A stretch of DNA of 64,000 nucleotides from Bacillota bacterium (GTDB lineage: Bacteria > Bacillota > Clostridia > Christensenellales > UBA1242). Positions 1 through 64,000 of the stretch are shown here, one piece after another. The DNA lies in contig WRAS01000002.1 of the NCBI GenBank assembly GCA_009780065.1, positions 199,916-263,915 on the forward strand. The letters run 5' to 3'. The notes under the pieces are model-generated. The model was not told the DNA's origin. It saw only the letters and a program-made list of their open reading frames with translations, and searched no databases. How positions within the stretch are numbered: the first letter of the stretch is position 1; the number at the start of each line of letters is the position of its first letter. The position numbers were made by a program, and so were the translations under genes.

Positions 1-228
1 AAGTCTTTTTGAACCAGGCTCTTGCGCAACTGCTATATCCAATACCGGCTTTGCAAATTCAACAGAAGGAATTGATGTCGAACCAAACCATTCGACCGGG
101 TGATTATAATCACCTATTAATTTTCTTATCTCATGCTGCTGTTCTTCGAAAAACCCCGCCCATCCCATTTGATGTTCGCTTCGCGGAACCAATAAAATGT
201 CTTTTAATCCTTCCATTTCCCTAAACAT
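1..228 (-). CDS. GrpB/UPF0157-family nucleotidyltransferase-like protein, partial (runs off the window start)
   Basis: Minus-strand translation MFREMEGLKDILLVPRSEHQMGWAGFFEEQQ...VEWFGSTSIPSVEFAKPVLDIAVA; GSTS-P...KP--DI motif typical of GrpB. Confidence 0.7.
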   Translation of the reverse strand, partial: MFREMEGLKDILLVPRSEHQMGWAGFFEEQQHEIRKLIGDYNHPVEWFGSTSIPSVEFAKPVLDIAVAQEPGSKRL

Positions 229-357
229 ATTATCATATTGTAATATTGAATACAATATAAAAACCCCCGGCAAACATCAAAACTACTGGAACAATAAATT
301 TTTAATTGTTTTTGCTTTTACTGCAGAGTATACTATTGAAATAAAAGGTAGGACAAA

Positions 358-3270
358 ATGTTAGAAGTAAAAAATCTGGTAAAAGAATACCAACAAAAAG
401 GTGCTGGATCCGTGCGAGCATTGAACGATGTGTCTGTGAAATTCCCGGATACTGGGATGGTGTTCTTATTAGGTAAAAGTGGTTCAGGTAAATCCACCCT
501 GTTGAATGTTATCGGTGGTCTAGATTCATTCACAAGCGGCGAGATAATAATCAAAGGCAAATCCAGTCAAACTTTCGGCGGCAGTGACTTTGACAGTTAC
601 CGAAACACCTACATCGGTTTCATATTCCAAGAATATAACATTCTGGATGAATTCACCGTAGAAAAGAACATCGCACTTGCATTGGAACTCCAAGGCAAAC
701 CTGCCGATCGTGTTGCGGTGGATAATATCCTTAAACAGGTAGACATGCAGGGTCTCGGTGGTCGAAAACCCAACCAATTGTCTGGCGGTCAAAAACAGCG
801 TGTTGCAATCGCGCGTGCCCTTATAAAGGATCCGGAAATAATCATGGCGGACGAACCAACAGGAGCCTTGGACAGCGCAACCGGGGTCCAGGTTTTTGAA
901 ACCTTAAAGGAACTAAGTAAAAATCACCTTATTATCGTCGTATCACATGACCGTGACTTTGCCGAAACATATGGGGATCGAATCATCGAATTAAAAGACG
1001 GGAAAATCCTGTCCGACGAAACCAAGCACCTTGCCCCAATTGAAAACGTATCTGACAAAGTCATTGTATCTGGACAGACATTGTTCATTGAACCGGGTCA
1101 CACACCAACCAAACAAGAACGCGATTTTATCGTAGACAAGGTTCTCAGCCAAGGAAAACAAGACGGTGTGATAATCTCGTTGGATAAAAATATAAACGCA
1201 AATTTCAAAAAGTTTGCAAAGATGGACGAAAATGGCAACCGCGAATTTTTCGACAGCACCAAGCCAGAAGATATCAAACGTTCAGGCGACAATAACTTTA
1301 AACTTATCAAGAGTCGATTCAAATTCTGGGATTCATTTAAGATGGGTGCATCCGGTCTAAAAGTCAAAAAGGTTAGAATTGGTTTTACAATTTTACTGGC
1401 TGCTTTTGCTTTGACATTCTTTGGTGTGGCAGACACAGCCGCCGCATTTAACGAAGTTCGTGCAATGCACGATTCCATAAACGCCGCAGGCGACACAACA
1501 ATAGGTGTTGTCCGTCGCGAACGTTGGAATCTTCAAGATACATGGTTCGACGAAGGTAACGTAACCCAAGCAGACATAGACCATATTACCAACCGCTTTC
1601 CAAACCATTCCTTCATTGGCGCAGCACCAATCGGTGACAGATGGAGCGGCTTTCAATTCAGTTACGCGGATACAAATAACATGGGAAATTACTACTTACC
1701 AATTACCACAGGGTTCAACATGCAAAATACCGCACAATTGTCTGATTTTGGTCTTTCCATGATGTACGGAACACTTCCAACCACAGTTAACGAGGTTGCG
1801 ATTACCGATGTCCACCTTGCAAACTTTAGACGTCGTAACTGGCCAGGACCCACATCAATATCACCGCCTTACAACATTACGGATTTTGCCTCTATCCAGA
1901 ATCGTGAATTTGACATTATGGGACAAACATTGACCATCGTAGGTGTTGTTCAAACCAACTTTGATTCATCCCGTTACGAAGGTCTTCGACAACAAGGTGG
2001 CGGATCCTTTGGCGATTGGTTACTAATGGACGAATTACGTAACGTATTCCTGTCTGGGTTTTCCAATTCATTATTTATCCACGAAGACAGTCCGTTTTTT
2101 GACACGCCACAATTTGCTCATTTTAACCAATTTTTGATGATGAACGAAAACCCAGACTTCGCGTGGGGGCAAAGTATAGGTCGTTTCGGTTGTTTTGATG
2201 TTCACGAACAAAATGCAATATTCTTTGACCCTGCAAAAACAACGCTAAACCCAGGCGAGATTATTGTGGATTTGCATAATCTGCAATTCAACAGTGGTTC
2301 AATTAACTTTGGTATCGGAACCACTTGGGTTAGCGGTAATTCGGTGTATGCCATTCACTTGTTTGGTGAAATGCCAAACACACTAATCCCTTTCAGTTAC
2401 ACAACCATAAACTCTCAGGAGTTAAGAGATGCACTTGCACTCTTATTCCCTGCATTCAGTTTCGCAGGCAACATAAGAACATACTCACTATGGAACCAAG
2501 GCTTTAACCAATCAACGCAAAATTGGGGTTGGAATGAACTGGAAACATTTAATGTTGTTGGATTTGCACACCCCTTCCTTGGGGCTGGTGACTTTGATGA
2601 TTTTGGTTGGGTTGAATTAAACAACATGGATTGGCAATTTAATTCTACCGCATTAATGAATAATGATGATATGACTTCTTTGAACATTGCGCATCTTATA
2701 CTGCCATCATTCCCTACATTAATAGCAAAGTTGCAAGGCACCTCTGCGGATCGCGACCTTATCCAATATCTAATGCAAGCCGACCGAAGCGGCATGTCGT
2801 TCTTGACCATATCCAATCAATTCAGCGGTTTCTTCAGAGACTTTGTCGAGGTAATAGAGGTCATCTCCACCGTGTTTATGTGGGTCGGTCTTGGTTTTGC
2901 AATTTTCGCAGCACTATTGATTATGAGTTACATCACAATGACAATTTCGTACAAAAAGCGTGACATAGGAATTCTAAGGGCTATTGGTGCACGCAGATTC
3001 GATATTTACAAGATATTCTTTAACCAAAGTTTGATTATAACATTCATTCAATGGCTGGTTGCTATAGCACTGACATTGGTTGGCGTGCTAATGATTAATA
3101 ACCTTGTCGGTTCTGAACTTGGCCAGCCAATAACGCTTCTAAGATTTGGTATACGACAAATTGCCTTCCTTGCCGCCATTGCCCTTGCTGTGGCTGCGCT
3201 TGCATCTTTCCTACCAACACGAAAAATCAGCAAACTTAAACCAATCGACGCAATCCAAAACAGAAAGTAA
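358..3270 (+). CDS. ABC transporter, fused ATPase and FtsX-like permease (MacB-type)
   Basis: Walker A GKSGSGKSTLLN, LSGGQKQRVAIARAL signature, Walker B IIMADEPTGALD, C-terminal multi-TM permease. Confidence 0.92.
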   Translation: MLEVKNLVKEYQQKGAGSVRALNDVSVKFPDTGMVFLLGKSGSGKSTLLNVIGGLDSFTSGEIIIKGKSSQTFGGSDFDSYRNTYIGFIFQEYNILDEFTVEKNIALALELQGKPADRVAVDNILKQVDMQGLGGRKPNQLSGGQKQRVAIARALIKDPEIIMADEPTGALDSATGVQVFETLKELSKNHLIIVVSHDRDFAETYGDRIIELKDGKILSDETKHLAPIENVSDKVIVSGQTLFIEPGHTPTKQERDFIVDKVLSQGKQDGVIISLDKNINANFKKFAKMDENGNREFFDSTKPEDIKRSGDNNFKLIKSRFKFWDSFKMGASGLKVKKVRIGFTILLAAFALTFFGVADTAAAFNEVRAMHDSINAAGDTTIGVVRRERWNLQDTWFDEGNVTQADIDHITNRFPNHSFIGAAPIGDRWSGFQFSYADTNNMGNYYLPITTGFNMQNTAQLSDFGLSMMYGTLPTTVNEVAITDVHLANFRRRNWPGPTSISPPYNITDFASIQNREFDIMGQTLTIVGVVQTNFDSSRYEGLRQQGGGSFGDWLLMDELRNVFLSGFSNSLFIHEDSPFFDTPQFAHFNQFLMMNENPDFAWGQSIGRFGCFDVHEQNAIFFDPAKTTLNPGEIIVDLHNLQFNSGSINFGIGTTWVSGNSVYAIHLFGEMPNTLIPFSYTTINSQELRDALALLFPAFSFAGNIRTYSLWNQGFNQSTQNWGWNELETFNVVGFAHPFLGAGDFDDFGWVELNNMDWQFNSTALMNNDDMTSLNIAHLILPSFPTLIAKLQGTSADRDLIQYLMQADRSGMSFLTISNQFSGFFRDFVEVIEVISTVFMWVGLGFAIFAALLIMSYITMTISYKKRDIGILRAIGARRFDIYKIFFNQSLIITFIQWLVAIALTLVGVLMINNLVGSELGQPITLLRFGIRQIAFLAAIALAVAALASFLPTRKISKLKPIDAIQNRK

Positions 3271-3287
3271 TCAAAAAATATTAATAA

Positions 3288-3310
3288 AACGTCGCCTTTC
3301 CGGCGACGTT
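3288..3310. terminator. Intrinsic terminator, convergent genes
   Basis: AACGTCGCC-TTTC-CGGCGACGTT followed by T-run. Confidence 0.8.
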
Positions 3311-3329
3311 TTTAAATTAAAAACTTTAA

Positions 3330-5600
3330 TCAACCAAACACATAATACGCATAATCTGGAAATGCATTTGCCTCAAAGAAAATCCGTAACAAATGCATTG
3401 TATTCATTGAATCGTTTATTCTGTCACGTATCTGTGCGATTACTGCGTCATTTGTTGGTGCAGTTGTCTGACCAAAATGCCTAATACCAAAATTAACCAT
3501 GTCACGCGTTGCCCATGGTTGTCTTGTTTCTGGACACAGACCAAAAAACAATCCACCTGAAATAAATCCGATACCTATGGAAAAACTGTCTTTTTCCAAA
3601 ACAGACACACCCAGAGTAACATTTGTATGTGTACGAAATCCAAACAAATGTGCCACAGTTGGATAAATATCAATATTTGACATAAATCGTTCGATGCGTC
3701 TGCCAATGCCATCAATCGGTGGTTCAACCCTCGTTCCTGGGTCATTGGCGTAAATTACCGGATTAAATGGTCGGGTCGAAAAAAATTCTGTTGCACCATT
3801 CCAACGCCAACCACTTGGCAACGCATTTTTACGTAAATCAGCCTCGCGTGGGTTATACAACATAAATACCAATTGCTCCCCTAGTGGACGATTTACATTT
3901 GTGTTCGAAAGTTTTCCACCACCTGGATTGTACCTATGACCATACCAAGAATGATTAAAATGATCCGAGTACAAAACCAATGCCGTTGTATCAATCAGTT
4001 TGACCGTGCCACATGGATGACGGAAATCAGGCGTTTCCTCTAAATGCTGTAAAAGACGTCCAATCCCACGATCAAGGTTGTGAACCTTTACCAAATACTG
4101 AAACGCGGCAATACGTTCGAAATCCGTACCCACCGCCAACTTTGGAAAAAATTGTGCAAGATAATATTCCATCCCTGCAATTGCGTCAATGTCCACCAAA
4201 AAGTTCTGGGTATGTTGATCAATGTTTGTGGTAAACGCACGTCGTTGGTGTGGGGCGGGTAAATCCGCATAAACAGGTTGACCATTTTCATATTTGTTTT
4301 GCAAATGAATATTGATGCCGTGATGTCCGGATACTGTCAAAACATAATTCATAAATGTCTTGCCATATGGTGCAATATCATCTATTGCAACATCAAACAA
4401 CAAAAAGTCCGAGTTCCTGTTGGTATGTCCCGAGATACTGTCTGGAATATAATGATTCGTGGTACGATACCAACAAAAACCCATCGCAGGAAACAATTGA
4501 TCACGACGAAACTGGTTCGCACGGAAATTATGAAAAGACCCCATTTGGTCGTAACCCATACGACGGAAAATATTTGGTAAACTTTGCGGAACATCGTTAT
4601 GTGTGTATGTAAACCACATTTCCTGACCCATTGTGTGACTACCTGTTAGTGCTACGTATTCTGGCATGACGGTTCGTTCAACACCAAAATAACCGTCCAC
4701 CCATGTTGACATACTTTTTAACCGCCACAGATTCGGTGTCACCAAGGGATTAATCGCATCAAACTCTATCGTCTCCATCATAATCATTATCAAATTATAA
4801 TTTTCATCAAGCCCAAGAATTTCTGTGCTCCATTCGTTCCATGAACCACTACTTTGTGGTATCGTCATGCCGAATACAGGACGCATACTCAGAATCTCTA
4901 ACACATTCGTAATGTAAAACATCGTGGGTCCAAATCTTTGCAAGAATGCATGACGATTAAGAAATGTAGACAATATGAATCTGTCATTATCCAAATTGTT
5001 CGTAAAGAAATGCCCTTCCCGTTGATCAATTGGTGCCATTCGTACAAAACTGACGCCAACTGTGGATACAATCATAACAACAGCAACAAAACTTGCAACC
5101 AAACCACGCATGTTATATCCATATCCGGAACGAAGTTTCATTCTTTTGAAATACTTGTGCAAAAAGATAGATGCCACCAAGAATCCAACAACGATTAATA
5201 CAACGACCACAGTCAACAAGAACGGAATATATCCCACATCACCAAACTGCAACATTTCCGCTGTACCACGCAAACTTTCCAAAATAAACAATTCATTCAA
5301 AGACTCAGACGCAATTACATTCCCAACCAATGCAAACGCCCTTAAACCCAAAAACAGCGTGAATATACAAATTTGTGCGATGCGGCTTGGAATACAACTG
5401 ACAAGCAACGCAAAAATAATTGTTATCCCAAAAGAAAAAATATACATATGTGGAAACGCCCACCCCAAACTGACATAGAAAATAATATCCAAAACCAACA
5501 CCACAAATAAATACAACACAGGAATAAATAAATTAGAAAAAAGTCGGGATTCAAAAAATCCCGCATTCATATTTCTTCCAACATTTTCACTCTTTTTCAT
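3330..5600 (-). CDS. LTA synthase-like membrane sulfatase
   Basis: N-terminal TM helices then extracellular sulfatase-like domain (MMETIEFDAINPLVTPNL, TVSGHHG, LYSDH). Confidence 0.8.
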   Translation of the reverse strand: MKKSENVGRNMNAGFFESRLFSNLFIPVLYLFVVLVLDIIFYVSLGWAFPHMYIFSFGITIIFALLVSCIPSRIAQICIFTLFLGLRAFALVGNVIASESLNELFILESLRGTAEMLQFGDVGYIPFLLTVVVVLIVVGFLVASIFLHKYFKRMKLRSGYGYNMRGLVASFVAVVMIVSTVGVSFVRMAPIDQREGHFFTNNLDNDRFILSTFLNRHAFLQRFGPTMFYITNVLEILSMRPVFGMTIPQSSGSWNEWSTEILGLDENYNLIMIMMETIEFDAINPLVTPNLWRLKSMSTWVDGYFGVERTVMPEYVALTGSHTMGQEMWFTYTHNDVPQSLPNIFRRMGYDQMGSFHNFRANQFRRDQLFPAMGFCWYRTTNHYIPDSISGHTNRNSDFLLFDVAIDDIAPYGKTFMNYVLTVSGHHGINIHLQNKYENGQPVYADLPAPHQRRAFTTNIDQHTQNFLVDIDAIAGMEYYLAQFFPKLAVGTDFERIAAFQYLVKVHNLDRGIGRLLQHLEETPDFRHPCGTVKLIDTTALVLYSDHFNHSWYGHRYNPGGGKLSNTNVNRPLGEQLVFMLYNPREADLRKNALPSGWRWNGATEFFSTRPFNPVIYANDPGTRVEPPIDGIGRRIERFMSNIDIYPTVAHLFGFRTHTNVTLGVSVLEKDSFSIGIGFISGGLFFGLCPETRQPWATRDMVNFGIRHFGQTTAPTNDAVIAQIRDRINDSMNTMHLLRIFFEANAFPDYAYYVFG

Positions 5601-5647
5601 AACAAATTATACTAGCATATTTCTTGACCACAAAGCAATGTAAAAGA

Positions 5648-5815
5648 TCAAAATTTATTTTCTTCTAGCCATTCCTTCGCATCTTCAAATCCCTGTACCG
5701 CTGCCTTTTTCAAAGCATCCTTAAATTCTCTTTTATTGGCATAATAGTACCCTAACTCATTCTGCGCCCTAACATCACCATCCGTGGCCAACTTAACAAG
5801 TTTTTCTATTTTCAT
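5648..5815 (-). CDS. 55-aa single Sel1-repeat-like protein
   Basis: MKIEKLVKLATDGDVRAQNELGYYYANKREFKDALKKAAVQGFEDAKEWLEENKF; upstream SD-like aaggaggaatt; below ORF track cut-off. Confidence 0.6.
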   Translation of the reverse strand: MKIEKLVKLATDGDVRAQNELGYYYANKREFKDALKKAAVQGFEDAKEWLEENKF

Positions 5816-6444
5816 AATTCCTCCTTACTTTCCACGTATGCTTTTCGTTTCCTAGTTTGAACGCAATACCAAACTATCAAACAAGTACCTATAAAAAATA
5901 AAACCCCGCTCAAAATACCGAATCCAACACCTGCCATTCGTCTAACATCATCAAAATGCTCATTTGCGCTTTCCAGGGTTATTATTTCTATTCCATTTAT
6001 GCTAAGACAAACTACATGAATACTAACGCCATTCATGGTATTATTTGCACCAAGGTTTCTTATTCTGAAATTTATAACGTCTCCAACTGCAAGTTCTTGA
6101 AGTGCTTGTTCATTTATAACAAAATCGGGAACAACAATAAAAAGGGGAAAGTCTTGTTCATGAGTATAAATTCTAAACTGACCAACCGGGGATATTTGGC
6201 GAATTGTTCCAGTATACCCAGACGTATTATATTCGGTTACTGGTTCCCATATTGACTGGAAACCAATTGCACCAAACAAAGCCAAAGCAGAAAAAGCATA
6301 CAATATTATTCCAACAACTATCCGCCCTTTCCCTCTACGTACTAGCTGTGGTGCGACAATTGCACTAGGGACAATGTTGCTCCCACACCTTGCACAATAA
6401 TTTGTACCTTCACCGCAGTTATTTCCACACTTTGAACAGAACAT
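5812..6444 (-). CDS. Zinc-ribbon membrane protein
   Basis: N-terminal CSKCGNNC...CARCG, two TM segments. Confidence 0.7.
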   Translation of the reverse strand: MFCSKCGNNCGEGTNYCARCGSNIVPSAIVAPQLVRRGKGRIVVGIILYAFSALALFGAIGFQSIWEPVTEYNTSGYTGTIRQISPVGQFRIYTHEQDFPLFIVVPDFVINEQALQELAVGDVINFRIRNLGANNTMNGVSIHVVCLSINGIEIITLESANEHFDDVRRMAGVGFGILSGVLFFIGTCLIVWYCVQTRKRKAYVESKEEL

Positions 6445-6489
6445 CTTACCTCCAACAGCGTTTCTATTTTACCATATAGTTGTCTTGTT

Positions 6490-6566
6490 TGGTAGTAGCG
6501 CCCGGAATCGAACCGGGAACCTCAGGGTTATGAATCCTGTGCGCTAACCAATTGCGCCACGCTACC
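6490..6566 (-). tRNA. tRNA-Met (anticodon CAU)
   Basis: Cloverleaf GGTAGCG TG GCGC...GCGC A CAGGA TTCATAA CCCTG...CCCGG TTCGATT CCGGG CGCTACT A CCA; CCA encoded. Confidence 0.9.
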
Positions 6567-6628
6567 ACAACAAAAGAATTATATATCATTTGCAATCAAA
6601 AATCAAGAATAATATGATAGAATCTTGT

Positions 6629-7087
6629 ATGAATTATTTAACAATGGATTCACCAATTGGAAACCTTACAATCGTTGCCGTTGATGATTTTATAACAAAT
6701 TTATATTTTGACGGCGAATATCCATTAAACATCCCACAATCCCCTGCCTGCGGAACTTTAAAGCGGGCACAAACACAACTGGGCGAATACTTTGCAGGCA
6801 CACGAAAAGTATTTGAACTCCCCTTAAAACCAAAAGGCGGTGAATTCTTTCAACGGGTATGGCAAATTATGCAAGACAACGTTCCATACGGCACAACCGC
6901 CAGTTACCAATCAATCGCAGCCCTTGCCGGCAATCCACGCGCCTCACGCGCAGTCGGCATGGCAAACAACCGCAATCCAATTGCGATAATCATCCCCTGC
7001 CACCGAATTGTCGGCAAAAACGGAAATTTGACCGGCTTTCGTGGCGGTCTTTCGATAAAAGAAAAGTTGCTCATACTGGAAAAATAA
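6629..7087 (+). CDS. ogt: Methylated-DNA--[protein]-cysteine S-methyltransferase
   Basis: IIPCHRIVGKNGNLTGFRGGL active-site motif; start chosen at MNYLTMDSPIG. Confidence 0.92.
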   Translation: MNYLTMDSPIGNLTIVAVDDFITNLYFDGEYPLNIPQSPACGTLKRAQTQLGEYFAGTRKVFELPLKPKGGEFFQRVWQIMQDNVPYGTTASYQSIAALAGNPRASRAVGMANNRNPIAIIIPCHRIVGKNGNLTGFRGGLSIKEKLLILEK

Positions 7088-7100
7088 TTAAGCACACTAA

Positions 7101-8036
7101 TTATTTTGATTTTGAATTTATTATGCTTTCAAGCGTATCAACATGCTTGACAAGACCATTATTAAAATTTGTCCCCACCATTTCAATCATTTGCCGTGCC
7201 AACACGTTACCACCATTTTCTGCAATGTCAGGACATTCCGAGATAGCTCCCTCATAATTACTCAGAATAGGCAATACATCAAACTTTTTAAGCTTTCCAA
7301 GACCATGTTCAAGCCTACCTAATGTAAAGTGGTTGTGAGATTTTATATTGCTTCTAAGACCATCGTATACATGCTTTCCTTTTCTTTCATCTTGTGACAA
7401 GTGTGGAATCAAACTGCGTGAAAAATCTTCATATGGATACATCATACTTTCCGTTGGTGCTATCCTAAATTTACCCAGCGTAGCCATACCGTCACATGTG
7501 AGTGCTGCAATCAAAGCTTTTTCGGCAATCGAACCGACAATCCTACAGTCTAAATGCCCACTCAAACCAGCTAAATCCAATCCATGTAATTGGTTATGAT
7601 GACATTGGTTACGATCAGTTGGATATCCCAAGCGATGTTTAACCGAATCATGCAAAATATTCAAGGCATGACTAAGGATTATTCCACCTCCATCTAAATC
7701 AAATGATATTCCTTGAAATTCTTTGTTCCTAGTATAATCGGCAACAATTTTGCCTTGGGAAATATCCAACTTCTTACTTGAATAAAATGAATCCTGTGCA
7801 CTACCTTCATACGAATATGCCGCATCACCAATTGTCACGGCATTACGCGAATTATATCCGGCTTTGGTCGCCATAGCTTCGGCGGCAATATGAGTTAGTA
7901 TACCTTCTGGACTCATGCAAACATATTTTCTTTTTGGCACCTGATATATAGTATGCGTTGACAAGCGTTCATCTCCTCGGCAATCTGGGTCGCCGCCCAT
8001 TCTCAGCACTGTTGGTCTATTATTATATACGTTCAT
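7101..8036 (-). CDS. Hypothetical protein, no recognised family
   Basis: 311-aa ORF, promoter directly before ATG; His-rich segment CHHNQLHGLDLAGLSGHLD. Confidence 0.7.
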   Translation of the reverse strand: MNVYNNRPTVLRMGGDPDCRGDERLSTHTIYQVPKRKYVCMSPEGILTHIAAEAMATKAGYNSRNAVTIGDAAYSYEGSAQDSFYSSKKLDISQGKIVADYTRNKEFQGISFDLDGGGIILSHALNILHDSVKHRLGYPTDRNQCHHNQLHGLDLAGLSGHLDCRIVGSIAEKALIAALTCDGMATLGKFRIAPTESMMYPYEDFSRSLIPHLSQDERKGKHVYDGLRSNIKSHNHFTLGRLEHGLGKLKKFDVLPILSNYEGAISECPDIAENGGNVLARQMIEMVGTNFNNGLVKHVDTLESIINSKSK

Positions 8037-8079
8037 TCTAAATTATACAGTACTAATACTTGCGTTGTAAATACCCAAT

Positions 8080-9561
8080 CTATTTAACTTTCTTACACCC
8101 TTCGATCGCAGGATTATTTAACACATTTCCATCAGTATCAAAGCGTGAGCCATGACATGGGCAATCCCATGTCAAATCATCCTTATTCCATTTCAGGTTA
8201 CACCCAAGATGTGGACAAATCGCACTGACAAGACGTACTTTCCCCTTTTCATCGCGGCTGGCACCTACGCGATGACCTTTGTACTTTATCACTGCACCTT
8301 GCCCAGGCTTTATCCGTTCGAATTTTTTAGCATCTAAATTTAATAAATCATTTGCAAATGATGCCGCAATCACACCCACATTCTGTACCGTATCAATAAT
8401 ATTGGCAACCAATACATTACGCTGGGGCGAATAAATATTTTCCTTGAAATTTGCATCCCTCGCCATCTTTCCCATAATCATATCCACCACAACATCACTG
8501 GTCACATATGCCCCTGTCATTCCCCATTTGTTAAAACCACTGACAACAAATATGTTATCTGCAAAATGGGAATACCGCCCAGCATATGGCAACAAATCCA
8601 ACGTCATACAATCTTGGGCACTGTAACGTACATATTCTTTCGCATTTGGGAAAAAACGATTAATATGTTTTTCCAATATCTGGTACTTGCTCCGATATGG
8701 TTTTTGTCCCGTTCGAACAGTCGCACCATCAATCAAAATCTTGTTTCCAACGCGCCTGTATTCAAATCCCTTTTGGTCGATACTTTCGTAACTGGTGCCC
8801 ACGCAAAAATCCTCGCATCCCTTGTCACCAATTACAATGCAATAATTCTGTTCCTGATACATTTTCAGCCAATAAAACCCAGGCAAATTTATATAAGGAA
8901 AATGCGTCGCCACAACGAAATCCTTTGCACGCACAGCAAACTCATTTACCCGCAATTCATTTCCATCCGGTGCCTCGGTCACCATAGTATTTTCAAAAAT
9001 CTTACCTCCATTTTTTTTAATCACATCTGCAAGACAAGACACTAACTTTAATGGATTGAACTGGTACGAACCACCGCATTTGATGGCACACCGAACCCCA
9101 TAAGGCAGATCTGGTACAATTTCGGGTATATCAATACCAAGTTCACCATATGCCCTAATTTCTTTTCCAAGCCTCCGCTTGCCGCCCCATTTCTTCGAAA
9201 ACAGAACATAATCAATTGGTTCCAAATCAATGTCCCAGTTTTCGTCTTTAACAACTTTTACAATACCTTTGATTGCACGTTTTGCATCGTGCAAATACTT
9301 TCTTGCAACCTCCGTATCATGTTTTTTAATCAATTGGTGATATATATCATCATGCGCATATGTCAGAATCGCACTTGACCCTTTTGTGACACCACTACCC
9401 ACACTCTTGGCCTCCAAAACACAAACACGCTTGCCTTTCTTTGACAACTTGTACGCACACCAAAGCCCCGCAATTCCACCACCAATAATTGCAACATCGC
9501 ATTCGACATTGGATAACAAAGGTTTAAAGTCTGGCATCTCGCTTTTCCAAATTGTTTTCAC
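8080..9561 (-). CDS. FAD-dependent oxidoreductase (DAO family) with C-terminal Rieske [2Fe-2S] domain
   Basis: CDVAIIGGGIAGLWCAYKLSKKGKRVCVLEA Rossmann; CPHLGCNLKWN...CPCHGSRFD Rieske motif. Confidence 0.93.
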   Translation of the reverse strand: MKTIWKSEMPDFKPLLSNVECDVAIIGGGIAGLWCAYKLSKKGKRVCVLEAKSVGSGVTKGSSAILTYAHDDIYHQLIKKHDTEVARKYLHDAKRAIKGIVKVVKDENWDIDLEPIDYVLFSKKWGGKRRLGKEIRAYGELGIDIPEIVPDLPYGVRCAIKCGGSYQFNPLKLVSCLADVIKKNGGKIFENTMVTEAPDGNELRVNEFAVRAKDFVVATHFPYINLPGFYWLKMYQEQNYCIVIGDKGCEDFCVGTSYESIDQKGFEYRRVGNKILIDGATVRTGQKPYRSKYQILEKHINRFFPNAKEYVRYSAQDCMTLDLLPYAGRYSHFADNIFVVSGFNKWGMTGAYVTSDVVVDMIMGKMARDANFKENIYSPQRNVLVANIIDTVQNVGVIAASFANDLLNLDAKKFERIKPGQGAVIKYKGHRVGASRDEKGKVRLVSAICPHLGCNLKWNKDDLTWDCPCHGSRFDTDGNVLNNPAIEGCKKVK

Positions 9562-9624
9562 AATGATATTATCGACAAAAAATAATATAACTAATTCGAT
9601 TAAGCAAATTTTCTGTAAGCACCT

Positions 9625-10299
9625 TTAATTTACGTCTTTAATTTCCCAATTAATTTCATCAATTCCATTATCCAAAAGAAATTTATTCGCCTGAGAAAAA
9701 TGTTTGCTTCCAAAAAATCGTCCACCTGCAAGCGGACTGGGATGCGCCGCAGTTAATACCATGTGTACGGGATTTTTGATTATTTCCAACTTGGTTTGTG
9801 CGTCTCGTCCCCATAACATAAATACAATCGGAGTCTGTTTATTGTCCAACTGTTGGATTATATATGTTGTTAATTTCTCCCACCCTTTGTTCGCATGAGA
9901 CCTGCTCTTTCCTGCTTCCACCGTCAATGTCGTGTTCAATAACAAAACACCTTGTTTTGCCCAATCAACTAAATAACCGTGACTAGGAATTTTCACACCC
10001 AAATCCGCATGCAATTCCTTGAAAATATTTTGCAGTGACGGCGGTACCCGTGCACCAATTTTTACCGAAAATGCCATACCATGGGCTTCGCCCGGATTAA
10101 TGTACGGGTCCTGCCCCAAAATCACAACCTTTGTATCCGAATATGACGTCATCCTCAATGCACTGTAAATATCTTCCATGGGTGGGTATATTCTCTTTCG
10201 TGCGTATTCATTTTTCAAAAAATCACGTAGTTCAAGATAATACGGTTGCGTAATCTCGTCCTTGATAATTTCATCCCAATCGTTTCCCAGTGATTTCAT
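9625..10299 (-). CDS. ung: Uracil-DNA glycosylase
   Basis: VVILGQDPYINPGEAHGMAFSV; AAHPSPLAGGRFFGSKHFSQAN. Confidence 0.97.
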   Translation of the reverse strand: MKSLGNDWDEIIKDEITQPYYLELRDFLKNEYARKRIYPPMEDIYSALRMTSYSDTKVVILGQDPYINPGEAHGMAFSVKIGARVPPSLQNIFKELHADLGVKIPSHGYLVDWAKQGVLLLNTTLTVEAGKSRSHANKGWEKLTTYIIQQLDNKQTPIVFMLWGRDAQTKLEIIKNPVHMVLTAAHPSPLAGGRFFGSKHFSQANKFLLDNGIDEINWEIKDVN

Positions 10300-10334
10300 A
10301 CGAATATTATATCACGTAAATCACAAACTAGGTT

Positions 10335-11078
10335 ATGAGAAAAAGTTTTATCCTTACACTCGCCATATCATTGGCTATCGTCAGCATCTTTTTACAAGGT
10401 GGTACACGAATTATTAATTGGGGCCTTACCCCAAATACCAAAGAGCAAACGCCTGGCATTCCCGCAAGCGCACGTGAAATCTTGGAAAAACATAATGGCA
10501 TATTCGTCGGCGACACCACTAAAAAAGAGGTCTATTTTACATTTGATTTGGGTTACGAGGCCGGATTTACCAATGACGTTTTGGATATTCTAAAAGCAAA
10601 CAACATCCGCGCAATATTCTTTCTTTGTGGGAATTATCTAAAAGAAACCGACCTTGTCACTCGAATGATTGATGATGGTCATACCATAGGTAACCACACA
10701 GACCATCATCGCGATCTCCCTACGCTGCCTGACGACGCAATCCGTAAAGACATCGCGGATTTCACAACAAAATTCAATGAAAAATATACATCAGAAATAA
10801 AACACTTTCGCCCAGGCAAAGGCAGATTCGACGAGCGCACATTAAAAATCGCAAACGAACAAAATCTAAAAACAGTAATGTGGAGCGGTGCCATAGTAGA
10901 CTGGGGCAAGGAGCCAATCAACCCAACCACCAGTTCCGACAAAATCACCAGCCGCATCCACCCTGGCGCAATTCTGCTGTTCCATATATCAAATTCTGGC
11001 ATGCCAAAGATGTTGGAGCAATTAGTCCCAAAGTTAACAGAAAAGGGTTATACGATTGGCGATGCGGGCAAGTTATAA
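10335..11078 (+). CDS. Polysaccharide deacetylase, PdaA-like
   Basis: VYFTFDLGYEAGFTNDVLDILKANNIRAIFFLCG, HTIGNHTDHH, HFRPGKGRF. Confidence 0.88.
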   Translation: MRKSFILTLAISLAIVSIFLQGGTRIINWGLTPNTKEQTPGIPASAREILEKHNGIFVGDTTKKEVYFTFDLGYEAGFTNDVLDILKANNIRAIFFLCGNYLKETDLVTRMIDDGHTIGNHTDHHRDLPTLPDDAIRKDIADFTTKFNEKYTSEIKHFRPGKGRFDERTLKIANEQNLKTVMWSGAIVDWGKEPINPTTSSDKITSRIHPGAILLFHISNSGMPKMLEQLVPKLTEKGYTIGDAGKL

Positions 11079-11144
11079 TCATTATGTTTTGCATAAATTA
11101 GAATTATCCACTTACTAGGTATAAAAACATACCAGTATTCTAAT

Positions 11145-11229
11145 AAAAGCGTTAGGAGGGGTCTGGGGAGGGTATCGCAAACCCTCCCCAGTGGCTTTTT
11201 GGTTCTTTTTGCCACACAAAAAAGAACAA
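11145..11229 (+). repeat. Repeat family A copy 1: dispersed double hairpin
   Basis: aaaagcgttaggaggggtctggggagggtatcgcaaaccctccccagtggctttttggttctttttgccacacaaaaaagaac. Confidence 0.85.
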
Positions 11230-11331
11230 ATATATTCTATAGCAAAAAAATATTTTATGTGCTATTGATATGGAAGAAAAAAGTTTATCTTTTCTTTGTA
11301 ACATGCTATGATTCAACCAAGAGAGGTTTAT

Positions 11332-11568
11332 ATGACAAAAAATATTCAAAACATAGTTATCTTGGCATCTGCGATTGCATTTTTGATTGGTGGAATATTC
11401 ATGCTGGTAAATGTTTTCGGCGGTGTCGAATGGGCGTTCATTGTTGGACTGGCAATAGTTTTAGCCACCAGTATCGTGGTAACAATATTCTTTGTCTTGG
11501 AAAAGCGCGGTAACAAAGAAACAACTACTAATTCAACAGAAGAAAACAAAGCCAGTATCGAAGTTTAA
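11332..11568 (+). CDS. Small membrane protein (two TM helices)
   Basis: SD gagagg; TM-rich MTKNIQNIVILASAIAFLIGG... Confidence 0.6.
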   Translation: MTKNIQNIVILASAIAFLIGGIFMLVNVFGGVEWAFIVGLAIVLATSIVVTIFFVLEKRGNKETTTNSTEENKASIEV

Positions 11569-11575
11569 AAAATCA

Positions 11576-11884
11576 TCACCCCACTTCTTTCTCCTCATCT
11601 TTACTTGCCTTTTTTTGAAACTGCTTGAATACCTGATTCCCGCCAGTTGCACCCAAACCGCTGATTACCCCCATAACCACCGCCGTTCCCACATTTGGTA
11701 ACAACGCCAATTCTGGCGATAAAAAATACCATCCAAGACCCAACAATCCCCCGCAAAAACTTGATAATATCGGAATCAAACTGTGCCACTTTTCTTTCCC
11801 TCGTGGTACAAATGCTTTGAAAACCTCCATAATTGAATAGACCAATACCGCAATCAGCGGCATGAAAATTACATTAATGTCCAA
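11576..11884 (-). CDS. Holin-like small membrane protein
   Basis: Strong SD aaggaggaagtt before TTG start; 2-3 TM segments, charged C-terminus, resembles phage holin families. Confidence 0.5.
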   Translation of the reverse strand: MDINVIFMPLIAVLVYSIMEVFKAFVPRGKEKWHSLIPILSSFCGGLLGLGWYFLSPELALLPNVGTAVVMGVISGLGATGGNQVFKQFQKKASKDEEKEVG

Positions 11885-12010
11885 AACTTCCTCCTTTTAA
11901 AGAAAGCATCGCAAAATCGCAATGTTTCCTAAAACATCATATGCAAAAGTTTTTTGCATTTTTCGCGTTTCGTTCAAATAAGCATAGGTAAATTTCTAAA
12001 TGGAGGTCCT

Positions 12011-12751
12011 ATGAAAAAACATAAAGAAAAGCCAACAAAAATAAAAACACCCAGAAGACTTAAAAAACGATGGTTTGTTTTTGGTGCACTGGGAATCGCA
12101 GCAATTGTTTTTATAATCGTTGCATCTGTATCTGCACGAACCGTCGGGTTATACCAACTGGCACTGGATAACATTTCCGAGGCCAGATTTTTCATGAAAC
12201 ACGCAGAAAGCGATACCCTGCGCGTCCAATTCTTCAGCGGTATTCGCGAACAAAACTATCAAATGGATGGTGTTGCAAGTGGAACTGTTCCATTTGGCCT
12301 ATTAAATATTGATCCACGTGACGGCGCACTTATCGATACACAAGAATTAACTGGTATCCTAAAGGTCGGGACCGAGGAAATCAATGTCACCTTGGAACGT
12401 AACAAATTCGGAAGAAACTTTGCAACCGATATCGGAAAAATCGTGGAAGATGGAACACCAATTATATTCACATTACAAAAAGAAACCGACACAGTTGTAT
12501 TTGATTTAAAACCAAGTATGGCCGAGGGCTCAATTAACTGGGAACAGGCATTGAAAATTGCGGTTGAACACCTTGCCGACGAAATACGTGCCGCCAGCAC
12601 ATTCGAGGTCTATGTCAAAATTATAACAGACCGCGATGTTACCAGTGCGTTCTGGTTCGTTCAATTCGTTACCAACGACCTTACCACACATTTTGCGGTA
12701 ATAAACACAGATGGCAGCATCATCGGCAATCAACAAGCAACACCAGAATAA
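12011..12751 (+). CDS. Hypothetical membrane-anchored protein
   Basis: SD ggaggtcct; Lys-rich N-terminus, one TM, extracytoplasmic domain. Confidence 0.65.
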   Translation: MKKHKEKPTKIKTPRRLKKRWFVFGALGIAAIVFIIVASVSARTVGLYQLALDNISEARFFMKHAESDTLRVQFFSGIREQNYQMDGVASGTVPFGLLNIDPRDGALIDTQELTGILKVGTEEINVTLERNKFGRNFATDIGKIVEDGTPIIFTLQKETDTVVFDLKPSMAEGSINWEQALKIAVEHLADEIRAASTFEVYVKIITDRDVTSAFWFVQFVTNDLTTHFAVINTDGSIIGNQQATPE

Positions 12752-12769
12752 CCCCCTTCCCTCTCATAA

Positions 12770-12795
12770 AACGCGTTACACAAACGCGTTTTTTT
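12770..12795 (+). terminator. Intrinsic terminator
   Basis: AACGCGTT-acac-AAACGCGTTTTTTT. Confidence 0.7.
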
Positions 12796-12805
12796 GTGCA
12801 TAATA

Positions 12806-12834
12806 TTGATTTTTTGTCACAAATTTGGTATAAT
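12806..12834 (+). promoter_or_regulatory. Sigma-A-type promoter, TTGATT-N17-TATAAT
   Basis: -35 12806-12811, -10 12829-12834; ATG at 12841. Confidence 0.8.
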
Positions 12835-12840
12835 ATTAAC

Positions 12841-13359
12841 ATGTCATATTCATTAGCAAGAAGAAATACATTAGCAGGTCCAAAGAAGAAAAGAGCCATA
12901 TCTTTTGATATGATCTCAAGGGAAACCGACAAAAAATCTGGCAACATAGATGACAAGATTAACCAACTATTGTCGGCGCACAAGTGGTATCTAAATTTAT
13001 TCGAAACCAAAACATTTGAAGAAGTAATACAATTTGAACCTTTACAAGTGCATGGTCGTGCATCTGCAATAAATAAAAAGTTGCTTGAATTTTTGAAACC
13101 ATTCATGGACAATGGCAAAGATCATGCAACGATACTGGAAACCTATCCCCAAATCAAGCCTGTATACGAAACATGGCAAGATATCAAATCCAAAGACACT
13201 AATGTGCTAAGTTTCAGTTTATGTTCTTCTGCACAAGTCGACGCCGACAAATTGAAGGCCGAGCGCGAAGTTGCAAAAAAACGTGACCTAATCGGCAAAG
13301 TTACCCAATTACTTGCACAAGTTGAACATAATAAAAGAGAAGAAGAAATGGGACAATAA
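12841..13359 (+). CDS. Tandem paralogue 1 of a small uncharacterised family
   Basis: Shares KTFEEVIQ-EPLQVHGRAS--K-L-F...TILETYP-I-P-Y with the next two ORFs. Confidence 0.75.
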   Translation: MSYSLARRNTLAGPKKKRAISFDMISRETDKKSGNIDDKINQLLSAHKWYLNLFETKTFEEVIQFEPLQVHGRASAINKKLLEFLKPFMDNGKDHATILETYPQIKPVYETWQDIKSKDTNVLSFSLCSSAQVDADKLKAEREVAKKRDLIGKVTQLLAQVEHNKREEEMGQ

Positions 13360-13387
13360 CGGTAAATACTATTTTACTTATAAAAAT

Positions 13388-13408
13388 GCGAACTTTGTTC
13401 GCGTTTTT
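13388..13408 (+). terminator. Intrinsic terminator
   Basis: GCGAAC-ttt-GTTCGC followed by T7. Confidence 0.7.
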
Positions 13409-13419
13409 TTAATTTTTAT

Positions 13420-13448
13420 TTGATTTTATGCAACGTGTTGTATATAAT
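13420..13448 (+). promoter_or_regulatory. Sigma-A-type promoter, TTGATT-N17-TATAAT
   Basis: -35 13420-13425, -10 13443-13448; ATG at 13457. Confidence 0.78.
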
Positions 13449-13456
13449 CAAAATAT

Positions 13457-13915
13457 ATGACAAATAGACGAAATGTACCCAAGCCAGAACCAACAATGTC
13501 TCCCGAGAGTTTAAACGAAATAATCCGACAAATGACACAATCATACGATGCATATCAAATGCTGTTCAAAGACAAAACATTTAACCAGGTATTACAAACC
13601 GAACCAATGCAACTAAGCGGTCGCGCCAGTGCCTTCACAAGAAAAGTATCCGACTTTTTCGAACTTTACGAAAAACGGGGCAAGAATCATACCACAGTCT
13701 TGGAAATGTATCCGGGAATTGAACCATACTATACCGCATGGCAAGAACTTAAATCCAGTATTGCAATGAATCGTGACGCCTGTCTTTCCGCGCAAGCCAT
13801 GATAGACAAACAAAAAGATGCAAAAAACAAAGCCACCGAAGGACAAGATATAATTCAAGAGGTCACAGAACTACTTGCGCGATTTGATACAAAAAAGGAT
13901 GCTGACGTCTTTTAA
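13457..13915 (+). CDS. Tandem paralogue 2 of the same family
   Basis: SYDAYQMLFKDKTFNQVLQTEPMQLSGRASAF...TTVLEMYPGIEPYYTAWQELKSSI. Confidence 0.78.
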   Translation: MTNRRNVPKPEPTMSPESLNEIIRQMTQSYDAYQMLFKDKTFNQVLQTEPMQLSGRASAFTRKVSDFFELYEKRGKNHTTVLEMYPGIEPYYTAWQELKSSIAMNRDACLSAQAMIDKQKDAKNKATEGQDIIQEVTELLARFDTKKDADVF

Positions 13916-13951
13916 ATGTCATTTTAAAACATACCTGTTTTTCATAGTGTC

Positions 13952-13980
13952 TTGATTTTTTGTGTAAATTTTGGTAAACT
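13952..13980 (+). promoter_or_regulatory. Promoter TTGATT-N17-TAAACT
   Basis: Same layout as the promoters of paralogues 1 and 2, but followed by a leader with an SD-like gagga. Confidence 0.65.
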
Positions 13981-14014
13981 ATCACCATAAATCAAAAGAA
14001 GAGGAAACTATATC

Positions 14015-14533
14015 ATGGGCGTAGGAATGAATAACAACAAACAAGCACGATTAAACCAGCATGCTTTTAAAAAGAACGTGGGTATGGAAAGTGCAATGGA
14101 TAAGTCTGTCTATCCATTACAGCAAATAGAGAGCAAAATTCATCAAATATCTATCTCATACGATTCTTACCAAAATTTATTAAAAGACAAAACATTTGAC
14201 GAGGTACTACAAACCCGACCCCAGCAATTATCTGCCCGCGCCAGAGAGTTTGCAAAAAAGATTAACAACATCCTTGGTTTTTATATGCAAGAGAAGAAAA
14301 TGGATACACAGACCGTACTTGAAAAACATCCAAAACTTGTACCCTTTTACACAATATTACAAGAAATGAAATCCAGCATCGTATTAGACGAAAAGGCTTG
14401 TGACAAATTACAGCGAGAAGCAGACAAACGCCACGCTGCCCAAGAACATCAAGAAAAACTTGTCGAACTAACCAAAACATTCGGGCAAGTATTACTTAAA
14501 AAGCAAACAATCACTGAAAAATCAGATACATGA
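14015..14533 (+). CDS. Tandem paralogue 3 of the same family
   Basis: SYDSYQNLLKDKTFDEVLQTRPQQLSARAREF...TVLEKHPKLVPFYTILQEMKSSI. Confidence 0.78.
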   Translation: MGVGMNNNKQARLNQHAFKKNVGMESAMDKSVYPLQQIESKIHQISISYDSYQNLLKDKTFDEVLQTRPQQLSARAREFAKKINNILGFYMQEKKMDTQTVLEKHPKLVPFYTILQEMKSSIVLDEKACDKLQREADKRHAAQEHQEKLVELTKTFGQVLLKKQTITEKSDT

Positions 14534-14570
14534 TACTGATTTAAAACATTGCAATTCTGCACTAATTTTA

Positions 14571-14611
14571 AACCAAAAAAGCGAAGTCTGTGGAACTTCG
14601 CTTTTTGGTTT
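14571..14611. terminator. Bidirectional intrinsic terminator
   Basis: AAACCAAAAAAGCGAAGT...ACTTCGCTTTTTGGTTT between convergent genes. Confidence 0.85.
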
Positions 14612-14623
14612 AATATTTTATAA

Positions 14624-15826
14624 TTACTTGATAATGTTTGCAACAACACCAGATCCAACTGTTCTTCCACCTTCACGGATAGCAAAACGTAGACCTTTTT
14701 CGATAGCAATGTCGGTAATCAACTTGATTGTCATTTGTGTGTTGTCACCAGGCATAACCATCTCGGTACCCTTTGGAAGTTCAATAGAACCTGTCACGTC
14801 TGTTGTACGGAAGTAGAACTGTGGACGGTAACCATTAAAGAATGGTGTGTGACGTCCGCCTTCTTCTTTCTTCAAGACGTAGACCTCGGCTGTAAACTCT
14901 GTGTGTGGGGTAATAGATTTAGGTGCAGCAAGAACCTGTCCGCGTTCGATATCTGTTCTGTTAACACCACGAAGAAGAATACCTGCGTTGTCCCCTGCCA
15001 TAGCACTTTCCAAATTCTTTCTGAACATTTCAATACCGGTAACTGTTGTTTGCTTTTTTGCACCCATACCGATAATGTCCACAACGTCACCAAGTTTCAA
15101 TGAACCACGCTCTACACGGCCGGTTGCAACTGTTCCACGACCTGTGATTGTGAAAACGTCTTCAACAGGCATAAGGAATGGCTTGTCAACATCACGTTTT
15201 GGGTCTGGAATAAACTTGTCAATAGCAGCCATAAGGTCAAGAATAGGCTTAAGTGCAGGATCTTCTTTAAGACCTTTTGAAGCCGCATCCAATGCTTTAA
15301 CCGCACTACCACGGATAATTGGTGTGTCGTCGCCTGGGAAACCGTATTTTGAAAGAAGTTCACGAACCTCCATCTCAACAAGGTCTTGCAACTCTGGGTC
15401 GTTTGCAAGGTCACATTTGTTCATGAAAACAACGATGTATGGAACACCTACCTGACGTGCAAGAAGAATGTGTTCACGTGTTTGTGGCATTGGACCATCG
15501 GTAGCCGCAACCACAAGAATCGCACCATCCATCTGAGCAGCACCAGTAATCATGTTCTTAACATAGTCCGCGTGACCAGGACAGTCAACGTGTGCATAGT
15601 GACGTGTTGCTGTTTCATATTCAACGTGAGACGTATTAATTGTAATACCACGTGCCTTTTCTTCTGGTGCTTTGTCAATTTGGTCGTATGCCATAGCCTG
15701 TGAACCACCTGTCAAAGACAAGGTTGTACAAATAGCCGCGGTCAATGTTGTTTTACCGTGGTCAACGTGCCCGATCGTTCCAATATTGACGTGGGTCTTA
15801 TCCCTTTTAAAATTTTCTTTTGCCAT
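14624..15826 (-). CDS. tuf: Elongation factor Tu
   Basis: Full-length EF-Tu: [32 protein letters not shown]. Confidence 0.99.
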
Positions 15827-15916
15827 TATTTGGCCTCCTTTTCATTACAGAATTTTTGCAATATTCAGATTATATATTCACCCCTCTTTTTTGTCAAGGG
15901 ATTTTTGCAACAGAGG

Positions 15917-16855
15917 TTATAGCATTCTGTCTTGCAACGCCTTTACCATATCAACTGCCTGACCTTTTGTGTATTTTGTTTTTATCATTGGTGTTAGAAT
16001 TTTTCTTAATTTACTAAATGCATAGAAACTTATCGGATTAACGCCATTGCTAACTGCACTTTTTCTAACTTTACCAATGATAGACTCTCTTATTTCTGAA
16101 ACTTCCTCACCATAACGTTCTGGCCAAATATCCACATTCCCAGCCGATTCCTTTCCTTCTGCATCCCTTACCATATTTAACTTTGGGGCATCTTGGCTTA
16201 ATGTTGTTCTTAATAATGTATTACTCCATGCCCATGAACCAAAGTTTTTCGAACCCAGCAGTTTTTTCATATCCTCGCCACCCTGCAACTTATGCAAATC
16301 AATTAGGCCAATACCACTTCCATCTGCTTTATCAATAAAATTTCTCCAATGTGCATCAATATATAAGCCACTCTTCATCCCAGCCACCATATGTTCAACA
16401 AGTCTTTCCAATTTCTCTTTTGGCATATTATCAAAATATTGTAAATATCTCTTGTAAACCTCTAACCATTTCATATGTTCTTCCACCGCAGTCTCAGGAT
16501 CCGTTTCGCGCGTAACTTTAACAAAGTTACCTATATCTGGACCATACGGTATTAATTCACCAGGTACACGATCCATCAAAATTGCACTTGGATAAACTTG
16601 CATACCTTTGTCCGCATGCCACATGCCATTTTCTTCCGTCACAAAATAATCATGAATCCGTGCAAAATCTGTGTATCCCCTTTCATGCAACCGATCAATT
16701 GTTTGGGTACGCTCTTGTAATTCCTTTTCGTTCGCACCCGTCGTCAAGAATGCAAATTCCTTGTTCGCACCAACGAATGCAACACGGGATTCTTTGCCAC
16801 CGTGAACAAAATTTTCATCACGCAAATCATCCGGATTTAAATCTTTGATTTTCAT
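15917..16855 (-). CDS. Putative protein-kinase-fold/APH-like protein
   Basis: Catalytic-loop-like GLYIDAHWRNFID (D-x4-N) followed by GIGLIDLHKL (DFG position). Confidence 0.5.
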   Translation of the reverse strand: MKIKDLNPDDLRDENFVHGGKESRVAFVGANKEFAFLTTGANEKELQERTQTIDRLHERGYTDFARIHDYFVTEENGMWHADKGMQVYPSAILMDRVPGELIPYGPDIGNFVKVTRETDPETAVEEHMKWLEVYKRYLQYFDNMPKEKLERLVEHMVAGMKSGLYIDAHWRNFIDKADGSGIGLIDLHKLQGGEDMKKLLGSKNFGSWAWSNTLLRTTLSQDAPKLNMVRDAEGKESAGNVDIWPERYGEEVSEIRESIIGKVRKSAVSNGVNPISFYAFSKLRKILTPMIKTKYTKGQAVDMVKALQDRML

Positions 16856-16906
16856 CCATGATTATACCAAATTGGCTATGCCGAAATCAATACTTGCACA
16901 AAAATA

Positions 16907-17052
16907 AGAAACGGACAACCCGTAGCAATAGTGTTTGTGTGGCGTATATGAAAAATGCATAAAAATCGCCTAAAAGGCGATTCCTGATCTGCATTTTTCA
17001 TCAAGCGAAGCGTCAGCCAAACAAACACTATTGCTACGGGTTGTCCGTTTCT
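16907..17052. repeat. Long perfect hairpin (32-nt arms plus inner stem-loops)
   Basis: AGAAACGGACAACCCGTAGCAATAGTGTTTGT / ACAAACACTATTGCTACGGGTTGTCCGTTTCT; inner GAAAAATGCA/TGCATTTTTC and AATCGCC-TAAAA-GGCGATT. Confidence 0.9.
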
Positions 17053-17080
17053 GTAAAAAAAAGGGCACGCGCCCTTTTGT

Positions 17081-17359
17081 TTATTCACTCGCAGCCGTTT
17101 TCGTCTGTGTCGTTGCTTTTTTTGGCTCTTCCATTTTTGCAAAAGCCTTAACCAACACAATTGTCAATAAAATCACGGCACTAATCCCCACCAACGAGAA
17201 TATCACCCGACTGGCTGCACTGTCTGCGCCCCCAAAAATTCCGCCGATTATATCCGCCTCGAATAATCCAATAAAAAGCCAATTAAGCCCACCTAACAAC
17301 AAAAATCCAAATGAAATAAATTTCAACCATTTTACAACTGTTTCGCGCTCCATACACAC
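17081..17359 (-). CDS. Small membrane protein (DUF378-like)
   Basis: VVKWLKFISFGFLLLGGLNWLFIGLFEADIIGGIFGG. Confidence 0.7.
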   Translation of the reverse strand: MCMERETVVKWLKFISFGFLLLGGLNWLFIGLFEADIIGGIFGGADSAASRVIFSLVGISAVILLTIVLVKAFAKMEEPKKATTQTKTAASE

Positions 17360-17470
17360 GTCCCCCTTTTAAAAGTTAACCTAGTTTATGTAACAATGCT
17401 ATTTTTATACATAATTAGGCCTCTTCATGGAATAATGCTTGGGCTAACACGAAAAGATAATTTTTCTTTA

Positions 17471-17550
17471 ATGCGATGGGGAGTCAAGAGGGGCCTCGCT
17501 AGCCCCTCTTGGGGTTTTTTGGTTCTTTTTTGGCCACCAAAAAAGAACAA
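17471..17550 (+). repeat. Repeat family A, divergent copy
   Basis: Different first hairpin (agaggggcctcgctagcccctctt) but same ggttcttttttggccaccaaaaaagaac second hairpin. Confidence 0.65.
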
Positions 17551-17572
17551 AGAAGATATTGTCATGCATAGT

Positions 17573-18517
17573 TCAAAGAGCCACAATTTTAAATTCGCCG
17601 TTAATCAAAATCGCAACCACCCCAAACTTTCCACCCGCAATTGATTCCACCGCCAATCTTCCATAATTATGCCCAAGCCACCTGTCCCGCGCACTTGGAA
17701 CCGCACCACGCTGCAAATGCCCCAATGTCATCATTCGCACACGATTTCCGCCAACTGCTTGAGATAATTCCCCAAGATAATTCACACTCTCCACCGCTTC
17801 GCCGATTACATCTATACCTTTACCGCGCTTTTCCTGACGGATTACAAGATTACTTGTTTTACCTTGTTTTCTGTTGTTTTCAAATATTGATGCGATTTGT
17901 TGCGGCGTGAGTCTGCTTCCCTCTTTGTCTATGATATCTGCAAAAGACGCCATTCCAATCATATTTGCCAATTCATCACAATGCCAACCCATAACCTGGA
18001 CCACATGATCACGATCATTGGTTCGCATAGTTCCGTTCAGATTATCAATCAAACGCACACTTTCCTCGACCGCACTGGAAAACCCAAGCGATTCCCGTGT
18101 ATATTTAACATCATTATCAATTGTTGCACACACCCCAATTATATTGACACCAGCCTTTTGCAAATCCGCCGCACCGCGCAAACTACCATTACCGCCCAGC
18201 ACAACTACACAATTAAACCCATGTTTCTTTACTGTCGAGACTGCTTTATTAAATCCCGCCTGCACACCAAAAGCCTCACTGCGCCCCGATTTCAAAAAAC
18301 ATCCCGTAACATGCGAAATAAATGTCGCATTATCACGCCCAAGTTTCACAACATTATCATCCACCAAACCATTATATCCGTGGGTAGCACCCCACACATC
18401 CCAACCACGCGCGTTTGCGTGAATAAATAAACTCTCGACACATGCATTCATCCCAGGCGCATCACCACCACTTGCTAGTACACAAATTTTCATATACCAG
18501 TATAAATTGAAATTCAA
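17573..18517 (-). CDS. 6-phosphofructokinase family protein (divergent)
   Basis: GGDAPGMNA, TIDND, GHLQRGAVPSARDR; GGDGS is GGNGS. Confidence 0.9.
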   Translation of the reverse strand: MNFNLYWYMKICVLASGGDAPGMNACVESLFIHANARGWDVWGATHGYNGLVDDNVVKLGRDNATFISHVTGCFLKSGRSEAFGVQAGFNKAVSTVKKHGFNCVVVLGGNGSLRGAADLQKAGVNIIGVCATIDNDVKYTRESLGFSSAVEESVRLIDNLNGTMRTNDRDHVVQVMGWHCDELANMIGMASFADIIDKEGSRLTPQQIASIFENNRKQGKTSNLVIRQEKRGKGIDVIGEAVESVNYLGELSQAVGGNRVRMMTLGHLQRGAVPSARDRWLGHNYGRLAVESIAGGKFGVVAILINGEFKIVAL

Positions 18518-18656
18518 AAATATGAAAATGAAAAATCAGCCATATTTTATATGGCAATGGAATCCAGAATAAATCGTCAAAAAAATTCTCGGTTTTTATT
18601 TTTCGCACGACATCGAAATAAACAATAAAAAATATCCGTACCGGTATATCATCGAC

Positions 18657-18737
18657 AAAAGCGTTAGGAGGGGTCTGGGGAGGGTATCGCAAACCCTCCC
18701 TAGTGGCTTTTGGTTCTTTTGCCACTCAAAAGAACAA
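18657..18737 (+). repeat. Repeat family A copy 2
   Basis: Nearly identical to the 11145 copy. Confidence 0.85.
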
Positions 18738-18806
18738 TTAGATATTACTGTTGCCATTTTCTTTTTCGGCTTGGCGATTGTATTTTGGAGACATCAGCAG
18801 AACTAA

Positions 18807-19277
18807 CTAAAATATCCCATAATCGTTATCTGGATCCATAAATATCCCAATGGAACCTAAAATTGCCAAAGACGCAATAATTATACCCGCAATTGCAAGA
18901 CCACGTCCACGCCCATTAAACTTTTTACCTGCCAGTACAAGCGCAATTATAGAAATAACAAGCGCAGGAATATCAAACGCAAAGAATGTCGCAACGTATC
19001 CAATGAACGCAGGCATTACAAATGCCATTATCGCAGCCACAAACCCCACAATAGACCAAACATTGGTGGGTCCAGGCTGTGCAAACTGTTGTGGATGCCC
19101 GAATTGGTTCATTTGAGGATTACCCATCGTATCTGGATGTTGATTCCCTTGTTGCTGACCTTGCATTTGCTGATATTGGTTATAAAAACTTTGACCCTGT
19201 TGTTGTGTCTGTGTTCCGCAACCCGTGCAAAACACTTCCCCGGTATTAAGTCCTTTTCCGCAATTTGTACAATTCAT
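18807..19277 (-). CDS. Zinc-ribbon/DUF4190-type membrane protein
   Basis: NCTNCGKGLNTGEVFCTGCG; Gln-rich linker; TM helices. Confidence 0.75.
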   Translation of the reverse strand: MNCTNCGKGLNTGEVFCTGCGTQTQQQGQSFYNQYQQMQGQQQGNQHPDTMGNPQMNQFGHPQQFAQPGPTNVWSIVGFVAAIMAFVMPAFIGYVATFFAFDIPALVISIIALVLAGKKFNGRGRGLAIAGIIIASLAILGSIGIFMDPDNDYGIF

Positions 19278-19298
19278 AAATCCTCCGAACTTTTTATA

Positions 19299-19988
19299 TT
19301 AATAATCCCATGGTCTTATCCAAACGCTAATAAACATTAAAATCCCAAGCACAATACCAACCGCAGAAATTATACGGATTTGTTTGCTCTGTGGGCTTGA
19401 TCCCGCGTTGGCAATTAAAAACAAGCAATATACAACCCCAATAAACGGAAACAACAGTGCCAATACCAATCCAACAATGGCCTCCGCAACCGTTCTTTCG
19501 CGCCTTACAAACGGTTGTCCTTGAGATTGTTGTCCCATAAACTGGCCTTGTTGGTTTTGGTTGTTACCGCCCGCGAAAAATTCGGGGTTAACACCTTGAC
19601 CTACTTGCTGATTCTGACCAACAAAGCCTTGGTTTCTACCGCCTGCAAAGTCCGGGTGAACTGGCGGCGGGGTATTTTGTCCACCATCATTACCAAACGT
19701 AGTTGGGCGATTTGTGTCCGCACCAAACGATGTTGGACGGTTTCCTGTGCTATCAAACGACGTTGGTCTGTTTGAATCTGCCTCGAAAGTAGTTGGTTGA
19801 TTACCTACATTCCCAAATGTTGTTGGGCTATTCGAATTCGCACCAAATGTGGTCGGGCGATTACCTGTACTATCAAACGAAGTCGTTCTAGATTGCTCTT
19901 GCGTCTTGCGGGATGCACGATTACCGCACAACCTACATCTTTTTTCGGATGACTCCATCGCCATTCCGCAACTATCACAAAATCTCAT
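19299..19988 (-). CDS. Zinc-ribbon membrane protein with 10-aa TTFG-type tandem repeats
   Basis: CDSCGMAM...CRLCG; repeats TSFDSTGNRP TTFGANSNSP TTFGNVGNQP... Confidence 0.75.
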   Translation of the reverse strand: MRFCDSCGMAMESSEKRCRLCGNRASRKTQEQSRTTSFDSTGNRPTTFGANSNSPTTFGNVGNQPTTFEADSNRPTSFDSTGNRPTSFGADTNRPTTFGNDGGQNTPPPVHPDFAGGRNQGFVGQNQQVGQGVNPEFFAGGNNQNQQGQFMGQQSQGQPFVRRERTVAEAIVGLVLALLFPFIGVVYCLFLIANAGSSPQSKQIRIISAVGIVLGILMFISVWIRPWDY

Positions 19989-20134
19989 ATGCTATTATAT
20001 ATTATTCTTTTGAATAAATGTCAAGTTAAGTTTTCATATCTTTATATTTTTACCACTGGTCATATTTTAATTTGCTTTTATAACCCATTTCATAATATAA
20101 TTATAACAGCAAAACTATAAAAAAGGAGAACCCC

Positions 20135-20542
20135 ATGTATTGTAAACAATGCGGAAAACAACTTGTATCAGATGAAAGATTCTGTGCGGGATGTGGGCTT
20201 CCTAACCAGGAACTGCAACCACCTACCCAACCCCAGTTTAACGGCAACTATCAACAGTCAAACATTCAAATTAATGGCATGTACCAGGCACCGCCAACCG
20301 CACCCAGCAACACCATGGCAACAATGGGACTTATCTTTGCGTTTATCATTCCCATTGTCGGACTTGTCTTGTCTATAATTGGACTTAACCGTGCCTCACA
20401 ATTTGGCGGACGCGGGCGCGGTGTTGCGATTGCCGGAATAATTGTTTCCATTGCAATGTTTGTGCTTAACTTTATCCTTATTATGTCCGGTGCGATGGAT
20501 GATTTCCTCGGTATATACATTAATTCAGGAGGGTTATTATGA
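20135..20542 (+). CDS. Zinc-ribbon/DUF4190-type membrane protein
   Basis: YCKQCGKQL...CAGCG; SD aaaggag; two TM helices. Confidence 0.78.
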   Translation: MYCKQCGKQLVSDERFCAGCGLPNQELQPPTQPQFNGNYQQSNIQINGMYQAPPTAPSNTMATMGLIFAFIIPIVGLVLSIIGLNRASQFGGRGRGVAIAGIIVSIAMFVLNFILIMSGAMDDFLGIYINSGGLL

Positions 20543-20955
20543 ACTGTACAAATTGCAATATTCAATCTCAACCAAATTCAAAGTTTTGCCAAGGTTGCGG
20601 CACCCCATTAGCCCAGCAGCAATCGCCACAACAACCCGGCGGCTTTCAAGGCGGTAACTACCATGGCGGACCATACCCTTATCCTTTCCCACCTCCACCA
20701 CCACAAAATGGTATGGCAATTGCGGGTTTAATCTTGGCATTTATTTTCCCATTGCTTGGTTTGATATTCTCGATTCTTGGACTTAACAAAGCAAAACAAA
20801 TGAATGGCGAGGGGCATGGACTTGCGATGGCGGGTCTTGTAATCTCCATCGTATATATGATAATCAATATTGTTGCGATTGTATTGATGCTTGTTTTCTT
20901 GCAAGACTTTATTGAATGGGTCGAAAGAATGGCAACCTATTATCAAACAATTTAA
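20539..20955 (+). CDS. Zinc-ribbon/DUF4190-type membrane protein
   Basis: NCTNCNIQSQPNSKFCQGCG; overlaps the previous stop (ATGA). Confidence 0.78.
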   Translation: MNCTNCNIQSQPNSKFCQGCGTPLAQQQSPQQPGGFQGGNYHGGPYPYPFPPPPPQNGMAIAGLILAFIFPLLGLIFSILGLNKAKQMNGEGHGLAMAGLVISIVYMIINIVAIVLMLVFLQDFIEWVERMATYYQTI

Positions 20956-20958
20956 ATA

Positions 20959-20987
20959 TTGACTTTTTACCAAAGATTTGATATAAT
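20959..20987 (+). promoter_or_regulatory. Promoter TTGACT-N17-TATAAT
   Basis: Near-consensus spacing upstream of the 59-aa ORF. Confidence 0.75.
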
Positions 20988-21018
20988 ATGGCTATAATTT
21001 CAAAGCGAGGTTAATTAT

Positions 21019-21198
21019 ATGGCAACATGGTTATTCATATTAATTGTAATTGTATTGGCAATTGCACTCTTGATGATTTTGCTTCATTTTGCTTTCAAAA
21101 GCACACGCCACCTTACATGGATTGTTGTTATCGTCGCAATTACAATTGTTCTGATGCTACTGGTCGTTTGGCAAGTCGGATTATTTGACAGAGTCTAA
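21019..21198 (+). CDS. 59-aa two-TM membrane protein
   Basis: MATWLFILIVIVLAIALLMILLHFAFKSTRHLTWIVVIVAITIVLMLLVVWQVGLFDRV; promoter upstream, terminator downstream. Confidence 0.7.
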   Translation: MATWLFILIVIVLAIALLMILLHFAFKSTRHLTWIVVIVAITIVLMLLVVWQVGLFDRV

Positions 21199-21206
21199 AA
21201 ACAACA

Positions 21207-21227
21207 AAACGCCTTCGGGCGTTTTTT
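21207..21227 (+). terminator. Intrinsic terminator
   Basis: AAAACGCC-TTCG-GGCGTTTTTT. Confidence 0.85.
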
Positions 21228-21260
21228 CATATTAAGACATAAAACTACATAAACATTACT

Positions 21261-21521
21261 ATGATCAAAGACATCCATAAAAAAATAATTGATTTCCTAA
21301 TTCTTTTTATATTCCTTGCGGGACTGTTAATTATTTTGGTATCAATATACACCTTTCTTTTTCCTGTAAGATATCCCTACGATACTTACAGCCCTAGTTT
21401 TGTATACAGACTAACTATGCTTGGTGTTTCCTTACTTGCCACTTGTGTCGCAATGTCGTTGCCAATTATTGGTCTGTCATTCTTACGCGAATATGAAAAG
21501 AAAAATAAAAAAACCGTCTAG
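21261..21521 (+). CDS. Small membrane protein
   Basis: TM-rich ORF; stop codon lies inside an inverted-repeat arm. Confidence 0.5.
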   Translation: MIKDIHKKIIDFLILFIFLAGLLIILVSIYTFLFPVRYPYDTYSPSFVYRLTMLGVSLLATCVAMSLPIIGLSFLREYEKKNKKTV

Positions 21522-21711
21522 GACGACTTCTTGGACATTAAAGAAATAATATTTGTTTGTATCACTCACCAAATACTCTTTTCGACAAAAGCGTTTGTGG
21601 GGGTTTGGGGGGAATCGCAACCCCCCAATGCTTTTTTGTTTCTTTTTTGCCACGCAAAAAAGAAACAGATATTATTTTCATTAATGTCCAAGAAGTCGTC
21701 CTAGACGGTTT
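21511..21711. repeat. Inverted repeat (31-nt perfect arms) enclosing a family A repeat
   Basis: 21511-21541 is the exact reverse complement of 21681-21711. Confidence 0.95.
21585..21666 (+). repeat. Repeat family A copy 3 (nested)
   Basis: aaaagcgtttgtgggggtttggggggaatcgcaaccccccaatgcttttttgtttcttttttgccacgcaaaaaagaaac. Confidence 0.88.
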
Positions 21712-21749
21712 CTTATTATTTTTTGGTCCTCAAAAAGAACAAATAAATT

Positions 21750-22493
21750 CTACATCTTTTTAACTTGAGAAAAAGAAAGTTCCACCGTGGTTGGTCGTCC
21801 GAACATACTTACCGATACCACGCATTTTTGACCTTCTGGATCCACGCTGGTTACATTTGCAACCTGCCCTGCAAGCGGTCCATCCACAACCTGCACTGTG
21901 TCGTCTTTTTCTATATTAACACTGATGTTCAATTTACGTTCTAACTTCATGGCAACAACTTCACGTTGTGACAATGGCAATGGTCTTCCCTTTGGACCTA
22001 CGAAACCGGTAATACCGCGCGTACGTGTTATTGTGTGCCAAAGGTCATCCCCATAAATCATTTTCACGAAAATGTAACTTGGCATTGTTTTTTGTGGCAC
22101 CAAAACCTTTTTCCCGCGCTTTTCAACAACCGTTTCCTCGGTTGGGATAAATATTTCTTTTACACGGTCCTGAAGTTTGTAATTCTCGACAACCTTTTTA
22201 AGGTTATCTTCGGCAACTGCCTCATACCCGCTAAAGGTGTGCAAAACATACCAACGCTCTTCTGTGTCCAATCTTTTGCCAACTTGGGTTAAATCTGGTG
22301 GTGGCGCATCTGAACCACTGAAGGCCGGCTGTGAAATTTGTTCTTCTTCCACTTGCTCAATTTCTTCTACAGCTGGTTCTTCTTTAACTTTTTCAATAAC
22401 ACCAATTTCACCGGTTTCCTCATCAATCACAAGACCTCCGCCTTGTTCCTCTGATATTTCCTCCGCAGACAAAAACGCTTCGGTTTCTTCCAT
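21750..22493 (-). CDS. nusG: Transcription termination/antitermination protein NusG with acidic N-terminal extension
   Basis: RWYVLHTFSGYEAVAEDNLKK...TRGITGFVGPKGRPLPLS; start at MEETEAF after ggaggg. Confidence 0.95.
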   Translation of the reverse strand: MEETEAFLSAEEISEEQGGGLVIDEETGEIGVIEKVKEEPAVEEIEQVEEEQISQPAFSGSDAPPPDLTQVGKRLDTEERWYVLHTFSGYEAVAEDNLKKVVENYKLQDRVKEIFIPTEETVVEKRGKKVLVPQKTMPSYIFVKMIYGDDLWHTITRTRGITGFVGPKGRPLPLSQREVVAMKLERKLNISVNIEKDDTVQVVDGPLAGQVANVTSVDPEGQKCVVSVSMFGRPTTVELSFSQVKKM

Positions 22494-22504
22494 AACACCC
22501 TCCT

Positions 22505-22837
22505 TCACAATCCACGCGTCAATAGGTCATACAACGCACCCAAACCACGGTCAATTCCGAAAATTACCAAACTGAAAACCACAACCACACCTAAGACAAC
22601 CCCAGTCTGTGTAATCGTACGTGCAAAAGATGGCCAACGAACTTTTTTAAGTTCACCACCAACCTCGCGGACAGTTTTAACTATGCCCTTGCGCTCGCGT
22701 TTTTCTTTTTTGTCACGTTTTTTTCTGTCACGTTTCTTCTCGCGCTCTTTTTCTTCTCTTAATTCCTCGCGCTCTGCAACACTCATTTTTGGTTCTTGCA
22801 AACCGCCGGTTTCTTGTTTTTTATTTTTCTTGCCCAT
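22505..22837 (-). CDS. secE: Preprotein translocase subunit SecE with charged N-terminal extension
   Basis: GELKKVRWPSFARTITQTGVVLGVVVVFSLVIFGIDRGL. Confidence 0.92.
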   Translation of the reverse strand: MGKKNKKQETGGLQEPKMSVAEREELREEKEREKKRDRKKRDKKEKRERKGIVKTVREVGGELKKVRWPSFARTITQTGVVLGVVVVFSLVIFGIDRGLGALYDLLTRGL

Positions 22838-22856
22838 AAACACCCCTTGTTAAAAA

Positions 22857-23027
22857 TTACTTTGTTTCTTTGTGTTCCTTGGTCCCTTTACAAAAACGAC
22901 AGTATTTATTAAGGACAATTCTTTCGTTGTCATTTTTCTTGTTCTTTTCCGTGTCATAGTTACGTTGTTTGCAAACAGTGCATTCCAATGTAATTTTCTG
23001 TCTTGCACCTTTTGATTTTTTTCCCAT
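22857..23027 (-). CDS. rpmG: 50S ribosomal protein L33
   Basis: [46 protein letters not shown]. Confidence 0.95.
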
Positions 23028-23208
23028 GTTAGACTCCTTTAAAAAAACACCCCTTGTTGGTGTTTTCAATTGTTTTATATTATAGCCAAGCATCCAAAAA
23101 TTGTCAAGGAAAACCAAAAGAAAGTTATCCACATAGTTATCCACATATGTGAATAACTCCATATAAGGTATTTGTAAAATCTATTATTCTTTAACGGGTA
23201 TATAATTT

Positions 23209-24174
23209 CTAAATAGGTTGTACGATGACTAGATACAAAATATATATCGTATAAATAGCAACCAACACGATTCCCTGCCACCTGTATGTTTTTCCCCTCA
23301 ATACCATAGGCAAAACCGCAATTAAACTGACAACAAGTAATATCGGTAAACTTATATATAACGTTTGTGCCGAAAGTGGCAATGTCCCAGACACCATACC
23401 CACAATACCCAGCAACAAAGTACTGTTAACTATATTTGACCCAAGAATGCTACCAATCGCCAAATCCCCACTTTTTCGCCGAATACTGGTAATAACTGTG
23501 GCAAGTTCAGGGGCACTGGTTCCTATTGCAATCAATGTCAGGCCTACCACAGTTTCACTTGCCCCTATTATGTGCGCGATTCTTTCACCATTCTGTACCA
23601 ACAAAAATGCCCCCGCCAAAATAAATGCCTGCCCAGCCATGAATTCCAAAATAATATTCCGCCTAATTCGTTTAATTTCATCATACGATATATCCGGGGT
23701 CACATGCCTTGATTTCTTACCGCTACTACCACGCCCAAACCACCAAATAAATACAATAAACAACCCAACCAACAAAACACCTTCAACCGAAGTTATCCGC
23801 AAATCCCATGAAAGCACAAACACAAACAAAATAACAAATATCAGAAAAGCACTCTTTTTAAGAATATCTCGCTTGTCCACCGCAGTTGGCAGAAAAGTTA
23901 TATACAATGCCAAAATCAATGCAATGTTAACAATCATACTACCCACTGCGCTACCAATTGCTAAACCATGATTATCACCCACCACCGCCAAGATAGAAAT
24001 AAATATCTCCGGTGCCGTGGTTGCAACCGCAATAAATGTGGCACCAATAATAACCTTGCTTATCCCCGTAATCTTGTTAATATTGATTGCGGCATTCACC
24101 AAAAAACGCCCACCCCAAATTATAAAAGCAATGGCCACAATAAACAATACAAAAGACAAGGCAACGCCTAACAT
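23209..24174 (-). CDS. Calcium/sodium antiporter (CaCA family)
   Basis: Two alpha repeats: GATFIAVATTAPEIFIS and GLTLIAIGTSAPELATVITS. Confidence 0.93.
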   Translation of the reverse strand: MLGVALSFVLFIVAIAFIIWGGRFLVNAAININKITGISKVIIGATFIAVATTAPEIFISILAVVGDNHGLAIGSAVGSMIVNIALILALYITFLPTAVDKRDILKKSAFLIFVILFVFVLSWDLRITSVEGVLLVGLFIVFIWWFGRGSSGKKSRHVTPDISYDEIKRIRRNIILEFMAGQAFILAGAFLLVQNGERIAHIIGASETVVGLTLIAIGTSAPELATVITSIRRKSGDLAIGSILGSNIVNSTLLLGIVGMVSGTLPLSAQTLYISLPILLVVSLIAVLPMVLRGKTYRWQGIVLVAIYTIYILYLVIVQPI

Positions 24175-24193
24175 AAACTATTGATATGTCTAA

Positions 24194-24217
24194 AAAAAGG
24201 CGTCAATTACGCCTTTT
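24194..24217. terminator. Intrinsic terminator
   Basis: AAAAGGCGT-caatt-ACGCCTTTT. Confidence 0.7.
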
Positions 24218-24233
24218 CTTGTTTACGGTTTTA

Positions 24234-25511
24234 CTATTTTACTTCATCGTCTATTTTTAGATTTGTTCTACTTTCCAAATCTTCTAACACATCCAATACA
24301 TCATCCAGTTCATCCATCAAATCAGACTCACCTTCACCAAGCAACTCGCGATTCTTGGCTTCTGCCCTGTCACGCTCTTGCAAGTTACGTTCCATTCTAC
24401 CTACCGTGTTCAACTGGCTCTTTTTAACAAAATTCGTAACAACATAATAAAGTCCCGCAAGTGCAATCAATACAATCAAAGCAATCAAAAAAGGCATCCA
24501 GTTCCGTCCACGTGGAGGCGGCGGGTCGAAAAAGTTCATGGTAAGGTATTTTGTAAGTATTGTGGTTTGATTTTCAATCAAATAACCATCTTCGTCTATG
24601 TCAATTGGAGTTGTAACGTTTACAACGAATTGAAGACGATATTGTCCTGGCGCAATTACTACTTCACGATTCCTGCGCGCAAGCCCTAACCTCGCACCCT
24701 GTTGGGTGATATTAAACATATTATGTATCGTGGTTTCTTGCTCTGGAAATTGTACCCAGTTGATTGCGTCTGGATTAAACTCGGTTGAAATTGAAAAAAA
24801 GTTTCCTTCCGTCTCTATTTCAATTGCTACCGAAGAAAAACGTTCTGTATTAAAACTATTTGATCTGGGTCTGAACGTTATACCAACCTCGAACTGTTCA
24901 TCCAATCTCCCATTACGAACTGTAATATAATAGTTATTTTCACGTTCATCACCATTCACAAATGAAAATATACTAACACGGAAAGTTCCAATTGCATCAA
25001 ACGTCAAATTAAAATCTGCCCGTGAATTTGTAAGACCTGGATTCAACCATGACCGATGTGTAAATTCTAACGAATCGCCCTGTTCAACTGGCCTTGCGAA
25101 CTCAATCCTTATAAAATTGTTTCCACTAACCCGCCTTACGGTTGAACCTGCAAAATAAATTTCAAACGCTCCACGCACCCCAATCACCGAACCAAAACCA
25201 TCATAATTAAAATCTGGATTTGCCCAGTTCGCTGCACCTACCTCATGTATAAGCCCTTGTTGGTACAGCCTCTGTTGCGTTTGTATAAGATTGTCTCGTC
25301 TGTAATTATCGCGGTAAAAAACGTTTAATTGACTAAAAGTTGCAGGCAAATCACCACCAATCGGCTGTATCCCTTGATACCCTCCCGCCTGAACTGTGGC
25401 TGGATTATGTGAATTCACACCATTCACCCACAACAAAAACGATGCCCCCAAAACCAAAGGAAGCAATATAACAAAGCATCCAATTATCCGCCTTATTACA
25501 TCCCCATTCAT
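24234..25511 (-). CDS. Hypothetical membrane-anchored extracytoplasmic protein
   Basis: N- and C-terminal TM helices, acidic C-terminal tail. Confidence 0.7.
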   Translation of the reverse strand: MNGDVIRRIIGCFVILLPLVLGASFLLWVNGVNSHNPATVQAGGYQGIQPIGGDLPATFSQLNVFYRDNYRRDNLIQTQQRLYQQGLIHEVGAANWANPDFNYDGFGSVIGVRGAFEIYFAGSTVRRVSGNNFIRIEFARPVEQGDSLEFTHRSWLNPGLTNSRADFNLTFDAIGTFRVSIFSFVNGDERENNYYITVRNGRLDEQFEVGITFRPRSNSFNTERFSSVAIEIETEGNFFSISTEFNPDAINWVQFPEQETTIHNMFNITQQGARLGLARRNREVVIAPGQYRLQFVVNVTTPIDIDEDGYLIENQTTILTKYLTMNFFDPPPPRGRNWMPFLIALIVLIALAGLYYVVTNFVKKSQLNTVGRMERNLQERDRAEAKNRELLGEGESDLMDELDDVLDVLEDLESRTNLKIDDEVK

Positions 25512-25581
25512 TACTTTATATTAATTGACATACATCAATATTGTCAAATCAATTTATCTCTTTTCTACTGACGTTTCTAAT

Positions 25582-25710
25582 TTAAAATGTTATAGGGTTT
25601 GGTATATGACGGTCAATTGTTGTTCCATCACCAAGTTGACCATTGTTATTAGATCCCCACGCCCAAAATTCACCTATTGTTGTGATTGCCGTTATTGCAA
25701 ACTTTTTCAT
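25582..25710 (-). pseudogene. Isolated single RCC1-like blade (42 aa)
   Basis: Minus translation MKKFAITAITTIGEFWAWGSNNNGQLGDGTTIDRHIPNPITF; WAWGSNNNGQLGDGTT is an RCC1 repeat signature. Confidence 0.6.
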
Positions 25711-25752
25711 ATTCTAATTTACTAAAAATTTATTGTTGCAACTGGATTTAAA

Positions 25753-26322
25753 CTAAATAAATTCCTTTTCTAATACTTCTATCGCCTCGTCCACAGTTTT
25801 TACACGAATAATTCTGGAACCATAATGAACCTCGGGGTTATAATCACGTTCATTAAAAAACTTCCATGTATTGGCAAAAGCCTCGACCGCTCCACCAAAT
25901 TCTTCGATAAGAATAATTGGTCGCTTGTATATAAAAGAAAATAACAATTCTGTATATGTTCCCCAACTTCCACCAATTGCCACTACAAGGTCGGAATTTT
26001 CCGTCAAATCAACCCCACGGCGCGTAAAATTCTGTGCTTGTGTTTCACCCGGGTTTTCCATGTATCGGATATAAGAACAACCATCCAACAAAAACTTGTA
26101 TCTTTCAATGTGTTCCGCTTCATCCTTTGCCGGACTGAATCCTATTACCTTGCCTCCGTTTTGTACAACCTCTTTCCCCACAAAATATGGAAAACCAAGA
26201 CACGCACCCGTTACCACCTCTACACCTTTTGTTGCCAAAAAACGTCCCAACTTTTGTGACTCGTCCATATCCTTTTTTGTATATTCTTTACTGTTTGTTC
26301 CGCCGTAAACCGCTACTCTCAT
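25753..26322 (-). CDS. LOG/Rossmann-fold family protein
   Basis: VAVYGGTNSKEY...GACLGFPYFVGKEVVQNGGKVIGFSPA...VAIGGSWGTYTEL. Confidence 0.85.
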   Translation of the reverse strand: MRVAVYGGTNSKEYTKKDMDESQKLGRFLATKGVEVVTGACLGFPYFVGKEVVQNGGKVIGFSPAKDEAEHIERYKFLLDGCSYIRYMENPGETQAQNFTRRGVDLTENSDLVVAIGGSWGTYTELLFSFIYKRPIILIEEFGGAVEAFANTWKFFNERDYNPEVHYGSRIIRVKTVDEAIEVLEKEFI

Positions 26323-26324
26323 TA

Positions 26325-27944
26325 TTACTTACCTTCTTTTAAACCCACCGTCATGTTGAATATCATTTCATCCTTGTTCGAATTCTTGTCCATCATGTAA
26401 AACCCTTTTCTTACAAACTGCAACGGCTGACCTAGTTTAACATTTTTAATGTATCCCTCTGCCAGTGCTTTGTGCACAACCATGCTGTCTTTGTTTATAT
26501 TTTCATCCTCTAAACTTGTCCCCTCACGTAATAATGGAAAAAACTCATTAACTGTAATTTCCACCGCCTGGCTGGATTCCACGAAATGTATCGTCCCGTC
26601 TGGTTTAATACCGCTTGTGTCCGAGCCACTCTTGGATTCTGGGTAATACGTACACTCCAAATGTGAAATTCCACCCTTCTTATCTTGCACAACACGGTCA
26701 CATTTTATTATATATGCACCACGCAATCGTACCGTTCCACCCGCAATAAGTCTCTTATACTTCGGCGGTGGCACAAGTGCAAAATCATCCCCATCAATGT
26801 ACAACTCGCGCCCAAAATGAATCTCATGCTTGCCTGCGGACTCGTCGTGCGGGTTGTTTGCAATTTCTAATTTTTCCACACCTTTGTCGTAATTGGTAAT
26901 TATAACCTTTACTTGATTAAACACAACACTAACTCTGGTCGCCGCTTTATCAAGATGCGTTCTTACATAATATTCCAATGCACCAAGTGACACCGTCATT
27001 GGTGTGCGACTGACCCCTGTGCTCATCACAAAATCCATAATCGATTGTGCTGGATAACCGCGTCTTCGCATACCACTTATGGTCGGCATGCGTGGATCAT
27101 CCCATCCATCCACAACACGCGAATCCACCAATTTTTTAAGATATCTCTTGCTCATAATCGTTTGTTCAATATTAAGACGCGAGAATTCAAACTGTCTTGG
27201 CGGATTTTTCATCTCCAAACAATTTGTAATGTACCAGTCATAAATAATGCGATGATCATCGTATTCCAAACTGCAAATACTGTGTGAAATATTTTCAAAA
27301 GCATCACTAAGCGGATGTGCAAAATCATACAACGGATAAATACACCATGTATCTCCCGTTCTGTAATGTTTTTCACGCATTATCCTGTACATAACGGGGT
27401 CACGCATATTCATATTCCCATGCGCCATATCAATTTTTGCACGCAACACACAATGCCCATCTGCAAATTCACCATCACGCATCTTTTGAAACAATTCCAT
27501 GTTTTCTTGTATACCCGTGTTTCTAAATGGACTATCTATACCTGGACTGGTCAATGTACCACGATTTTTACTTATTTCATCCGCAGTCTGAAAATCAACA
27601 TATGCCAAACCCTTTTTAATCAAGGTCTGTGCCATCTTATATAAATCCTCATAATAATCACTTGCGAACAACAAATTCTTCCACGTCAACCCCAACCACT
27701 TCATATCAAGCATCATGGCGTCCACGTATTCCATGTCTTCTTTTTCTGGGTTGGTATCATCAAACCTAAGGTTTGTATACCCACCATACTTTTTCGCCAT
27801 CCAATAATCCAGACCAAAAGCCTTGGCATGACCAATATGCATATAGCCATTAGGCTCAGGCGGATAACGCGTAATAATCGCCTGCCCACGCGCAACCGAC
27901 TCGATGATATCCCGTTCAATAAAATTTAATGATTCTTTTTCCAT
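26325..27944 (-). CDS. glnS: Glutaminyl-tRNA synthetase
   Basis: TRYPPEPNGYMHIGHAKAF; IMSKRYLKKLV. Confidence 0.96.
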   Translation of the reverse strand: MEKESLNFIERDIIESVARGQAIITRYPPEPNGYMHIGHAKAFGLDYWMAKKYGGYTNLRFDDTNPEKEDMEYVDAMMLDMKWLGLTWKNLLFASDYYEDLYKMAQTLIKKGLAYVDFQTADEISKNRGTLTSPGIDSPFRNTGIQENMELFQKMRDGEFADGHCVLRAKIDMAHGNMNMRDPVMYRIMREKHYRTGDTWCIYPLYDFAHPLSDAFENISHSICSLEYDDHRIIYDWYITNCLEMKNPPRQFEFSRLNIEQTIMSKRYLKKLVDSRVVDGWDDPRMPTISGMRRRGYPAQSIMDFVMSTGVSRTPMTVSLGALEYYVRTHLDKAATRVSVVFNQVKVIITNYDKGVEKLEIANNPHDESAGKHEIHFGRELYIDGDDFALVPPPKYKRLIAGGTVRLRGAYIIKCDRVVQDKKGGISHLECTYYPESKSGSDTSGIKPDGTIHFVESSQAVEITVNEFFPLLREGTSLEDENINKDSMVVHKALAEGYIKNVKLGQPLQFVRKGFYMMDKNSNKDEMIFNMTVGLKEGK

Positions 27945-28028
27945 ATAACAATATTATCACAGTCCTTACAACAATCCAAACAATTACATACACGAGCATC
28001 CAAAATAAATCTATTTTTTTGTAACTAC

Positions 28029-28106
28029 TTGTTCTTTTTGAGTGTCAAAAAGAACCAAAAAACATTGGGGGGTTGCGATTCCCCCCAAACCCCCACAAAC
28101 GCTTTA
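28029..28106 (-). repeat. Repeat family A copy 4
   Basis: Reverse complement of the family A consensus. Confidence 0.87.
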
Positions 28107-28267
28107 ATATGATATTAACCACTGTAAGTACATGTATTTTCAATGTACGATTATACAAATATTAACAATAGTATAAAGAAATCAACGGTAATTGCCAGCC
28201 ATGGGAAAATATAGCGATTTTTCTTAAGTCATCAAAAATGATAACTATCGCACCAGATATTGTGGCA

Positions 28268-28347
28268 ATAAGCGTTTGTGGGGGTTTGGGGGGAATCGCA
28301 ACCCCCCAATACTTTTTTGTTTCTTTTTTGACATTCAAAAAAGAAAA
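28268..28347 (+). repeat. Repeat family A copy 5
   Basis: agcgtttgtgggggtttggggggaatcgcaaccccccaatacttttttgtttcttttttgacattcaaaaaagaaa. Confidence 0.87.
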
Positions 28348-28354
28348 AGAATAT

Positions 28355-29503
28355 TTATCGCGCCCTCTGCAACAACACCGCTTTTAATTCCTCTATCCCC
28401 ACATTGTTCTTGGCACTTATCATCACGAATTCCTTCTCCGCAAATTCTTTTCTTATTAAATCTTTGCCTGCCTGACTTAGACAATCAATCTTGTTCAATA
28501 CAAACAACATCGGCACCTTGTCCGCACCAATTTTTTCCAACACAGATTGCACAACCGCAACTTGTCCCAAGTAATCACAATTCGACACATCCACAACATG
28601 TAATAACAAGTCCGCATAACGCGCCTCGTCCAACGTACTTTCAAACGCACTAATAAATTCATGCGGCAGTTTATTGATAAATCCAACTGTGTCGGTTAAC
28701 AAAACCTGCACACCTTTGTAACTTTGCTCCTCGCCCCCTTGGATAAAAATGTTCGCCGTTTTTGGATCCAGGGTTGCAAATAACTTGTCCTCGGCAAGTA
28801 CATTAGATTTCGTCATTGTATTTAACAATGTGCTTTTGCCACTGTTGGTATATCCCACCAAACAAATACGCGCTTTACCAGACTGCCGTGCCAAATTTTT
28901 ATTCAATTCACGATTGCTCCCAAGTTTTTTAATCTTACGCTCTAACTCGGTAATTTCTTCTTTGATCTTTCGTTTATCCGTTTCCAACTTCTTCTCACCT
29001 GGCCCACGCATCCCAACCGCACTGCGCATTTTACTCATCAATCCACCGCTACCAATCAAGCGTGGCAGATTATACTTCAACTGCGCCAATTCCACTTGCA
29101 ACTTGCCTTCCATACTCTGTGCGCGTTGTGCAAAGATATCCAAGATAATTTTACTTCGGTCCAATACCGCCACACCCAACTCACGCTCTAAGTTTCGCAC
29201 TTTGCTACCACTTAATTCCACATCAAACACAACGCATGTTGCACCGTGTTCCTGAACCATTTGACCTATTTCTTCCACCTTACCGCTGCCAACATAATAT
29301 GTTACATCCACATCATGACGGTTTTGCACAATCCGCCCAACCGTATCAATATTACATGTCCCACAAAGACTTGCCAGTTCATCCAGACTGGACTCGTCAA
29401 TTGTTTCATTTACACCCACACCAACCAATATTGCCTTGTCGGATTCAATTAATGTTTTATGTTTACTCATACATACCTCCTTATTCAAGATATGCCAATA
29501 CAA
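28355..29503 (-). CDS. hflX: GTPase HflX
   Basis: ICLVGYTNSGKSTLLNTMT...LFATLDPKT...LLTDTVGFINKLPHEFISAFESTLDEA. Confidence 0.95.
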   Translation of the reverse strand: MYWHILNKEVCMSKHKTLIESDKAILVGVGVNETIDESSLDELASLCGTCNIDTVGRIVQNRHDVDVTYYVGSGKVEEIGQMVQEHGATCVVFDVELSGSKVRNLERELGVAVLDRSKIILDIFAQRAQSMEGKLQVELAQLKYNLPRLIGSGGLMSKMRSAVGMRGPGEKKLETDKRKIKEEITELERKIKKLGSNRELNKNLARQSGKARICLVGYTNSGKSTLLNTMTKSNVLAEDKLFATLDPKTANIFIQGGEEQSYKGVQVLLTDTVGFINKLPHEFISAFESTLDEARYADLLLHVVDVSNCDYLGQVAVVQSVLEKIGADKVPMLFVLNKIDCLSQAGKDLIRKEFAEKEFVMISAKNNVGIEELKAVLLQRAR

Positions 29504-30143
29504 AATCTATAAAATGTTGCGGAACAACCCGCTCATTTCCACTTGGATCGGCATTATTAAATTCATCGTGAAACAGATTAAAATACAGTATAAAATCTGT
29601 TCGTAATTTATCTCTTTGTGGTTGCATCAACCTATCATTTCCAACCAACGAAAAATACACAAAAGTCGGTTGCTGCAAATCAATTGGTTGGGCAAACACA
29701 TCCATCGCCGCATCAACCGCATCATCCACCCTGTTTAATTGAATCAATGCATTAACATACGCACGGAATAGCCTATCCCCCTCATTCGCAACCAGCGCAC
29801 GCTCGTTAACCAAAGCATTATTCCAATTAAACGTGTTTACCATGTCTATTACATCTTGTTTCTCCTCGTAACCAATAAATTTCTCATATAATTCCACCAC
29901 ACGTGAATATCGGCTAGCATGAATCGCACGATCCAATGCAATATACAAATTCTCCGCCCCGCCATCCCGATTATACACACGTTGCGAAAACATCGCCCCC
30001 GCCCCACGCAAACCCATATTATCCGCCATGTTCAACATCACACCCGGAAACAAAAATCCAAATATCCCAATCCCATACGAAAACACCAAAAACATACTTG
30101 CTAATGTTGCAACAACAATCCGTGTAATTTGTGAGCCATTCAT
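29481..30143 (-). CDS. Hypothetical membrane-anchored protein
   Basis: N-terminal TM; no recognised motif. Confidence 0.6.
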   Translation of the reverse strand: MNGSQITRIVVATLASMFLVFSYGIGIFGFLFPGVMLNMADNMGLRGAGAMFSQRVYNRDGGAENLYIALDRAIHASRYSRVVELYEKFIGYEEKQDVIDMVNTFNWNNALVNERALVANEGDRLFRAYVNALIQLNRVDDAVDAAMDVFAQPIDLQQPTFVYFSLVGNDRLMQPQRDKLRTDFILYFNLFHDEFNNADPSGNERVVPQHFIDFVLAYLE

Positions 30144-30161
30144 ATTTTCATTGTAACATAA

Positions 30162-30869
30162 CTACGCCGATTTACCAGCAACTTTCATCGCTGATTTTCT
30201 GACGACTTCCATCTGGAATGGTTTCAACAATTTATAATATTTTATGATAAATAATTGCATTAATGCACGTGTACCCATAATAGACCCTAGTGGTTCACAC
30301 GCTGAATTCAATACTGCACCAAAAGGATCACCTTGAAGTAAAAAACCAGAACTTTCAACAAAAGGCACAGCCATTAACGGAATAGATGAAATGCCGAAAC
30401 TAAATTTAAGTGATTTAGCCGTAAAAAATTTAAACGCCGCTGTAATTTTAAGACGATGTGCTGTCAAAGAAGGATCTGCACGCAACATCCCCTTTTTCGA
30501 AGCAAACCACCATTGTCTCAAATTTGTCGGTGTTATCAGTTTTATTATATCTTTCGAGGTTGTATTAGCTCTCTGTTTTCCATTTTTTTCACCAGCGGCA
30601 TCACTCTGAGGTTTTGCAAGAGCATCATCAATATGCGGGGTTTTTGTTTCCTCGCTTTGCATATCTTCCGTCTCACCTGGTGCCTTTTCATTACTATGAT
30701 GTTCACCAACTTGGGCATCTTTATCTTGTCCATGTTTCGGATCCCCACCCATCGCATACGCCTCATGACTACTATCTCGTAAAAAAGGGTCGTCAAAATA
30801 CATCTGATCATCGTCATCTTCGCCATATTCACTGGTTACCGCATCTTCTTCCTCATCTTCGTAACTCAT
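30162..30869 (-). CDS. Hypothetical protein with acidic N-terminus
   Basis: MSYEDEEEDAVTSEYGEDDDDQMYFDD. Confidence 0.6.
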   Translation of the reverse strand: MSYEDEEEDAVTSEYGEDDDDQMYFDDPFLRDSSHEAYAMGGDPKHGQDKDAQVGEHHSNEKAPGETEDMQSEETKTPHIDDALAKPQSDAAGEKNGKQRANTTSKDIIKLITPTNLRQWWFASKKGMLRADPSLTAHRLKITAAFKFFTAKSLKFSFGISSIPLMAVPFVESSGFLLQGDPFGAVLNSACEPLGSIMGTRALMQLFIIKYYKLLKPFQMEVVRKSAMKVAGKSA

Positions 30870-30954
30870 GATGATTTGCCCCCCATATTTGCTTTAATTA
30901 TATAGCAATATTGCCAATACTCAAAATAAAAGTTACACACATTAAAATGACCCA

Positions 30955-31620
30955 ATGGAATTTATCGAAAACTTTTTTGCAACAATATTTGGCAACAGCC
31001 CAACCCTGGCAACCTTTTTCATCGCCGCAACACCTGTTCTGGAAATAAAGGCCGCAATCCCCTTCGGCACCAGCGACAAACTATGGGGTGCACGTAGCCT
31101 AGACCTCCTCCCCGCCTTGGGCATCAGCATAATATCCTCTGTAATGGTCACCGCAATCATGCTTGCTCTGCTAGTTCCTGTGTTCAACTTGTTAAAGAAA
31201 ATAAAACCCCTTCGACGAACCATTAATTGGCTAGAAACCAAATTCACCATCCGCGCCCAAAAATTATGTAAAGACCACCAGGAACTTTGCCCAGAACCAC
31301 GACACACAAGCAAACCTTGCTGGCCTCTATTAATCCCTCTTTTTATCTTTGCCGCACTACCCGTTCCATTAACTGGTGTTTATACCGCATCCGCCATCGC
31401 GGTTTTCCTGCGTCTGCCATACCTGCACTCCCTGACAACAATTACCTTGGGCACCATCACCAGCGGCTCCATCATAGCCGGAATAACATACCTATTCGGC
31501 GCAAACTCACTCTACGTATTCCACGGGTTCTTGCTATTAACACTCGTATCTTTGACGGCATACATTTTATTTTCATTTTTCAAACGGAAACAATTTCCCA
31601 CACAAAGCAAAAAAGTTTAA
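30955..31620 (+). CDS. Small multi-drug export (COG2426) family membrane protein
   Basis: EFIENFFATIFGNSPTLATFFIAATPVLEIKAAIPFGTS...PLTGVYTASAIAVFL. Confidence 0.85.
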   Translation: MEFIENFFATIFGNSPTLATFFIAATPVLEIKAAIPFGTSDKLWGARSLDLLPALGISIISSVMVTAIMLALLVPVFNLLKKIKPLRRTINWLETKFTIRAQKLCKDHQELCPEPRHTSKPCWPLLIPLFIFAALPVPLTGVYTASAIAVFLRLPYLHSLTTITLGTITSGSIIAGITYLFGANSLYVFHGFLLLTLVSLTAYILFSFFKRKQFPTQSKKV

Positions 31621-31786
31621 AAGCCACTTTGCGCAGCCAAATCGGTGCGGAATTTATTTCCTTTTAAAAAGCCAATTATTCCGCGTGTGTCCCTCTTTAA
31701 TCCTTTGCACACGCGGACAATTGGCAATTATATTAGAATAAATTCTCGGTTTTTTGGCAAGCACAAGTGCTTTTAAACTTTTTTGC
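31607..31786. repeat. Repeat family B copy 1 (180-bp palindromic element with conserved internal loop)
   Basis: GCAAAAAAGTTTAAAAGCCACTTTGCGC...TCGGTGCGGAATTTATT...inner hairpin...AATAAATTCTCGG...GCACAAGTGCTTTTAAACTTTTTTGC. Confidence 0.9.
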
Positions 31787-32604
31787 TAATAATCCCTATT
31801 CAACACCTCATGCTGCCCCAATAATTCACTTGGAACATTTTGACTGCCAAGCGGTGACAACAATCCATGATAATCACTTCCACCTGTTATTATCAATCCA
31901 TTATCTTTACAAATCTTTATCAACTTTTCACGATACTCTTCATCATGTACCCAATGATAGCATTCTATCCCATCAACCTTATTCTTTAACTTTTCAACTA
32001 TCTCCATGTCAAATTGTTTATATTGTGCTGGATGCGCCAAAATTGCGACCCCACCACATGCATGAATTTTATCAATCGCCTCAGACGGAGACATAAAATG
32101 CGACGCCAAATCAAGGAACAAAAAACTATCCCTGTTGTTAAAATGGTCCCACCACAAATGTAATGATTTCACAACACCCTCTGGCCACTGCATCTTGAAA
32201 TCCGAATTATCTAACGCCACAACAGCATTTTCGGTTATTTCTCTTCCCACGGTACCTTCAATCTTCGCAATCACACCAATTTCGGCAAACTTCTTTTCAA
32301 CCAGCCTTCTTTCCAGTGCACCATCATCTCTTACAATGTAATTCTTCATCTTATCCACATCAAAACCATACCCAAGAATATGAACCATGGTCCCATTCAC
32401 ATTGGTGGACATCTCGACACCCGTAATTATCTTTCCGCTGTACAACGCTCGAATCTCTGGGTTTTTCAACACATCATACGCATCCAGACAATCGTGGTCG
32501 GTAATCGAAATCGCCACCAACCCCTTTTCCTCGGCCATTTTTAAAATCGTCGCAACATCCTTCTCCCCATCAGAAAACGTCGTGTGAATATGTAAATCAA
32601 TCAT
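31786..32604 (-). CDS. PHP-domain metal-dependent phosphoesterase
   Basis: MIDLHIHTTFSDGEKDVATIL...ISITDHDCLDAYDV. Confidence 0.92.
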   Translation of the reverse strand: MIDLHIHTTFSDGEKDVATILKMAEEKGLVAISITDHDCLDAYDVLKNPEIRALYSGKIITGVEMSTNVNGTMVHILGYGFDVDKMKNYIVRDDGALERRLVEKKFAEIGVIAKIEGTVGREITENAVVALDNSDFKMQWPEGVVKSLHLWWDHFNNRDSFLFLDLASHFMSPSEAIDKIHACGGVAILAHPAQYKQFDMEIVEKLKNKVDGIECYHWVHDEEYREKLIKICKDNGLIITGGSDYHGLLSPLGSQNVPSELLGQHEVLNRDY

Positions 32605-32624
32605 AATCTAACTTACCACATTAC

Positions 32625-32653
32625 TTGACATTTACAACAGAAAGTTATACAAT
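32625..32653 (+). promoter_or_regulatory. Promoter of tRNA-Val, TTGACA-N17-TACAAT
   Basis: -10 ends 8 nt before the tRNA 5' end. Confidence 0.8.
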
Positions 32654-32661
32654 TTACCCAC

Positions 32662-32737
32662 GGTCGCTTAACTCAGTTGGTAGAGTACTTGCTCGACACG
32701 CAAGAAGTCACTGGTTCGAGCCCAGTAGCGACCACCA
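32662..32737 (+). tRNA. tRNA-Val (anticodon GAC)
   Basis: GGTCGCT...CTTGC TCGACAC GCAAG...CTGG TTCGAGC CCAG...AGCGACC A CCA. Confidence 0.93.
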
Positions 32738-32795
32738 AGTAACATCGACAAGAAAAGGCTTGTTTTATCGGGCGGTTTGTTTTAGTGTCGTGTCC

Positions 32796-32921
32796 ATGAA
32801 ATTTGAATATTATTTCGCTCAGGCAATATTAAAAATATTGTGGCACAGAGGTTTGTTGACAGAGGATGAGTTTGAGAGGATTGATGAATTATTAAAGCGC
32901 CGTTTCAAAAATGAGTCTTGA
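32796..32921 (+). CDS. 41-aa SHOCT-like protein of the type seen near mobile-element recombinases
   Basis: MKFEYYFAQAILKILWHRGLLTEDEFERIDELLKRRFKNES. Confidence 0.55.
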   Translation: MKFEYYFAQAILKILWHRGLLTEDEFERIDELLKRRFKNES

Positions 32922-32949
32922 AATTGATCGCAGCGGATGATATAAGCCT

Positions 32950-33501
32950 ATGCAAAAATTGCAACGAGTTATTGGTTTCAATATAGATTGGTTTCATGGA
33001 CTTGGTAACCATGACAGATACCCACACCTTATTGACCGCACATTTTTGCGACTTGAGAGTATTTTGAAAAGCGGTGCAATTCTTTCAAGAAAGAAGCAAG
33101 TAGAAAGTTATGGGCAAGCATTTAATAGTTTCGCATTTCCTGAATACCAAGGAAAGGAGGAAACAACCAATTGGAACGGCGATGATTTTGTTTCCGTTTG
33201 CAAAAAAGTCGAAGGAAGCCACTACTCGGGAAATGGTTTTGATTGGTTTATAAAAAACAATATCAGTATAATTCTAAATGAAGATGTGATAAACAGTCTC
33301 ATTGTTGCCGAGAACGGCAAATTGATGGGGGGCGAAGCACAGATTGCAAATAGCATACCTAAAGAGTTTTTTAGGGGTGTCGGCCTTGATGGGTTCATTT
33401 TCGGGCGTGAGGAATTCGCGGAAAGAGTCGCTACAGTAATGAAAAAGATAGGAGAGGGATTACCAATCTATTCTGTTGAAACTGGGCACCAAATTGGATA
33501 A
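32950..33501 (+). CDS. Hypothetical protein
   Basis: Intact 183-aa ORF next to a tRNA; motif RLESILKSGAILSRKK. Confidence 0.6.
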   Translation: MQKLQRVIGFNIDWFHGLGNHDRYPHLIDRTFLRLESILKSGAILSRKKQVESYGQAFNSFAFPEYQGKEETTNWNGDDFVSVCKKVEGSHYSGNGFDWFIKNNISIILNEDVINSLIVAENGKLMGGEAQIANSIPKEFFRGVGLDGFIFGREEFAERVATVMKKIGEGLPIYSVETGHQIG

Positions 33502-33586
33502 ATCATATTCCCTTGATTTTATGCTTGCTTTTGTGTTAAGATAGACACACTGTTCCGTGTTGAACTCGAAAGGGTCTTTTGTTTGT

Positions 33587-33898
33587 TCACAAAGATTTAA
33601 TTGCATTTCTAATAATTTGCAAATTCAATTTTGCAATATCAGAAATTTTTGTTGCAAGAATAATTTCGGCTTGATGCAGTGACAAATTGAATGTTCTTGA
33701 TACACTTTCTTTTGCATCATCTTTGGTTTTCGATTTTTTCACCAATTTTATAAACCTATCAACATTTTGGACTACAATTTCAAAACCCATAAGCTCGTCA
33801 ATTATCATGCTTTTGTAGTGGGAAATAATCCCTTCATCGTACTCTCGTCCAAGCAAAAAATCTATCACGATTGGGCGATATGAAATTGTTTTAATCAT
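33587..33898 (-). CDS. Hypothetical protein
   Basis: 103-aa ORF, helical. Confidence 0.5.
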   Translation of the reverse strand: MIKTISYRPIVIDFLLGREYDEGIISHYKSMIIDELMGFEIVVQNVDRFIKLVKKSKTKDDAKESVSRTFNLSLHQAEIILATKISDIAKLNLQIIRNAIKSL

Positions 33899-34082
33899 CG
33901 TTGGAATTGTTTCTAATATTCTGTATCATATCACATTTTGATGACTTGATAAAAGTAATTTCGCCTAATTACTGGTTCACCCACCGCACACGGTGGTCCA
34001 CCAAAGAATTTTGAGGTTTATGAACCACTGTCATGAGTGTTTTTTTGTTTACCGCGAACTATGTTTTGGGTATAATCATAAC

Positions 34083-34547
34083 ATGAACAAACTTATAAAG
34101 GGTTTTGTTATAGTTTTTTTGATTATACCAATTGCGTTTTTTGCAACAGGTTGTCGCAATGATTATATCGAAAACCCATTCAAAACAGCGATACAAGCAG
34201 ATCTAGTTTCGCAATACGAATTAACATTTACAGCATACATCTGGAATGATTTCCAGCCAAGCATACCACAGCCACTACGAAGTACACATTTTGTCGGAAT
34301 AAATACTCCGCAAGAACTTGACTTATCCCAGATTCAAATGTCAGTTCAAATTATAACAGCAAACCAAAACATTGTTCGATTATTCACATTCAGAACCTAC
34401 GGCGGTGGTTCACCCCAAGGAGATTTTCGATCTACTGAAATTTTCCGATTATGTAATGATGAAAAATTCACTCTTCATATCTCAATTCTAATTGGCAACT
34501 ATACACAAACAGTTACATTAACTGGTACTGTGTTTGTAACGCATTAA
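34083..34547 (+). CDS. Putative lipoprotein
   Basis: MNKLIKGFVIVFLIIPIAFFATGC lipobox. Confidence 0.7.
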   Translation: MNKLIKGFVIVFLIIPIAFFATGCRNDYIENPFKTAIQADLVSQYELTFTAYIWNDFQPSIPQPLRSTHFVGINTPQELDLSQIQMSVQIITANQNIVRLFTFRTYGGGSPQGDFRSTEIFRLCNDEKFTLHISILIGNYTQTVTLTGTVFVTH

Positions 34548-34551
34548 TAAC

Positions 34552-35070
34552 TCACTCCTCTCTCTTTTTCAACTTGCTCAGCATCTTGCGCTCTACCAAC
34601 AGTGCAAGTTCAACCCACCCTGTTGCAACAACAGACACAATTATTGTAAGGGTAATTATTCTCCAAGACTCAGCATCAGAAGGCATCAAAATATGTACTG
34701 CAGTGATTATTATTGCATTCACAGCCAAACAAATACTTATTAATATCAAAACCCCTAACAACGTTCTTTTTACCAAATTTTGTCGCTCTTGTAGCAAACT
34801 TACTATTTGTTTTTCTGCTTGTGGTATTTTTTCGCTTTGCGGTATTAATCCACCACCTAATAAATCATTAATTGAAATGTCCAAAATTTTACAAAGTGAT
34901 TGCAAAATTGAAACATCCGGCATACATTTGCCACATTCCCATTTTGATACCGCTTGCACAGTCACACCCAGTTTATCCGCCAAATCTTGTTGTGTTAAAC
35001 CTTTGGTTTTTCTGCGCTCTGTAATGAACATGCCAATTTTTATGTTATCCATACTCGCTCCCCCTCCCAC
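34552..35070 (-). CDS. XRE-family HTH regulator with C-terminal TM segments
   Basis: GMFITERRKTKGLTQQDLADKLGVTVQAVSKWECGKCMPDVS. Confidence 0.9.
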   Translation of the reverse strand: MGGGASMDNIKIGMFITERRKTKGLTQQDLADKLGVTVQAVSKWECGKCMPDVSILQSLCKILDISINDLLGGGLIPQSEKIPQAEKQIVSLLQERQNLVKRTLLGVLILISICLAVNAIIITAVHILMPSDAESWRIITLTIIVSVVATGWVELALLVERKMLSKLKKREE

Positions 35071-35212
35071 CTAATATATTGTAAACAAACCACTTAAGTA
35101 TATCAACTTGTGGTTGAAATTCTGTATCAACTGGCGGTTGACATCTTAAATCATCTTCGTTTGACAAATAACCTCATCCATCATACACTGTCTTAAATTA
35201 AGGAGATATAAA

Positions 35213-35731
35213 ATGGACTTCTGGGTAATATTTGGAATCATTGCACTGGCTGGATGTATTGTGGGAATACCATTACTGATTATCATGGGTAATCGCAAAT
35301 TCAAGCGCGATTTGGAAAACCTGAAAAACGAAGGCATCATCGGCCCAACAGATATTTTGATGGGCGGCATGTTCGATCTAAGAATGACCACAGGTCAAGG
35401 CGTCGCAAACGAACTGAAAAGTTTCGTCGGCCTTGGAAAAGAAGGCCGCAGATTATTTATGGCACTAAACCCAGACAAAGCCACAATTATCCTGGGCGAT
35501 GATGGCGGCGGAATCAACCTTTCAAAAGGTGAGATTTTAATAATCGAATCCAACCAAGTCAGCGAAGTCAAGATAACCCGCCAATCACAACGCGGCGCAG
35601 GTATTTCCTTCTATTTCAAAGATACCCCCGAAGGCGCAATCGACCCAATACACATTGGCGTCACAATGCACGACAAAAACGAAGACTTTGCAACAATCGC
35701 CCAACCAATCTTGGAACGATTTGCAAAATAA
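35213..35731 (+). CDS. Hypothetical single-TM protein
   Basis: SD aaggaga; N-terminal TM. Confidence 0.65.
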   Translation: MDFWVIFGIIALAGCIVGIPLLIIMGNRKFKRDLENLKNEGIIGPTDILMGGMFDLRMTTGQGVANELKSFVGLGKEGRRLFMALNPDKATIILGDDGGGINLSKGEILIIESNQVSEVKITRQSQRGAGISFYFKDTPEGAIDPIHIGVTMHDKNEDFATIAQPILERFAK

Positions 35732-35739
35732 ATTTTCAT

Positions 35740-35865
35740 TCAAGATTTTTGCAAAGCAATAATTTTATCAAGTCGTTCCAGAATCATCTTTAAATACTTG
35801 ATAAGTGTATCAAAATCGTTATCATCATCTTCAATCAAAATTTTTATTATATTAGGGGCAGACAT
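35740..35865 (-). CDS. 41-aa small protein divergent from the XRE regulator
   Basis: MSAPNIIKILIEDDDNDFDTLIKYLKMILERLDKIIALQKS; SD ggaggtaatt. Confidence 0.55.
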   Translation of the reverse strand: MSAPNIIKILIEDDDNDFDTLIKYLKMILERLDKIIALQKS

Positions 35866-35885
35866 TAATTACCTCCTTCTCAGAT

Positions 35886-35929
35886 TGTAGTAACTACAAT
35901 TATCACATATTATAGTTGTAGAAACTACA
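35886..35929. promoter_or_regulatory. Two palindromic operator-like sites
   Basis: TGTAGTAACTACA (35886-35898) and TGTAGAAACTACA (35917-35929), centres 31 bp apart. Confidence 0.75.
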
Positions 35930-35939
35930 TACTGTCAAC

Positions 35940-36188
35940 ATGGAAAACACAGTTGGCGGAAGAGTGAAATGGTTAAGAACCACCAAAGGTATTTCACAGA
36001 AAGGAATGGCGAACATACTGGGCATCGATAAAGCAAACTATGGCAGATACGAAAAGAATATATTCGCATTCAAACACGAAATGCTTGTTACACTTGCAAA
36101 ATATTTTGACGTAACAACGGACTTTATTCTTGGCCTAGAAGATTACGCCGGAAATAAAATAAATATATCCATAGATAATACACAATGA
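35940..36188 (+). CDS. XRE-family HTH transcriptional regulator
   Basis: VKWLRTTKGISQKGMANILGIDKANYGRYEKN. Confidence 0.88.
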   Translation: MENTVGGRVKWLRTTKGISQKGMANILGIDKANYGRYEKNIFAFKHEMLVTLAKYFDVTTDFILGLEDYAGNKINISIDNTQ

Positions 36189-36222
36189 TTTTTTGTTCTA
36201 AGTCATAAAAGACTAAGATTTT

Positions 36223-36735
36223 TTAATCCAAAAACCTTCTAATATTCTCCTGCTGCTCCTCATAACTACTCGGCTCATAATGCCCATGATATGCAACCTT
36301 AAATTTCACATCCAAAAGCTTTTTTAATGTTTTCTGCATCAACACTTCCCCATTCGGCATTAAATCCGTGCGCCCTATGGTGTCACTGAACAACACATCC
36401 CCCGTAAATAAATCTTCCCCGATTTTATACACCACACTTTGCGGACTGTGACCTGGGCACAGAATTGGCTTCACCACAATAATATCACCGACAACAATTT
36501 CCTCCTCGGTCACTGGGGTATATATTGGACAACCAAATTGGTTTTTATAATCATCCAAATAATACACATGATCAAAATGTTCGTGTGTTAAAAATATTGC
36601 AGACGGTTCCCTTCCACCCAAAACACCCATCAGTTTCTCCAACGGCGCCCCCGCCTCGATCACAATGGTCGTGTTTTTATCCTGCACCACAAAAGTATTA
36701 CTTTCCAATTTCCCAATCACAGTTTCAATTTTCAT
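36223..36735 (-). CDS. MBL-fold metallohydrolase
   Basis: IFLTHEHFDHVYYLDDYK...PGHSPQSVVYKIGEDLFTGDVLF. Confidence 0.92.
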   Translation of the reverse strand: MKIETVIGKLESNTFVVQDKNTTIVIEAGAPLEKLMGVLGGREPSAIFLTHEHFDHVYYLDDYKNQFGCPIYTPVTEEEIVVGDIIVVKPILCPGHSPQSVVYKIGEDLFTGDVLFSDTIGRTDLMPNGEVLMQKTLKKLLDVKFKVAYHGHYEPSSYEEQQENIRRFLD

Positions 36736-36766
36736 AATATATTTTAACACAACAAAGTGCTTTTCT

Positions 36767-36945
36767 GCAAAAAATTAAAAAGCCCACTTTGCGCCGCCCA
36801 ATCGGTGCGGAATTTATTTCATTTCAAAAAGCCAATTGTCCCGCGTGTGTCCCTTCTGATTCGGTTGCACACGTGGGCAATTGGCTTTTTGTTAAAATAA
36901 ATTCTCGGTTTTTGGGCTAGCACAAGTGGTTTTTTAATTTTTTGC
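36767..36945. repeat. Repeat family B copy 2 (179 bp)
   Basis: GCAAAAAATTAAAAAGCCCACTTTGCG...TCGGTGCGGAATTTATTT...AAATAAATTCTCGGTTTTTGGGC...CAAGTGGTTTTTTAATTTTTTGC. Confidence 0.9.
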
Positions 36946-36948
36946 AAT

Positions 36949-38973
36949 CTAGTTTAGTCTGATAAAATCACGACTCGCATATCCATCCATTCCATTCCAA
37001 TTCACGTGAAAGAAATTTCCCGTCACATCACTTGCAAGAACTGTACTGCCGTTTGGAATCGCACCGATAACTGGGCTGGTCGGCGTTGGACCACTTCTCA
37101 GATTCAAACTACCCCCTTGGGTTACCACCACACCATTCCGTGGCGTTATGTCCACAAAATCGCGCGACACCCACCCAAGTCTTCCATCAAATACGATATG
37201 ATAAAACCCTCCGCTCTCACCCGTTACTTGAACGGTGGAACCATTTGGAATCACACCAATAACTGGCGAGTTTATTGTCGGACCACTGCGAAAGTTCAAA
37301 TTCCCGCCTACGGTGCGAATCGTTCCCAAAAACCTGTCTGGACCCAAACCTGGCGTTGGTGGGGTCGGCGGTTGCGGCGGTGTCGGGCCAGGAGGTATCG
37401 GCGCAGGATCTGGCGACGAAACCTGGATTCCATTAAATACACTATACAAACGATTCCATGTTAATGGCCCAACAACACCGTCCGGATTAAGACCAAAGTT
37501 TCTCTGGAATTCACGAACTGAATTCTCGGTCATCGGACCAAATCTTCCATCCACAACAAGATCACCTGGCACAACTTCGTAATATTGGGCAATGTAATTT
37601 AACAACCATTGTAATTGTCGTACATCATTTCCGCTGGAATTACGTCTCAGAACCACGTTTGGTGGATTAGGCCCTATACCGACACGTACACCTTCACTGT
37701 TAAGGTCTGCCAATCTTGTCACAGCAACCCATATCTGCGTAATCCTGTTCCATGTTGCAGGTCCAATAACACCATCCACAGCCAAACCATTGGTACTTTG
37801 AAATTGTCTAACGGCTGCTTGGGTATCCGCACCAAACACTCCGTTTTCTACCGCAATTCGTGGTATCAGTGGAAAGTTCTGGCGAATACGGTTAAGATAT
37901 GTCTGCATCAATTGAATATAACGTGATGTATCCCCAAGACGCATTGGCGAACCGGGGTACGTTGTTGTAACATCTTGAATTCGATCTGCCGAGCCAATAT
38001 TAACATCAGCACCATAAAAAGATCTAAGAATTTGCAACGCACTATATCCACGCTGCGCCAATGTTACCGTCCCCCATTGTGACAAGCAATTTGGTCCACA
38101 TGCATTGGCACGATAGGTTGTAAACAAAGGGTTTGCAAAACCGATTCTGTGAACATATTGATTAAATACCTCGGCCGCTATTTGTCTAAGATTTTCAAAC
38201 ACATTTCGGCCATATACAAAGAACTGGTCAAACTGTGTTGTGTTTGTAATGTCAAAGTTAAAACCACGACTTCTGTACCATTCTGTGAAAATTCTGTTCA
38301 ATGCAAATGATGTAATTGCATGTATATTCGCACGTAGCGAGGCATCAGGCCATGTTGCAAAAATCTCACTACTTGCTACGTTTGCTATGTAATCTACAAA
38401 TGGAACACGGACATTTCTTGCGGCGTTATTTGTGGGCGCACCAAGACGAACCGTTATATACGTTGGAATAATAACTTGACGTACACCTACAGCAGGACCA
38501 GAAATCGTACCGCTCTGCAATGGTTGCAATACCGCAGGTGCGGGTATCCCAATTACATCAATGTCATCCACAACAGTCACCGTATCCGTCACAGTCGCAG
38601 GATCACGATGACAAACGTCCGCACGCGAGTGAATCATGATATCGTTGTCCTCGGAAAATCCAGGATGCATATGCACTGGAAGATAACTGGCTTCGCCGGC
38701 AAGAATTTCCAAACCACTAACTGTCACCGGCTCGAACCCTTCCGCAGTTATACAAACATTATAAAGCGAATAACCACGTTCTGCGGTATCCGGATTATAT
38801 GTAAGCGATTGGTCTGGTGCACTTAACTCTATGTATTCTGTCATTCCATCTTCATTTGTTAATTGGTCCGCGATTACGTTACCAGACTGATCCCTAGTAA
38901 TTACCCTCGCCCCTTTTATCGGCAGCATCTCCATCGCCGTCGTAACTTGCGCACGTTGTCTACCTGTTGGCAT
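36949..38973 (-). CDS. SleC-like cortex-lytic/peptidoglycan-binding protein with two PG-binding_1 domains and two SH3 domains
   Basis: N-terminal LPIKGARVITRDQSGNV; GVFGADTQAAVRQFQSTNGLAVDGVIGPATWNRI repeat; two LNLRSGP SH3 repeats. Confidence 0.78.
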   Translation of the reverse strand: MPTGRQRAQVTTAMEMLPIKGARVITRDQSGNVIADQLTNEDGMTEYIELSAPDQSLTYNPDTAERGYSLYNVCITAEGFEPVTVSGLEILAGEASYLPVHMHPGFSEDNDIMIHSRADVCHRDPATVTDTVTVVDDIDVIGIPAPAVLQPLQSGTISGPAVGVRQVIIPTYITVRLGAPTNNAARNVRVPFVDYIANVASSEIFATWPDASLRANIHAITSFALNRIFTEWYRSRGFNFDITNTTQFDQFFVYGRNVFENLRQIAAEVFNQYVHRIGFANPLFTTYRANACGPNCLSQWGTVTLAQRGYSALQILRSFYGADVNIGSADRIQDVTTTYPGSPMRLGDTSRYIQLMQTYLNRIRQNFPLIPRIAVENGVFGADTQAAVRQFQSTNGLAVDGVIGPATWNRITQIWVAVTRLADLNSEGVRVGIGPNPPNVVLRRNSSGNDVRQLQWLLNYIAQYYEVVPGDLVVDGRFGPMTENSVREFQRNFGLNPDGVVGPLTWNRLYSVFNGIQVSSPDPAPIPPGPTPPQPPTPPTPGLGPDRFLGTIRTVGGNLNFRSGPTINSPVIGVIPNGSTVQVTGESGGFYHIVFDGRLGWVSRDFVDITPRNGVVVTQGGSLNLRSGPTPTSPVIGAIPNGSTVLASDVTGNFFHVNWNGMDGYASRDFIRLN

Positions 38974-39186
38974 TTTTCCCTCCTTGTTTTGCCATATACT
39001 AAAATTAACCTTGGTAAGGCATGTACAATAGTCTATTTACAAAACATCTTTTAGGTGAAAATATGCCCCAAATTGTGTATTTTGGTCTTTTAACAGTGCG
39101 AAATATTGTGGTATTTCATTTTTTTCGTAATTTTCTCTTTTCTTTTGGATAAAAATATGGTAAATAGTAAATCAAGGAGGCAAAAG

Positions 39187-39378
39187 ATGAAACGAACAAT
39201 CGGTATTTTATTTGCAATTCTTGTTGTCGTTTTGATTGCCGCAAGTGCAACAAGTGTTCGCATGACATTTGATAACGTAATTACCATTCCAGAACTGCTT
39301 GTATGGTTTTTCGTGGCACAAGCCATCGGCGCAATCTCAGTTGTCACTTTTATTGTAAGAAAAAGAAATTTTAAATAA
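39187..39378 (+). CDS. Small membrane protein
   Basis: SD aaggagg; two TM helices. Confidence 0.6.
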   Translation: MKRTIGILFAILVVVLIAASATSVRMTFDNVITIPELLVWFFVAQAIGAISVVTFIVRKRNFK

Positions 39379-39399
39379 CACAAAGGAGTTTATTAATCT

Positions 39400-40077
39400 A
39401 TGGAAAGAGAATTATTAATTTTCATAACAATCATGGCAGGGGTAACCGTAGGTATCTGGATTGCATACCTCGTATATCTTCTGTTCTTTCGAAAGGCACC
39501 AGAACAAGGCAATCAAATCGTCTACGTAGATAAACCTGTACCCACACCTATCGTTACACCTGTTGCGGTCACATCTACTGAACCAACCCAAGTAAAAGGC
39601 GTAACTCGTATGGACATCCTTGCCGACATGCGCCAAGTCAACGACCCAACACTAGAAATTCTTGACCGCTTCGACTGCCCACGCCAACCATCCAGTTTGA
39701 AATACAAATCAAAAACATTTGCGTTTCTGTACGGAACCGACCTTGGCATTATCTTAATTGCCTTACTACCAGAAGAAACATCCGCAAGACTTGCAAAAGA
39801 ATGCCCAGAATTTGGTAAATCAACATTTCCAAAAGGCAAGGACTGGTACCAACTTCCTATCGCTGAATCTTTTACAAAAGAATTCATTAACGAGATTTTA
39901 ATTGCATCCTTCAACTTTGCAAAGGCACCAAAACCACCTGCGATAAAAAAGCCTACGGCAAAGAAGCCTGTAATTAAAAAAGAGCCAACAGAAAAGAAAG
40001 CACCCGCACAAAAGCCTGCAGCAAAAAAGAAACCTGTGAAAAAGCCTGTGGCCTCCAAACCCGCTCCAAAAAAATAA
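39400..40077 (+). CDS. Membrane-anchored protein with Lys/Pro/Ala-rich C-terminal tail
   Basis: N-terminal TM; KKPTAKKPVIKKEPTEKKAPAQKPAAKKKPVKK tail. Confidence 0.7.
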   Translation: MERELLIFITIMAGVTVGIWIAYLVYLLFFRKAPEQGNQIVYVDKPVPTPIVTPVAVTSTEPTQVKGVTRMDILADMRQVNDPTLEILDRFDCPRQPSSLKYKSKTFAFLYGTDLGIILIALLPEETSARLAKECPEFGKSTFPKGKDWYQLPIAESFTKEFINEILIASFNFAKAPKPPAIKKPTAKKPVIKKEPTEKKAPAQKPAAKKKPVKKPVASKPAPKK

Positions 40078-40083
40078 ATATTA

Positions 40084-40108
40084 AATCCCCCGCAGGGGGA
40101 TTTTTTTT
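40084..40108 (+). terminator. Intrinsic terminator
   Basis: AATCCCCC-GCA-GGGGGATTTTTTTT. Confidence 0.85.
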
Positions 40109-40130
40109 ATGTTGTTACACAAACTAGGTT

Positions 40131-41150
40131 GTGAAAAGATTTTTTGCTATAACCGCATTACTATCCGTTACAATGTTCTGCTCCGCTTTCCTGCCACAGA
40201 ACTATGATTTAAACAAAGAACGGAACAGCAATTTTTCGGAAGAGCCCGCATTACACATACAAAACACAGAATCCGAAGAGCCAAAAGAAGAAACCCAGAA
40301 AAAATTCATCAAGTGGATTGATTTTAATGCGTCGCTTGGAATTTTGCAAAAAACCAACAAAGCACACCGTGACCTTATTAAATTGGGAATCAATGATATC
40401 GGCACATGCGAATTACTTGCATACATTGCATTAAAAAATGGGAACAGTTTCAACATTAAAACAGACACAACAAATCTGTCAAAATTGATTAAAGAATTGG
40501 AAAAGAACGACAAGAGTTCCATCGAAAAATATTACGAGAACAAATATTACAAATACTATGTTGAATCCTATCACGCAATCCTAGACGGCATTATCAACAA
40601 GGATACGGGCGAAGTAATTGGCTTTCACCCAATCGCAAAAGGTTTTTGGCATAATGGCTACAATGATTTTGGCAATAGTCGTACCTATGGTTACAAGCGC
40701 CGTCACCTTGGACACGATTTATACGGCGGCGTCGGTACACCAATCATCGCAATGGAAGGCGGCACCATAACCGAACTTGGATGGAACCGTTTCGGCGGAT
40801 GGCGCATAGGTATCCGCAGCGACGACACCCACCGATATTATTACTACGCCCACTTACGAAAAGACAACCCCTACCCCGAGCACCTAAAATTGGGAGACCG
40901 TGTTAACGCAGGCGACATTATCGGATATCTTGGCGTAACCGGCTATTCCACCAAAGAAAACACAAATATGTCCAGTGCAAAACCTCACCTGCATTTCGGC
41001 ATACAAATAATCTTTGACCCAAGCCAAGAAGACGGCACAGGCGAAATATGGATAGACGTTTACAACATCTGCCGCTTTCTTTCAAAAAACAAAACCACCG
41101 TCAAACACAACCCCGAAACCAAAACTTACGAAAGAATAGTTAATTTATAA
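40131..41150 (+). CDS. M23-family metallopeptidase (GTG start)
   Basis: RHLGHDLYGGVGTPIIAMEGGTI...YYYYAHLRK...KPHLHFGI. Confidence 0.85.
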   Translation: MKRFFAITALLSVTMFCSAFLPQNYDLNKERNSNFSEEPALHIQNTESEEPKEETQKKFIKWIDFNASLGILQKTNKAHRDLIKLGINDIGTCELLAYIALKNGNSFNIKTDTTNLSKLIKELEKNDKSSIEKYYENKYYKYYVESYHAILDGIINKDTGEVIGFHPIAKGFWHNGYNDFGNSRTYGYKRRHLGHDLYGGVGTPIIAMEGGTITELGWNRFGGWRIGIRSDDTHRYYYYAHLRKDNPYPEHLKLGDRVNAGDIIGYLGVTGYSTKENTNMSSAKPHLHFGIQIIFDPSQEDGTGEIWIDVYNICRFLSKNKTTVKHNPETKTYERIVNL

Positions 41151-41931
41151 TCGACTCCAAATACTCCGCAACCCCATCATCATCGTGATGTGCAACAACA
41201 ATGTCCGCAAGTTTTTTAAGCTGTTCCAATGCATTTCCCATCGCAACCTTGAAGCCAACCTCTTTAAACATCAACACATCATTCATTCCATCCCCAATCG
41301 CAACTGTATCCGCCATATCAATGCCTAAAATTTCACAAAGTCTCCTTAAACCACTCCCCTTGGATACCGTTCCATTCACAATATCATAACCCGTATATGG
41401 TAATTTCCACACAACCGACTTATCTGACAAAATCAAAGATTTATTTGCAATCCGCAAACCATTCTCGTCTGCAAATTTTTGTAACGGTTCACTGAATTCT
41501 GTCATTGCTTCTATCGAACCACGGGGTTCAATCTGAGTAATTTTATTCGCCCCCAAAAAATCAGATAAAGGTCCTGTTATTTTCGATAACCTTATATGTG
41601 TTTTGTTACTTAGATGAAACAAAAAATCATCACAATACGGCATTGCCATTTCAATAAATTTTTTAACTAAACTTGTATCCAGTACACTTTCATACACAAC
41701 CTTGTCGCTCTTAACATCATAAATAAACGCCCCATTTGATGAAATTATATAATCAACTCCCGCGACCTCACACCGCGGAAATTGAACACTAAAAGGCGCA
41801 CCTGTGCAAGGGACAATTCCATACCCTTGTGCTTGCGCCTTTTTAATTGCCTTTAATGTTCTGTCTGAAATTATCTTTTCGCTATTCAACAATGTTTCAT
41901 CTAAATCGGTAAATATCGTCTTTAATTTCAT
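41140..41931 (-). CDS. Cof-type HAD hydrolase
   Basis: IFTDLDETLLNSEKIIS...VAIGDGMNDVLMFKEVGFKVAMGNA. Confidence 0.93.
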   Translation of the reverse strand: MKLKTIFTDLDETLLNSEKIISDRTLKAIKKAQAQGYGIVPCTGAPFSVQFPRCEVAGVDYIISSNGAFIYDVKSDKVVYESVLDTSLVKKFIEMAMPYCDDFLFHLSNKTHIRLSKITGPLSDFLGANKITQIEPRGSIEAMTEFSEPLQKFADENGLRIANKSLILSDKSVVWKLPYTGYDIVNGTVSKGSGLRRLCEILGIDMADTVAIGDGMNDVLMFKEVGFKVAMGNALEQLKKLADIVVAHHDDDGVAEYLESIIN

Positions 41932-42485
41932 TACGCCCTTTCTACATATATTCCTGTTCTTGTATCTACCTTAACCTTGTCACCTGTATTAACAAACATT
42001 GGAACTTTTATTGTGATTCCACTTTCTAACTCGGCATTCTTTAGCGCGGAACGTGCAGTATCCCCCGCAACACTTGGCGGTGCAGACGCAACTGTCATAA
42101 CCACGAAAGTTGGAGCACTTACCCCTATTATCTTTCCATCTGCATACGTAAAGGAAAACAAAACACCGTCTGTGTTGTATTGTATCGCATCACGAACCAT
42201 AGCCTCGTCCACCGCAATTTGTTCAAATGTCTCGGCATCCATAAAATGGTACACCTTTTCCTCGTTATACAAAAACTGCATATCTCTACGTGTCAAATCT
42301 ACATCCGGAAAATGATCCCCTGTATTAAAACGCTTTTCTTGTGTTCCACCTGTTTCCATGTTACGAATCGTCGCACGCACAAATGCAACCATCCGCGGTT
42401 GTTGAATACGCTGCGCATCCACCACCTGGTAAAAGTTACCTTCCATCTTAAAGATACTTCCTGCTCTGAAATCTCCTGCCGTCAT
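41931..42485 (-). CDS. efp: Elongation factor P
   Basis: MTAGDFRAGSIFKMEGNFYQVVDAQRIQQPRMVAFVRATIRNMETG; start at 42485. Confidence 0.93.
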   Translation of the reverse strand: MTAGDFRAGSIFKMEGNFYQVVDAQRIQQPRMVAFVRATIRNMETGGTQEKRFNTGDHFPDVDLTRRDMQFLYNEEKVYHFMDAETFEQIAVDEAMVRDAIQYNTDGVLFSFTYADGKIIGVSAPTFVVMTVASAPPSVAGDTARSALKNAELESGITIKVPMFVNTGDKVKVDTRTGIYVERA

Positions 42486-42539
42486 CTTAACCTCCAAAAA
42501 TTTAACTAAGAAACATTTTACACCCAAGCCACAAAATAA

Positions 42540-43082
42540 TCAACAAATATCTATAAATTCTGGCAAATCCTCGTCCACATAGAACCAGTTTTCTTCACTA
42601 ATCCCCTCTGAACTAATCTTTGTTGGGTCCAGAATCAAATACTTTCCAACTGCAGTCACGCATACCGTTCCATCTTTTGTAAATAATTTGCCCTCGCCCT
42701 CGAACCCGCGCGAGGTTATTTTGGTTGTCACGGTCTCGCAATAAAGATCCTGGTCCAACGGAACCGGCTTTCGATACTTTACCGCCAAATCAAACGTAAC
42801 ACCCCATGTACCTGGCCGTTCAATACAAACCGCACGCCCAACAGACTCGTCCAGCATCGCCGCACTCATCCCACCATGCATTCGACCCGGATAACTTTGA
42901 TGAATATCTTTTGGTGAAAAAATCGTTAACAGAACCTGTGAACCATCTTCTTTTTCACATTCATAAAAACGTGCTTTGAAACTGGAATCATTTTTTGTCC
43001 CGCACACGATACACCATGCACTGCTATTTTGCTTTTTCAAAACCCTGTATCTCATACATAGGTATTTAATCACGCCAAACAC
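42540..43082 (-). CDS. PaaI-type hotdog thioesterase
   Basis: YPGRMHGGMSAAMLDESVGRAV. Confidence 0.85.
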   Translation of the reverse strand: MFGVIKYLCMRYRVLKKQNSSAWCIVCGTKNDSSFKARFYECEKEDGSQVLLTIFSPKDIHQSYPGRMHGGMSAAMLDESVGRAVCIERPGTWGVTFDLAVKYRKPVPLDQDLYCETVTTKITSRGFEGEGKLFTKDGTVCVTAVGKYLILDPTKISSEGISEENWFYVDEDLPEFIDIC

Positions 43083-43264
43083 ACCTTGTCAAACTGTATT
43101 AAACAACAAGTATCCAGAAACAGAGCCTAGTCATCCAGACCAAAGTCGGGTAAAACGAAGCGAAGCGGAGAGACCCAGCGAGAATAGCAAGCATGAGTAT
43201 CATCAATAATACACATACCATTGCAGACACAAATACAAAGTAACTCAACAGAAACTCTTCCAAA

Positions 43265-43386
43265 CACGTCATTGCGAGCGAAGCGAAGCAATCCAGTATA
43301 ATTATTTATACTTGGTTATTGCAATGAACATCCAAGACTAAATAACATCACTGAATCGCCACGCCCTTCGGGCTCGCGATGACGTG
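43265..43386. repeat. Intergenic palindromic repeat of the 'GTCATTGCGAGCGAAGCGAAGCAATCC' type
   Basis: CACGTCATTGCGAGC / GCTCGCGATGACGTG arms. Confidence 0.75.
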
Positions 43387-43486
43387 TACGTGGCTTTTAT
43401 GTTTTGAATTTAACCAGTGGGAACAGATGCCCACAAAATAAATCGTCAAAAGAAAAATTAACTCAATTCGGTAAAAAGCCATGATA

Positions 43487-43664
43487 TTGTTAAAATTCCG
43501 CCAATAATAATTTTGAATATTTTATCGGTGCGGAACTTTTATCATTCAAAAATGTCATTTATCTATGAGGGGCCCTCTTAAACCTCATAGATAAATGACA
43601 TTGTATTTACAAAAGTTCTCGGTTTTAAAGTATGAAAAATTTTGTATTGGCGGAATTTTGGCAA
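43487..43664. repeat. Repeat family B copy 3 (178 bp, different arm sequence)
   Basis: AAAATTCCGCCAATA...TCGGTGCGGAACTTTT...AATGTCATTTATCTATGAGG hairpin...AAAAGTTCTCGGTTTT...TATTGGCGGAATTTT. Confidence 0.9.
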
Positions 43665-43671
43665 ATAAAAA

Positions 43672-45756
43672 CTACTCTCTCCCCTGATAAAATTCTTCTA
43701 AATCTTCATCAGGATTGTCCCAGTCATATCCACTTCCATCGGTAGATGGTTTGAACTTCTCTTCTTCCTCGTCTTCTTCATATTCATCTTCTTCGTCGTA
43801 TATGTCATCTTCACCATCTTGTTCTTCATCTTCCTCTGATTCCTCTTCTTCAGACTCTTCCTCTGCCTCTTCCGTCTTTTCCTCGGAATCCTCTTGCTTT
43901 TTTTCTTCGACCTTTTCTTCTATCTGCTCTTTTTCTTTAACTTCTTTTATTTTTTCTTCTACAACAGAAACAGACTCCTCTTCCAACTCCTGCGCCACTG
44001 GCTCCGATTCTCTGATTTTAGATTTCCGTTCGTATTTAACTTCTACTATTTTTTCGACGATGATTTCTTCCTCATCTTCTTCCTGTTCCTCTATCTCTTC
44101 AATCTCTGCCTCAACTTCCTCGTCTATTTCATCATCTTCTTCTACTTCTTCGACAATCTGACTCTTCTCGATAACTGGTTCCGGCATTTTTACAACAACA
44201 GATTCTTCTATCTCAACTTCTATTTCCTCATCCGCTTCAATTTCTTCCTCGATTTCTTCGTCTTCTGTTTCTTCTTGAATTTCCTCTTCGGCTATCTCTT
44301 CTTTTTTATCTTCTATAACCAAAGCAAGTTCTTCTTCAATCTCTTCCTCTTCGTCATCTTCCTCCACAATCGGCACCATAGTCTGCCCCCTTGCACGTCG
44401 GGCCTCTTGCATTATTAAACTCTCTTTAACTTCAACCTTGCCAAATTCGACCTCAGGCTCTGGTTCTTCTGCCACAGATTCTTCCACCTCGGCATGATAA
44501 CTGGCTTCAATAATTTTGTCCAGATCCACAACCTCTTTCACCACATTAATTTTCTCAACAATAACCTGCTCGGCCACTTCTTCGGTTTTAACTGGTGCTA
44601 TTACGGTCTTTGGTGCGGCTTTGGCTTCCGACTCTGTCGAAACACCCTCACGCCACCCAAGTTTATTTTCCTGCCTTGCCCTTGCAATAGCAAGTGCGTT
44701 CGGCGGAACACTGGCGGTAATTGTACTGCCTGCCGCAATGAACGCCCTATTTTCCACAATGATAGGAGCAACAAGGTTCGAGTTACTTCCAATAAAGACC
44801 TCGTCCCCCACAATGGTTTGATTCTTTTTCTCGCCGTCATAGTTACAAAACACCACACCACAACCAATATTACAATCCCGTCCAACAATTGCATCCCCCA
44901 CATACGAAAGATGCGAAATCTTGGTTCCATTTCCAATGGTCGAATTCTTAATTTCTACGAAATTTCCAATGCGGCAATTCTCTCCTATATGGGTACCAAT
45001 CCTAAGATGCGCATACGGACCTACTACGCTGCCGCTTTCTACCTTGGCACCATGAAGTTGACTTGCATTAATTGTGCTGGAAATTATTGTACATCCACGA
45101 CCTATTCGTGTGCCTTGTTTAATTACTGTGCGGCCTTCTAAACGTACATTGTCCTCGATAATTACATCACGTTCAATCTGAACATCTGCATCGATATGAA
45201 CCGTATCGGGGTCATTGATTAATACACCATTTTCCGCATGCAAGGTATTAATTCGTGCACGTGTAATTTTTATTGCCCGCGCAAGTTGTGAATAATTATA
45301 AACCGCGACAAAATCATCCTCATCCAATTCTGGCAACTCTACAATTTCAATCTTGCCGCCACCACGAACATATTCCGTGTCAAAGATCCATCCACGCGGC
45401 ATACGTACCGCTTTGTGCCCAAATGCAGATACCATACCATATGCTTGTTCAATTGTTTCTTTTGTAAGCAGCGGCATATCCGCATAAACAACCATTGTGT
45501 ATTGATACTCGCCAGAATATTTCTTAACCAAAGAAACTATGTCATCGTTTTCACGCACATCCACTTTGCGATATCTGTACCCAAACAAAGTATTATCCAG
45601 CCATGTTTCCATGCTGCGCCCACATATTTCTTTCTCGTACGGATTTGCGCACGAAAATCCAACAAGTTTTGGAATTAACACAAGAATAAATAACGAATCC
45701 TCGTTCAATTCCTCAAGTTTTTTTTCTACGGTCATTGTCTGCATCTCAACCCCCAC
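43672..45756 (-). CDS. GlmU-like protein: degenerate nucleotidyltransferase domain, intact LbH acetyltransferase domain, ~270-aa acidic tail
   Basis: NCRIGNFVEIKNSTIGNGTKISHLSYVGDAIVGRDCNIGCGVVFCNYDGEKKNQTIVGDEVFIGSNSNLVAP; no GxGTRM signature. Confidence 0.9.
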   Translation of the reverse strand: MGVEMQTMTVEKKLEELNEDSLFILVLIPKLVGFSCANPYEKEICGRSMETWLDNTLFGYRYRKVDVRENDDIVSLVKKYSGEYQYTMVVYADMPLLTKETIEQAYGMVSAFGHKAVRMPRGWIFDTEYVRGGGKIEIVELPELDEDDFVAVYNYSQLARAIKITRARINTLHAENGVLINDPDTVHIDADVQIERDVIIEDNVRLEGRTVIKQGTRIGRGCTIISSTINASQLHGAKVESGSVVGPYAHLRIGTHIGENCRIGNFVEIKNSTIGNGTKISHLSYVGDAIVGRDCNIGCGVVFCNYDGEKKNQTIVGDEVFIGSNSNLVAPIIVENRAFIAAGSTITASVPPNALAIARARQENKLGWREGVSTESEAKAAPKTVIAPVKTEEVAEQVIVEKINVVKEVVDLDKIIEASYHAEVEESVAEEPEPEVEFGKVEVKESLIMQEARRARGQTMVPIVEEDDEEEEIEEELALVIEDKKEEIAEEEIQEETEDEEIEEEIEADEEIEVEIEESVVVKMPEPVIEKSQIVEEVEEDDEIDEEVEAEIEEIEEQEEDEEEIIVEKIVEVKYERKSKIRESEPVAQELEEESVSVVEEKIKEVKEKEQIEEKVEEKKQEDSEEKTEEAEEESEEEESEEDEEQDGEDDIYDEEDEYEEDEEEEKFKPSTDGSGYDWDNPDEDLEEFYQGRE

Positions 45757-45769
45757 ATTAGTAATCTAT

Positions 45770-46210
45770 TTATCCCTCTACCTTCAATTTAAAGTTACCT
45801 TCCAAACCATAATTAAACTTTACTTTTATTTTATATTCCCCAACCATCTTTATTGCCTCTGGCATGACAATATCACGTTTCTCAATTTCAAACCCTTTTT
45901 CGACAAGCCCCCGTGCAATCTCGGTCGATGTTACCGACCCAAACATCTTTCCCCCTTCTCCCACTTTCACAGTTAACACTACAACAACGTCTTCCAGTTT
46001 TTTAATAATATCACGAATTCTTGCTTTGTCTTGTTCGGTGTGAAATGCGTCACTTTGCGCCTTGGCTTTTACCTTTGCAATTACCGCATCATCCGCCACA
46101 ATCCCCAATTTATTTTTTACAAGATAATTCTTTCCATACCCATCATTCACATTGATAACTTCGCCCGCCTTACCTTTACCAGGCACGTCTTTTAATAAAT
46201 ATACTTGCAT
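45770..46210 (-). CDS. rplI: 50S ribosomal protein L9
   Basis: MQVYLLKDVPGKGKAGEVINVNDGYGKNYLVKNKLG. Confidence 0.96.
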   Translation of the reverse strand: MQVYLLKDVPGKGKAGEVINVNDGYGKNYLVKNKLGIVADDAVIAKVKAKAQSDAFHTEQDKARIRDIIKKLEDVVVVLTVKVGEGGKMFGSVTSTEIARGLVEKGFEIEKRDIVMPEAIKMVGEYKIKVKFNYGLEGNFKLKVEG

Positions 46211-46281
46211 AAGTTAAACCTCCTTGTTCAATAATACAATAAATACGCATATAAGGCAAATAACTAAACAAGGAGTTCGTA

Positions 46282-46596
46282 ATGGAAATTAGATGCAAAA
46301 AAACAGACTGTGCATACAACACAGGTGCCAGTTGCAGCGCAGAATCCATAATGGTAGGCGGTTACGCAGATTGTGAAACATACAGTCCCGACGAACTGAA
46401 AAAGAGTTTAATTATCAAAAACGGAAACCTGTTCGAAATATCCGAAGAACTGGTTGCAAAAAATACACGCAACGTTCCGCTTTCCTGCCGTGCAAAGCAT
46501 TGTTTATTTAATCGCCAAAGCAAATGTTACGCCAATGGAATCACTGTAATAGACGACGAAGACGACGCAGGCTGCGCAACATTCATAGAACGTTAA
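46282..46596 (+). CDS. Protein with two DUF1540-like Cys motifs
   Basis: IRCKKTDCAYNTGASCSAESI...LSCRAKHCLFNRQSKCYANGI. Confidence 0.82.
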   Translation: MEIRCKKTDCAYNTGASCSAESIMVGGYADCETYSPDELKKSLIIKNGNLFEISEELVAKNTRNVPLSCRAKHCLFNRQSKCYANGITVIDDEDDAGCATFIER

Positions 46597-46599
46597 ACG

Positions 46600-46953
46600 T
46601 TACTCTGGGCTGGCTTCGACTTCCACTTCTGGTTGTTTCTTACTATTTAAAATCTCACACTTTGCTTTATTTCCAATATTAAAATGCTTGCCCAAAAATG
46701 ACGGACATACCATACATTTTTTGTAAGTTAATTCAACGTCGTCGGTTGGACTTTCCATCCAAGACATATCATGAGAAAACCCAACAGGCCGCGCAACAGC
46801 ACGTGATAACGCTGGATACATCGCATCCGCTGCATAACTTCTGAAAATCGAATTTCTTTGATCTAACACGTCATCTCGACGTACTTTGCTACATTCTACT
46901 CTCTTTAACATGAGATAATTTACCATATTTTTGTATGATTTGTAAATAGTCAA
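46600..46953 (-). CDS. Hypothetical protein
   Basis: 117-aa ORF divergent from tpiA. Confidence 0.5.
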   Translation of the reverse strand: MTIYKSYKNMVNYLMLKRVECSKVRRDDVLDQRNSIFRSYAADAMYPALSRAVARPVGFSHDMSWMESPTDDVELTYKKCMVCPSFLGKHFNIGNKAKCEILNSKKQPEVEVEASPE

Positions 46954-46968
46954 TGCTATAATTGATTT

Positions 46969-47715
46969 ATGAAAATAATAATCGCAAATTGGAAAATGAA
47001 CAAAACCGGTGACTCGGCAAAAGAATTCTTTACCGAATTCGCATCATTAAATAAAAATTCTAATACGGTAATAATCTGTCCGCCGTTTACCCTGTTACAC
47101 CTTACCAAAGACAAAGGATTCCACCTTGGCGCCCAAAACATGCACCAAGCCGAAAAGGGCGCATTCACAGGCGAAATCTCCGCCACACAACTAAAAGACG
47201 CAGGCGTTAAATACGTATTAATCGGCCACAGCGAACGCCGCATAATATTCGGTGAGACATGTGAAACAGTTAATAAAAAAAATTTACAATGTCTTTTACA
47301 TGAATTAATCCCTGTTGTGTGCATAGGTGAAACCCTTGAAGAACGTGAATCTGGACAAACCAACGAGGTTTTAACAAAACAACTAAGCATCGCTTTCAAT
47401 TCCTTTTCCAGTGAAACAATTACACCAATTGTCGCCTATGAACCAGTATGGGCAATCGGAACCGGCAAAGTCGCAACATTAGAGCAAATCAGCGAAACCC
47501 ATCAATTTATCCGTGATAGATTGCAGTTTCATTTTGGCAACGCAGAAAAAGGCGGGTCAGGAGACAGAATTTCCGTTCTATACGGTGGCAGCGTCACCGA
47601 CCAAAACGCCCAAGAAATCATGTCCATCCCCAACGTAGATGGCGTCCTTGTCGGCGGCGCCAGCCTTGACGCCAAGAAATTCGCAACAATCGTAAATACG
47701 CAACCACAGATTTAA
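46969..47715 (+). CDS. tpiA: Triosephosphate isomerase
   Basis: IIANWKMNKTGDS, IGHSERRIIFGE, AYEPVWAIGTGKVA, LYGGSV. Confidence 0.97.
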   Translation: MKIIIANWKMNKTGDSAKEFFTEFASLNKNSNTVIICPPFTLLHLTKDKGFHLGAQNMHQAEKGAFTGEISATQLKDAGVKYVLIGHSERRIIFGETCETVNKKNLQCLLHELIPVVCIGETLEERESGQTNEVLTKQLSIAFNSFSSETITPIVAYEPVWAIGTGKVATLEQISETHQFIRDRLQFHFGNAEKGGSGDRISVLYGGSVTDQNAQEIMSIPNVDGVLVGGASLDAKKFATIVNTQPQI

Positions 47716-47767
47716 AATCAAACCAAGAATCTTCGCTTGTATCACCACAGGCACCTCACCACTTGCG

Positions 47768-47881
47768 ATGTGATTTTTAAGTGTACATCCGCAACCTTAG
47801 ACCGTGCCAAGGAGACCCCTTGTTTTCTATGGGCTCCGAGGTGATAGGTCGCAGTTGCGGATGTACACTTAAAAATCACAT
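47768..47881. repeat. Long rod-like hairpin (27-nt perfect arms)
   Basis: TGTGATTTTTAAGTGTACATCCGCAAC / GTTGCGGATGTACACTTAAAAATCACA; inner GACC/GGTC and GGAGACCC/GGGCTCC. Confidence 0.92.
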
Positions 47882-47922
47882 ATTCCCCCCTCTTTTCGTA
47901 TAAGGAAGAAGGGGGAATTTTA

Positions 47923-48498
47923 ATGATATCTAATCTTATACGCCAACGAATGGCGGGTTACATAAGACAAGCAGAATTAATGGGTGATTGGCGTAATGTG
48001 TGGTCACGCCACGTATGGTGGACACGCGAAGTCATGATCGCAATCCTAAACGGATTACCAAGCACACAGTCCAGTGTCAATAAACTATTGAAAAACCCAA
48101 TCGAAATGGGCAATCTTTTTTCTGATTTTTACGGAGACAGAACGGTTAAAAGAATCGAAGAACTATTCACCCAACACCTTAAACTAGGTGGAGACATAAT
48201 GACCGCCGCAAAATCCGGCGATATGGCACGTGTCGAGGAATTAACAAAACAATGGTACGCAAACGCAGATGATATCGCAAAAACACTTTCCAGTGTCAAT
48301 CCGCACATGCGTTACGAAACCGTAAAAGAAATGATGTACGAGCACCTAAGGCTAACGTTGTTAGAGGTTTCCAGTTATTTGAAAGGCGATTACGACCAAA
48401 GCATCCAAGTATTCGACCAAATCCAAGCCGAGGCTCAAAAAATGGCGGACTATTTCGCACAAAGCACAATTGCCCAATTTCCAGACAGATTCAGATAA
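47923..48498 (+). CDS. Hypothetical helical-bundle protein
   Basis: Intact 191-aa ORF with several Trp/His positions in the first helices. Confidence 0.65.
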   Translation: MISNLIRQRMAGYIRQAELMGDWRNVWSRHVWWTREVMIAILNGLPSTQSSVNKLLKNPIEMGNLFSDFYGDRTVKRIEELFTQHLKLGGDIMTAAKSGDMARVEELTKQWYANADDIAKTLSSVNPHMRYETVKEMMYEHLRLTLLEVSSYLKGDYDQSIQVFDQIQAEAQKMADYFAQSTIAQFPDRFR

Positions 48499-48538
48499 TT
48501 TACAAAAATTAAATTCAAATGAAGGAGGTTCTACATAA

Positions 48539-49099
48539 ATGTCACTACTGGACATCTTTTTGTCAGCCTTCATTTTAATTATCGTAGTTTCTTTTGATGT
48601 TTTCGGCATTGGACTCGCATATGGGGCACAGAAAAAAAGTGTTCCACTTTTACATCTGTTAATCATCTCCACGATAGGCAGTATTCTAATAGGCGGGGCC
48701 CTGATATTTGGATACTATACACGTTCATTCTTGAATCCAAATATAACCATGTGGGCCAGTTTCACCCTTTTTATGCTGATCGGATTATTCAAACTGGCAT
48801 CCTGGTTTGCAAACAGAAACAAAGAATTCCAATCAAAACAAATTTCCATCAAAGAAGCAGTTTTGCTGGCTCTGATTCTTGCCATTGATGGTACAGGTAT
48901 TGCGTTTGCAATTGCATTGGAAACGATTAATATTTACTTTATCATTGCTATAATTTCGATTTCCCTTGTAACTGACATAGTTCTTTTCAAGTTTGGGCAA
49001 ATTATCGGAAAAACCGTTGCAAACAAATCAAGATTCAACATAGGTTTCATTGGTGGATTGCTGCTCATCTTGATTGCTGTGCTGCAACTCGTCATTTAG
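48539..49099 (+). CDS. ytaF: Sporulation membrane protein YtaF-like
   Basis: SD gaaggaggt; multi-TM MntP/YtaF-like FDVFGIGLAYGAQK...LAIDGTGIAFAIAL. Confidence 0.75.
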   Translation: MSLLDIFLSAFILIIVVSFDVFGIGLAYGAQKKSVPLLHLLIISTIGSILIGGALIFGYYTRSFLNPNITMWASFTLFMLIGLFKLASWFANRNKEFQSKQISIKEAVLLALILAIDGTGIAFAIALETINIYFIIAIISISLVTDIVLFKFGQIIGKTVANKSRFNIGFIGGLLLILIAVLQLVI

Positions 49100-49648
49100 A
49101 TTGTTTTTGGCTTTCTTCTTGATAAATCGTATATAAAACACCGTTATTGATACAATTACAAAAACCTCTATCCCTACACCAATTATATTCAAGAAAATTA
49201 TATGATTAATAATTGTAATAATGCAAAACACAAAACGGCTGATTCTTATTAAATGTACACCCTTCGCCCATGACCCAAAAATAACAAATAACCCAAGAAC
49301 TATAATAAAGGTATCAAACCACCAATCCCATGTAAAGAATCCAATAATGCTGGATGCCCCAAGAAATACAACCAGCGTCACATATGAAAGTGCCGTGTTT
49401 TTTGGATATTTCTTTTCACGCCACAAAAATACCAAATCACGAAATACCGCAACAGAATAAATACCAACCAAGACCCAATTTGAGAGCAGCATCACAGAAA
49501 ACGTCATCAAAAAATTAAACACCGCAACAAAGAACATGGTACGTGCCTTTGTTTTTGATTGAAATGCATATATAATGGAAATCAGTGCAATTGATGCCAA
49601 AATTTGACTTACAATCCATTGCCAAAGTGGCACATCAAAATTAAACAT
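49028..49648 (-). CDS. YgjV-like inner membrane protein
   Basis: AFQSKTKARTMFFVAVFNFLMTF multi-TM. Confidence 0.65.
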   Translation of the reverse strand: MFNFDVPLWQWIVSQILASIALISIIYAFQSKTKARTMFFVAVFNFLMTFSVMLLSNWVLVGIYSVAVFRDLVFLWREKKYPKNTALSYVTLVVFLGASSIIGFFTWDWWFDTFIIVLGLFVIFGSWAKGVHLIRISRFVFCIITIINHIIFLNIIGVGIEVFVIVSITVFYIRFIKKKAKNNLNDELQHSNQDEQQSTNETYVES

Positions 49649-49657
49649 AATTTCCTT

Positions 49658-50464
49658 TTATTGTTCGACGCTAGGTCTCTTTAGCAGTTCCTTTATTTTC
49701 ACATCTTCGTGACAATATCTACGCGACGATGGTGTTACCTTACCAAACCAAATCGCCTTATGTGGACACAGTTGCATACACGCCTGACAAAAATCACATC
49801 GCTTAGGAATCACGCACGGTCGCCTCAGTATATCATCACCCTCGCCCTCGACCCTAACCATTTGTATTGCACGTGGAGGACAAACACGATAACAAATTTC
49901 ACAACCCGTACAGTCCTGGGTTAATTTGTATCGCTTTGCAAAAATTTTCGTGGCACACCTAAATACCCAACTAACGAAACTGGAACCTGGTCTGAACAAT
50001 ATTCTTCTGTTACGCTTTCTATCTTTTACGTCCTGCGTTACTTGTGCCACTTTCTGTCTTTGTGTTTCACAAATTATTTTAATTTGCTCTTCTTGTGGCA
50101 ACTTAAACATATGTACAAAGTTTTCTACCGACTTTATTCCATCTGTATATGCAACCCTTTGTTTTCGTCGTCTAAGCAACCGTATCGCTTCCGCTAACGC
50201 CCCGCCATGCATCGACCCTTGGGTCACCAAAACCGCAAAATATTCCACGCTAAATCTTGTCGCTTTAATAAATCTTTTAACAGTTTTTGGCATTCCATAC
50301 GCATACACCGGAAAAACAATTACACAAACATCACATACAACCTCTAATCGACTTTCCACCAATTCCTGCGTTATATGCACAACCTCGGCATTAATTTCGA
50401 GCGCCAGTTGCTTGCTCGCCGCATAACTATTCCCCGTTCCTGTATAACAAAATATCTTATTCAT
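49658..50464 (-). CDS. EFR1-type flavodoxin/ferredoxin fusion
   Basis: FCYTGTGNSYAASKQLA...CTGCEICYRVCPPRAI...CDFCQACMQLCPHKAI. Confidence 0.93.
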   Translation of the reverse strand: MNKIFCYTGTGNSYAASKQLALEINAEVVHITQELVESRLEVVCDVCVIVFPVYAYGMPKTVKRFIKATRFSVEYFAVLVTQGSMHGGALAEAIRLLRRRKQRVAYTDGIKSVENFVHMFKLPQEEQIKIICETQRQKVAQVTQDVKDRKRNRRILFRPGSSFVSWVFRCATKIFAKRYKLTQDCTGCEICYRVCPPRAIQMVRVEGEGDDILRRPCVIPKRCDFCQACMQLCPHKAIWFGKVTPSSRRYCHEDVKIKELLKRPSVEQ

Positions 50465-51455
50465 TTGTTCCTCTCACCATGTCTTGTAAACTTTCTTTCA
50501 ACGGTCTCGTCGTATATCCCAGTTGTTCTTTTGCCTTTGCATTGGAAAAGTTACTATTACTACCCAACGTGTATAACGAATATCGACTATACAACGGCCT
50601 GCGTTTTCTCACCTTGAAATACATCGTTAAAAACGGCAGCCCAACCTTTGCAACCCATAACGGCATTCGCATACGAACCCGCCTCCCCGCACCCAGTTCA
50701 CACAATGTATCCAACATATTCCGAACGGTACTATATTCACCTGTCAACAGATATCCCTCACCTCGCACACCACGCTCTGCCACTGCCAAAGTTCCTTGCA
50801 TAACATCACGCACGTCCACAAAATCATACCCGCCTTTAACACTGGCTGGAATCCTTCCATTTTGATAATCCTCTACCATTTGGGTAAGATGTGTGTCGCT
50901 GTAATCATTTGGACCCACAATTCCACTCGGATGCACTAACACTGCATCCAACTCACGCTCGCGCACAGCATCCAGCACCATTTGACTAGCCTCCGCTTTA
51001 GACTTGGCATAATTCCCCACAACCTTTTTCGGATTGAAATTGTTGACCTCGACAATTACACCGCGTTTCGGTGTTTCTGGGATTGCATGAACCGAACTGA
51101 CATATACCAAGCGTGCCCCATGGCGTATACACACATCAACAACGTTCTGGGTTCCTTGAATATTTGTTTCATACATATTTGCCAATCTCTGCTTATTTCG
51201 TCCAAGATACACAACGGACGCCGTGTGAATAAATATATATTGCGCCGAACTATGAATTTCAAACAACGCCTCTAAATCAGAGACGTTCATGATACTGCCA
51301 AATATAATCTTTGCACCAGAGCCTACCAGCGCCTTTTCTGCTTTCTCCCTTGATTGCGCCAACACAACCACATTTTCACCGCGGGACTCCAATTCTTTCA
51401 CAAGATTATTTCCAACGAATCCCGTCCCACCCGTGACGATGTACACTTTTTCCAT
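50457..51455 (-). CDS. NAD-dependent epimerase/dehydratase
   Basis: VYIVTGGTGFVGNNLVKELESRG. Confidence 0.93.
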   Translation of the reverse strand: MEKVYIVTGGTGFVGNNLVKELESRGENVVVLAQSREKAEKALVGSGAKIIFGSIMNVSDLEALFEIHSSAQYIFIHTASVVYLGRNKQRLANMYETNIQGTQNVVDVCIRHGARLVYVSSVHAIPETPKRGVIVEVNNFNPKKVVGNYAKSKAEASQMVLDAVRERELDAVLVHPSGIVGPNDYSDTHLTQMVEDYQNGRIPASVKGGYDFVDVRDVMQGTLAVAERGVRGEGYLLTGEYSTVRNMLDTLCELGAGRRVRMRMPLWVAKVGLPFLTMYFKVRKRRPLYSRYSLYTLGSNSNFSNAKAKEQLGYTTRPLKESLQDMVRGTNE

Positions 51456-51568
51456 TGCATAATCATATCACGCCAACACAGAACAACAAGCATAAAATAT
51501 AATAAATCAAATGAAAATTTCACGCAAACCGCAATAGTGGACAAAATACAATAACGAAATACCCCAAG

Positions 51569-51820
51569 TCACTTAGAATGTGTCTGAATAATCGCTTTCA
51601 ATTCCGTATCCCCCACATTTTGAATTGGATACATTCCATGTCCGTTCATATACAAAAAGACCTGGAACTGATGTTCTGTCGTTCTGCCACTGGTTTTTGT
51701 TACCAAGGCACGCATATTCGGGCAATTGGAATGTGTTATTGCCATTCCGCTTTGCTTCATTAAATCGCGCAAATGCGCCAATATATCCGTCAACATAAGT
51801 TTATCATTTAATGCTTTCAT
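51569..51820 (-). CDS. Spore coat (CotF-like) protein
   Basis: Helical LTDILAHLRDLMKQSG...EHQFQVFLYMNGHGMYP pattern. Confidence 0.55.
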   Translation of the reverse strand: MKALNDKLMLTDILAHLRDLMKQSGMAITHSNCPNMRALVTKTSGRTTEHQFQVFLYMNGHGMYPIQNVGDTELKAIIQTHSK

Positions 51821-51840
51821 ATTTTAAATTCCCCCTTCCC

Positions 51841-52041
51841 TTACGCTTTTATCCCAACATGACTCTTCAAATATTCTAAAACATCCGCATGATTTTTCTG
51901 GCTGGTTTTGATTATGTCCTTTAACAATGCTGTAATCTCCTTATCCTTTACCATGTCGGTATAATGTGTGGCAATTGCCTGCAACAATTCCTCCTGAACC
52001 AGTAACTCGCTTAAATTTTGCAAGTTTTTAATCGCAATCAT
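51841..52041 (-). CDS. Small CotF-like/ferritin-like protein
   Basis: SD aaagggggag; start MIAIKNLQNLSELLVQEELL. Confidence 0.5.
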   Translation of the reverse strand: MIAIKNLQNLSELLVQEELLQAIATHYTDMVKDKEITALLKDIIKTSQKNHADVLEYLKSHVGIKA

Positions 52042-52094
52042 AAACTCCCCCTTTTTAATAAAGAAGTTATTGCCCAAATAAAAACATTACAAAC

Positions 52095-52610
52095 CTAAAA
52101 AATTATCCGAAACCGCCATAATCTATCTTGATCTTCCGTTGACGCATAGCCTATCCCAACACGCTTTAATTCTTGCACTCCATTTAATTTAAATCCATCA
52201 TCCTCTAGCCAAATATCTTGCGAGTTTGTTATGTCATGATTACAAAGTTCTCGCGTTACACAAAGCGCTTTTGTCACCTTTCCTGGCCCAAACAAATTAT
52301 CTACCCCACGAATCATAACTCCCTGAGGATCACCCACTTCCCCACTTATGATATTTAAAATTTCATGAATACCATAACAAAGATAGACGTAAATCGTACC
52401 ACCACGCCCAAACATCGGTGCATTACGTTTTGTCATCCCATGCGAAGCATGCGAGGCAGAATCATCCGCCCCACCATACGCCTCTGTTTCTGTTATCCGT
52501 ATACGCAAGACTTGCCCGTCCGCCAGTTTCCTACACAAAACCTTGCCAAGCAATTCTTGCGCCAATATAACTACATTGCGTTTAAAAAATGCACGATCAA
52601 TAATTCTCAT
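52095..52610 (-). CDS. DNA-3-methyladenine glycosylase (AAG/MPG family)
   Basis: AQELLGKVLCRKL...RITETEAYGGADDSASHASHGMTKRNAPMFGRGGTIYVYLCYGIHEILNI. Confidence 0.94.
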   Translation of the reverse strand: MRIIDRAFFKRNVVILAQELLGKVLCRKLADGQVLRIRITETEAYGGADDSASHASHGMTKRNAPMFGRGGTIYVYLCYGIHEILNIISGEVGDPQGVMIRGVDNLFGPGKVTKALCVTRELCNHDITNSQDIWLEDDGFKLNGVQELKRVGIGYASTEDQDRLWRFRIIF

Positions 52611-52647
52611 CCGTTATTATACTATCACGTAAATTATGGAATATACT

Positions 52648-53427
52648 TTAACTTGCATCCCCATATCCCTCTAACAATAACTTGTCCGCGATAAAGCCAA
52701 TGAACTCTCCATTAGTTGGTTTGTCATTTTGGGAAAACGCCGATACATTAAAAATCTCGTTAATCTTGTGCAATCTGCCGCGATTCCAACCCACTTCGAT
52801 TGCATGACGTATTGCACGCTCCACTTTGCTACTGGTTGTGTTAAAAATCCTTGCAATCGTTGGATAAAGTTGCTTTGTAATTGCGTTAATCATGGAATTA
52901 TCACTTACAATTAATTTTACACCCTCGCGCAGGTATGAGTATCCCTTGATATGTGCGGGGATACCGATTTCAATAAACAACTTGGATAGTTTATCATCCA
53001 ATTTTTTATTGGAAATTGGCGGGAATTCTTTCATAACTTTGGCTGCTTTTGTTTTGGGCTCGACCTCACCCTTTAAAAATAAAATCTGCTTTTTCAAAGA
53101 ATTGGCTTCAAACGGTTTAATCATATAGTGATCCACACCAACGTCCACCATACGTTTTATCGCTTTATCAGAAAAGGCACTGGAAAACATTATAACGCTA
53201 ATCTCGGGTGCGTTTTCCTTTACAAATTCACAAAATGAAATACCACACATCTTTTTCATGGCAAAGTTACAAACCACAACACAGGGTTTTGTTTCCTTTA
53301 ACTTTTCCAATGCATCTTCACCATCATCTGTTGCAGCGACAACCTCGAACCTGGCATCGTCCTTAAACATAGCCTCTAGTTTCAACTTTTCCTCGAAATT
53401 GCTTTCTGCAATTAAAATTCTTGTCAA
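52648..53427 (-). CDS. spo0A: Sporulation master regulator Spo0A with degenerate receiver
   Basis: Intact DNA-binding domain FNTTSSKVERAIRHAIEVGWNRGRLHKINEIF...KPTNGEFIGFIADKL; receiver Asp position is Asn54; TTG start. Confidence 0.93.
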   Translation of the reverse strand: MTRILIAESNFEEKLKLEAMFKDDARFEVVAATDDGEDALEKLKETKPCVVVCNFAMKKMCGISFCEFVKENAPEISVIMFSSAFSDKAIKRMVDVGVDHYMIKPFEANSLKKQILFLKGEVEPKTKAAKVMKEFPPISNKKLDDKLSKLFIEIGIPAHIKGYSYLREGVKLIVSDNSMINAITKQLYPTIARIFNTTSSKVERAIRHAIEVGWNRGRLHKINEIFNVSAFSQNDKPTNGEFIGFIADKLLLEGYGDAS

Positions 53428-53656
53428 ATTGCACCCCCATTTATTCTGTATAACATTTTGCTATTCCACGAATTCTGTAAGTTTTTGTTGATTACTTAAA
53501 AAATTTGTCGATTCAAACATAAATGAAAGTTAACAAACTTTGACTATGATACACAATCAAAAACAGCCGACTAATTCCGACCTTTTACGACGACTCACAC
53601 ATATAATCTTGATTTCATAAGTTTAAACATACAGAATCATAAAAGGAGTTTTTAAC

Positions 53657-54085
53657 ATGCACAACCAACCAAACCCACCAATTTCTGACCAAGGTCCACG
53701 CCCATACGCCACCAACATTGACCAGGCTACAACACATAATGATACATATCGTACCGCCCTTTGGACGGGAAAATATTTGCAATCCACACTGATGAGCATC
53801 AACCCACACGACGACATAGGACTAGAGGTTCATCCAGACACCGACCAATTTCTAAGGATCGAAGAGGGTCAGGGCATCGTCCAGATGGGTAACGCACGTA
53901 ACAATCTTTATTACCAACAACATGTTTTCAAAGACTGGGCAATTTTCGTTCCGGCGGGTACATGGCACAATGTTGTGAACACAGGACGCACACCGCTAAA
54001 ACTATACACAATTTACGCACCACCACACCACCCATGGGGTACAGTCCACGCAACAAAAGAAGTTGCAGAGAAAGAAGAAGGATAA
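53657..54085 (+). CDS. Cupin-domain protein
   Basis: LEVHPDTDQFLRIEEGQGIVQMG...VPAGTWHNVVNTG. Confidence 0.93.
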   Translation: MHNQPNPPISDQGPRPYATNIDQATTHNDTYRTALWTGKYLQSTLMSINPHDDIGLEVHPDTDQFLRIEEGQGIVQMGNARNNLYYQQHVFKDWAIFVPAGTWHNVVNTGRTPLKLYTIYAPPHHPWGTVHATKEVAEKEEG

Positions 54086-54099
54086 TTCCCGTACTTAAT

Positions 54100-54471
54100 T
54101 TAAAAACATGCAATCAAATGCTCTAACGTATGATTTGGAACATGCCCACTTATTTCAATCACATCAAAACTCATATGAACTTTTGCATATAACCCTTTAT
54201 TGATCAAATAGGTCTGCGCCACTTTGTGTATTGTTTGTTGTTTGTGATAATGCACCGCTTCTCTGCCTGTTCCGTATTTATTGGTTATTCTGTACTTCAC
54301 CTCAACAAAGTGATACGTTTCACCTTTCCCGGCAATTATATCAATTTCACCCAATTTACATCGGTAATTTGTTTCTAAAATTTTGTATCCATTGTTTCTA
54401 AGATGTGTAATCGCAATTGCCTCGCCCAAAGCACCCTTGGCTTTATTTTCCATCTTTACTTTTTCCTTCAT
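54100..54471 (-). CDS. YraN/UPF0102 family endonuclease-like protein
   Basis: KGALGEAIAITHLRNNGYKILETNYRCKLGEIDIIAGKGETYHFVEVK. Confidence 0.93.
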   Translation of the reverse strand: MKEKVKMENKAKGALGEAIAITHLRNNGYKILETNYRCKLGEIDIIAGKGETYHFVEVKYRITNKYGTGREAVHYHKQQTIHKVAQTYLINKGLYAKVHMSFDVIEISGHVPNHTLEHLIACF

Positions 54472-55360
54472 AAGGATTAATTTCCACGGTGGTGTGTTTT
54501 ATCGCAAATTCTTCGATTGCCTCCATTTCGTCGTGCACTTCTTGCACAATCTCATGCGATTCCGCCACTGTCAAATCCGGATCCACACTGATTTCTAAAT
54601 CCGCATATATTGCATTTCCAAAAACGCGTGTATGTATTTTATCTATGTCTTTCACCCCGTCCACAGCAAAAACCGTACTTACAATCTTTTGAACTTGGTC
54701 TTCACTTGCTGCACTGTCATCCAACTGTCTTATCGACCTTCTTAGAATTTTATAACCGACATTCAAAATAAATAATGCAACAACTATGACCGCAATACTT
54801 TCCACAACATCATTTCTAGTAAAGATACTTGCAACAAATCCAATCAATACGGCAATCGAAGACAGACCATCTGTTCTGTGACCCCACGCGTCCGCACGCA
54901 GCACCGCCGAACCTGTTTTCTTTGCATATCTGTTTGTATATTGATACAGCGCCTCTTTCGCTAAAATAGATACAACGGCAACAATAATCAACCCCAAACT
55001 TAACGACGAATACTGGACATTGAAAAGACCACGGATACCTTGAACAACCAATAAAACGGCTGTGGCAAACATGAAAACAGACAAGAATAAAACAATCAAA
55101 GATTCGCGCTTTTCACGACCATAATTATGTTGTCTGTCTCTGTCTGGTTTGGATACAAATGCCGCAACAACAACCATCGCCGTCGCCAATGAATCCACAA
55201 ACGAATGCGCAGCATCTGACAACATTGCAAAGTTCATATACAAAAGTGCAAACAGCGCCTTTAGAATGGTTAACGCAATATTTGCAGACAAAGAAACTAT
55301 CGCCACCTTTTTGACGACCTCGAGGTTTTTCATTTGATTATTTATGTAGCCTTTTCCCAT
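54443..55360 (-). CDS. Cation diffusion facilitator transporter
   Basis: LSDAAHSFVDSLATAMVV; RADAWGHRTDGLSS; C-terminal cytoplasmic domain. Confidence 0.93.
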   Translation of the reverse strand: MGKGYINNQMKNLEVVKKVAIVSLSANIALTILKALFALLYMNFAMLSDAAHSFVDSLATAMVVVAAFVSKPDRDRQHNYGREKRESLIVLFLSVFMFATAVLLVVQGIRGLFNVQYSSLSLGLIIVAVVSILAKEALYQYTNRYAKKTGSAVLRADAWGHRTDGLSSIAVLIGFVASIFTRNDVVESIAVIVVALFILNVGYKILRRSIRQLDDSAASEDQVQKIVSTVFAVDGVKDIDKIHTRVFGNAIYADLEISVDPDLTVAESHEIVQEVHDEMEAIEEFAIKHTTVEINPYEGKSKDGK

Positions 55361-55412
55361 TTTAAACTAACCTTAATATATCATAATAGAAAACAAAATG
55401 TGCATATTGTTT

Positions 55413-55667
55413 TCAAACACGAACATCCCCCACAGAGATGCTTGTAATCCTGTTTCCACTCCAATTCACGCGCCAATTACCAATTCTGCTTATACGATTC
55501 ATGGAATAATCCACGCGAAAGTTTCCAATCCGTGAAATCCGATTTGTACTCCACAACACGTTCATACTCCCGATTCGGCTAATTCTGCCCATGGAAATAA
55601 ATGGTCTGTCATGTCCCATCTCGGTAAAAAATTTTATAATTGCATCCTGTTCAACATCCCCGGTCAT
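55413..55667 (-). CDS. Small tandem-repeat protein (RISRIG repeats)
   Basis: GRISRIGSMNVLWST / NRISRIGNFRVDYSM / NRISRIGNWRVNWSG / NRITSISVGDVRV. Confidence 0.75.
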   Translation of the reverse strand: MTGDVEQDAIIKFFTEMGHDRPFISMGRISRIGSMNVLWSTNRISRIGNFRVDYSMNRISRIGNWRVNWSGNRITSISVGDVRV

Positions 55668-55730
55668 AGTTGCCCCCTTTTATTTATTTGGTATAACATA
55701 ATTTCTATAGTATGACAATTTAAATTAAAG

Positions 55731-56390
55731 ATGTTAAACTGGGAAACAATGAATTTACAAGAACGTTTCAATAACGGCGAAATAATTAAATTCCCAGAGC
55801 CAACATTAATTCTTGCCAGCGCCTCTCGTTACCGTGGCCAGATCATGGAACAAGCTGGTTACAAAATTACTAAAATCATAAGTACCGTCGATGATACTGA
55901 AATTAACCACGACCACCCCCACGAAAATGTTAACAGCCGACAAGAGACGCAATACGCGAAACAAATGGCTCTTGCAAAATTACAACCATTCATAGGCAAA
56001 ATAAAGAATGGAGCAGTCATAACAGTTGATTCCAGTGCTTTCTGTCACGGACGCATTTTAGAAAAACCCCTTACAAAAGAAAAATGCCGCGAACAGCACG
56101 AGTTTCTAAGCGGCAAAACAAATTACGCTTACGTAGGTTATGCGGTTTATTACAACGGAAAAATCCTGACAAAAGTTAAAAAATCCAAGGTCAAAATCAA
56201 AAACCTGCCCGAGGAAATTATCCAAACTATTTGCAACGAAGATCATACCCTAAACTGCGCAGGTTATCGAACCAGCGGAGCAATTGGCCCATACGTCATA
56301 ATAAAACCCACCCACAAAAACAACGTAATAGGAATAGATCCAAAGTTGGTTACTAAGATGCTACGTAAAATTGGATTCACGGCACAGTAA
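55731..56390 (+). CDS. Divergent Maf-family protein
   Basis: LILASASRYRGQIMEQAG...DSSAFCHGRILEKPL...AGYRTSGAIGPYVI. Confidence 0.75.
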   Translation: MLNWETMNLQERFNNGEIIKFPEPTLILASASRYRGQIMEQAGYKITKIISTVDDTEINHDHPHENVNSRQETQYAKQMALAKLQPFIGKIKNGAVITVDSSAFCHGRILEKPLTKEKCREQHEFLSGKTNYAYVGYAVYYNGKILTKVKKSKVKIKNLPEEIIQTICNEDHTLNCAGYRTSGAIGPYVIIKPTHKNNVIGIDPKLVTKMLRKIGFTAQ

Positions 56391-56393
56391 AAC

Positions 56394-57845
56394 TTAATTA
56401 TCTACCACAGGCAATTCTTCAACCTCGTTCGCGATTGAAATATTTTTCTCGTCTTTCCTCTTTTTTCGCTTGAATATTATACTTCTGAACAATATAAGAT
56501 TTATCCCAATAAACAACAACACCAAAATACCCAGTGTCAACAATGGATGACTTGGTGCCAAACCCATCATAAACATCATAGGAAAGCCAAGCAAAATCGC
56601 AAACCCCGAACCAAGTACAAGGTTATCACTCGCCCGCGTTTTGAAATTCGGATCCACCACACGGATCATTGCAATACCTGTACTTATCTGCCCTGTCAAA
56701 TGTGCAAAGAACCCTACGAACTGCTCGTTTTGATATCCGTGAAAGTTGTACTTTGTAACTATTTTTAAATATATGAATGTCGCAACAGACCCAACAATCA
56801 TCAATATAATAATTGGGACAATTAACTGACCCACCACATTAATGTCAATTAATAAAATACCCGCAATAATCATAAAGTCAAACAACGAACCACCAATACG
56901 CCCAAGCAAAAGATTACTGGTATATTCATACTTAATAATATTACGTTTCCTTAATGCAACAAAAATTCTCTTATAACCAAAGGCAAATAACATCGCAAAT
57001 ATAAAGTTAAACCCAAACATCATCGGGCGCAAGGTTTCTACCCCGAAATCCCCGAATAGTCCACTGGCGATAAATAATCTGTCAAAACCAAACAAAAACC
57101 CCGCCGAAATCATAAAGATAAACATAATAACGGCAATATTCATTGTCATTCTGTCTACCGGCTCGGATAATGGCATTTCGTCCGCATGTTCATCATCCAT
57201 ACTTTCTTTGGATCTCTTTTGTATTTCTTCTACCGAAATTTTACCCTTTTTCCTTAGAATATTTATGTAAATGACAGTAACAATAGAACCTACCAAGAAC
57301 CCAATAGATGCCAAAGACAATGCAAATGACTGTCCACCGCTAAAACCCAATTCCTCGTATATACGACCAAAGTTATTGGCCTGACCCGGACCTTGGCCAA
57401 ATGCGATTGCAAGCAACAGACCACTCCCCGGAAATAACCAGCTCAAAATTGTCCATGCGAACAAAATAGTAACCGTCAATCCAACAATACCTTGAACAAG
57501 ATACGTTCCAACAATTGTGGCGCCAGAATTCAATCCCTCACTCATTCTATTTTTTTTATGCAACTGGTCATTCTTTTCCGTATACCTTCGCTTAAGGGAC
57601 AAAGCAATAAATCCAAGCGCAAGAGCATGGAACGTTATACCATCCAAGAACCCTATACTAATAAAATCCAGCCAACCTATCGAACGAAATATTAACGCCA
57701 TAAATCCCGCAATAACTGCGGTTGGCAACAAACTACGCCGTAAAAAAGGAATCTTTCTGCGCAGGATATTTGCGAAAATTATAAACATACAGATTGCACC
57801 AAATTGAACCAGCGCACTCCAAATCGCGTAATCCCAGAAATTCAT
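56394..57845 (-). CDS. GltS-type sodium/glutamate symporter
   Basis: Multi-TM; AIAFGQGPGQANNFGRIYEELGFSGGQSFALSLASIGFLVGS. Confidence 0.85.
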   Translation of the reverse strand: MNFWDYAIWSALVQFGAICMFIIFANILRRKIPFLRRSLLPTAVIAGFMALIFRSIGWLDFISIGFLDGITFHALALGFIALSLKRRYTEKNDQLHKKNRMSEGLNSGATIVGTYLVQGIVGLTVTILFAWTILSWLFPGSGLLLAIAFGQGPGQANNFGRIYEELGFSGGQSFALSLASIGFLVGSIVTVIYINILRKKGKISVEEIQKRSKESMDDEHADEMPLSEPVDRMTMNIAVIMFIFMISAGFLFGFDRLFIASGLFGDFGVETLRPMMFGFNFIFAMLFAFGYKRIFVALRKRNIIKYEYTSNLLLGRIGGSLFDFMIIAGILLIDINVVGQLIVPIIILMIVGSVATFIYLKIVTKYNFHGYQNEQFVGFFAHLTGQISTGIAMIRVVDPNFKTRASDNLVLGSGFAILLGFPMMFMMGLAPSHPLLTLGILVLLFIGINLILFRSIIFKRKKRKDEKNISIANEVEELPVVDN

Positions 57846-57904
57846 AAACTAGTGTATCACATATCCACAAATGTAAAACACATATCTCCAGTCAACTTCA
57901 AAAA

Positions 57905-57950
57905 ACACCGCAAACCGTAGAGGGGAAGATTCCCGTGCGGCTTGCGGTGT
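57905..57950 (-). terminator. Intrinsic terminator of the 58010 gene (minus)
   Basis: ACACCGCAA...TTGCGGTGT with minus-strand T-run TTTTTT. Confidence 0.75.
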
Positions 57951-58009
57951 CTACTTTATGATGTGCATTTTGTAACATTTTATTCGTATATGCTAAAATA
58001 AATAGTCAA

Positions 58010-58471
58010 TTAGTTTTTTGCTTTTTTGCTATATTCTTTAACAGCATTACTAAACAATTCATGATTTTCTACAAGAAAAGAAATCAATAATACTCTTTTA
58101 TCGCCTTTGTATATTCTATAACTTCCATTACGCATTTTAACTTTAATTTCTGCAAAATTATATTTTCCTTTCTTCCTGAATAGATTTGTGTAAATAAACT
58201 CGCTAGAAAAAATTTCAACTTTCCAATTCACTTGGAACAATGTGAAAAATAATCCAATCATTGAAAACACAAGTTGGAGTGAAACTGTCACCGCAACATT
58301 GGTTGCCAATGAGTTGCTTTGCTCAAACAATATGACAAAAATTGAAATTATCGGCCATACCACAAAAGCCAATATACAAAAAAGTATCACATGTTTTTTA
58401 TAAGGTAGTCTAAGGTCTTTTATCTGCTCATCCATCACATTATTATAACATGCGTCCAATTTAGTACCCAA
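58010..58471 (-). CDS. Hypothetical membrane protein
   Basis: Two TM helices, PH-like C-terminus. Confidence 0.6.
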   Translation of the reverse strand: MGTKLDACYNNVMDEQIKDLRLPYKKHVILFCILAFVVWPIISIFVILFEQSNSLATNVAVTVSLQLVFSMIGLFFTLFQVNWKVEIFSSEFIYTNLFRKKGKYNFAEIKVKMRNGSYRIYKGDKRVLLISFLVENHELFSNAVKEYSKKAKN

Positions 58472-58478
58472 ACAAAAA

Positions 58479-58522
58479 CTCCGCGGAAGGCAAACCCAAG
58501 ATCTGGGTGCCGTTCCGCGGAG
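58479..58522 (-). terminator. Intrinsic terminator of the amidase gene (minus)
   Basis: CTCCGCGGAAGGCAAACCCAAGATCTGGGTGCCGTTCCGCGGAG, minus-strand T-run. Confidence 0.8.
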
Positions 58523-58575
58523 CTGTATATATCTTGTGCACTATTCGAAATAATATTCAATTATGCAAAAATAAA

Positions 58576-59751
58576 TTAGACACGTCTTTCCTGTTCAACA
58601 AAGTCCTTACTTACCCAACCAAACTTGTGGTTAAAGAACACATACCACCAATTCCCTTCCTCGCCTAGCAACAGTATTCTTGACCCATTCGGGATCTTGT
58701 CAATAATCACCCCATTCATAGATGGCATATTACGCATGTTCAAATTTCCGCTTTGGGTTCGCACAACACCCATACATGCCATTGTTGGTGTCGGTCCACA
58801 AACATACAGCGGTGGAGGTGGTACAGGTGGCAACGGAGGAATTATACCAATAGGCGGGGTAATTGGCGGGAACGTACCGATCGGGGGCATTACTGGTGGA
58901 ATTGGTGCAATAGGCGGCACTGGTGTAACAATTGGCGGAATTATACCAATAGGTGGTTCGGGTCTTATTGCATCGTCCTCGTTACAGATACAAATGAACT
59001 GGGCACTTGCAAAACCTTCACGCATGTTAAATCTAACCGGTACCCATCCATTTCTGGTTGGACCAATTATAATCAACTGTGTACGATCAGGCACAGAAAA
59101 AATAACATCACCATCCGGACCATTACGGATATTTAATCCGGCCCCTCCCGTACATACACGTGCCCATCTGAATCGTGTGCATTTATGCATCATTGCACTG
59201 GTTGTTCCATGTGTACATGGCTCGATATAATGACGCCCAAAATATGTAACAATACCCCGTACAATTGCCTGTGCAATGTTTTGGATATTATCGCGAATCC
59301 ATTCCGCATCAATTGGGTTATCGTGAAATGCAGTTTCTACAGAAACTGCTGGCATTTTGGTGGCTCTTAACTCTAACAGCGTCGTGTTCGGTACGGTTAC
59401 AACCCGGCTTGGATCATGATAAATCTTCTTAAACTCGGTAACCATGTTCTCTGCCAATCTCTGCCCCTCGGTACTGGTTGCAAAGAAATAATGCCTACTA
59501 CCCCGTGCTGTGCCTGCAACTGGTGCCGCGTTTGAATGAATCGCAACATAGATGTCAAACGCGCCTGCATTGGCTTCGGCTATGTACTGGGACAGTGTCA
59601 TTCCAATCCGATTACGTTGAAATGAAATTCCATTCAACCTAAGCAACGGTTCACATGCATCCGCAATCAAATTCATCAAAAATTGCTCGGACACCCCCAA
59701 CACAGATTGATTCCACGGCTGCAAAGACGGGGCAAGATAAATTCTGGCCAT
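58576..59751 (-). CDS. N-acetylmuramoyl-L-alanine amidase with SH3 domains and Pro/Ile-rich linker
   Basis: FDIYVAIHSNAAPVAGTARGSRHYFFATS...PAVSVETAFHDNP; LNIRNGP and LNMRNMP SH3. Confidence 0.88.
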   Translation of the reverse strand: MARIYLAPSLQPWNQSVLGVSEQFLMNLIADACEPLLRLNGISFQRNRIGMTLSQYIAEANAGAFDIYVAIHSNAAPVAGTARGSRHYFFATSTEGQRLAENMVTEFKKIYHDPSRVVTVPNTTLLELRATKMPAVSVETAFHDNPIDAEWIRDNIQNIAQAIVRGIVTYFGRHYIEPCTHGTTSAMMHKCTRFRWARVCTGGAGLNIRNGPDGDVIFSVPDRTQLIIIGPTRNGWVPVRFNMREGFASAQFICICNEDDAIRPEPPIGIIPPIVTPVPPIAPIPPVMPPIGTFPPITPPIGIIPPLPPVPPPPLYVCGPTPTMACMGVVRTQSGNLNMRNMPSMNGVIIDKIPNGSRILLLGEEGNWWYVFFNHKFGWVSKDFVEQERRV

Positions 59752-59829
59752 TTATTATATTCTCCTTTTTATATGTATATGAATTATTCTATTCACCCAC
59801 ATAAAAAAGGGTGTTTCAATTCACACCAA

Positions 59830-59858
59830 TTGATTTTCAATATTAAATGTGATAAAGT
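59830..59858 (+). promoter_or_regulatory. Promoter TTGATT-N17-TAAAGT
   Basis: Upstream of a strong SD and a 21-codon ORF. Confidence 0.65.
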
Positions 59859-59881
59859 ATCCGAATAATCAGGAGGTTCAA

Positions 59882-59947
59882 ATGGGAAGTAACGACCAAA
59901 ATGATATTCAAAAATTCATGGAAGCACGCAAAAAGCAAAGAACGTGA
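59882..59947 (+). CDS. 21-aa microprotein
   Basis: aggaggttcaa-ATG; MGSNDQNDIQKFMEARKKQRT; followed by terminator-like GAACGTGAACAAAGTTC-GCATTTTT. Confidence 0.55.
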   Translation: MGSNDQNDIQKFMEARKKQRT

Positions 59948-60074
59948 ACAAAGTTCGCATTTTTATGACCCGCGCGCAACGCGCATAATTATACTTTTCA
60001 TTAATGTCCACGCAGTATGACTCAGGAATTATCCCACAAAATGGAACAACCCCCCTAAACCCGTATCTTTACAA

Positions 60075-60153
60075 TAAAGCGTTTGTGGGGGTTTGGGGGG
60101 AATCGCAACCCCCAATGCTTTTTTGGTTCTTTTTTGCCATGCAAAAAAGAAAA
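60075..60153 (+). repeat. Repeat family A copy 6
   Basis: aaagcgtttgtgggggtttggggggaatcgcaacccccaatgcttttttggttcttttttgccatgcaaaaaagaa. Confidence 0.87.
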
Positions 60154-60174
60154 AGTAAATATCAAGTAAATATT

Positions 60175-61269
60175 TCACACATTAAATCTAAACAACACAA
60201 CATCCCCATCCTTTACAATGTAATCCTTGCCCTCGCTTCTTAACTTCCCTGCTTTTCGCACCCCATCTATGTTTCCCTGTGTTTTGAAATCATCGAACGA
60301 AAAAACCTCCGCCCTGATAAATCCGCGTTCGAAATCGGTATGAATTCGTCCTGCCGCCTGGGGTGCACGTGTACCATTTTGAATTGTCCAGGCACGAACC
60401 TCTTGCTCGCCCGCTGTTAAGAAACTAATCAAGCCCAACAGTTTATACGCCGCAACAATTAATCTATCCAAACCACTGGTTGACAGGTTATACATTTGCA
60501 TAATTTCGTCACGTTCGCCACCATCATCTATCTGACCTATCTCCTCCTCGATTTTTGCACTTATACCAATAACACTATTCCCTTGCGTGGTTGCAAGTTC
60601 TTTTATATTTTTGCAATGCTTGTTTTGCTCCAGTTCCTCCGCCTCATTCAAATTTACGCAATAAATAACTGGCTTTGTCGTTAATAAACAAAATGTCTTA
60701 ACAATCACTCTTTCTTTTTCGGTAAACGCAATTGAATTTGCCATCTTTTCGTCTTCCAATACGGCTTGGATTTTTTTAAGCAAATCCAATTCTTCTAGAT
60801 ATTCTTTAAACGTACCTTGCTTGGATTGCTTCCACGTTCTTTCATATCGTTTTGAAACCGTTTCCAAATCCGCCAAGATCAATTCCAAATTAATTGTATT
60901 AATATCGCGAATAGGATCCACCCCACCCTCAACATGGATAATGTTTGAATTATCAAATGCACGCACAACGTGCAAAATTGCATCCACCTCGCGTATATGG
61001 GACAGGAATTTGTTCCCCAATCCCTCGCCCGAACTAGCACCCTTCACCAACCCTGCTATATCCACAAATTCAATGGTTGCATGCACGATACTCTTGGCTT
61101 TATAATGACTTGCAAGATAATCCACGCGTTCGTCCGGAACAGACACAATACCAATATTTGGTTCAATCGTACAAAAGGGATAATTCGCGCTCTCCGCACG
61201 ATTTTTCGTTAACGCATTGAACAGCGTACTTTTACCAACATTTGGTAACCCAACAACACCAATTTTCAT
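60175..61269 (-). CDS. ychF: Redox-regulated ATPase YchF (Obg family)
   Basis: KIGVVGLPNVGKSTLFNALTKNRAESANYPFCTIEPNIGIV. Confidence 0.97.
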   Translation of the reverse strand: MKIGVVGLPNVGKSTLFNALTKNRAESANYPFCTIEPNIGIVSVPDERVDYLASHYKAKSIVHATIEFVDIAGLVKGASSGEGLGNKFLSHIREVDAILHVVRAFDNSNIIHVEGGVDPIRDINTINLELILADLETVSKRYERTWKQSKQGTFKEYLEELDLLKKIQAVLEDEKMANSIAFTEKERVIVKTFCLLTTKPVIYCVNLNEAEELEQNKHCKNIKELATTQGNSVIGISAKIEEEIGQIDDGGERDEIMQMYNLSTSGLDRLIVAAYKLLGLISFLTAGEQEVRAWTIQNGTRAPQAAGRIHTDFERGFIRAEVFSFDDFKTQGNIDGVRKAGKLRSEGKDYIVKDGDVVLFRFNV

Positions 61270-61281
61270 ATTGGCATTATA

Positions 61282-61638
61282 TCATTTGTATAGAACCTCG
61301 TACACAGTTTTTTGTATCCGTGAACGTCGTTTACCCACCTTGATAAATTCAGACAAAGTTATAATACATTCCCTGTTGGATGGTTTTTTGGAAAAGAACT
61401 CTTTCAAATCACCTTCCTGCCACCACGCACCAATTAAATCACGAATACATTTCTCCACGTTATATATGTCTGTGTCACTTTTACATGCAACCTGGTCATA
61501 TAAAATTTTGTTCAGGTGATTTACACTGGCTGGCTGTATACATGCCGTCGCAATACAACTTTTCAGGTAATAATACCCCCGCATCTTGGGGCAATTATAT
61601 TCTAATAAAAACCTGGAAACATCCTCGTTCGTAATCAT
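61282..61638 (-). CDS. Stand-alone Spo0A C-terminal-domain-like protein
   Basis: MRGYYYLKSCIATAC...LNKILYDQVA...YNVEKCIRDLIGAWWQEGDLKEFFSKKPSNRECIITLSEFI aligns by eye with Spo0A-C. Confidence 0.72.
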   Translation of the reverse strand: MITNEDVSRFLLEYNCPKMRGYYYLKSCIATACIQPASVNHLNKILYDQVACKSDTDIYNVEKCIRDLIGAWWQEGDLKEFFSKKPSNRECIITLSEFIKVGKRRSRIQKTVYEVLYK

Positions 61639-61691
61639 ATTTGTCCCCCATATATAAAAAAAATCGCCCTAAAACTAGCGCGATTTAAATT

Positions 61692-61898
61692 TTATTTTTC
61701 CATACCCACAAGGTAATCCAGCGATACATCAAAGAACTTGGCAATCGCAATCAGGTTGTTTAATTCTGGCGTCCGCTTTCCTATTTCCCAATTAGAAATG
61801 GTTGTTTCATTTTTATAACCTAGGTGCTTAGCCAAATCTGCCTGGGTCAGATTCTTTTCTTCTCTTAATTCTTTCAATACTTTTGGAAAGTTATGCAT
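61692..61898 (-). CDS. XRE-family HTH regulator
   Basis: LKELREEKNLTQADLAKHLGYKNETTISNWEIGKRTP. Confidence 0.9.
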   Translation of the reverse strand: MHNFPKVLKELREEKNLTQADLAKHLGYKNETTISNWEIGKRTPELNNLIAIAKFFDVSLDYLVGMEK

Positions 61899-61973
61899 AC
61901 ACCAACTTAACGGATGCGTGAAGAATTATCCCAAACATCGACGGATGCGTCGGATATATTTTACAAGATAAAC

Positions 61974-62210
61974 TCACTTCGCTTTGCCGTTCTTACATTC
62001 TTTGCATTTCTTTAAATGATTTGCAAGTACTCTCCCTACCCCATCAGTAGTAATTTCGCTTTTTTTCTTTGCAGGAACCTTCGCCAAAGAAGTATTAACA
62101 TTCTTTAATAGTCTACTACCTTCGCTGCACAATGAATTTTGTGAAACTGTATTTTCCATATTTTCATATCTCCTTTTCAAAGGGTGATAGCCATCATTAT
62201 ACAATATCAA
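61974..62210 (-). CDS. Hypothetical small protein
   Basis: 78-aa ORF, Cys/Lys-rich end; start uncertain. Confidence 0.45.
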   Translation of the reverse strand: MILYNDGYHPLKRRYENMENTVSQNSLCSEGSRLLKNVNTSLAKVPAKKKSEITTDGVGRVLANHLKKCKECKNGKAK

Positions 62211-62293
62211 TTTCCAGTTTACAATACCTATTTTTTAGAAAAATGAAGTCAAAAACCCTATTAGATATTCAAGGATTATGTTATATTGTTAAA

Positions 62294-62899
62294 ATGAAAA
62301 AATGGCTCATAGTCGGTCTTGGCAACCCAGAAGGCAAATATTTCGAAACATACCATAATATCGGTTTTAAAGCCGTGGAAATGTTGGCAACTGCCCTTGG
62401 ATTTGAATGGAAAAAAAAGGGTAATCAACTGGTGGCACAGACCGCCTCCACTGGTCTTTTCAAAAAGGATGGGAATATTCTACTTTTGAAACCCCTTACA
62501 TATATGAATCGCAGCGGAGAAGCCGTGGTTGCACTAACACGCAAGCAACGGATCCCTTCGGACCGAATTATTGTGGTATACGACGATCTTTTTATCGACA
62601 AAGGCAAGATTCGTATTGTAAAAGGTGGTTCGTCTGCCGGACATAATGGTATCAAAAGCATTAATTTATTACTAGACGACACAAACTATATAAAGATAAA
62701 GATGGGTATCAAACCAGAAAAAGAGCCCCGCACAAAAGCCGACTACGTCCTTTCCAAAATTCCAACAGACGAAAAAGAGATTCTTACAAATGCTATGCAA
62801 CAAGCGGTAGATGCCATCCAAGACATGTTGAATGGCGAGCGATTCGAAATCGTTCAAGGTAAACACAATACAAAGAATATATCCGAGGGAAATAAATGA
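62294..62899 (+). CDS. pth: Peptidyl-tRNA hydrolase
   Basis: WLIVGLGNPEGKYFETYHNIGFKAVEMLA...LTYMNRSGEAV...GGSSAGHNGIKSI; start at MKKW. Confidence 0.96.
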   Translation: MKKWLIVGLGNPEGKYFETYHNIGFKAVEMLATALGFEWKKKGNQLVAQTASTGLFKKDGNILLLKPLTYMNRSGEAVVALTRKQRIPSDRIIVVYDDLFIDKGKIRIVKGGSSAGHNGIKSINLLLDDTNYIKIKMGIKPEKEPRTKADYVLSKIPTDEKEILTNAMQQAVDAIQDMLNGERFEIVQGKHNTKNISEGNK

Positions 62900-64000
62900 T
62901 CAAAGATATCTCGAAAATAATAGATTCCAAACAACTGCGCAACGCGGTTGCATCTTTCAAAGAAATTGACAAAAATATAACATTATTTCTAAACGACTCA
63001 TCTATATCGCCCCTTTTGGCAACCGCACTTGATCAGCCCTTCATTTTTGTTACACCTTCCATTGATTCTGCAATGCACGCCGAATCCATATTAAAGGACG
63101 CAAAAATTTCACACAAATGTATCATGCATGCACCCGACATGCCGCTTTATTCCGAAACAAAGAATCCTATAAGCGAACATTTATATTCCGCGATAAGCCA
63201 ATTCAAACACGGTACAATAGATGCCATTATTATCGTGGCATCTGCCCTGTTATCATGTGTACCCACAGTCGAAAGCATACCTCTTAAAATTAAAATAAAT
63301 CAAACTATCAAACAAAAGGATGTAATCCAGTTTATCGAAGATACGGGCTATGAACGTGTACAAGTCGTTACACAACCGCGTGATTTTTCTGTGCGTGGCG
63401 ACGTTATCGACATTTGGTGTAATACCACAGACAAACCCACACGAATCATGTTCTTTGGGGACACGGTCGAAGATATCCGCTCAATAAACCCGCAAAATCT
63501 TACAACAATTGCAAAACTAAACGAAATCTCCATACCTCGTTTAACCCAAGTTGGAAATATCTCGGCAGAACTTATCCGAAAAAAACTGGAAACCGTTAAC
63601 ACAACCCATGAAAATACAAAAAACATAATCTCATCTATTAATACACGTCTGGACAAGTTGGAAAATCTGGGAAACAACAAATGGTTATATCCCTTTGTTT
63701 GTGATTTTGAAAATATTGCAAATTCTCTCACAAAAACCAATTGTCTTTTCATATTTGACCGTGCGAACGAAATTCATAATATTCTACGTGAAACCGAGAA
63801 ACTTAATGCCTCACGCCTTGCGTCATTAATTGATGGGGGTCTTTTGCAAACAAAACATGCAAACATGTTTTGCTCAACACAAGACACCATAAAATCACTT
63901 TCTAATCATCTTTGTATCGGAATCCAAACACTTAACCAAAATCACGAGTTATTTAAATCAAATCACACCATAGAACTGAAAACCCTGCCTACAACCAACT
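62896..64000 (+). CDS. mfd: Transcription-repair coupling factor, N-terminal part (runs off window)
   Basis: ATGA overlap with pth; GYERVQVVTQPRDFSVRGDVIDIWCN...RIMFFGDTVEDIRSINPQ; not in ORF track because it is open at the window end. Confidence 0.88.
   Translation, partial: MIKDISKIIDSKQLRNAVASFKEIDKNITLFLNDSSISPLLATALDQPFIFVTPSIDSAMHAESILKDAKISHKCIMHAPDMPLYSETKNPISEHLYSAISQFKHGTIDAIIIVASALLSCVPTVESIPLKIKINQTIKQKDVIQFIEDTGYERVQVVTQPRDFSVRGDVIDIWCNTTDKPTRIMFFGDTVEDIRSINPQNLTTIAKLNEISIPRLTQVGNISAELIRKKLETVNTTHENTKNIISSINTRLDKLENLGNNKWLYPFVCDFENIANSLTKTNCLFIFDRANEIHNILRETEKLNASRLASLIDGGLLQTKHANMFCSTQDTIKSLSNHLCIGIQTLNQNHELFKSNHTIELKTLPTTN

What the first reader, a model, noticed from the sequence alone, without database searches (positions are those of the whole stretch)
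31607..31786. Family B: ~179-bp palindromic element with conserved asymmetric internal loop (copy 1)
Three intergenic elements of near-constant length (180, 179, 178 bp at 31607, 36767, 43487) fold as nested stems around a conserved internal loop: 5' side TCGGTGCGGAA, 3' side TTCTCGGTTTT. The flanking stem changes by compensation (GGAATTTATT/AATAAATTC versus GGAACTTTT/AAAAGTTC), and the outer arms and inner hairpin of copy 3 are unrelated in sequence to copies 1-2 but keep the same architecture. Constant length, changing arms and a fixed loop suggest selection on structure: a structured RNA, a hairpin-DNA substrate (REP/IS200-like), or a protein-binding site. I do not recognise it as a known family.
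Basis: partly seen in the sequence, partly recalled or inferred. Interest (0 to 1): 0.82.

Follow-up and report, generated by a model that had tools for sequence, protein, structure and literature searches.

The report
Mobile-looking hairpin repeats with fixed loop
A small bacterial genome carries eight copies of an unlisted ~180-base hairpin element whose stem letters change from copy to copy on both sides at once while one odd internal loop stays the same; it is probably a small, species-specific jumping or copied DNA repeat, not a known RNA.

Summary
All three palindromes exist, fold far better than shuffled sequence (z about -9 to -12), and share the internal loop TCGGTGCGGAA / TTCTCGG. 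A covariance model found more; the genome has eight copies (two decayed, one half-lost), all on one 269-kb contig, on one strand, just past the 3' end of a minus-strand gene. Copy 3 is not unrelated to copies 1-2: its inner hairpin aligns with theirs, with 18 of 42 pairs changed on both sides. The loop never differs between the two subfamilies, whereas 36 of 75 stem positions do. Nothing matches in other genomes of the order or phylum sampled, nor at Rfam gathering scores. In same-genus genomes two of the host gene pairs sit nearly abutted without it.

Best reading: a species-specific, non-autonomous palindromic repeat (MITE-like in behaviour) with a structure-specific recognition loop, its arms kept complementary at DNA level. 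Three other palindrome families in this genome show a related pattern: conserved cores or loops with stems that change on both sides. No Y1 or IS110 transposase was found, the mobiliser is unknown, and a structured RNA or a 3'-end terminator role is not excluded.

The parts
31606..31787 (+). Copy 1 (type 1), whole palindrome; left arm holds the last codons (SKKV*) of the upstream + gene
   Evidence: 19-bp perfect outer arms
36766..36946 (+). Copy 2 (type 1), whole palindrome
   Evidence: 84.5% identical to copy 1 over 181 bp
43487..43664 (+). Copy 3 (type 2), whole palindrome; core shared with C2:183999 and C2:3918, outer ~24 bp not shared with C2:183999
31642..31652 (+). 5' strand of conserved internal loop, copy 1 (TCGGTGCGGAA)
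31743..31753 (+). 3' strand of conserved internal loop, copy 1 (TTCTCGGTTTT)
36802..36812 (+). 5' loop strand, copy 2
36902..36912 (+). 3' loop strand, copy 2
43525..43535 (+). 5' loop strand, copy 3
43616..43626 (+). 3' loop strand, copy 3
43551..43602 (+). Inner hairpin of copy 3 (20 bp perfect); homologous to the inner hairpins of copies 1-2, with two-sided changes
31786..32604 (-). PHP-domain gene whose 3' end abuts copy 1
36949..38973 (-). Peptidoglycan-binding/SH3 protein gene whose 3' end abuts copy 2
43672..45756 (-). GlmU-like hexapeptide gene whose 3' end abuts copy 3

Best explanation
A species-specific, non-autonomous palindromic DNA repeat (MITE-like in behaviour). The core (~130-145 bp: nested stems, the invariant internal loop CGGTGCGGAA/TTCTCGG and an apical CCCT) is taken to be the recognised part. 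As a folded single strand or cruciform it would be bound by an unidentified trans-acting mobiliser that reads the mismatched loop and not the stem letters. New copies settle next to gene 3' ends, where the outer arms may act as terminators, and old copies decay. Arm complementarity is kept or rebuilt at DNA level (template switching between the arms, or an inverted copy of flanking DNA). That would explain why stems change on both sides at once and why some copies have near-perfect arms of their own. Shown: copy number, two subfamilies, two-sided changes, loop invariance, decay, restriction to this genome in the samples searched, two nearly abutted gene pairs in relatives. Inferred: mobility in trans, loop recognition, arm rebuilding, terminator use.
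For: Eight copies in one genome in two subfamilies, two decayed and one half-lost. No match at the thresholds used in the rest of 98 family, 297 order and 399 phylum genomes, four of the same genus included. greA|tatD gap 14 nt (one relative) and gyrA|yqgF about 0 and 47 nt (two relatives), against 210 and 274 here with the element. Compensation 18/42 pairs, 93.6% of cells paired versus 34-47% when slid; 36 two-sided against 3 one-sided changes. Loop 12/13 invariant versus stems 29/75 (p = 3e-4). Type-2 copies at C2:183970 and copy 3: cores 81% identical, outer arms not alike beyond shuffles (p = 0.24) yet 31/31 and 18/20 complementary. Other palindrome families in the genome show a related pattern.
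Against: No mobiliser identified: no Y1 or IS110 transposase found in a 91.5%-complete genome; other transposase families not searched. No convincing target-site duplication seen. All copies lie on one contig and one strand, odd for freely mobile DNA. Same-genus genomes are distant (about 45-77% protein identity), so the gene-pair evidence is indirect and rests on two loci; in other relatives those pairs are not adjacent in that order. A protein-free mechanism (template switching alone) could maintain arms without a mobiliser.
Confidence: 0.52

Rival explanations
1. Structured RNA element in 3' UTRs: a bidirectional terminator or mRNA 3'-end stabiliser/processing hairpin whose conserved loop binds an RNA-binding protein or nuclease.
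For: All eight copies lie directly downstream of a minus-strand gene in the same sense; outer arms have A-tract/stem/T-tract form; covariation.
Against: 8/8 position is expected at 0.70^8, about 0.06, given the gene strand bias. Relatives show no element at the same genes, and two of the gene pairs are nearly abutting in some of them. Only 3 one-sided (G-U type) against 36 two-sided changes. No G-T/A-C strand bias in intact copies once the loop is left out (about 8 versus 7). No Rfam match at gathering score; only generic hairpin families far below it.
Confidence: 0.2
2. Independent small-RNA gene family on the + strand with loop-mediated function.
For: Discrete length, invariant loop, several copies.
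Against: Promoter-like sites are near shuffle level and not consistently placed; some copies have decayed; no conservation in relatives.
Confidence: 0.08
3. Palindromes maintained only by mutation: template switching keeps arms identical without selection or a mobiliser, and copies arose by ordinary segmental duplication.
For: Template switching creates and maintains hairpins and homogenises arms (PMC8794818, PMC8604942); few one-sided intermediates.
Against: A purely neutral process should also erase the mismatched loop, which is invariant across subfamilies that differ at 48% of stem positions; copies sit in unrelated gene contexts without shared flanks.
Confidence: 0.12
4. A chromosomal DNA structure site (replication, segregation or nucleoid-protein site), explaining one strand and one replichore arm.
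For: 8/8 on one strand of one contig with uniform negative GC skew.
Against: No counterparts on the other contigs; not conserved in any relative searched.
Confidence: 0.08

Closest known systems
MITEs and palindromic small mobile repeats of bacteria (RPE, ERIC/RU-1, YPAL/RU-2, NEMIS; reviews PMC10969869, PMC2229807)
   Same: 100-200 bp, mostly intergenic, long stem-loop, several copies, lineage-restricted; YPAL is ~168 bp
   Different: To my knowledge those keep arm sequence between copies (not checked here). Here arms differ between subfamilies while an internal loop is invariant. No target-site duplication or parent IS found.
REPINs / REP elements with RAYT transposases (PMC3116915, PMC3733652)
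   Same: Hairpin repeats, proposed single-strand recognition, intergenic
   Different: REPs are 20-40 bp; a Y1-type transposase is expected and was not found
Template-switch-made hairpins (PMC8794818, PMC8604942)
   Same: Simultaneous two-sided stem changes, stem extension, arms kept identical
   Different: Describes a mutation process, not a repeated element with an invariant internal loop
SPRITE (rho-independent terminator-like repeats of S. pneumoniae; PMC10969869)
   Same: Terminator-like repeat
   Different: Sequence not compared here; terminator function of the present element untested

Membership tests
MITE (classical, DDE-type) | Several non-coding copies of a short inverted-repeat element | tested here: met
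   8 copies, ~130-180 bp
MITE (classical, DDE-type) | Terminal inverted repeats conserved between copies | tested here: inconclusive
   Type 1 copies share them; type 2 copies do not
MITE (classical, DDE-type) | Target-site duplication | tested here: inconclusive
   None apparent by eye at c1, c2, c3 and C2:183970; relatives too diverged for aligned empty sites
MITE (classical, DDE-type) | Related autonomous IS with the same ends | tested here: inconclusive
   No longer element found with the core model or BLAST; DDE families not searched
REP/REPIN-RAYT or IS200/IS605 derivative | Y1 transposase in the genome | tested here: not met
   PF01797 not found in the assembly, 91.5% complete
REP/REPIN-RAYT or IS200/IS605 derivative | 20-40 bp palindromic unit with tetranucleotide tag | tested here: not met
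   Unit is a ~180 bp nested palindrome
Known Rfam RNA | Covariance-model match at gathering score | tested here: not met
Intrinsic terminator | GC stem followed by T run | tested here: inconclusive
   Arms of C2:183970 and copy 3 have that form; the simple scan cannot see it because of the long insert
Intrinsic terminator | Terminates transcription | not testable with these tools
   needs RNA 3'-end data

The most novel reading that the evidence does not exclude
The genome hosts a class of mobile hairpins in which a conserved core with a mismatched recognition loop moves and turns 20-34 bp of its new flank into an inverted copy, so that an insertion can build its own perfect outer stem. Several families in this genome (B, I3, I4, perhaps I5) would share this mechanism.
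Probability: 0.2. Interest if true: 0.82.

Novelty: new variant of a known kind. Interest (0 to 1): 0.5.

Why it matters
Perfect compensatory change is usually read as RNA selection. Here several DNA repeat families in one genome show two-sided stem replacement around conserved loops or cores, with almost no wobble intermediates in family B. If strain comparisons confirm that the arms are rebuilt at insertion, this would be a new way for small elements to settle, and a warning that covariation alone does not prove a functional RNA.

Tried and rejected
Phages and plasmids: no match. Insertion into pre-existing terminators or palindromes: considered for the private outer arms; disfavoured because every perfect inverted repeat with arms of 20 bp or more found in ~935 kb encloses a repeated element or lies within one, and because greA-tatD and gyrA-yqgF have little or no room for a terminator in some relatives. 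A first G-U count by folding one strand suggested a strand preference; a strand-symmetric recount removed it. attC, group II intron and k-turn readings were considered by eye and dropped for lack of their motifs. Contamination by contig C2: its tetranucleotide profile matches the other contigs.

Full report
What is there. The window is bases 199916-263915 of contig C2 (269 kb) in a 1.20-Mb, 18-contig assembly. The three palindromes exist and are extreme folders. Both loop strands are identical in all three, and the combined pattern has zero chance expectation in the window.

More copies. TCGGTGCGGAA occurs 5 times in the genome, all on C2 +. A covariance model of the core adds three: C2:183999, C2:3918 (3' half lost) and C2:47080 (strongly decayed). 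Two subfamilies result. Type 1: window copies 1 and 2, C2:24954, C2:79807 (partly decayed) and C2:47080. Type 2: copy 3, C2:183999, C2:3918. All eight are on the + strand of one contig that makes up 22% of the assembly; this clustering is unexplained. C2 has uniform negative GC skew and 74% minus-strand genes by a crude ORF call.

Structure. In the six better copies 18 of 42 pairs show two-sided changes and 93.6% of cells pair, against 34-47% when partners are slid by 1-3 columns. The internal loop is 12/13 invariant and never differs between subfamilies; stems are 29/75 invariant and differ at 36/75. So copy 3's inner hairpin is a diverged homologue, not an unrelated one. There are 36 two-sided and 3 one-sided cell changes. 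Strand-symmetric mismatch counts give no preference for either strand as RNA. Caveat: the covariation rests mainly on one split, type 1 against type 2, so the number of independent events is unknown.

Outer arms. Type 1 copies share their outer arms. The type 2 copies at C2:183970-184156 and copy 3 have 81%-identical cores, but outer arms with no similarity beyond shuffles, each complementary to its own partner (31/31 and 18/20).

A related pattern elsewhere in the genome. Family I4 (window 47768-47881, C10:23547, C4 near 52900) keeps a CAACCTTAGACCG...AGGTC.CAGTTG core with arms of 28/28, 23/23 and 18/24 complementarity, and no arm similarity beyond shuffles in the one pair tested. Family I3 (window 16907-17052, C4:980-1114, C1 near 348500) has perfect arms of 32 and 34 bp; the C4 arms are weakly similar to the window copy's (p = 0.0065), and the decayed C1 copy looks by eye to share the window copy's right arm. 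Family I5 (C2 near 121700, C4 near 69400) shows compensating nested stems by eye. Every perfect inverted repeat with arms of 20 bp or more in the ~935 kb scanned encloses a repeated element or lies within one, which speaks against insertion into ready-made palindromes.

Distribution and gain. No match at the thresholds used outside this genome in samples of 98 family, 297 order and 399 phylum genomes (this one counted in each), four of the same genus among them. Searches over 40 genomes use stricter filters that lose weak matches. In same-genus genomes greA and tatD are 14 nt apart in one, and gyrA and yqgF about 0 and 47 nt apart in two, against 210 and 274 here with the element between. The host genes (alaS, topA, rseP, gyrA, greA, a PHP gene, a peptidoglycan-binding gene, a glmU-like gene) are ordinary; the PHP, peptidoglycan-binding, glmU-like, greA and topA assignments were tested against Pfam, the other three are named from their translations. 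Every copy follows the 3' end of a minus-strand gene, which gene orientation alone gives with probability about 0.06.

What it most likely is. A species-specific non-autonomous palindromic repeat: it behaves like a MITE, but membership in a known MITE or REP family is not established. No Y1 or IS110 transposase was found; other transposase families were not searched. The invariant mismatched loop argues for recognition of the folded form. Two-sided stem changes with few intermediates argue for arm renewal at DNA level, a process described for template switching (PMC8794818, PMC8604942). RNA and terminator roles remain possible; terminator form is visible in the outer arms of two type 2 copies but untested.

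Noticed in passing
window 47768-47881; C10:23547-23651; C4 near 52864-52932: Palindrome family I4: conserved CAACCTTAGACCG core inside outer arms that differ per copy (28/28, 23/23 and 18/24 complementary).
   Followed up: partly
window 16907-17052; C4:980-1114; C1 near 348480-348582: Palindrome family I3 with perfect 32-34 bp arms and a 27-nt conserved CATTTTTCATCAAGCGAAGCGTCAGCC; three copies here, none in the other genomes of a 297-genome family sample.
   Followed up: partly
C2:121679-121854 and C4:69385-69576: Palindrome family I5, nested stems that appear to change on both sides between the two copies.
   Followed up: no
window 21498-21724 and 28047-28327, with related copies on C2, C4 and C1: Abundant G-rich repeat (GGGGGTTTGGGGGG) forming long inverted pairs.
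   Followed up: no
window 43260-43400; C10 near 24199: Repeat with CATTGCGAGCGAAGC motifs, a long palindrome on C10.
   Followed up: no
C4:5797-6983: Repeated TGTTCCACGTGGAACA, which looks like parS, so C4 is probably near the replication origin.
   Followed up: no
window 18586-18596: Solitary TTCTCGGTTTT without the partner loop strand, perhaps a relic or chance.
   Followed up: partly

Follow-up and report, generated by a model that had tools for sequence, protein, structure and literature searches.

Endospore formation is generally regarded as being gated by the phosphorylation of Spo0A. Phosphorylation-independent forms of Spo0A are also known from the laboratory, such as the sad67 internal deletion and the free C-terminal domain. 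Studies have shown that aspartate-less or pseudo-receiver regulators, for example, ChxR, HP1043, FrzS, and GlnR, keep the receiver fold without the residues of phosphotransfer (PMC4395418, PMC12632262). A review of pseudo-receivers puts forward three candidate models, namely constitutive dimers, a shifted equilibrium of conformations, and control through synthesis or availability, and the word Spo0A is absent from its text (PMC12632262). In the other paper, Spo0A is mentioned solely for Asp-to-Glu substitutions (PMC4395418). No natural Spo0A without the acceptor Asp was reported in the literature that we searched, the coverage of which was incomplete. In this study, the spo0A gene of the window (the whole stretch of 64,000 nucleotides that was analysed) was found to encode a protein that has in common with the pseudo-receiver regulators a receiver fold without phosphotransfer residues. 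It has the same domain order, receiver fold, and DNA-recognition helix as the canonical Spo0A of Bacillus subtilis and Clostridia, with candidate 0A boxes before spoIIE and spoIIGA, but it has neither the acceptor Asp nor the second metal ligand, and no kinases were detected in its genome. The features concerned are listed below in window coordinates.

52648..53427, minus strand: spo0A, 259 aa, TTG start, pseudo-receiver (matches to TIGR02875, Response_reg, and Spo0A_C)
53083..53418, minus strand: receiver (pseudo-receiver) domain, residues 4-115 (Pfam boundaries)
53266..53268, minus strand: Asn54 codon AAC, the phospho-acceptor position, B. subtilis Asp56 (sequence and alignment)
53401..53406, minus strand: Glu8-Ser9, where the metal-binding Asp-Asp pair is expected (sequence and alignment)
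53182..53184, minus strand: Ser82, the conserved Thr/Ser switch position (alignment)
53116..53118, minus strand: Lys104, the switch lysine (alignment)
52678..52983, minus strand: Spo0A_C DNA-binding domain with the recognition helix SKVERAIRHAIE (Pfam and alignment)
53504..53512, plus strand: TTTGTCGAT, a site resembling a 0A box, upstream of spo0A and differing from TTTGTCGAA at one base
61282..61638, minus strand: stand-alone Spo0A_C protein, 118 aa, between ychF and pth (Spo0A_C 52 bits, cut-off 25)

The spo0A product scored 216 bits against TIGR02875 (cut-off 200), and Pfam recognised Response_reg at 64 bits and Spo0A_C at 128 bits, so that the domain content of a Spo0A, a receiver followed by Spo0A_C with the 0A-box recognition helix, is present. 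The initial annotation had placed the feature at 53242-53427, which lies inside spo0A and covers its first 62 codons only; the whole gene runs from 53427 to 52648. Residues were aligned to a B. subtilis Spo0A sequence that is consistent with PDB alignments, and we take Asn54, Ser82, and Lys104 to be the equivalents of its Asp56, Thr86, and Lys108, respectively. The Asn that had been noticed at the phospho-acceptor position was confirmed (codon 53268-53266, AAC), as was the replacement of the acidic pair by Glu-Ser at residues 8-9 (53406-53401). The active-site set is E-S-N-S-K, without the phosphorylatable Asp of a phospho-activated Spo0A; with a receiver that PF00072 recognises at 64 bits and Asn54 in place of the acceptor Asp, the domain classes as a pseudo-receiver. 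Judged from its sequence, the protein is a Spo0A by descent and domain content, yet not of the phospho-activated type. In an AlphaFold2 model built from four input sequences, the receiver reached a pLDDT of ~90 over most of the domain, the high mean confidence being found in the best model alone of five, and Foldseek matched the modelled receiver to the Spo0A receiver 5wq0 (TM 0.93, rmsd 1.2).

A comparison of gene order in the congeners revealed no conserved partner gene around spo0A. Elsewhere in the window, positions 55413-55667 hold an 84-aa ORF of NRISRIGNxRVxxS-type repeats with no Pfam match, and positions 58576-59751 encode an N-acetylmuramoyl-L-alanine amidase with SH3 domains and a proline-rich stretch, a close relative of which lies near spo0A in the congener G002.

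At the acceptor position, three other species of the genus (G002, G003, and G004; 49-58% identity) carry N, N, and G, respectively, and their acidic pair has Glu first and Gly or Ser second. The retention of the switch lysine, as it had been described, holds for this species (Lys104), but these three congeners differ from canonical Spo0A in having Arg at this position. A fourth congener, G001, has a 152-aa Spo0A without a receiver, and no receiver-like frame was found upstream of it. The four receiver-bearing Spo0As of the genus form one strongly supported clade in the tree. In these four species, the residue next to Asn54 (position 53) is Cys or Ser; in one congener, the D, T, and K positions are occupied by Gly, Ala, and Arg. 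Six of the ten residues that are invariant in the genus and rare in the family lie near the former active site (p = 0.01, with loop boundaries chosen by the analyst). Two of the congener genomes are termite-gut MAGs according to their isolate names (Lab288P1bin142 and Lab288P1bin95). Throughout the genus, neither the acceptor Asp nor the second metal ligand is left.

Spo0A was read in 105 genomes of the family, with Asp at the acceptor position in 82, Glu in 13 (genera g6, g19, g44, and g50), Asn or Gly in 4 (the genus of the window), and no receiver in 6. Many of the family Spo0As that keep the Asp have lost the second acidic residue. The change from Asp to Glu is recurrent and consistent within the four genera, and it also occurs outside the family (L165, L182, L194, L217, and L228). 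Receiver deletion affects one congener and three other genera of the family, the best Spo0A copy being receiver-less in G001 (L039), G007 (L040), G017 (L042), and g58 (G126, G146, and G182; L356-L358). These forms, together with a 201-aa paralogue in the window's own genome, resemble the sad67 and free C-terminal constructs; they differ from them in being natural genes, and the window protein differs in retaining its whole receiver. A further set of Spo0A_C proteins, of ~250 aa and with an N-terminal half that can barely be recognised, was seen in other genera of the family (L044, L045, L046, L047, L048, L050, L051, and L052). On a tree of 111 Spo0As, ten switches between Asp and non-Asp are required, three of which are forced by well-supported branches, and a tree of the DNA-binding domain, which is poorly resolved and has long branches, needs eight changes among four states. 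On these trees, the acceptor Asp has been lost repeatedly.

HisKA was found in 15 of 118 family genomes. Most of the kinase-less relatives in the family still have the Asp, and outside the family, 12 related Spo0As without it occur in genomes with one to five HisKA kinases. Therefore, kinase loss alone does not explain the loss of the Asp. Across 86 Spo0As, no association with kinase loss was found for the Asp (Fisher p = 1.0) or for all the active-site residues taken together (Fisher p = 0.35). Within the family, kinases were present in 13 of the 82 genomes that keep the Asp and in none of the 23 that lack the Asp or the receiver (two-sided p = 0.067, for genomes that are not independent). 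Acetyl phosphate was also discarded as the reason for keeping or losing the Asp, because most genomes possess acetate kinase whether or not they keep the Asp.

Acetate kinase served as the yardstick of evolutionary rate, with uncorrected distances and few genomes. Relative to acetate kinase, the divergence ratio of the receiver was 1.31 within the genus, compared with 1.30 for the relatives, and that of the DNA-binding domain was 0.97 and 0.37, respectively. On this scale, the Spo0A DNA-binding domain of the genus (52678-52983 and its counterparts in the congeners) is thus evolving at ~2.6 times the rate seen elsewhere in the family. Extra constraint on the receiver, drawn from a first comparison with the DNA-binding domain alone, was abandoned because acetate kinase showed that the DNA-binding domain was the fast part. 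Decay of the receiver was likewise unsupported, its relative rate being normal. Because of this normal rate, the receiver of the genus looks like a maintained pseudo-receiver. The DNA-binding domain had been called canonical; it keeps the recognition helix, but it evolves unusually fast in the genus, and the term is therefore only partly apt. The fast evolution of this domain could also mean that its targets have changed.

The genome (G000) is a draft of 1.2 Mb that is about 91.5% complete. It holds three further Spo0A_C genes, of 201 aa (C8), 118 aa (in the window), and 66 aa (C5). The C8 paralogue (L002:1255-1860) has most of its receiver deleted and keeps the receiver start, the linker, and a full Spo0A_C domain of about 119 bits. 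A gene similar to the 118-aa one also adjoins pth in G002, and the C5 gene is fragment-like. A second canonical spo0A was sought in this ~91.5% complete genome and none was found, the three other Spo0A_C genes having no recognisable receiver. Spo0A was the sole match in a Response_reg search of the genome, and HisKA had no matches in any of the five species of the genus. A HATPase_c search with E up to 10 returned four matches in the genome, namely two gyrase-B-type topoisomerases, MutL, and SpoIIAB, and a crude motif scan, the sole check that covers HATPase_c_5-type kinases, revealed nothing convincing among other GHKL ATPases. The kinase search that had been proposed thus yielded neither a histidine kinase nor a receiver besides Spo0A in a genome of which ~8.5% may be missing. 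Acetate kinase is present, and acetyl phosphate is therefore possible.

SpoIIAA, SpoIIAB, SigF, SigE, SigK, SpoIIGA, SpoIIE, and SpoIVA were identified in the genome with NCBIfam, as was a SigH-like factor; several of these sporulation matches score below the equivalog thresholds, which would be in keeping with a divergent lineage. SigG, which a regular-expression search had missed, was found with phmmer by its similarity to a B. subtilis sequence. No SASP was found in the genome, either by a regular expression or by a search with a consensus. In the initial search of 24 family genomes, SpoIVA was present in 23. The recognition helix of the window protein is that of Spo0A, and the exact TTTGTCGAA occurs upstream of spoIIE and spoIIGA, that is, at two of the seven sporulation promoters tested (binomial 6e-4, for a short consensus and few promoters). 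The four receiver-bearing species of the genus all have a candidate 0A box, with no more than one mismatch, ahead of spo0A; one-mismatch boxes are individually weak in single upstream regions (shuffle p about 0.07-0.09). The seven-base core of the 0A box was found upstream of sigG, and no good 0A box was found in the region upstream of spoIIAA.

Because the phosphorylation site has been lost and no enzymes to use it were found, we believe that Spo0A is controlled by other means in this lineage. The sequences make it probable, at roughly 70%, that its main Spo0A is a transcription factor independent of Asp phosphorylation, which would be set by its amount, by binding at the remodelled pocket, or by both. 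We propose that the pseudo-receiver keeps Spo0A in a form competent for DNA binding without phosphate. The activity would then be set by the quantity of Spo0A through autoregulation at its own 0A box, perhaps together with a SigH-like factor, and a further input would probably come from binding at the remodelled former active site. By analogy with the pseudo-receivers described above, constitutive dimers, an altered conformational balance, and control by synthesis may be considered as candidate models. The initial annotation had predicted independence from the phosphorelay or regulation in another way, and the sequences support this prediction; neither a second canonical spo0A in the ~91.5% complete genome nor an assembly error at Asn54, the two findings that it had named against itself, was encountered.

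An error of assembly or base calling at Asn54 is hardly credible: the genome is indeed a draft assembly of 18 contigs, but independent congeners carry N, N, and G there and share the surrounding changes, and the loss is genus-wide. It is improbable, if less so, that the protein is still phosphorylated through a neighbouring residue or an unrecognised donor. In CheY D57N, an adjacent Ser can take the phosphate, and here residue 53 is Cys or Ser in four species and acetate kinase could supply acetyl phosphate; against this stand the missing second metal ligand, the Gly, Ala, and Arg that occupy the D, T, and K positions of one congener, and the failure to find a kinase in the genome.

Slightly more weight, within what we still consider unlikely, can be given to a Spo0A that is decaying in a lineage that is losing sporulation. 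The small genome, the lost active site, the fast DNA-binding domain, and the lack of any SASP match to the consensus would agree with decay, whereas the reading frames that remain intact in four species with 49-58% identity, the normal relative rate of the receiver, the retained sigma cascade and SpoIVA, and the candidate 0A boxes argue against it. The strongest competitor, still unlikely at about one chance in eight, is that sporulation is in truth activated by the receiver-less C8 paralogue, with the Asn54 protein as its partner or modulator. C8 keeps the receiver start and a full Spo0A_C, like the receiver-less best copies elsewhere in the family. However, no second copy like C8 was found in G002, G003, and G004 at E 1e-15, while the Asn54 type is common to the genus; the C8 gene has no 0A-like core upstream, and its sequence in and around the recognition helix is more altered than that of the Asn54 protein.

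Returning to a main Spo0A that works without Asp phosphorylation, a broader version is possible, and we offer it tentatively: this family of Clostridia with ~1-Mb genomes, in most members of which no histidine kinase was detected, may have largely dismantled the phosphorylation input to sporulation, with Spo0A made into an unphosphorylated regulator by several routes (Asn or Gly, Glu, and receiver deletion), and the repurposed pocket of this genus may sense a signal other than phosphate. A lineage with the sigma cascade but without the phosphosite or a detected kinase would be a natural experiment on the purpose of the phosphate and on how a master regulator gets rewired once its signalling partners vanish.
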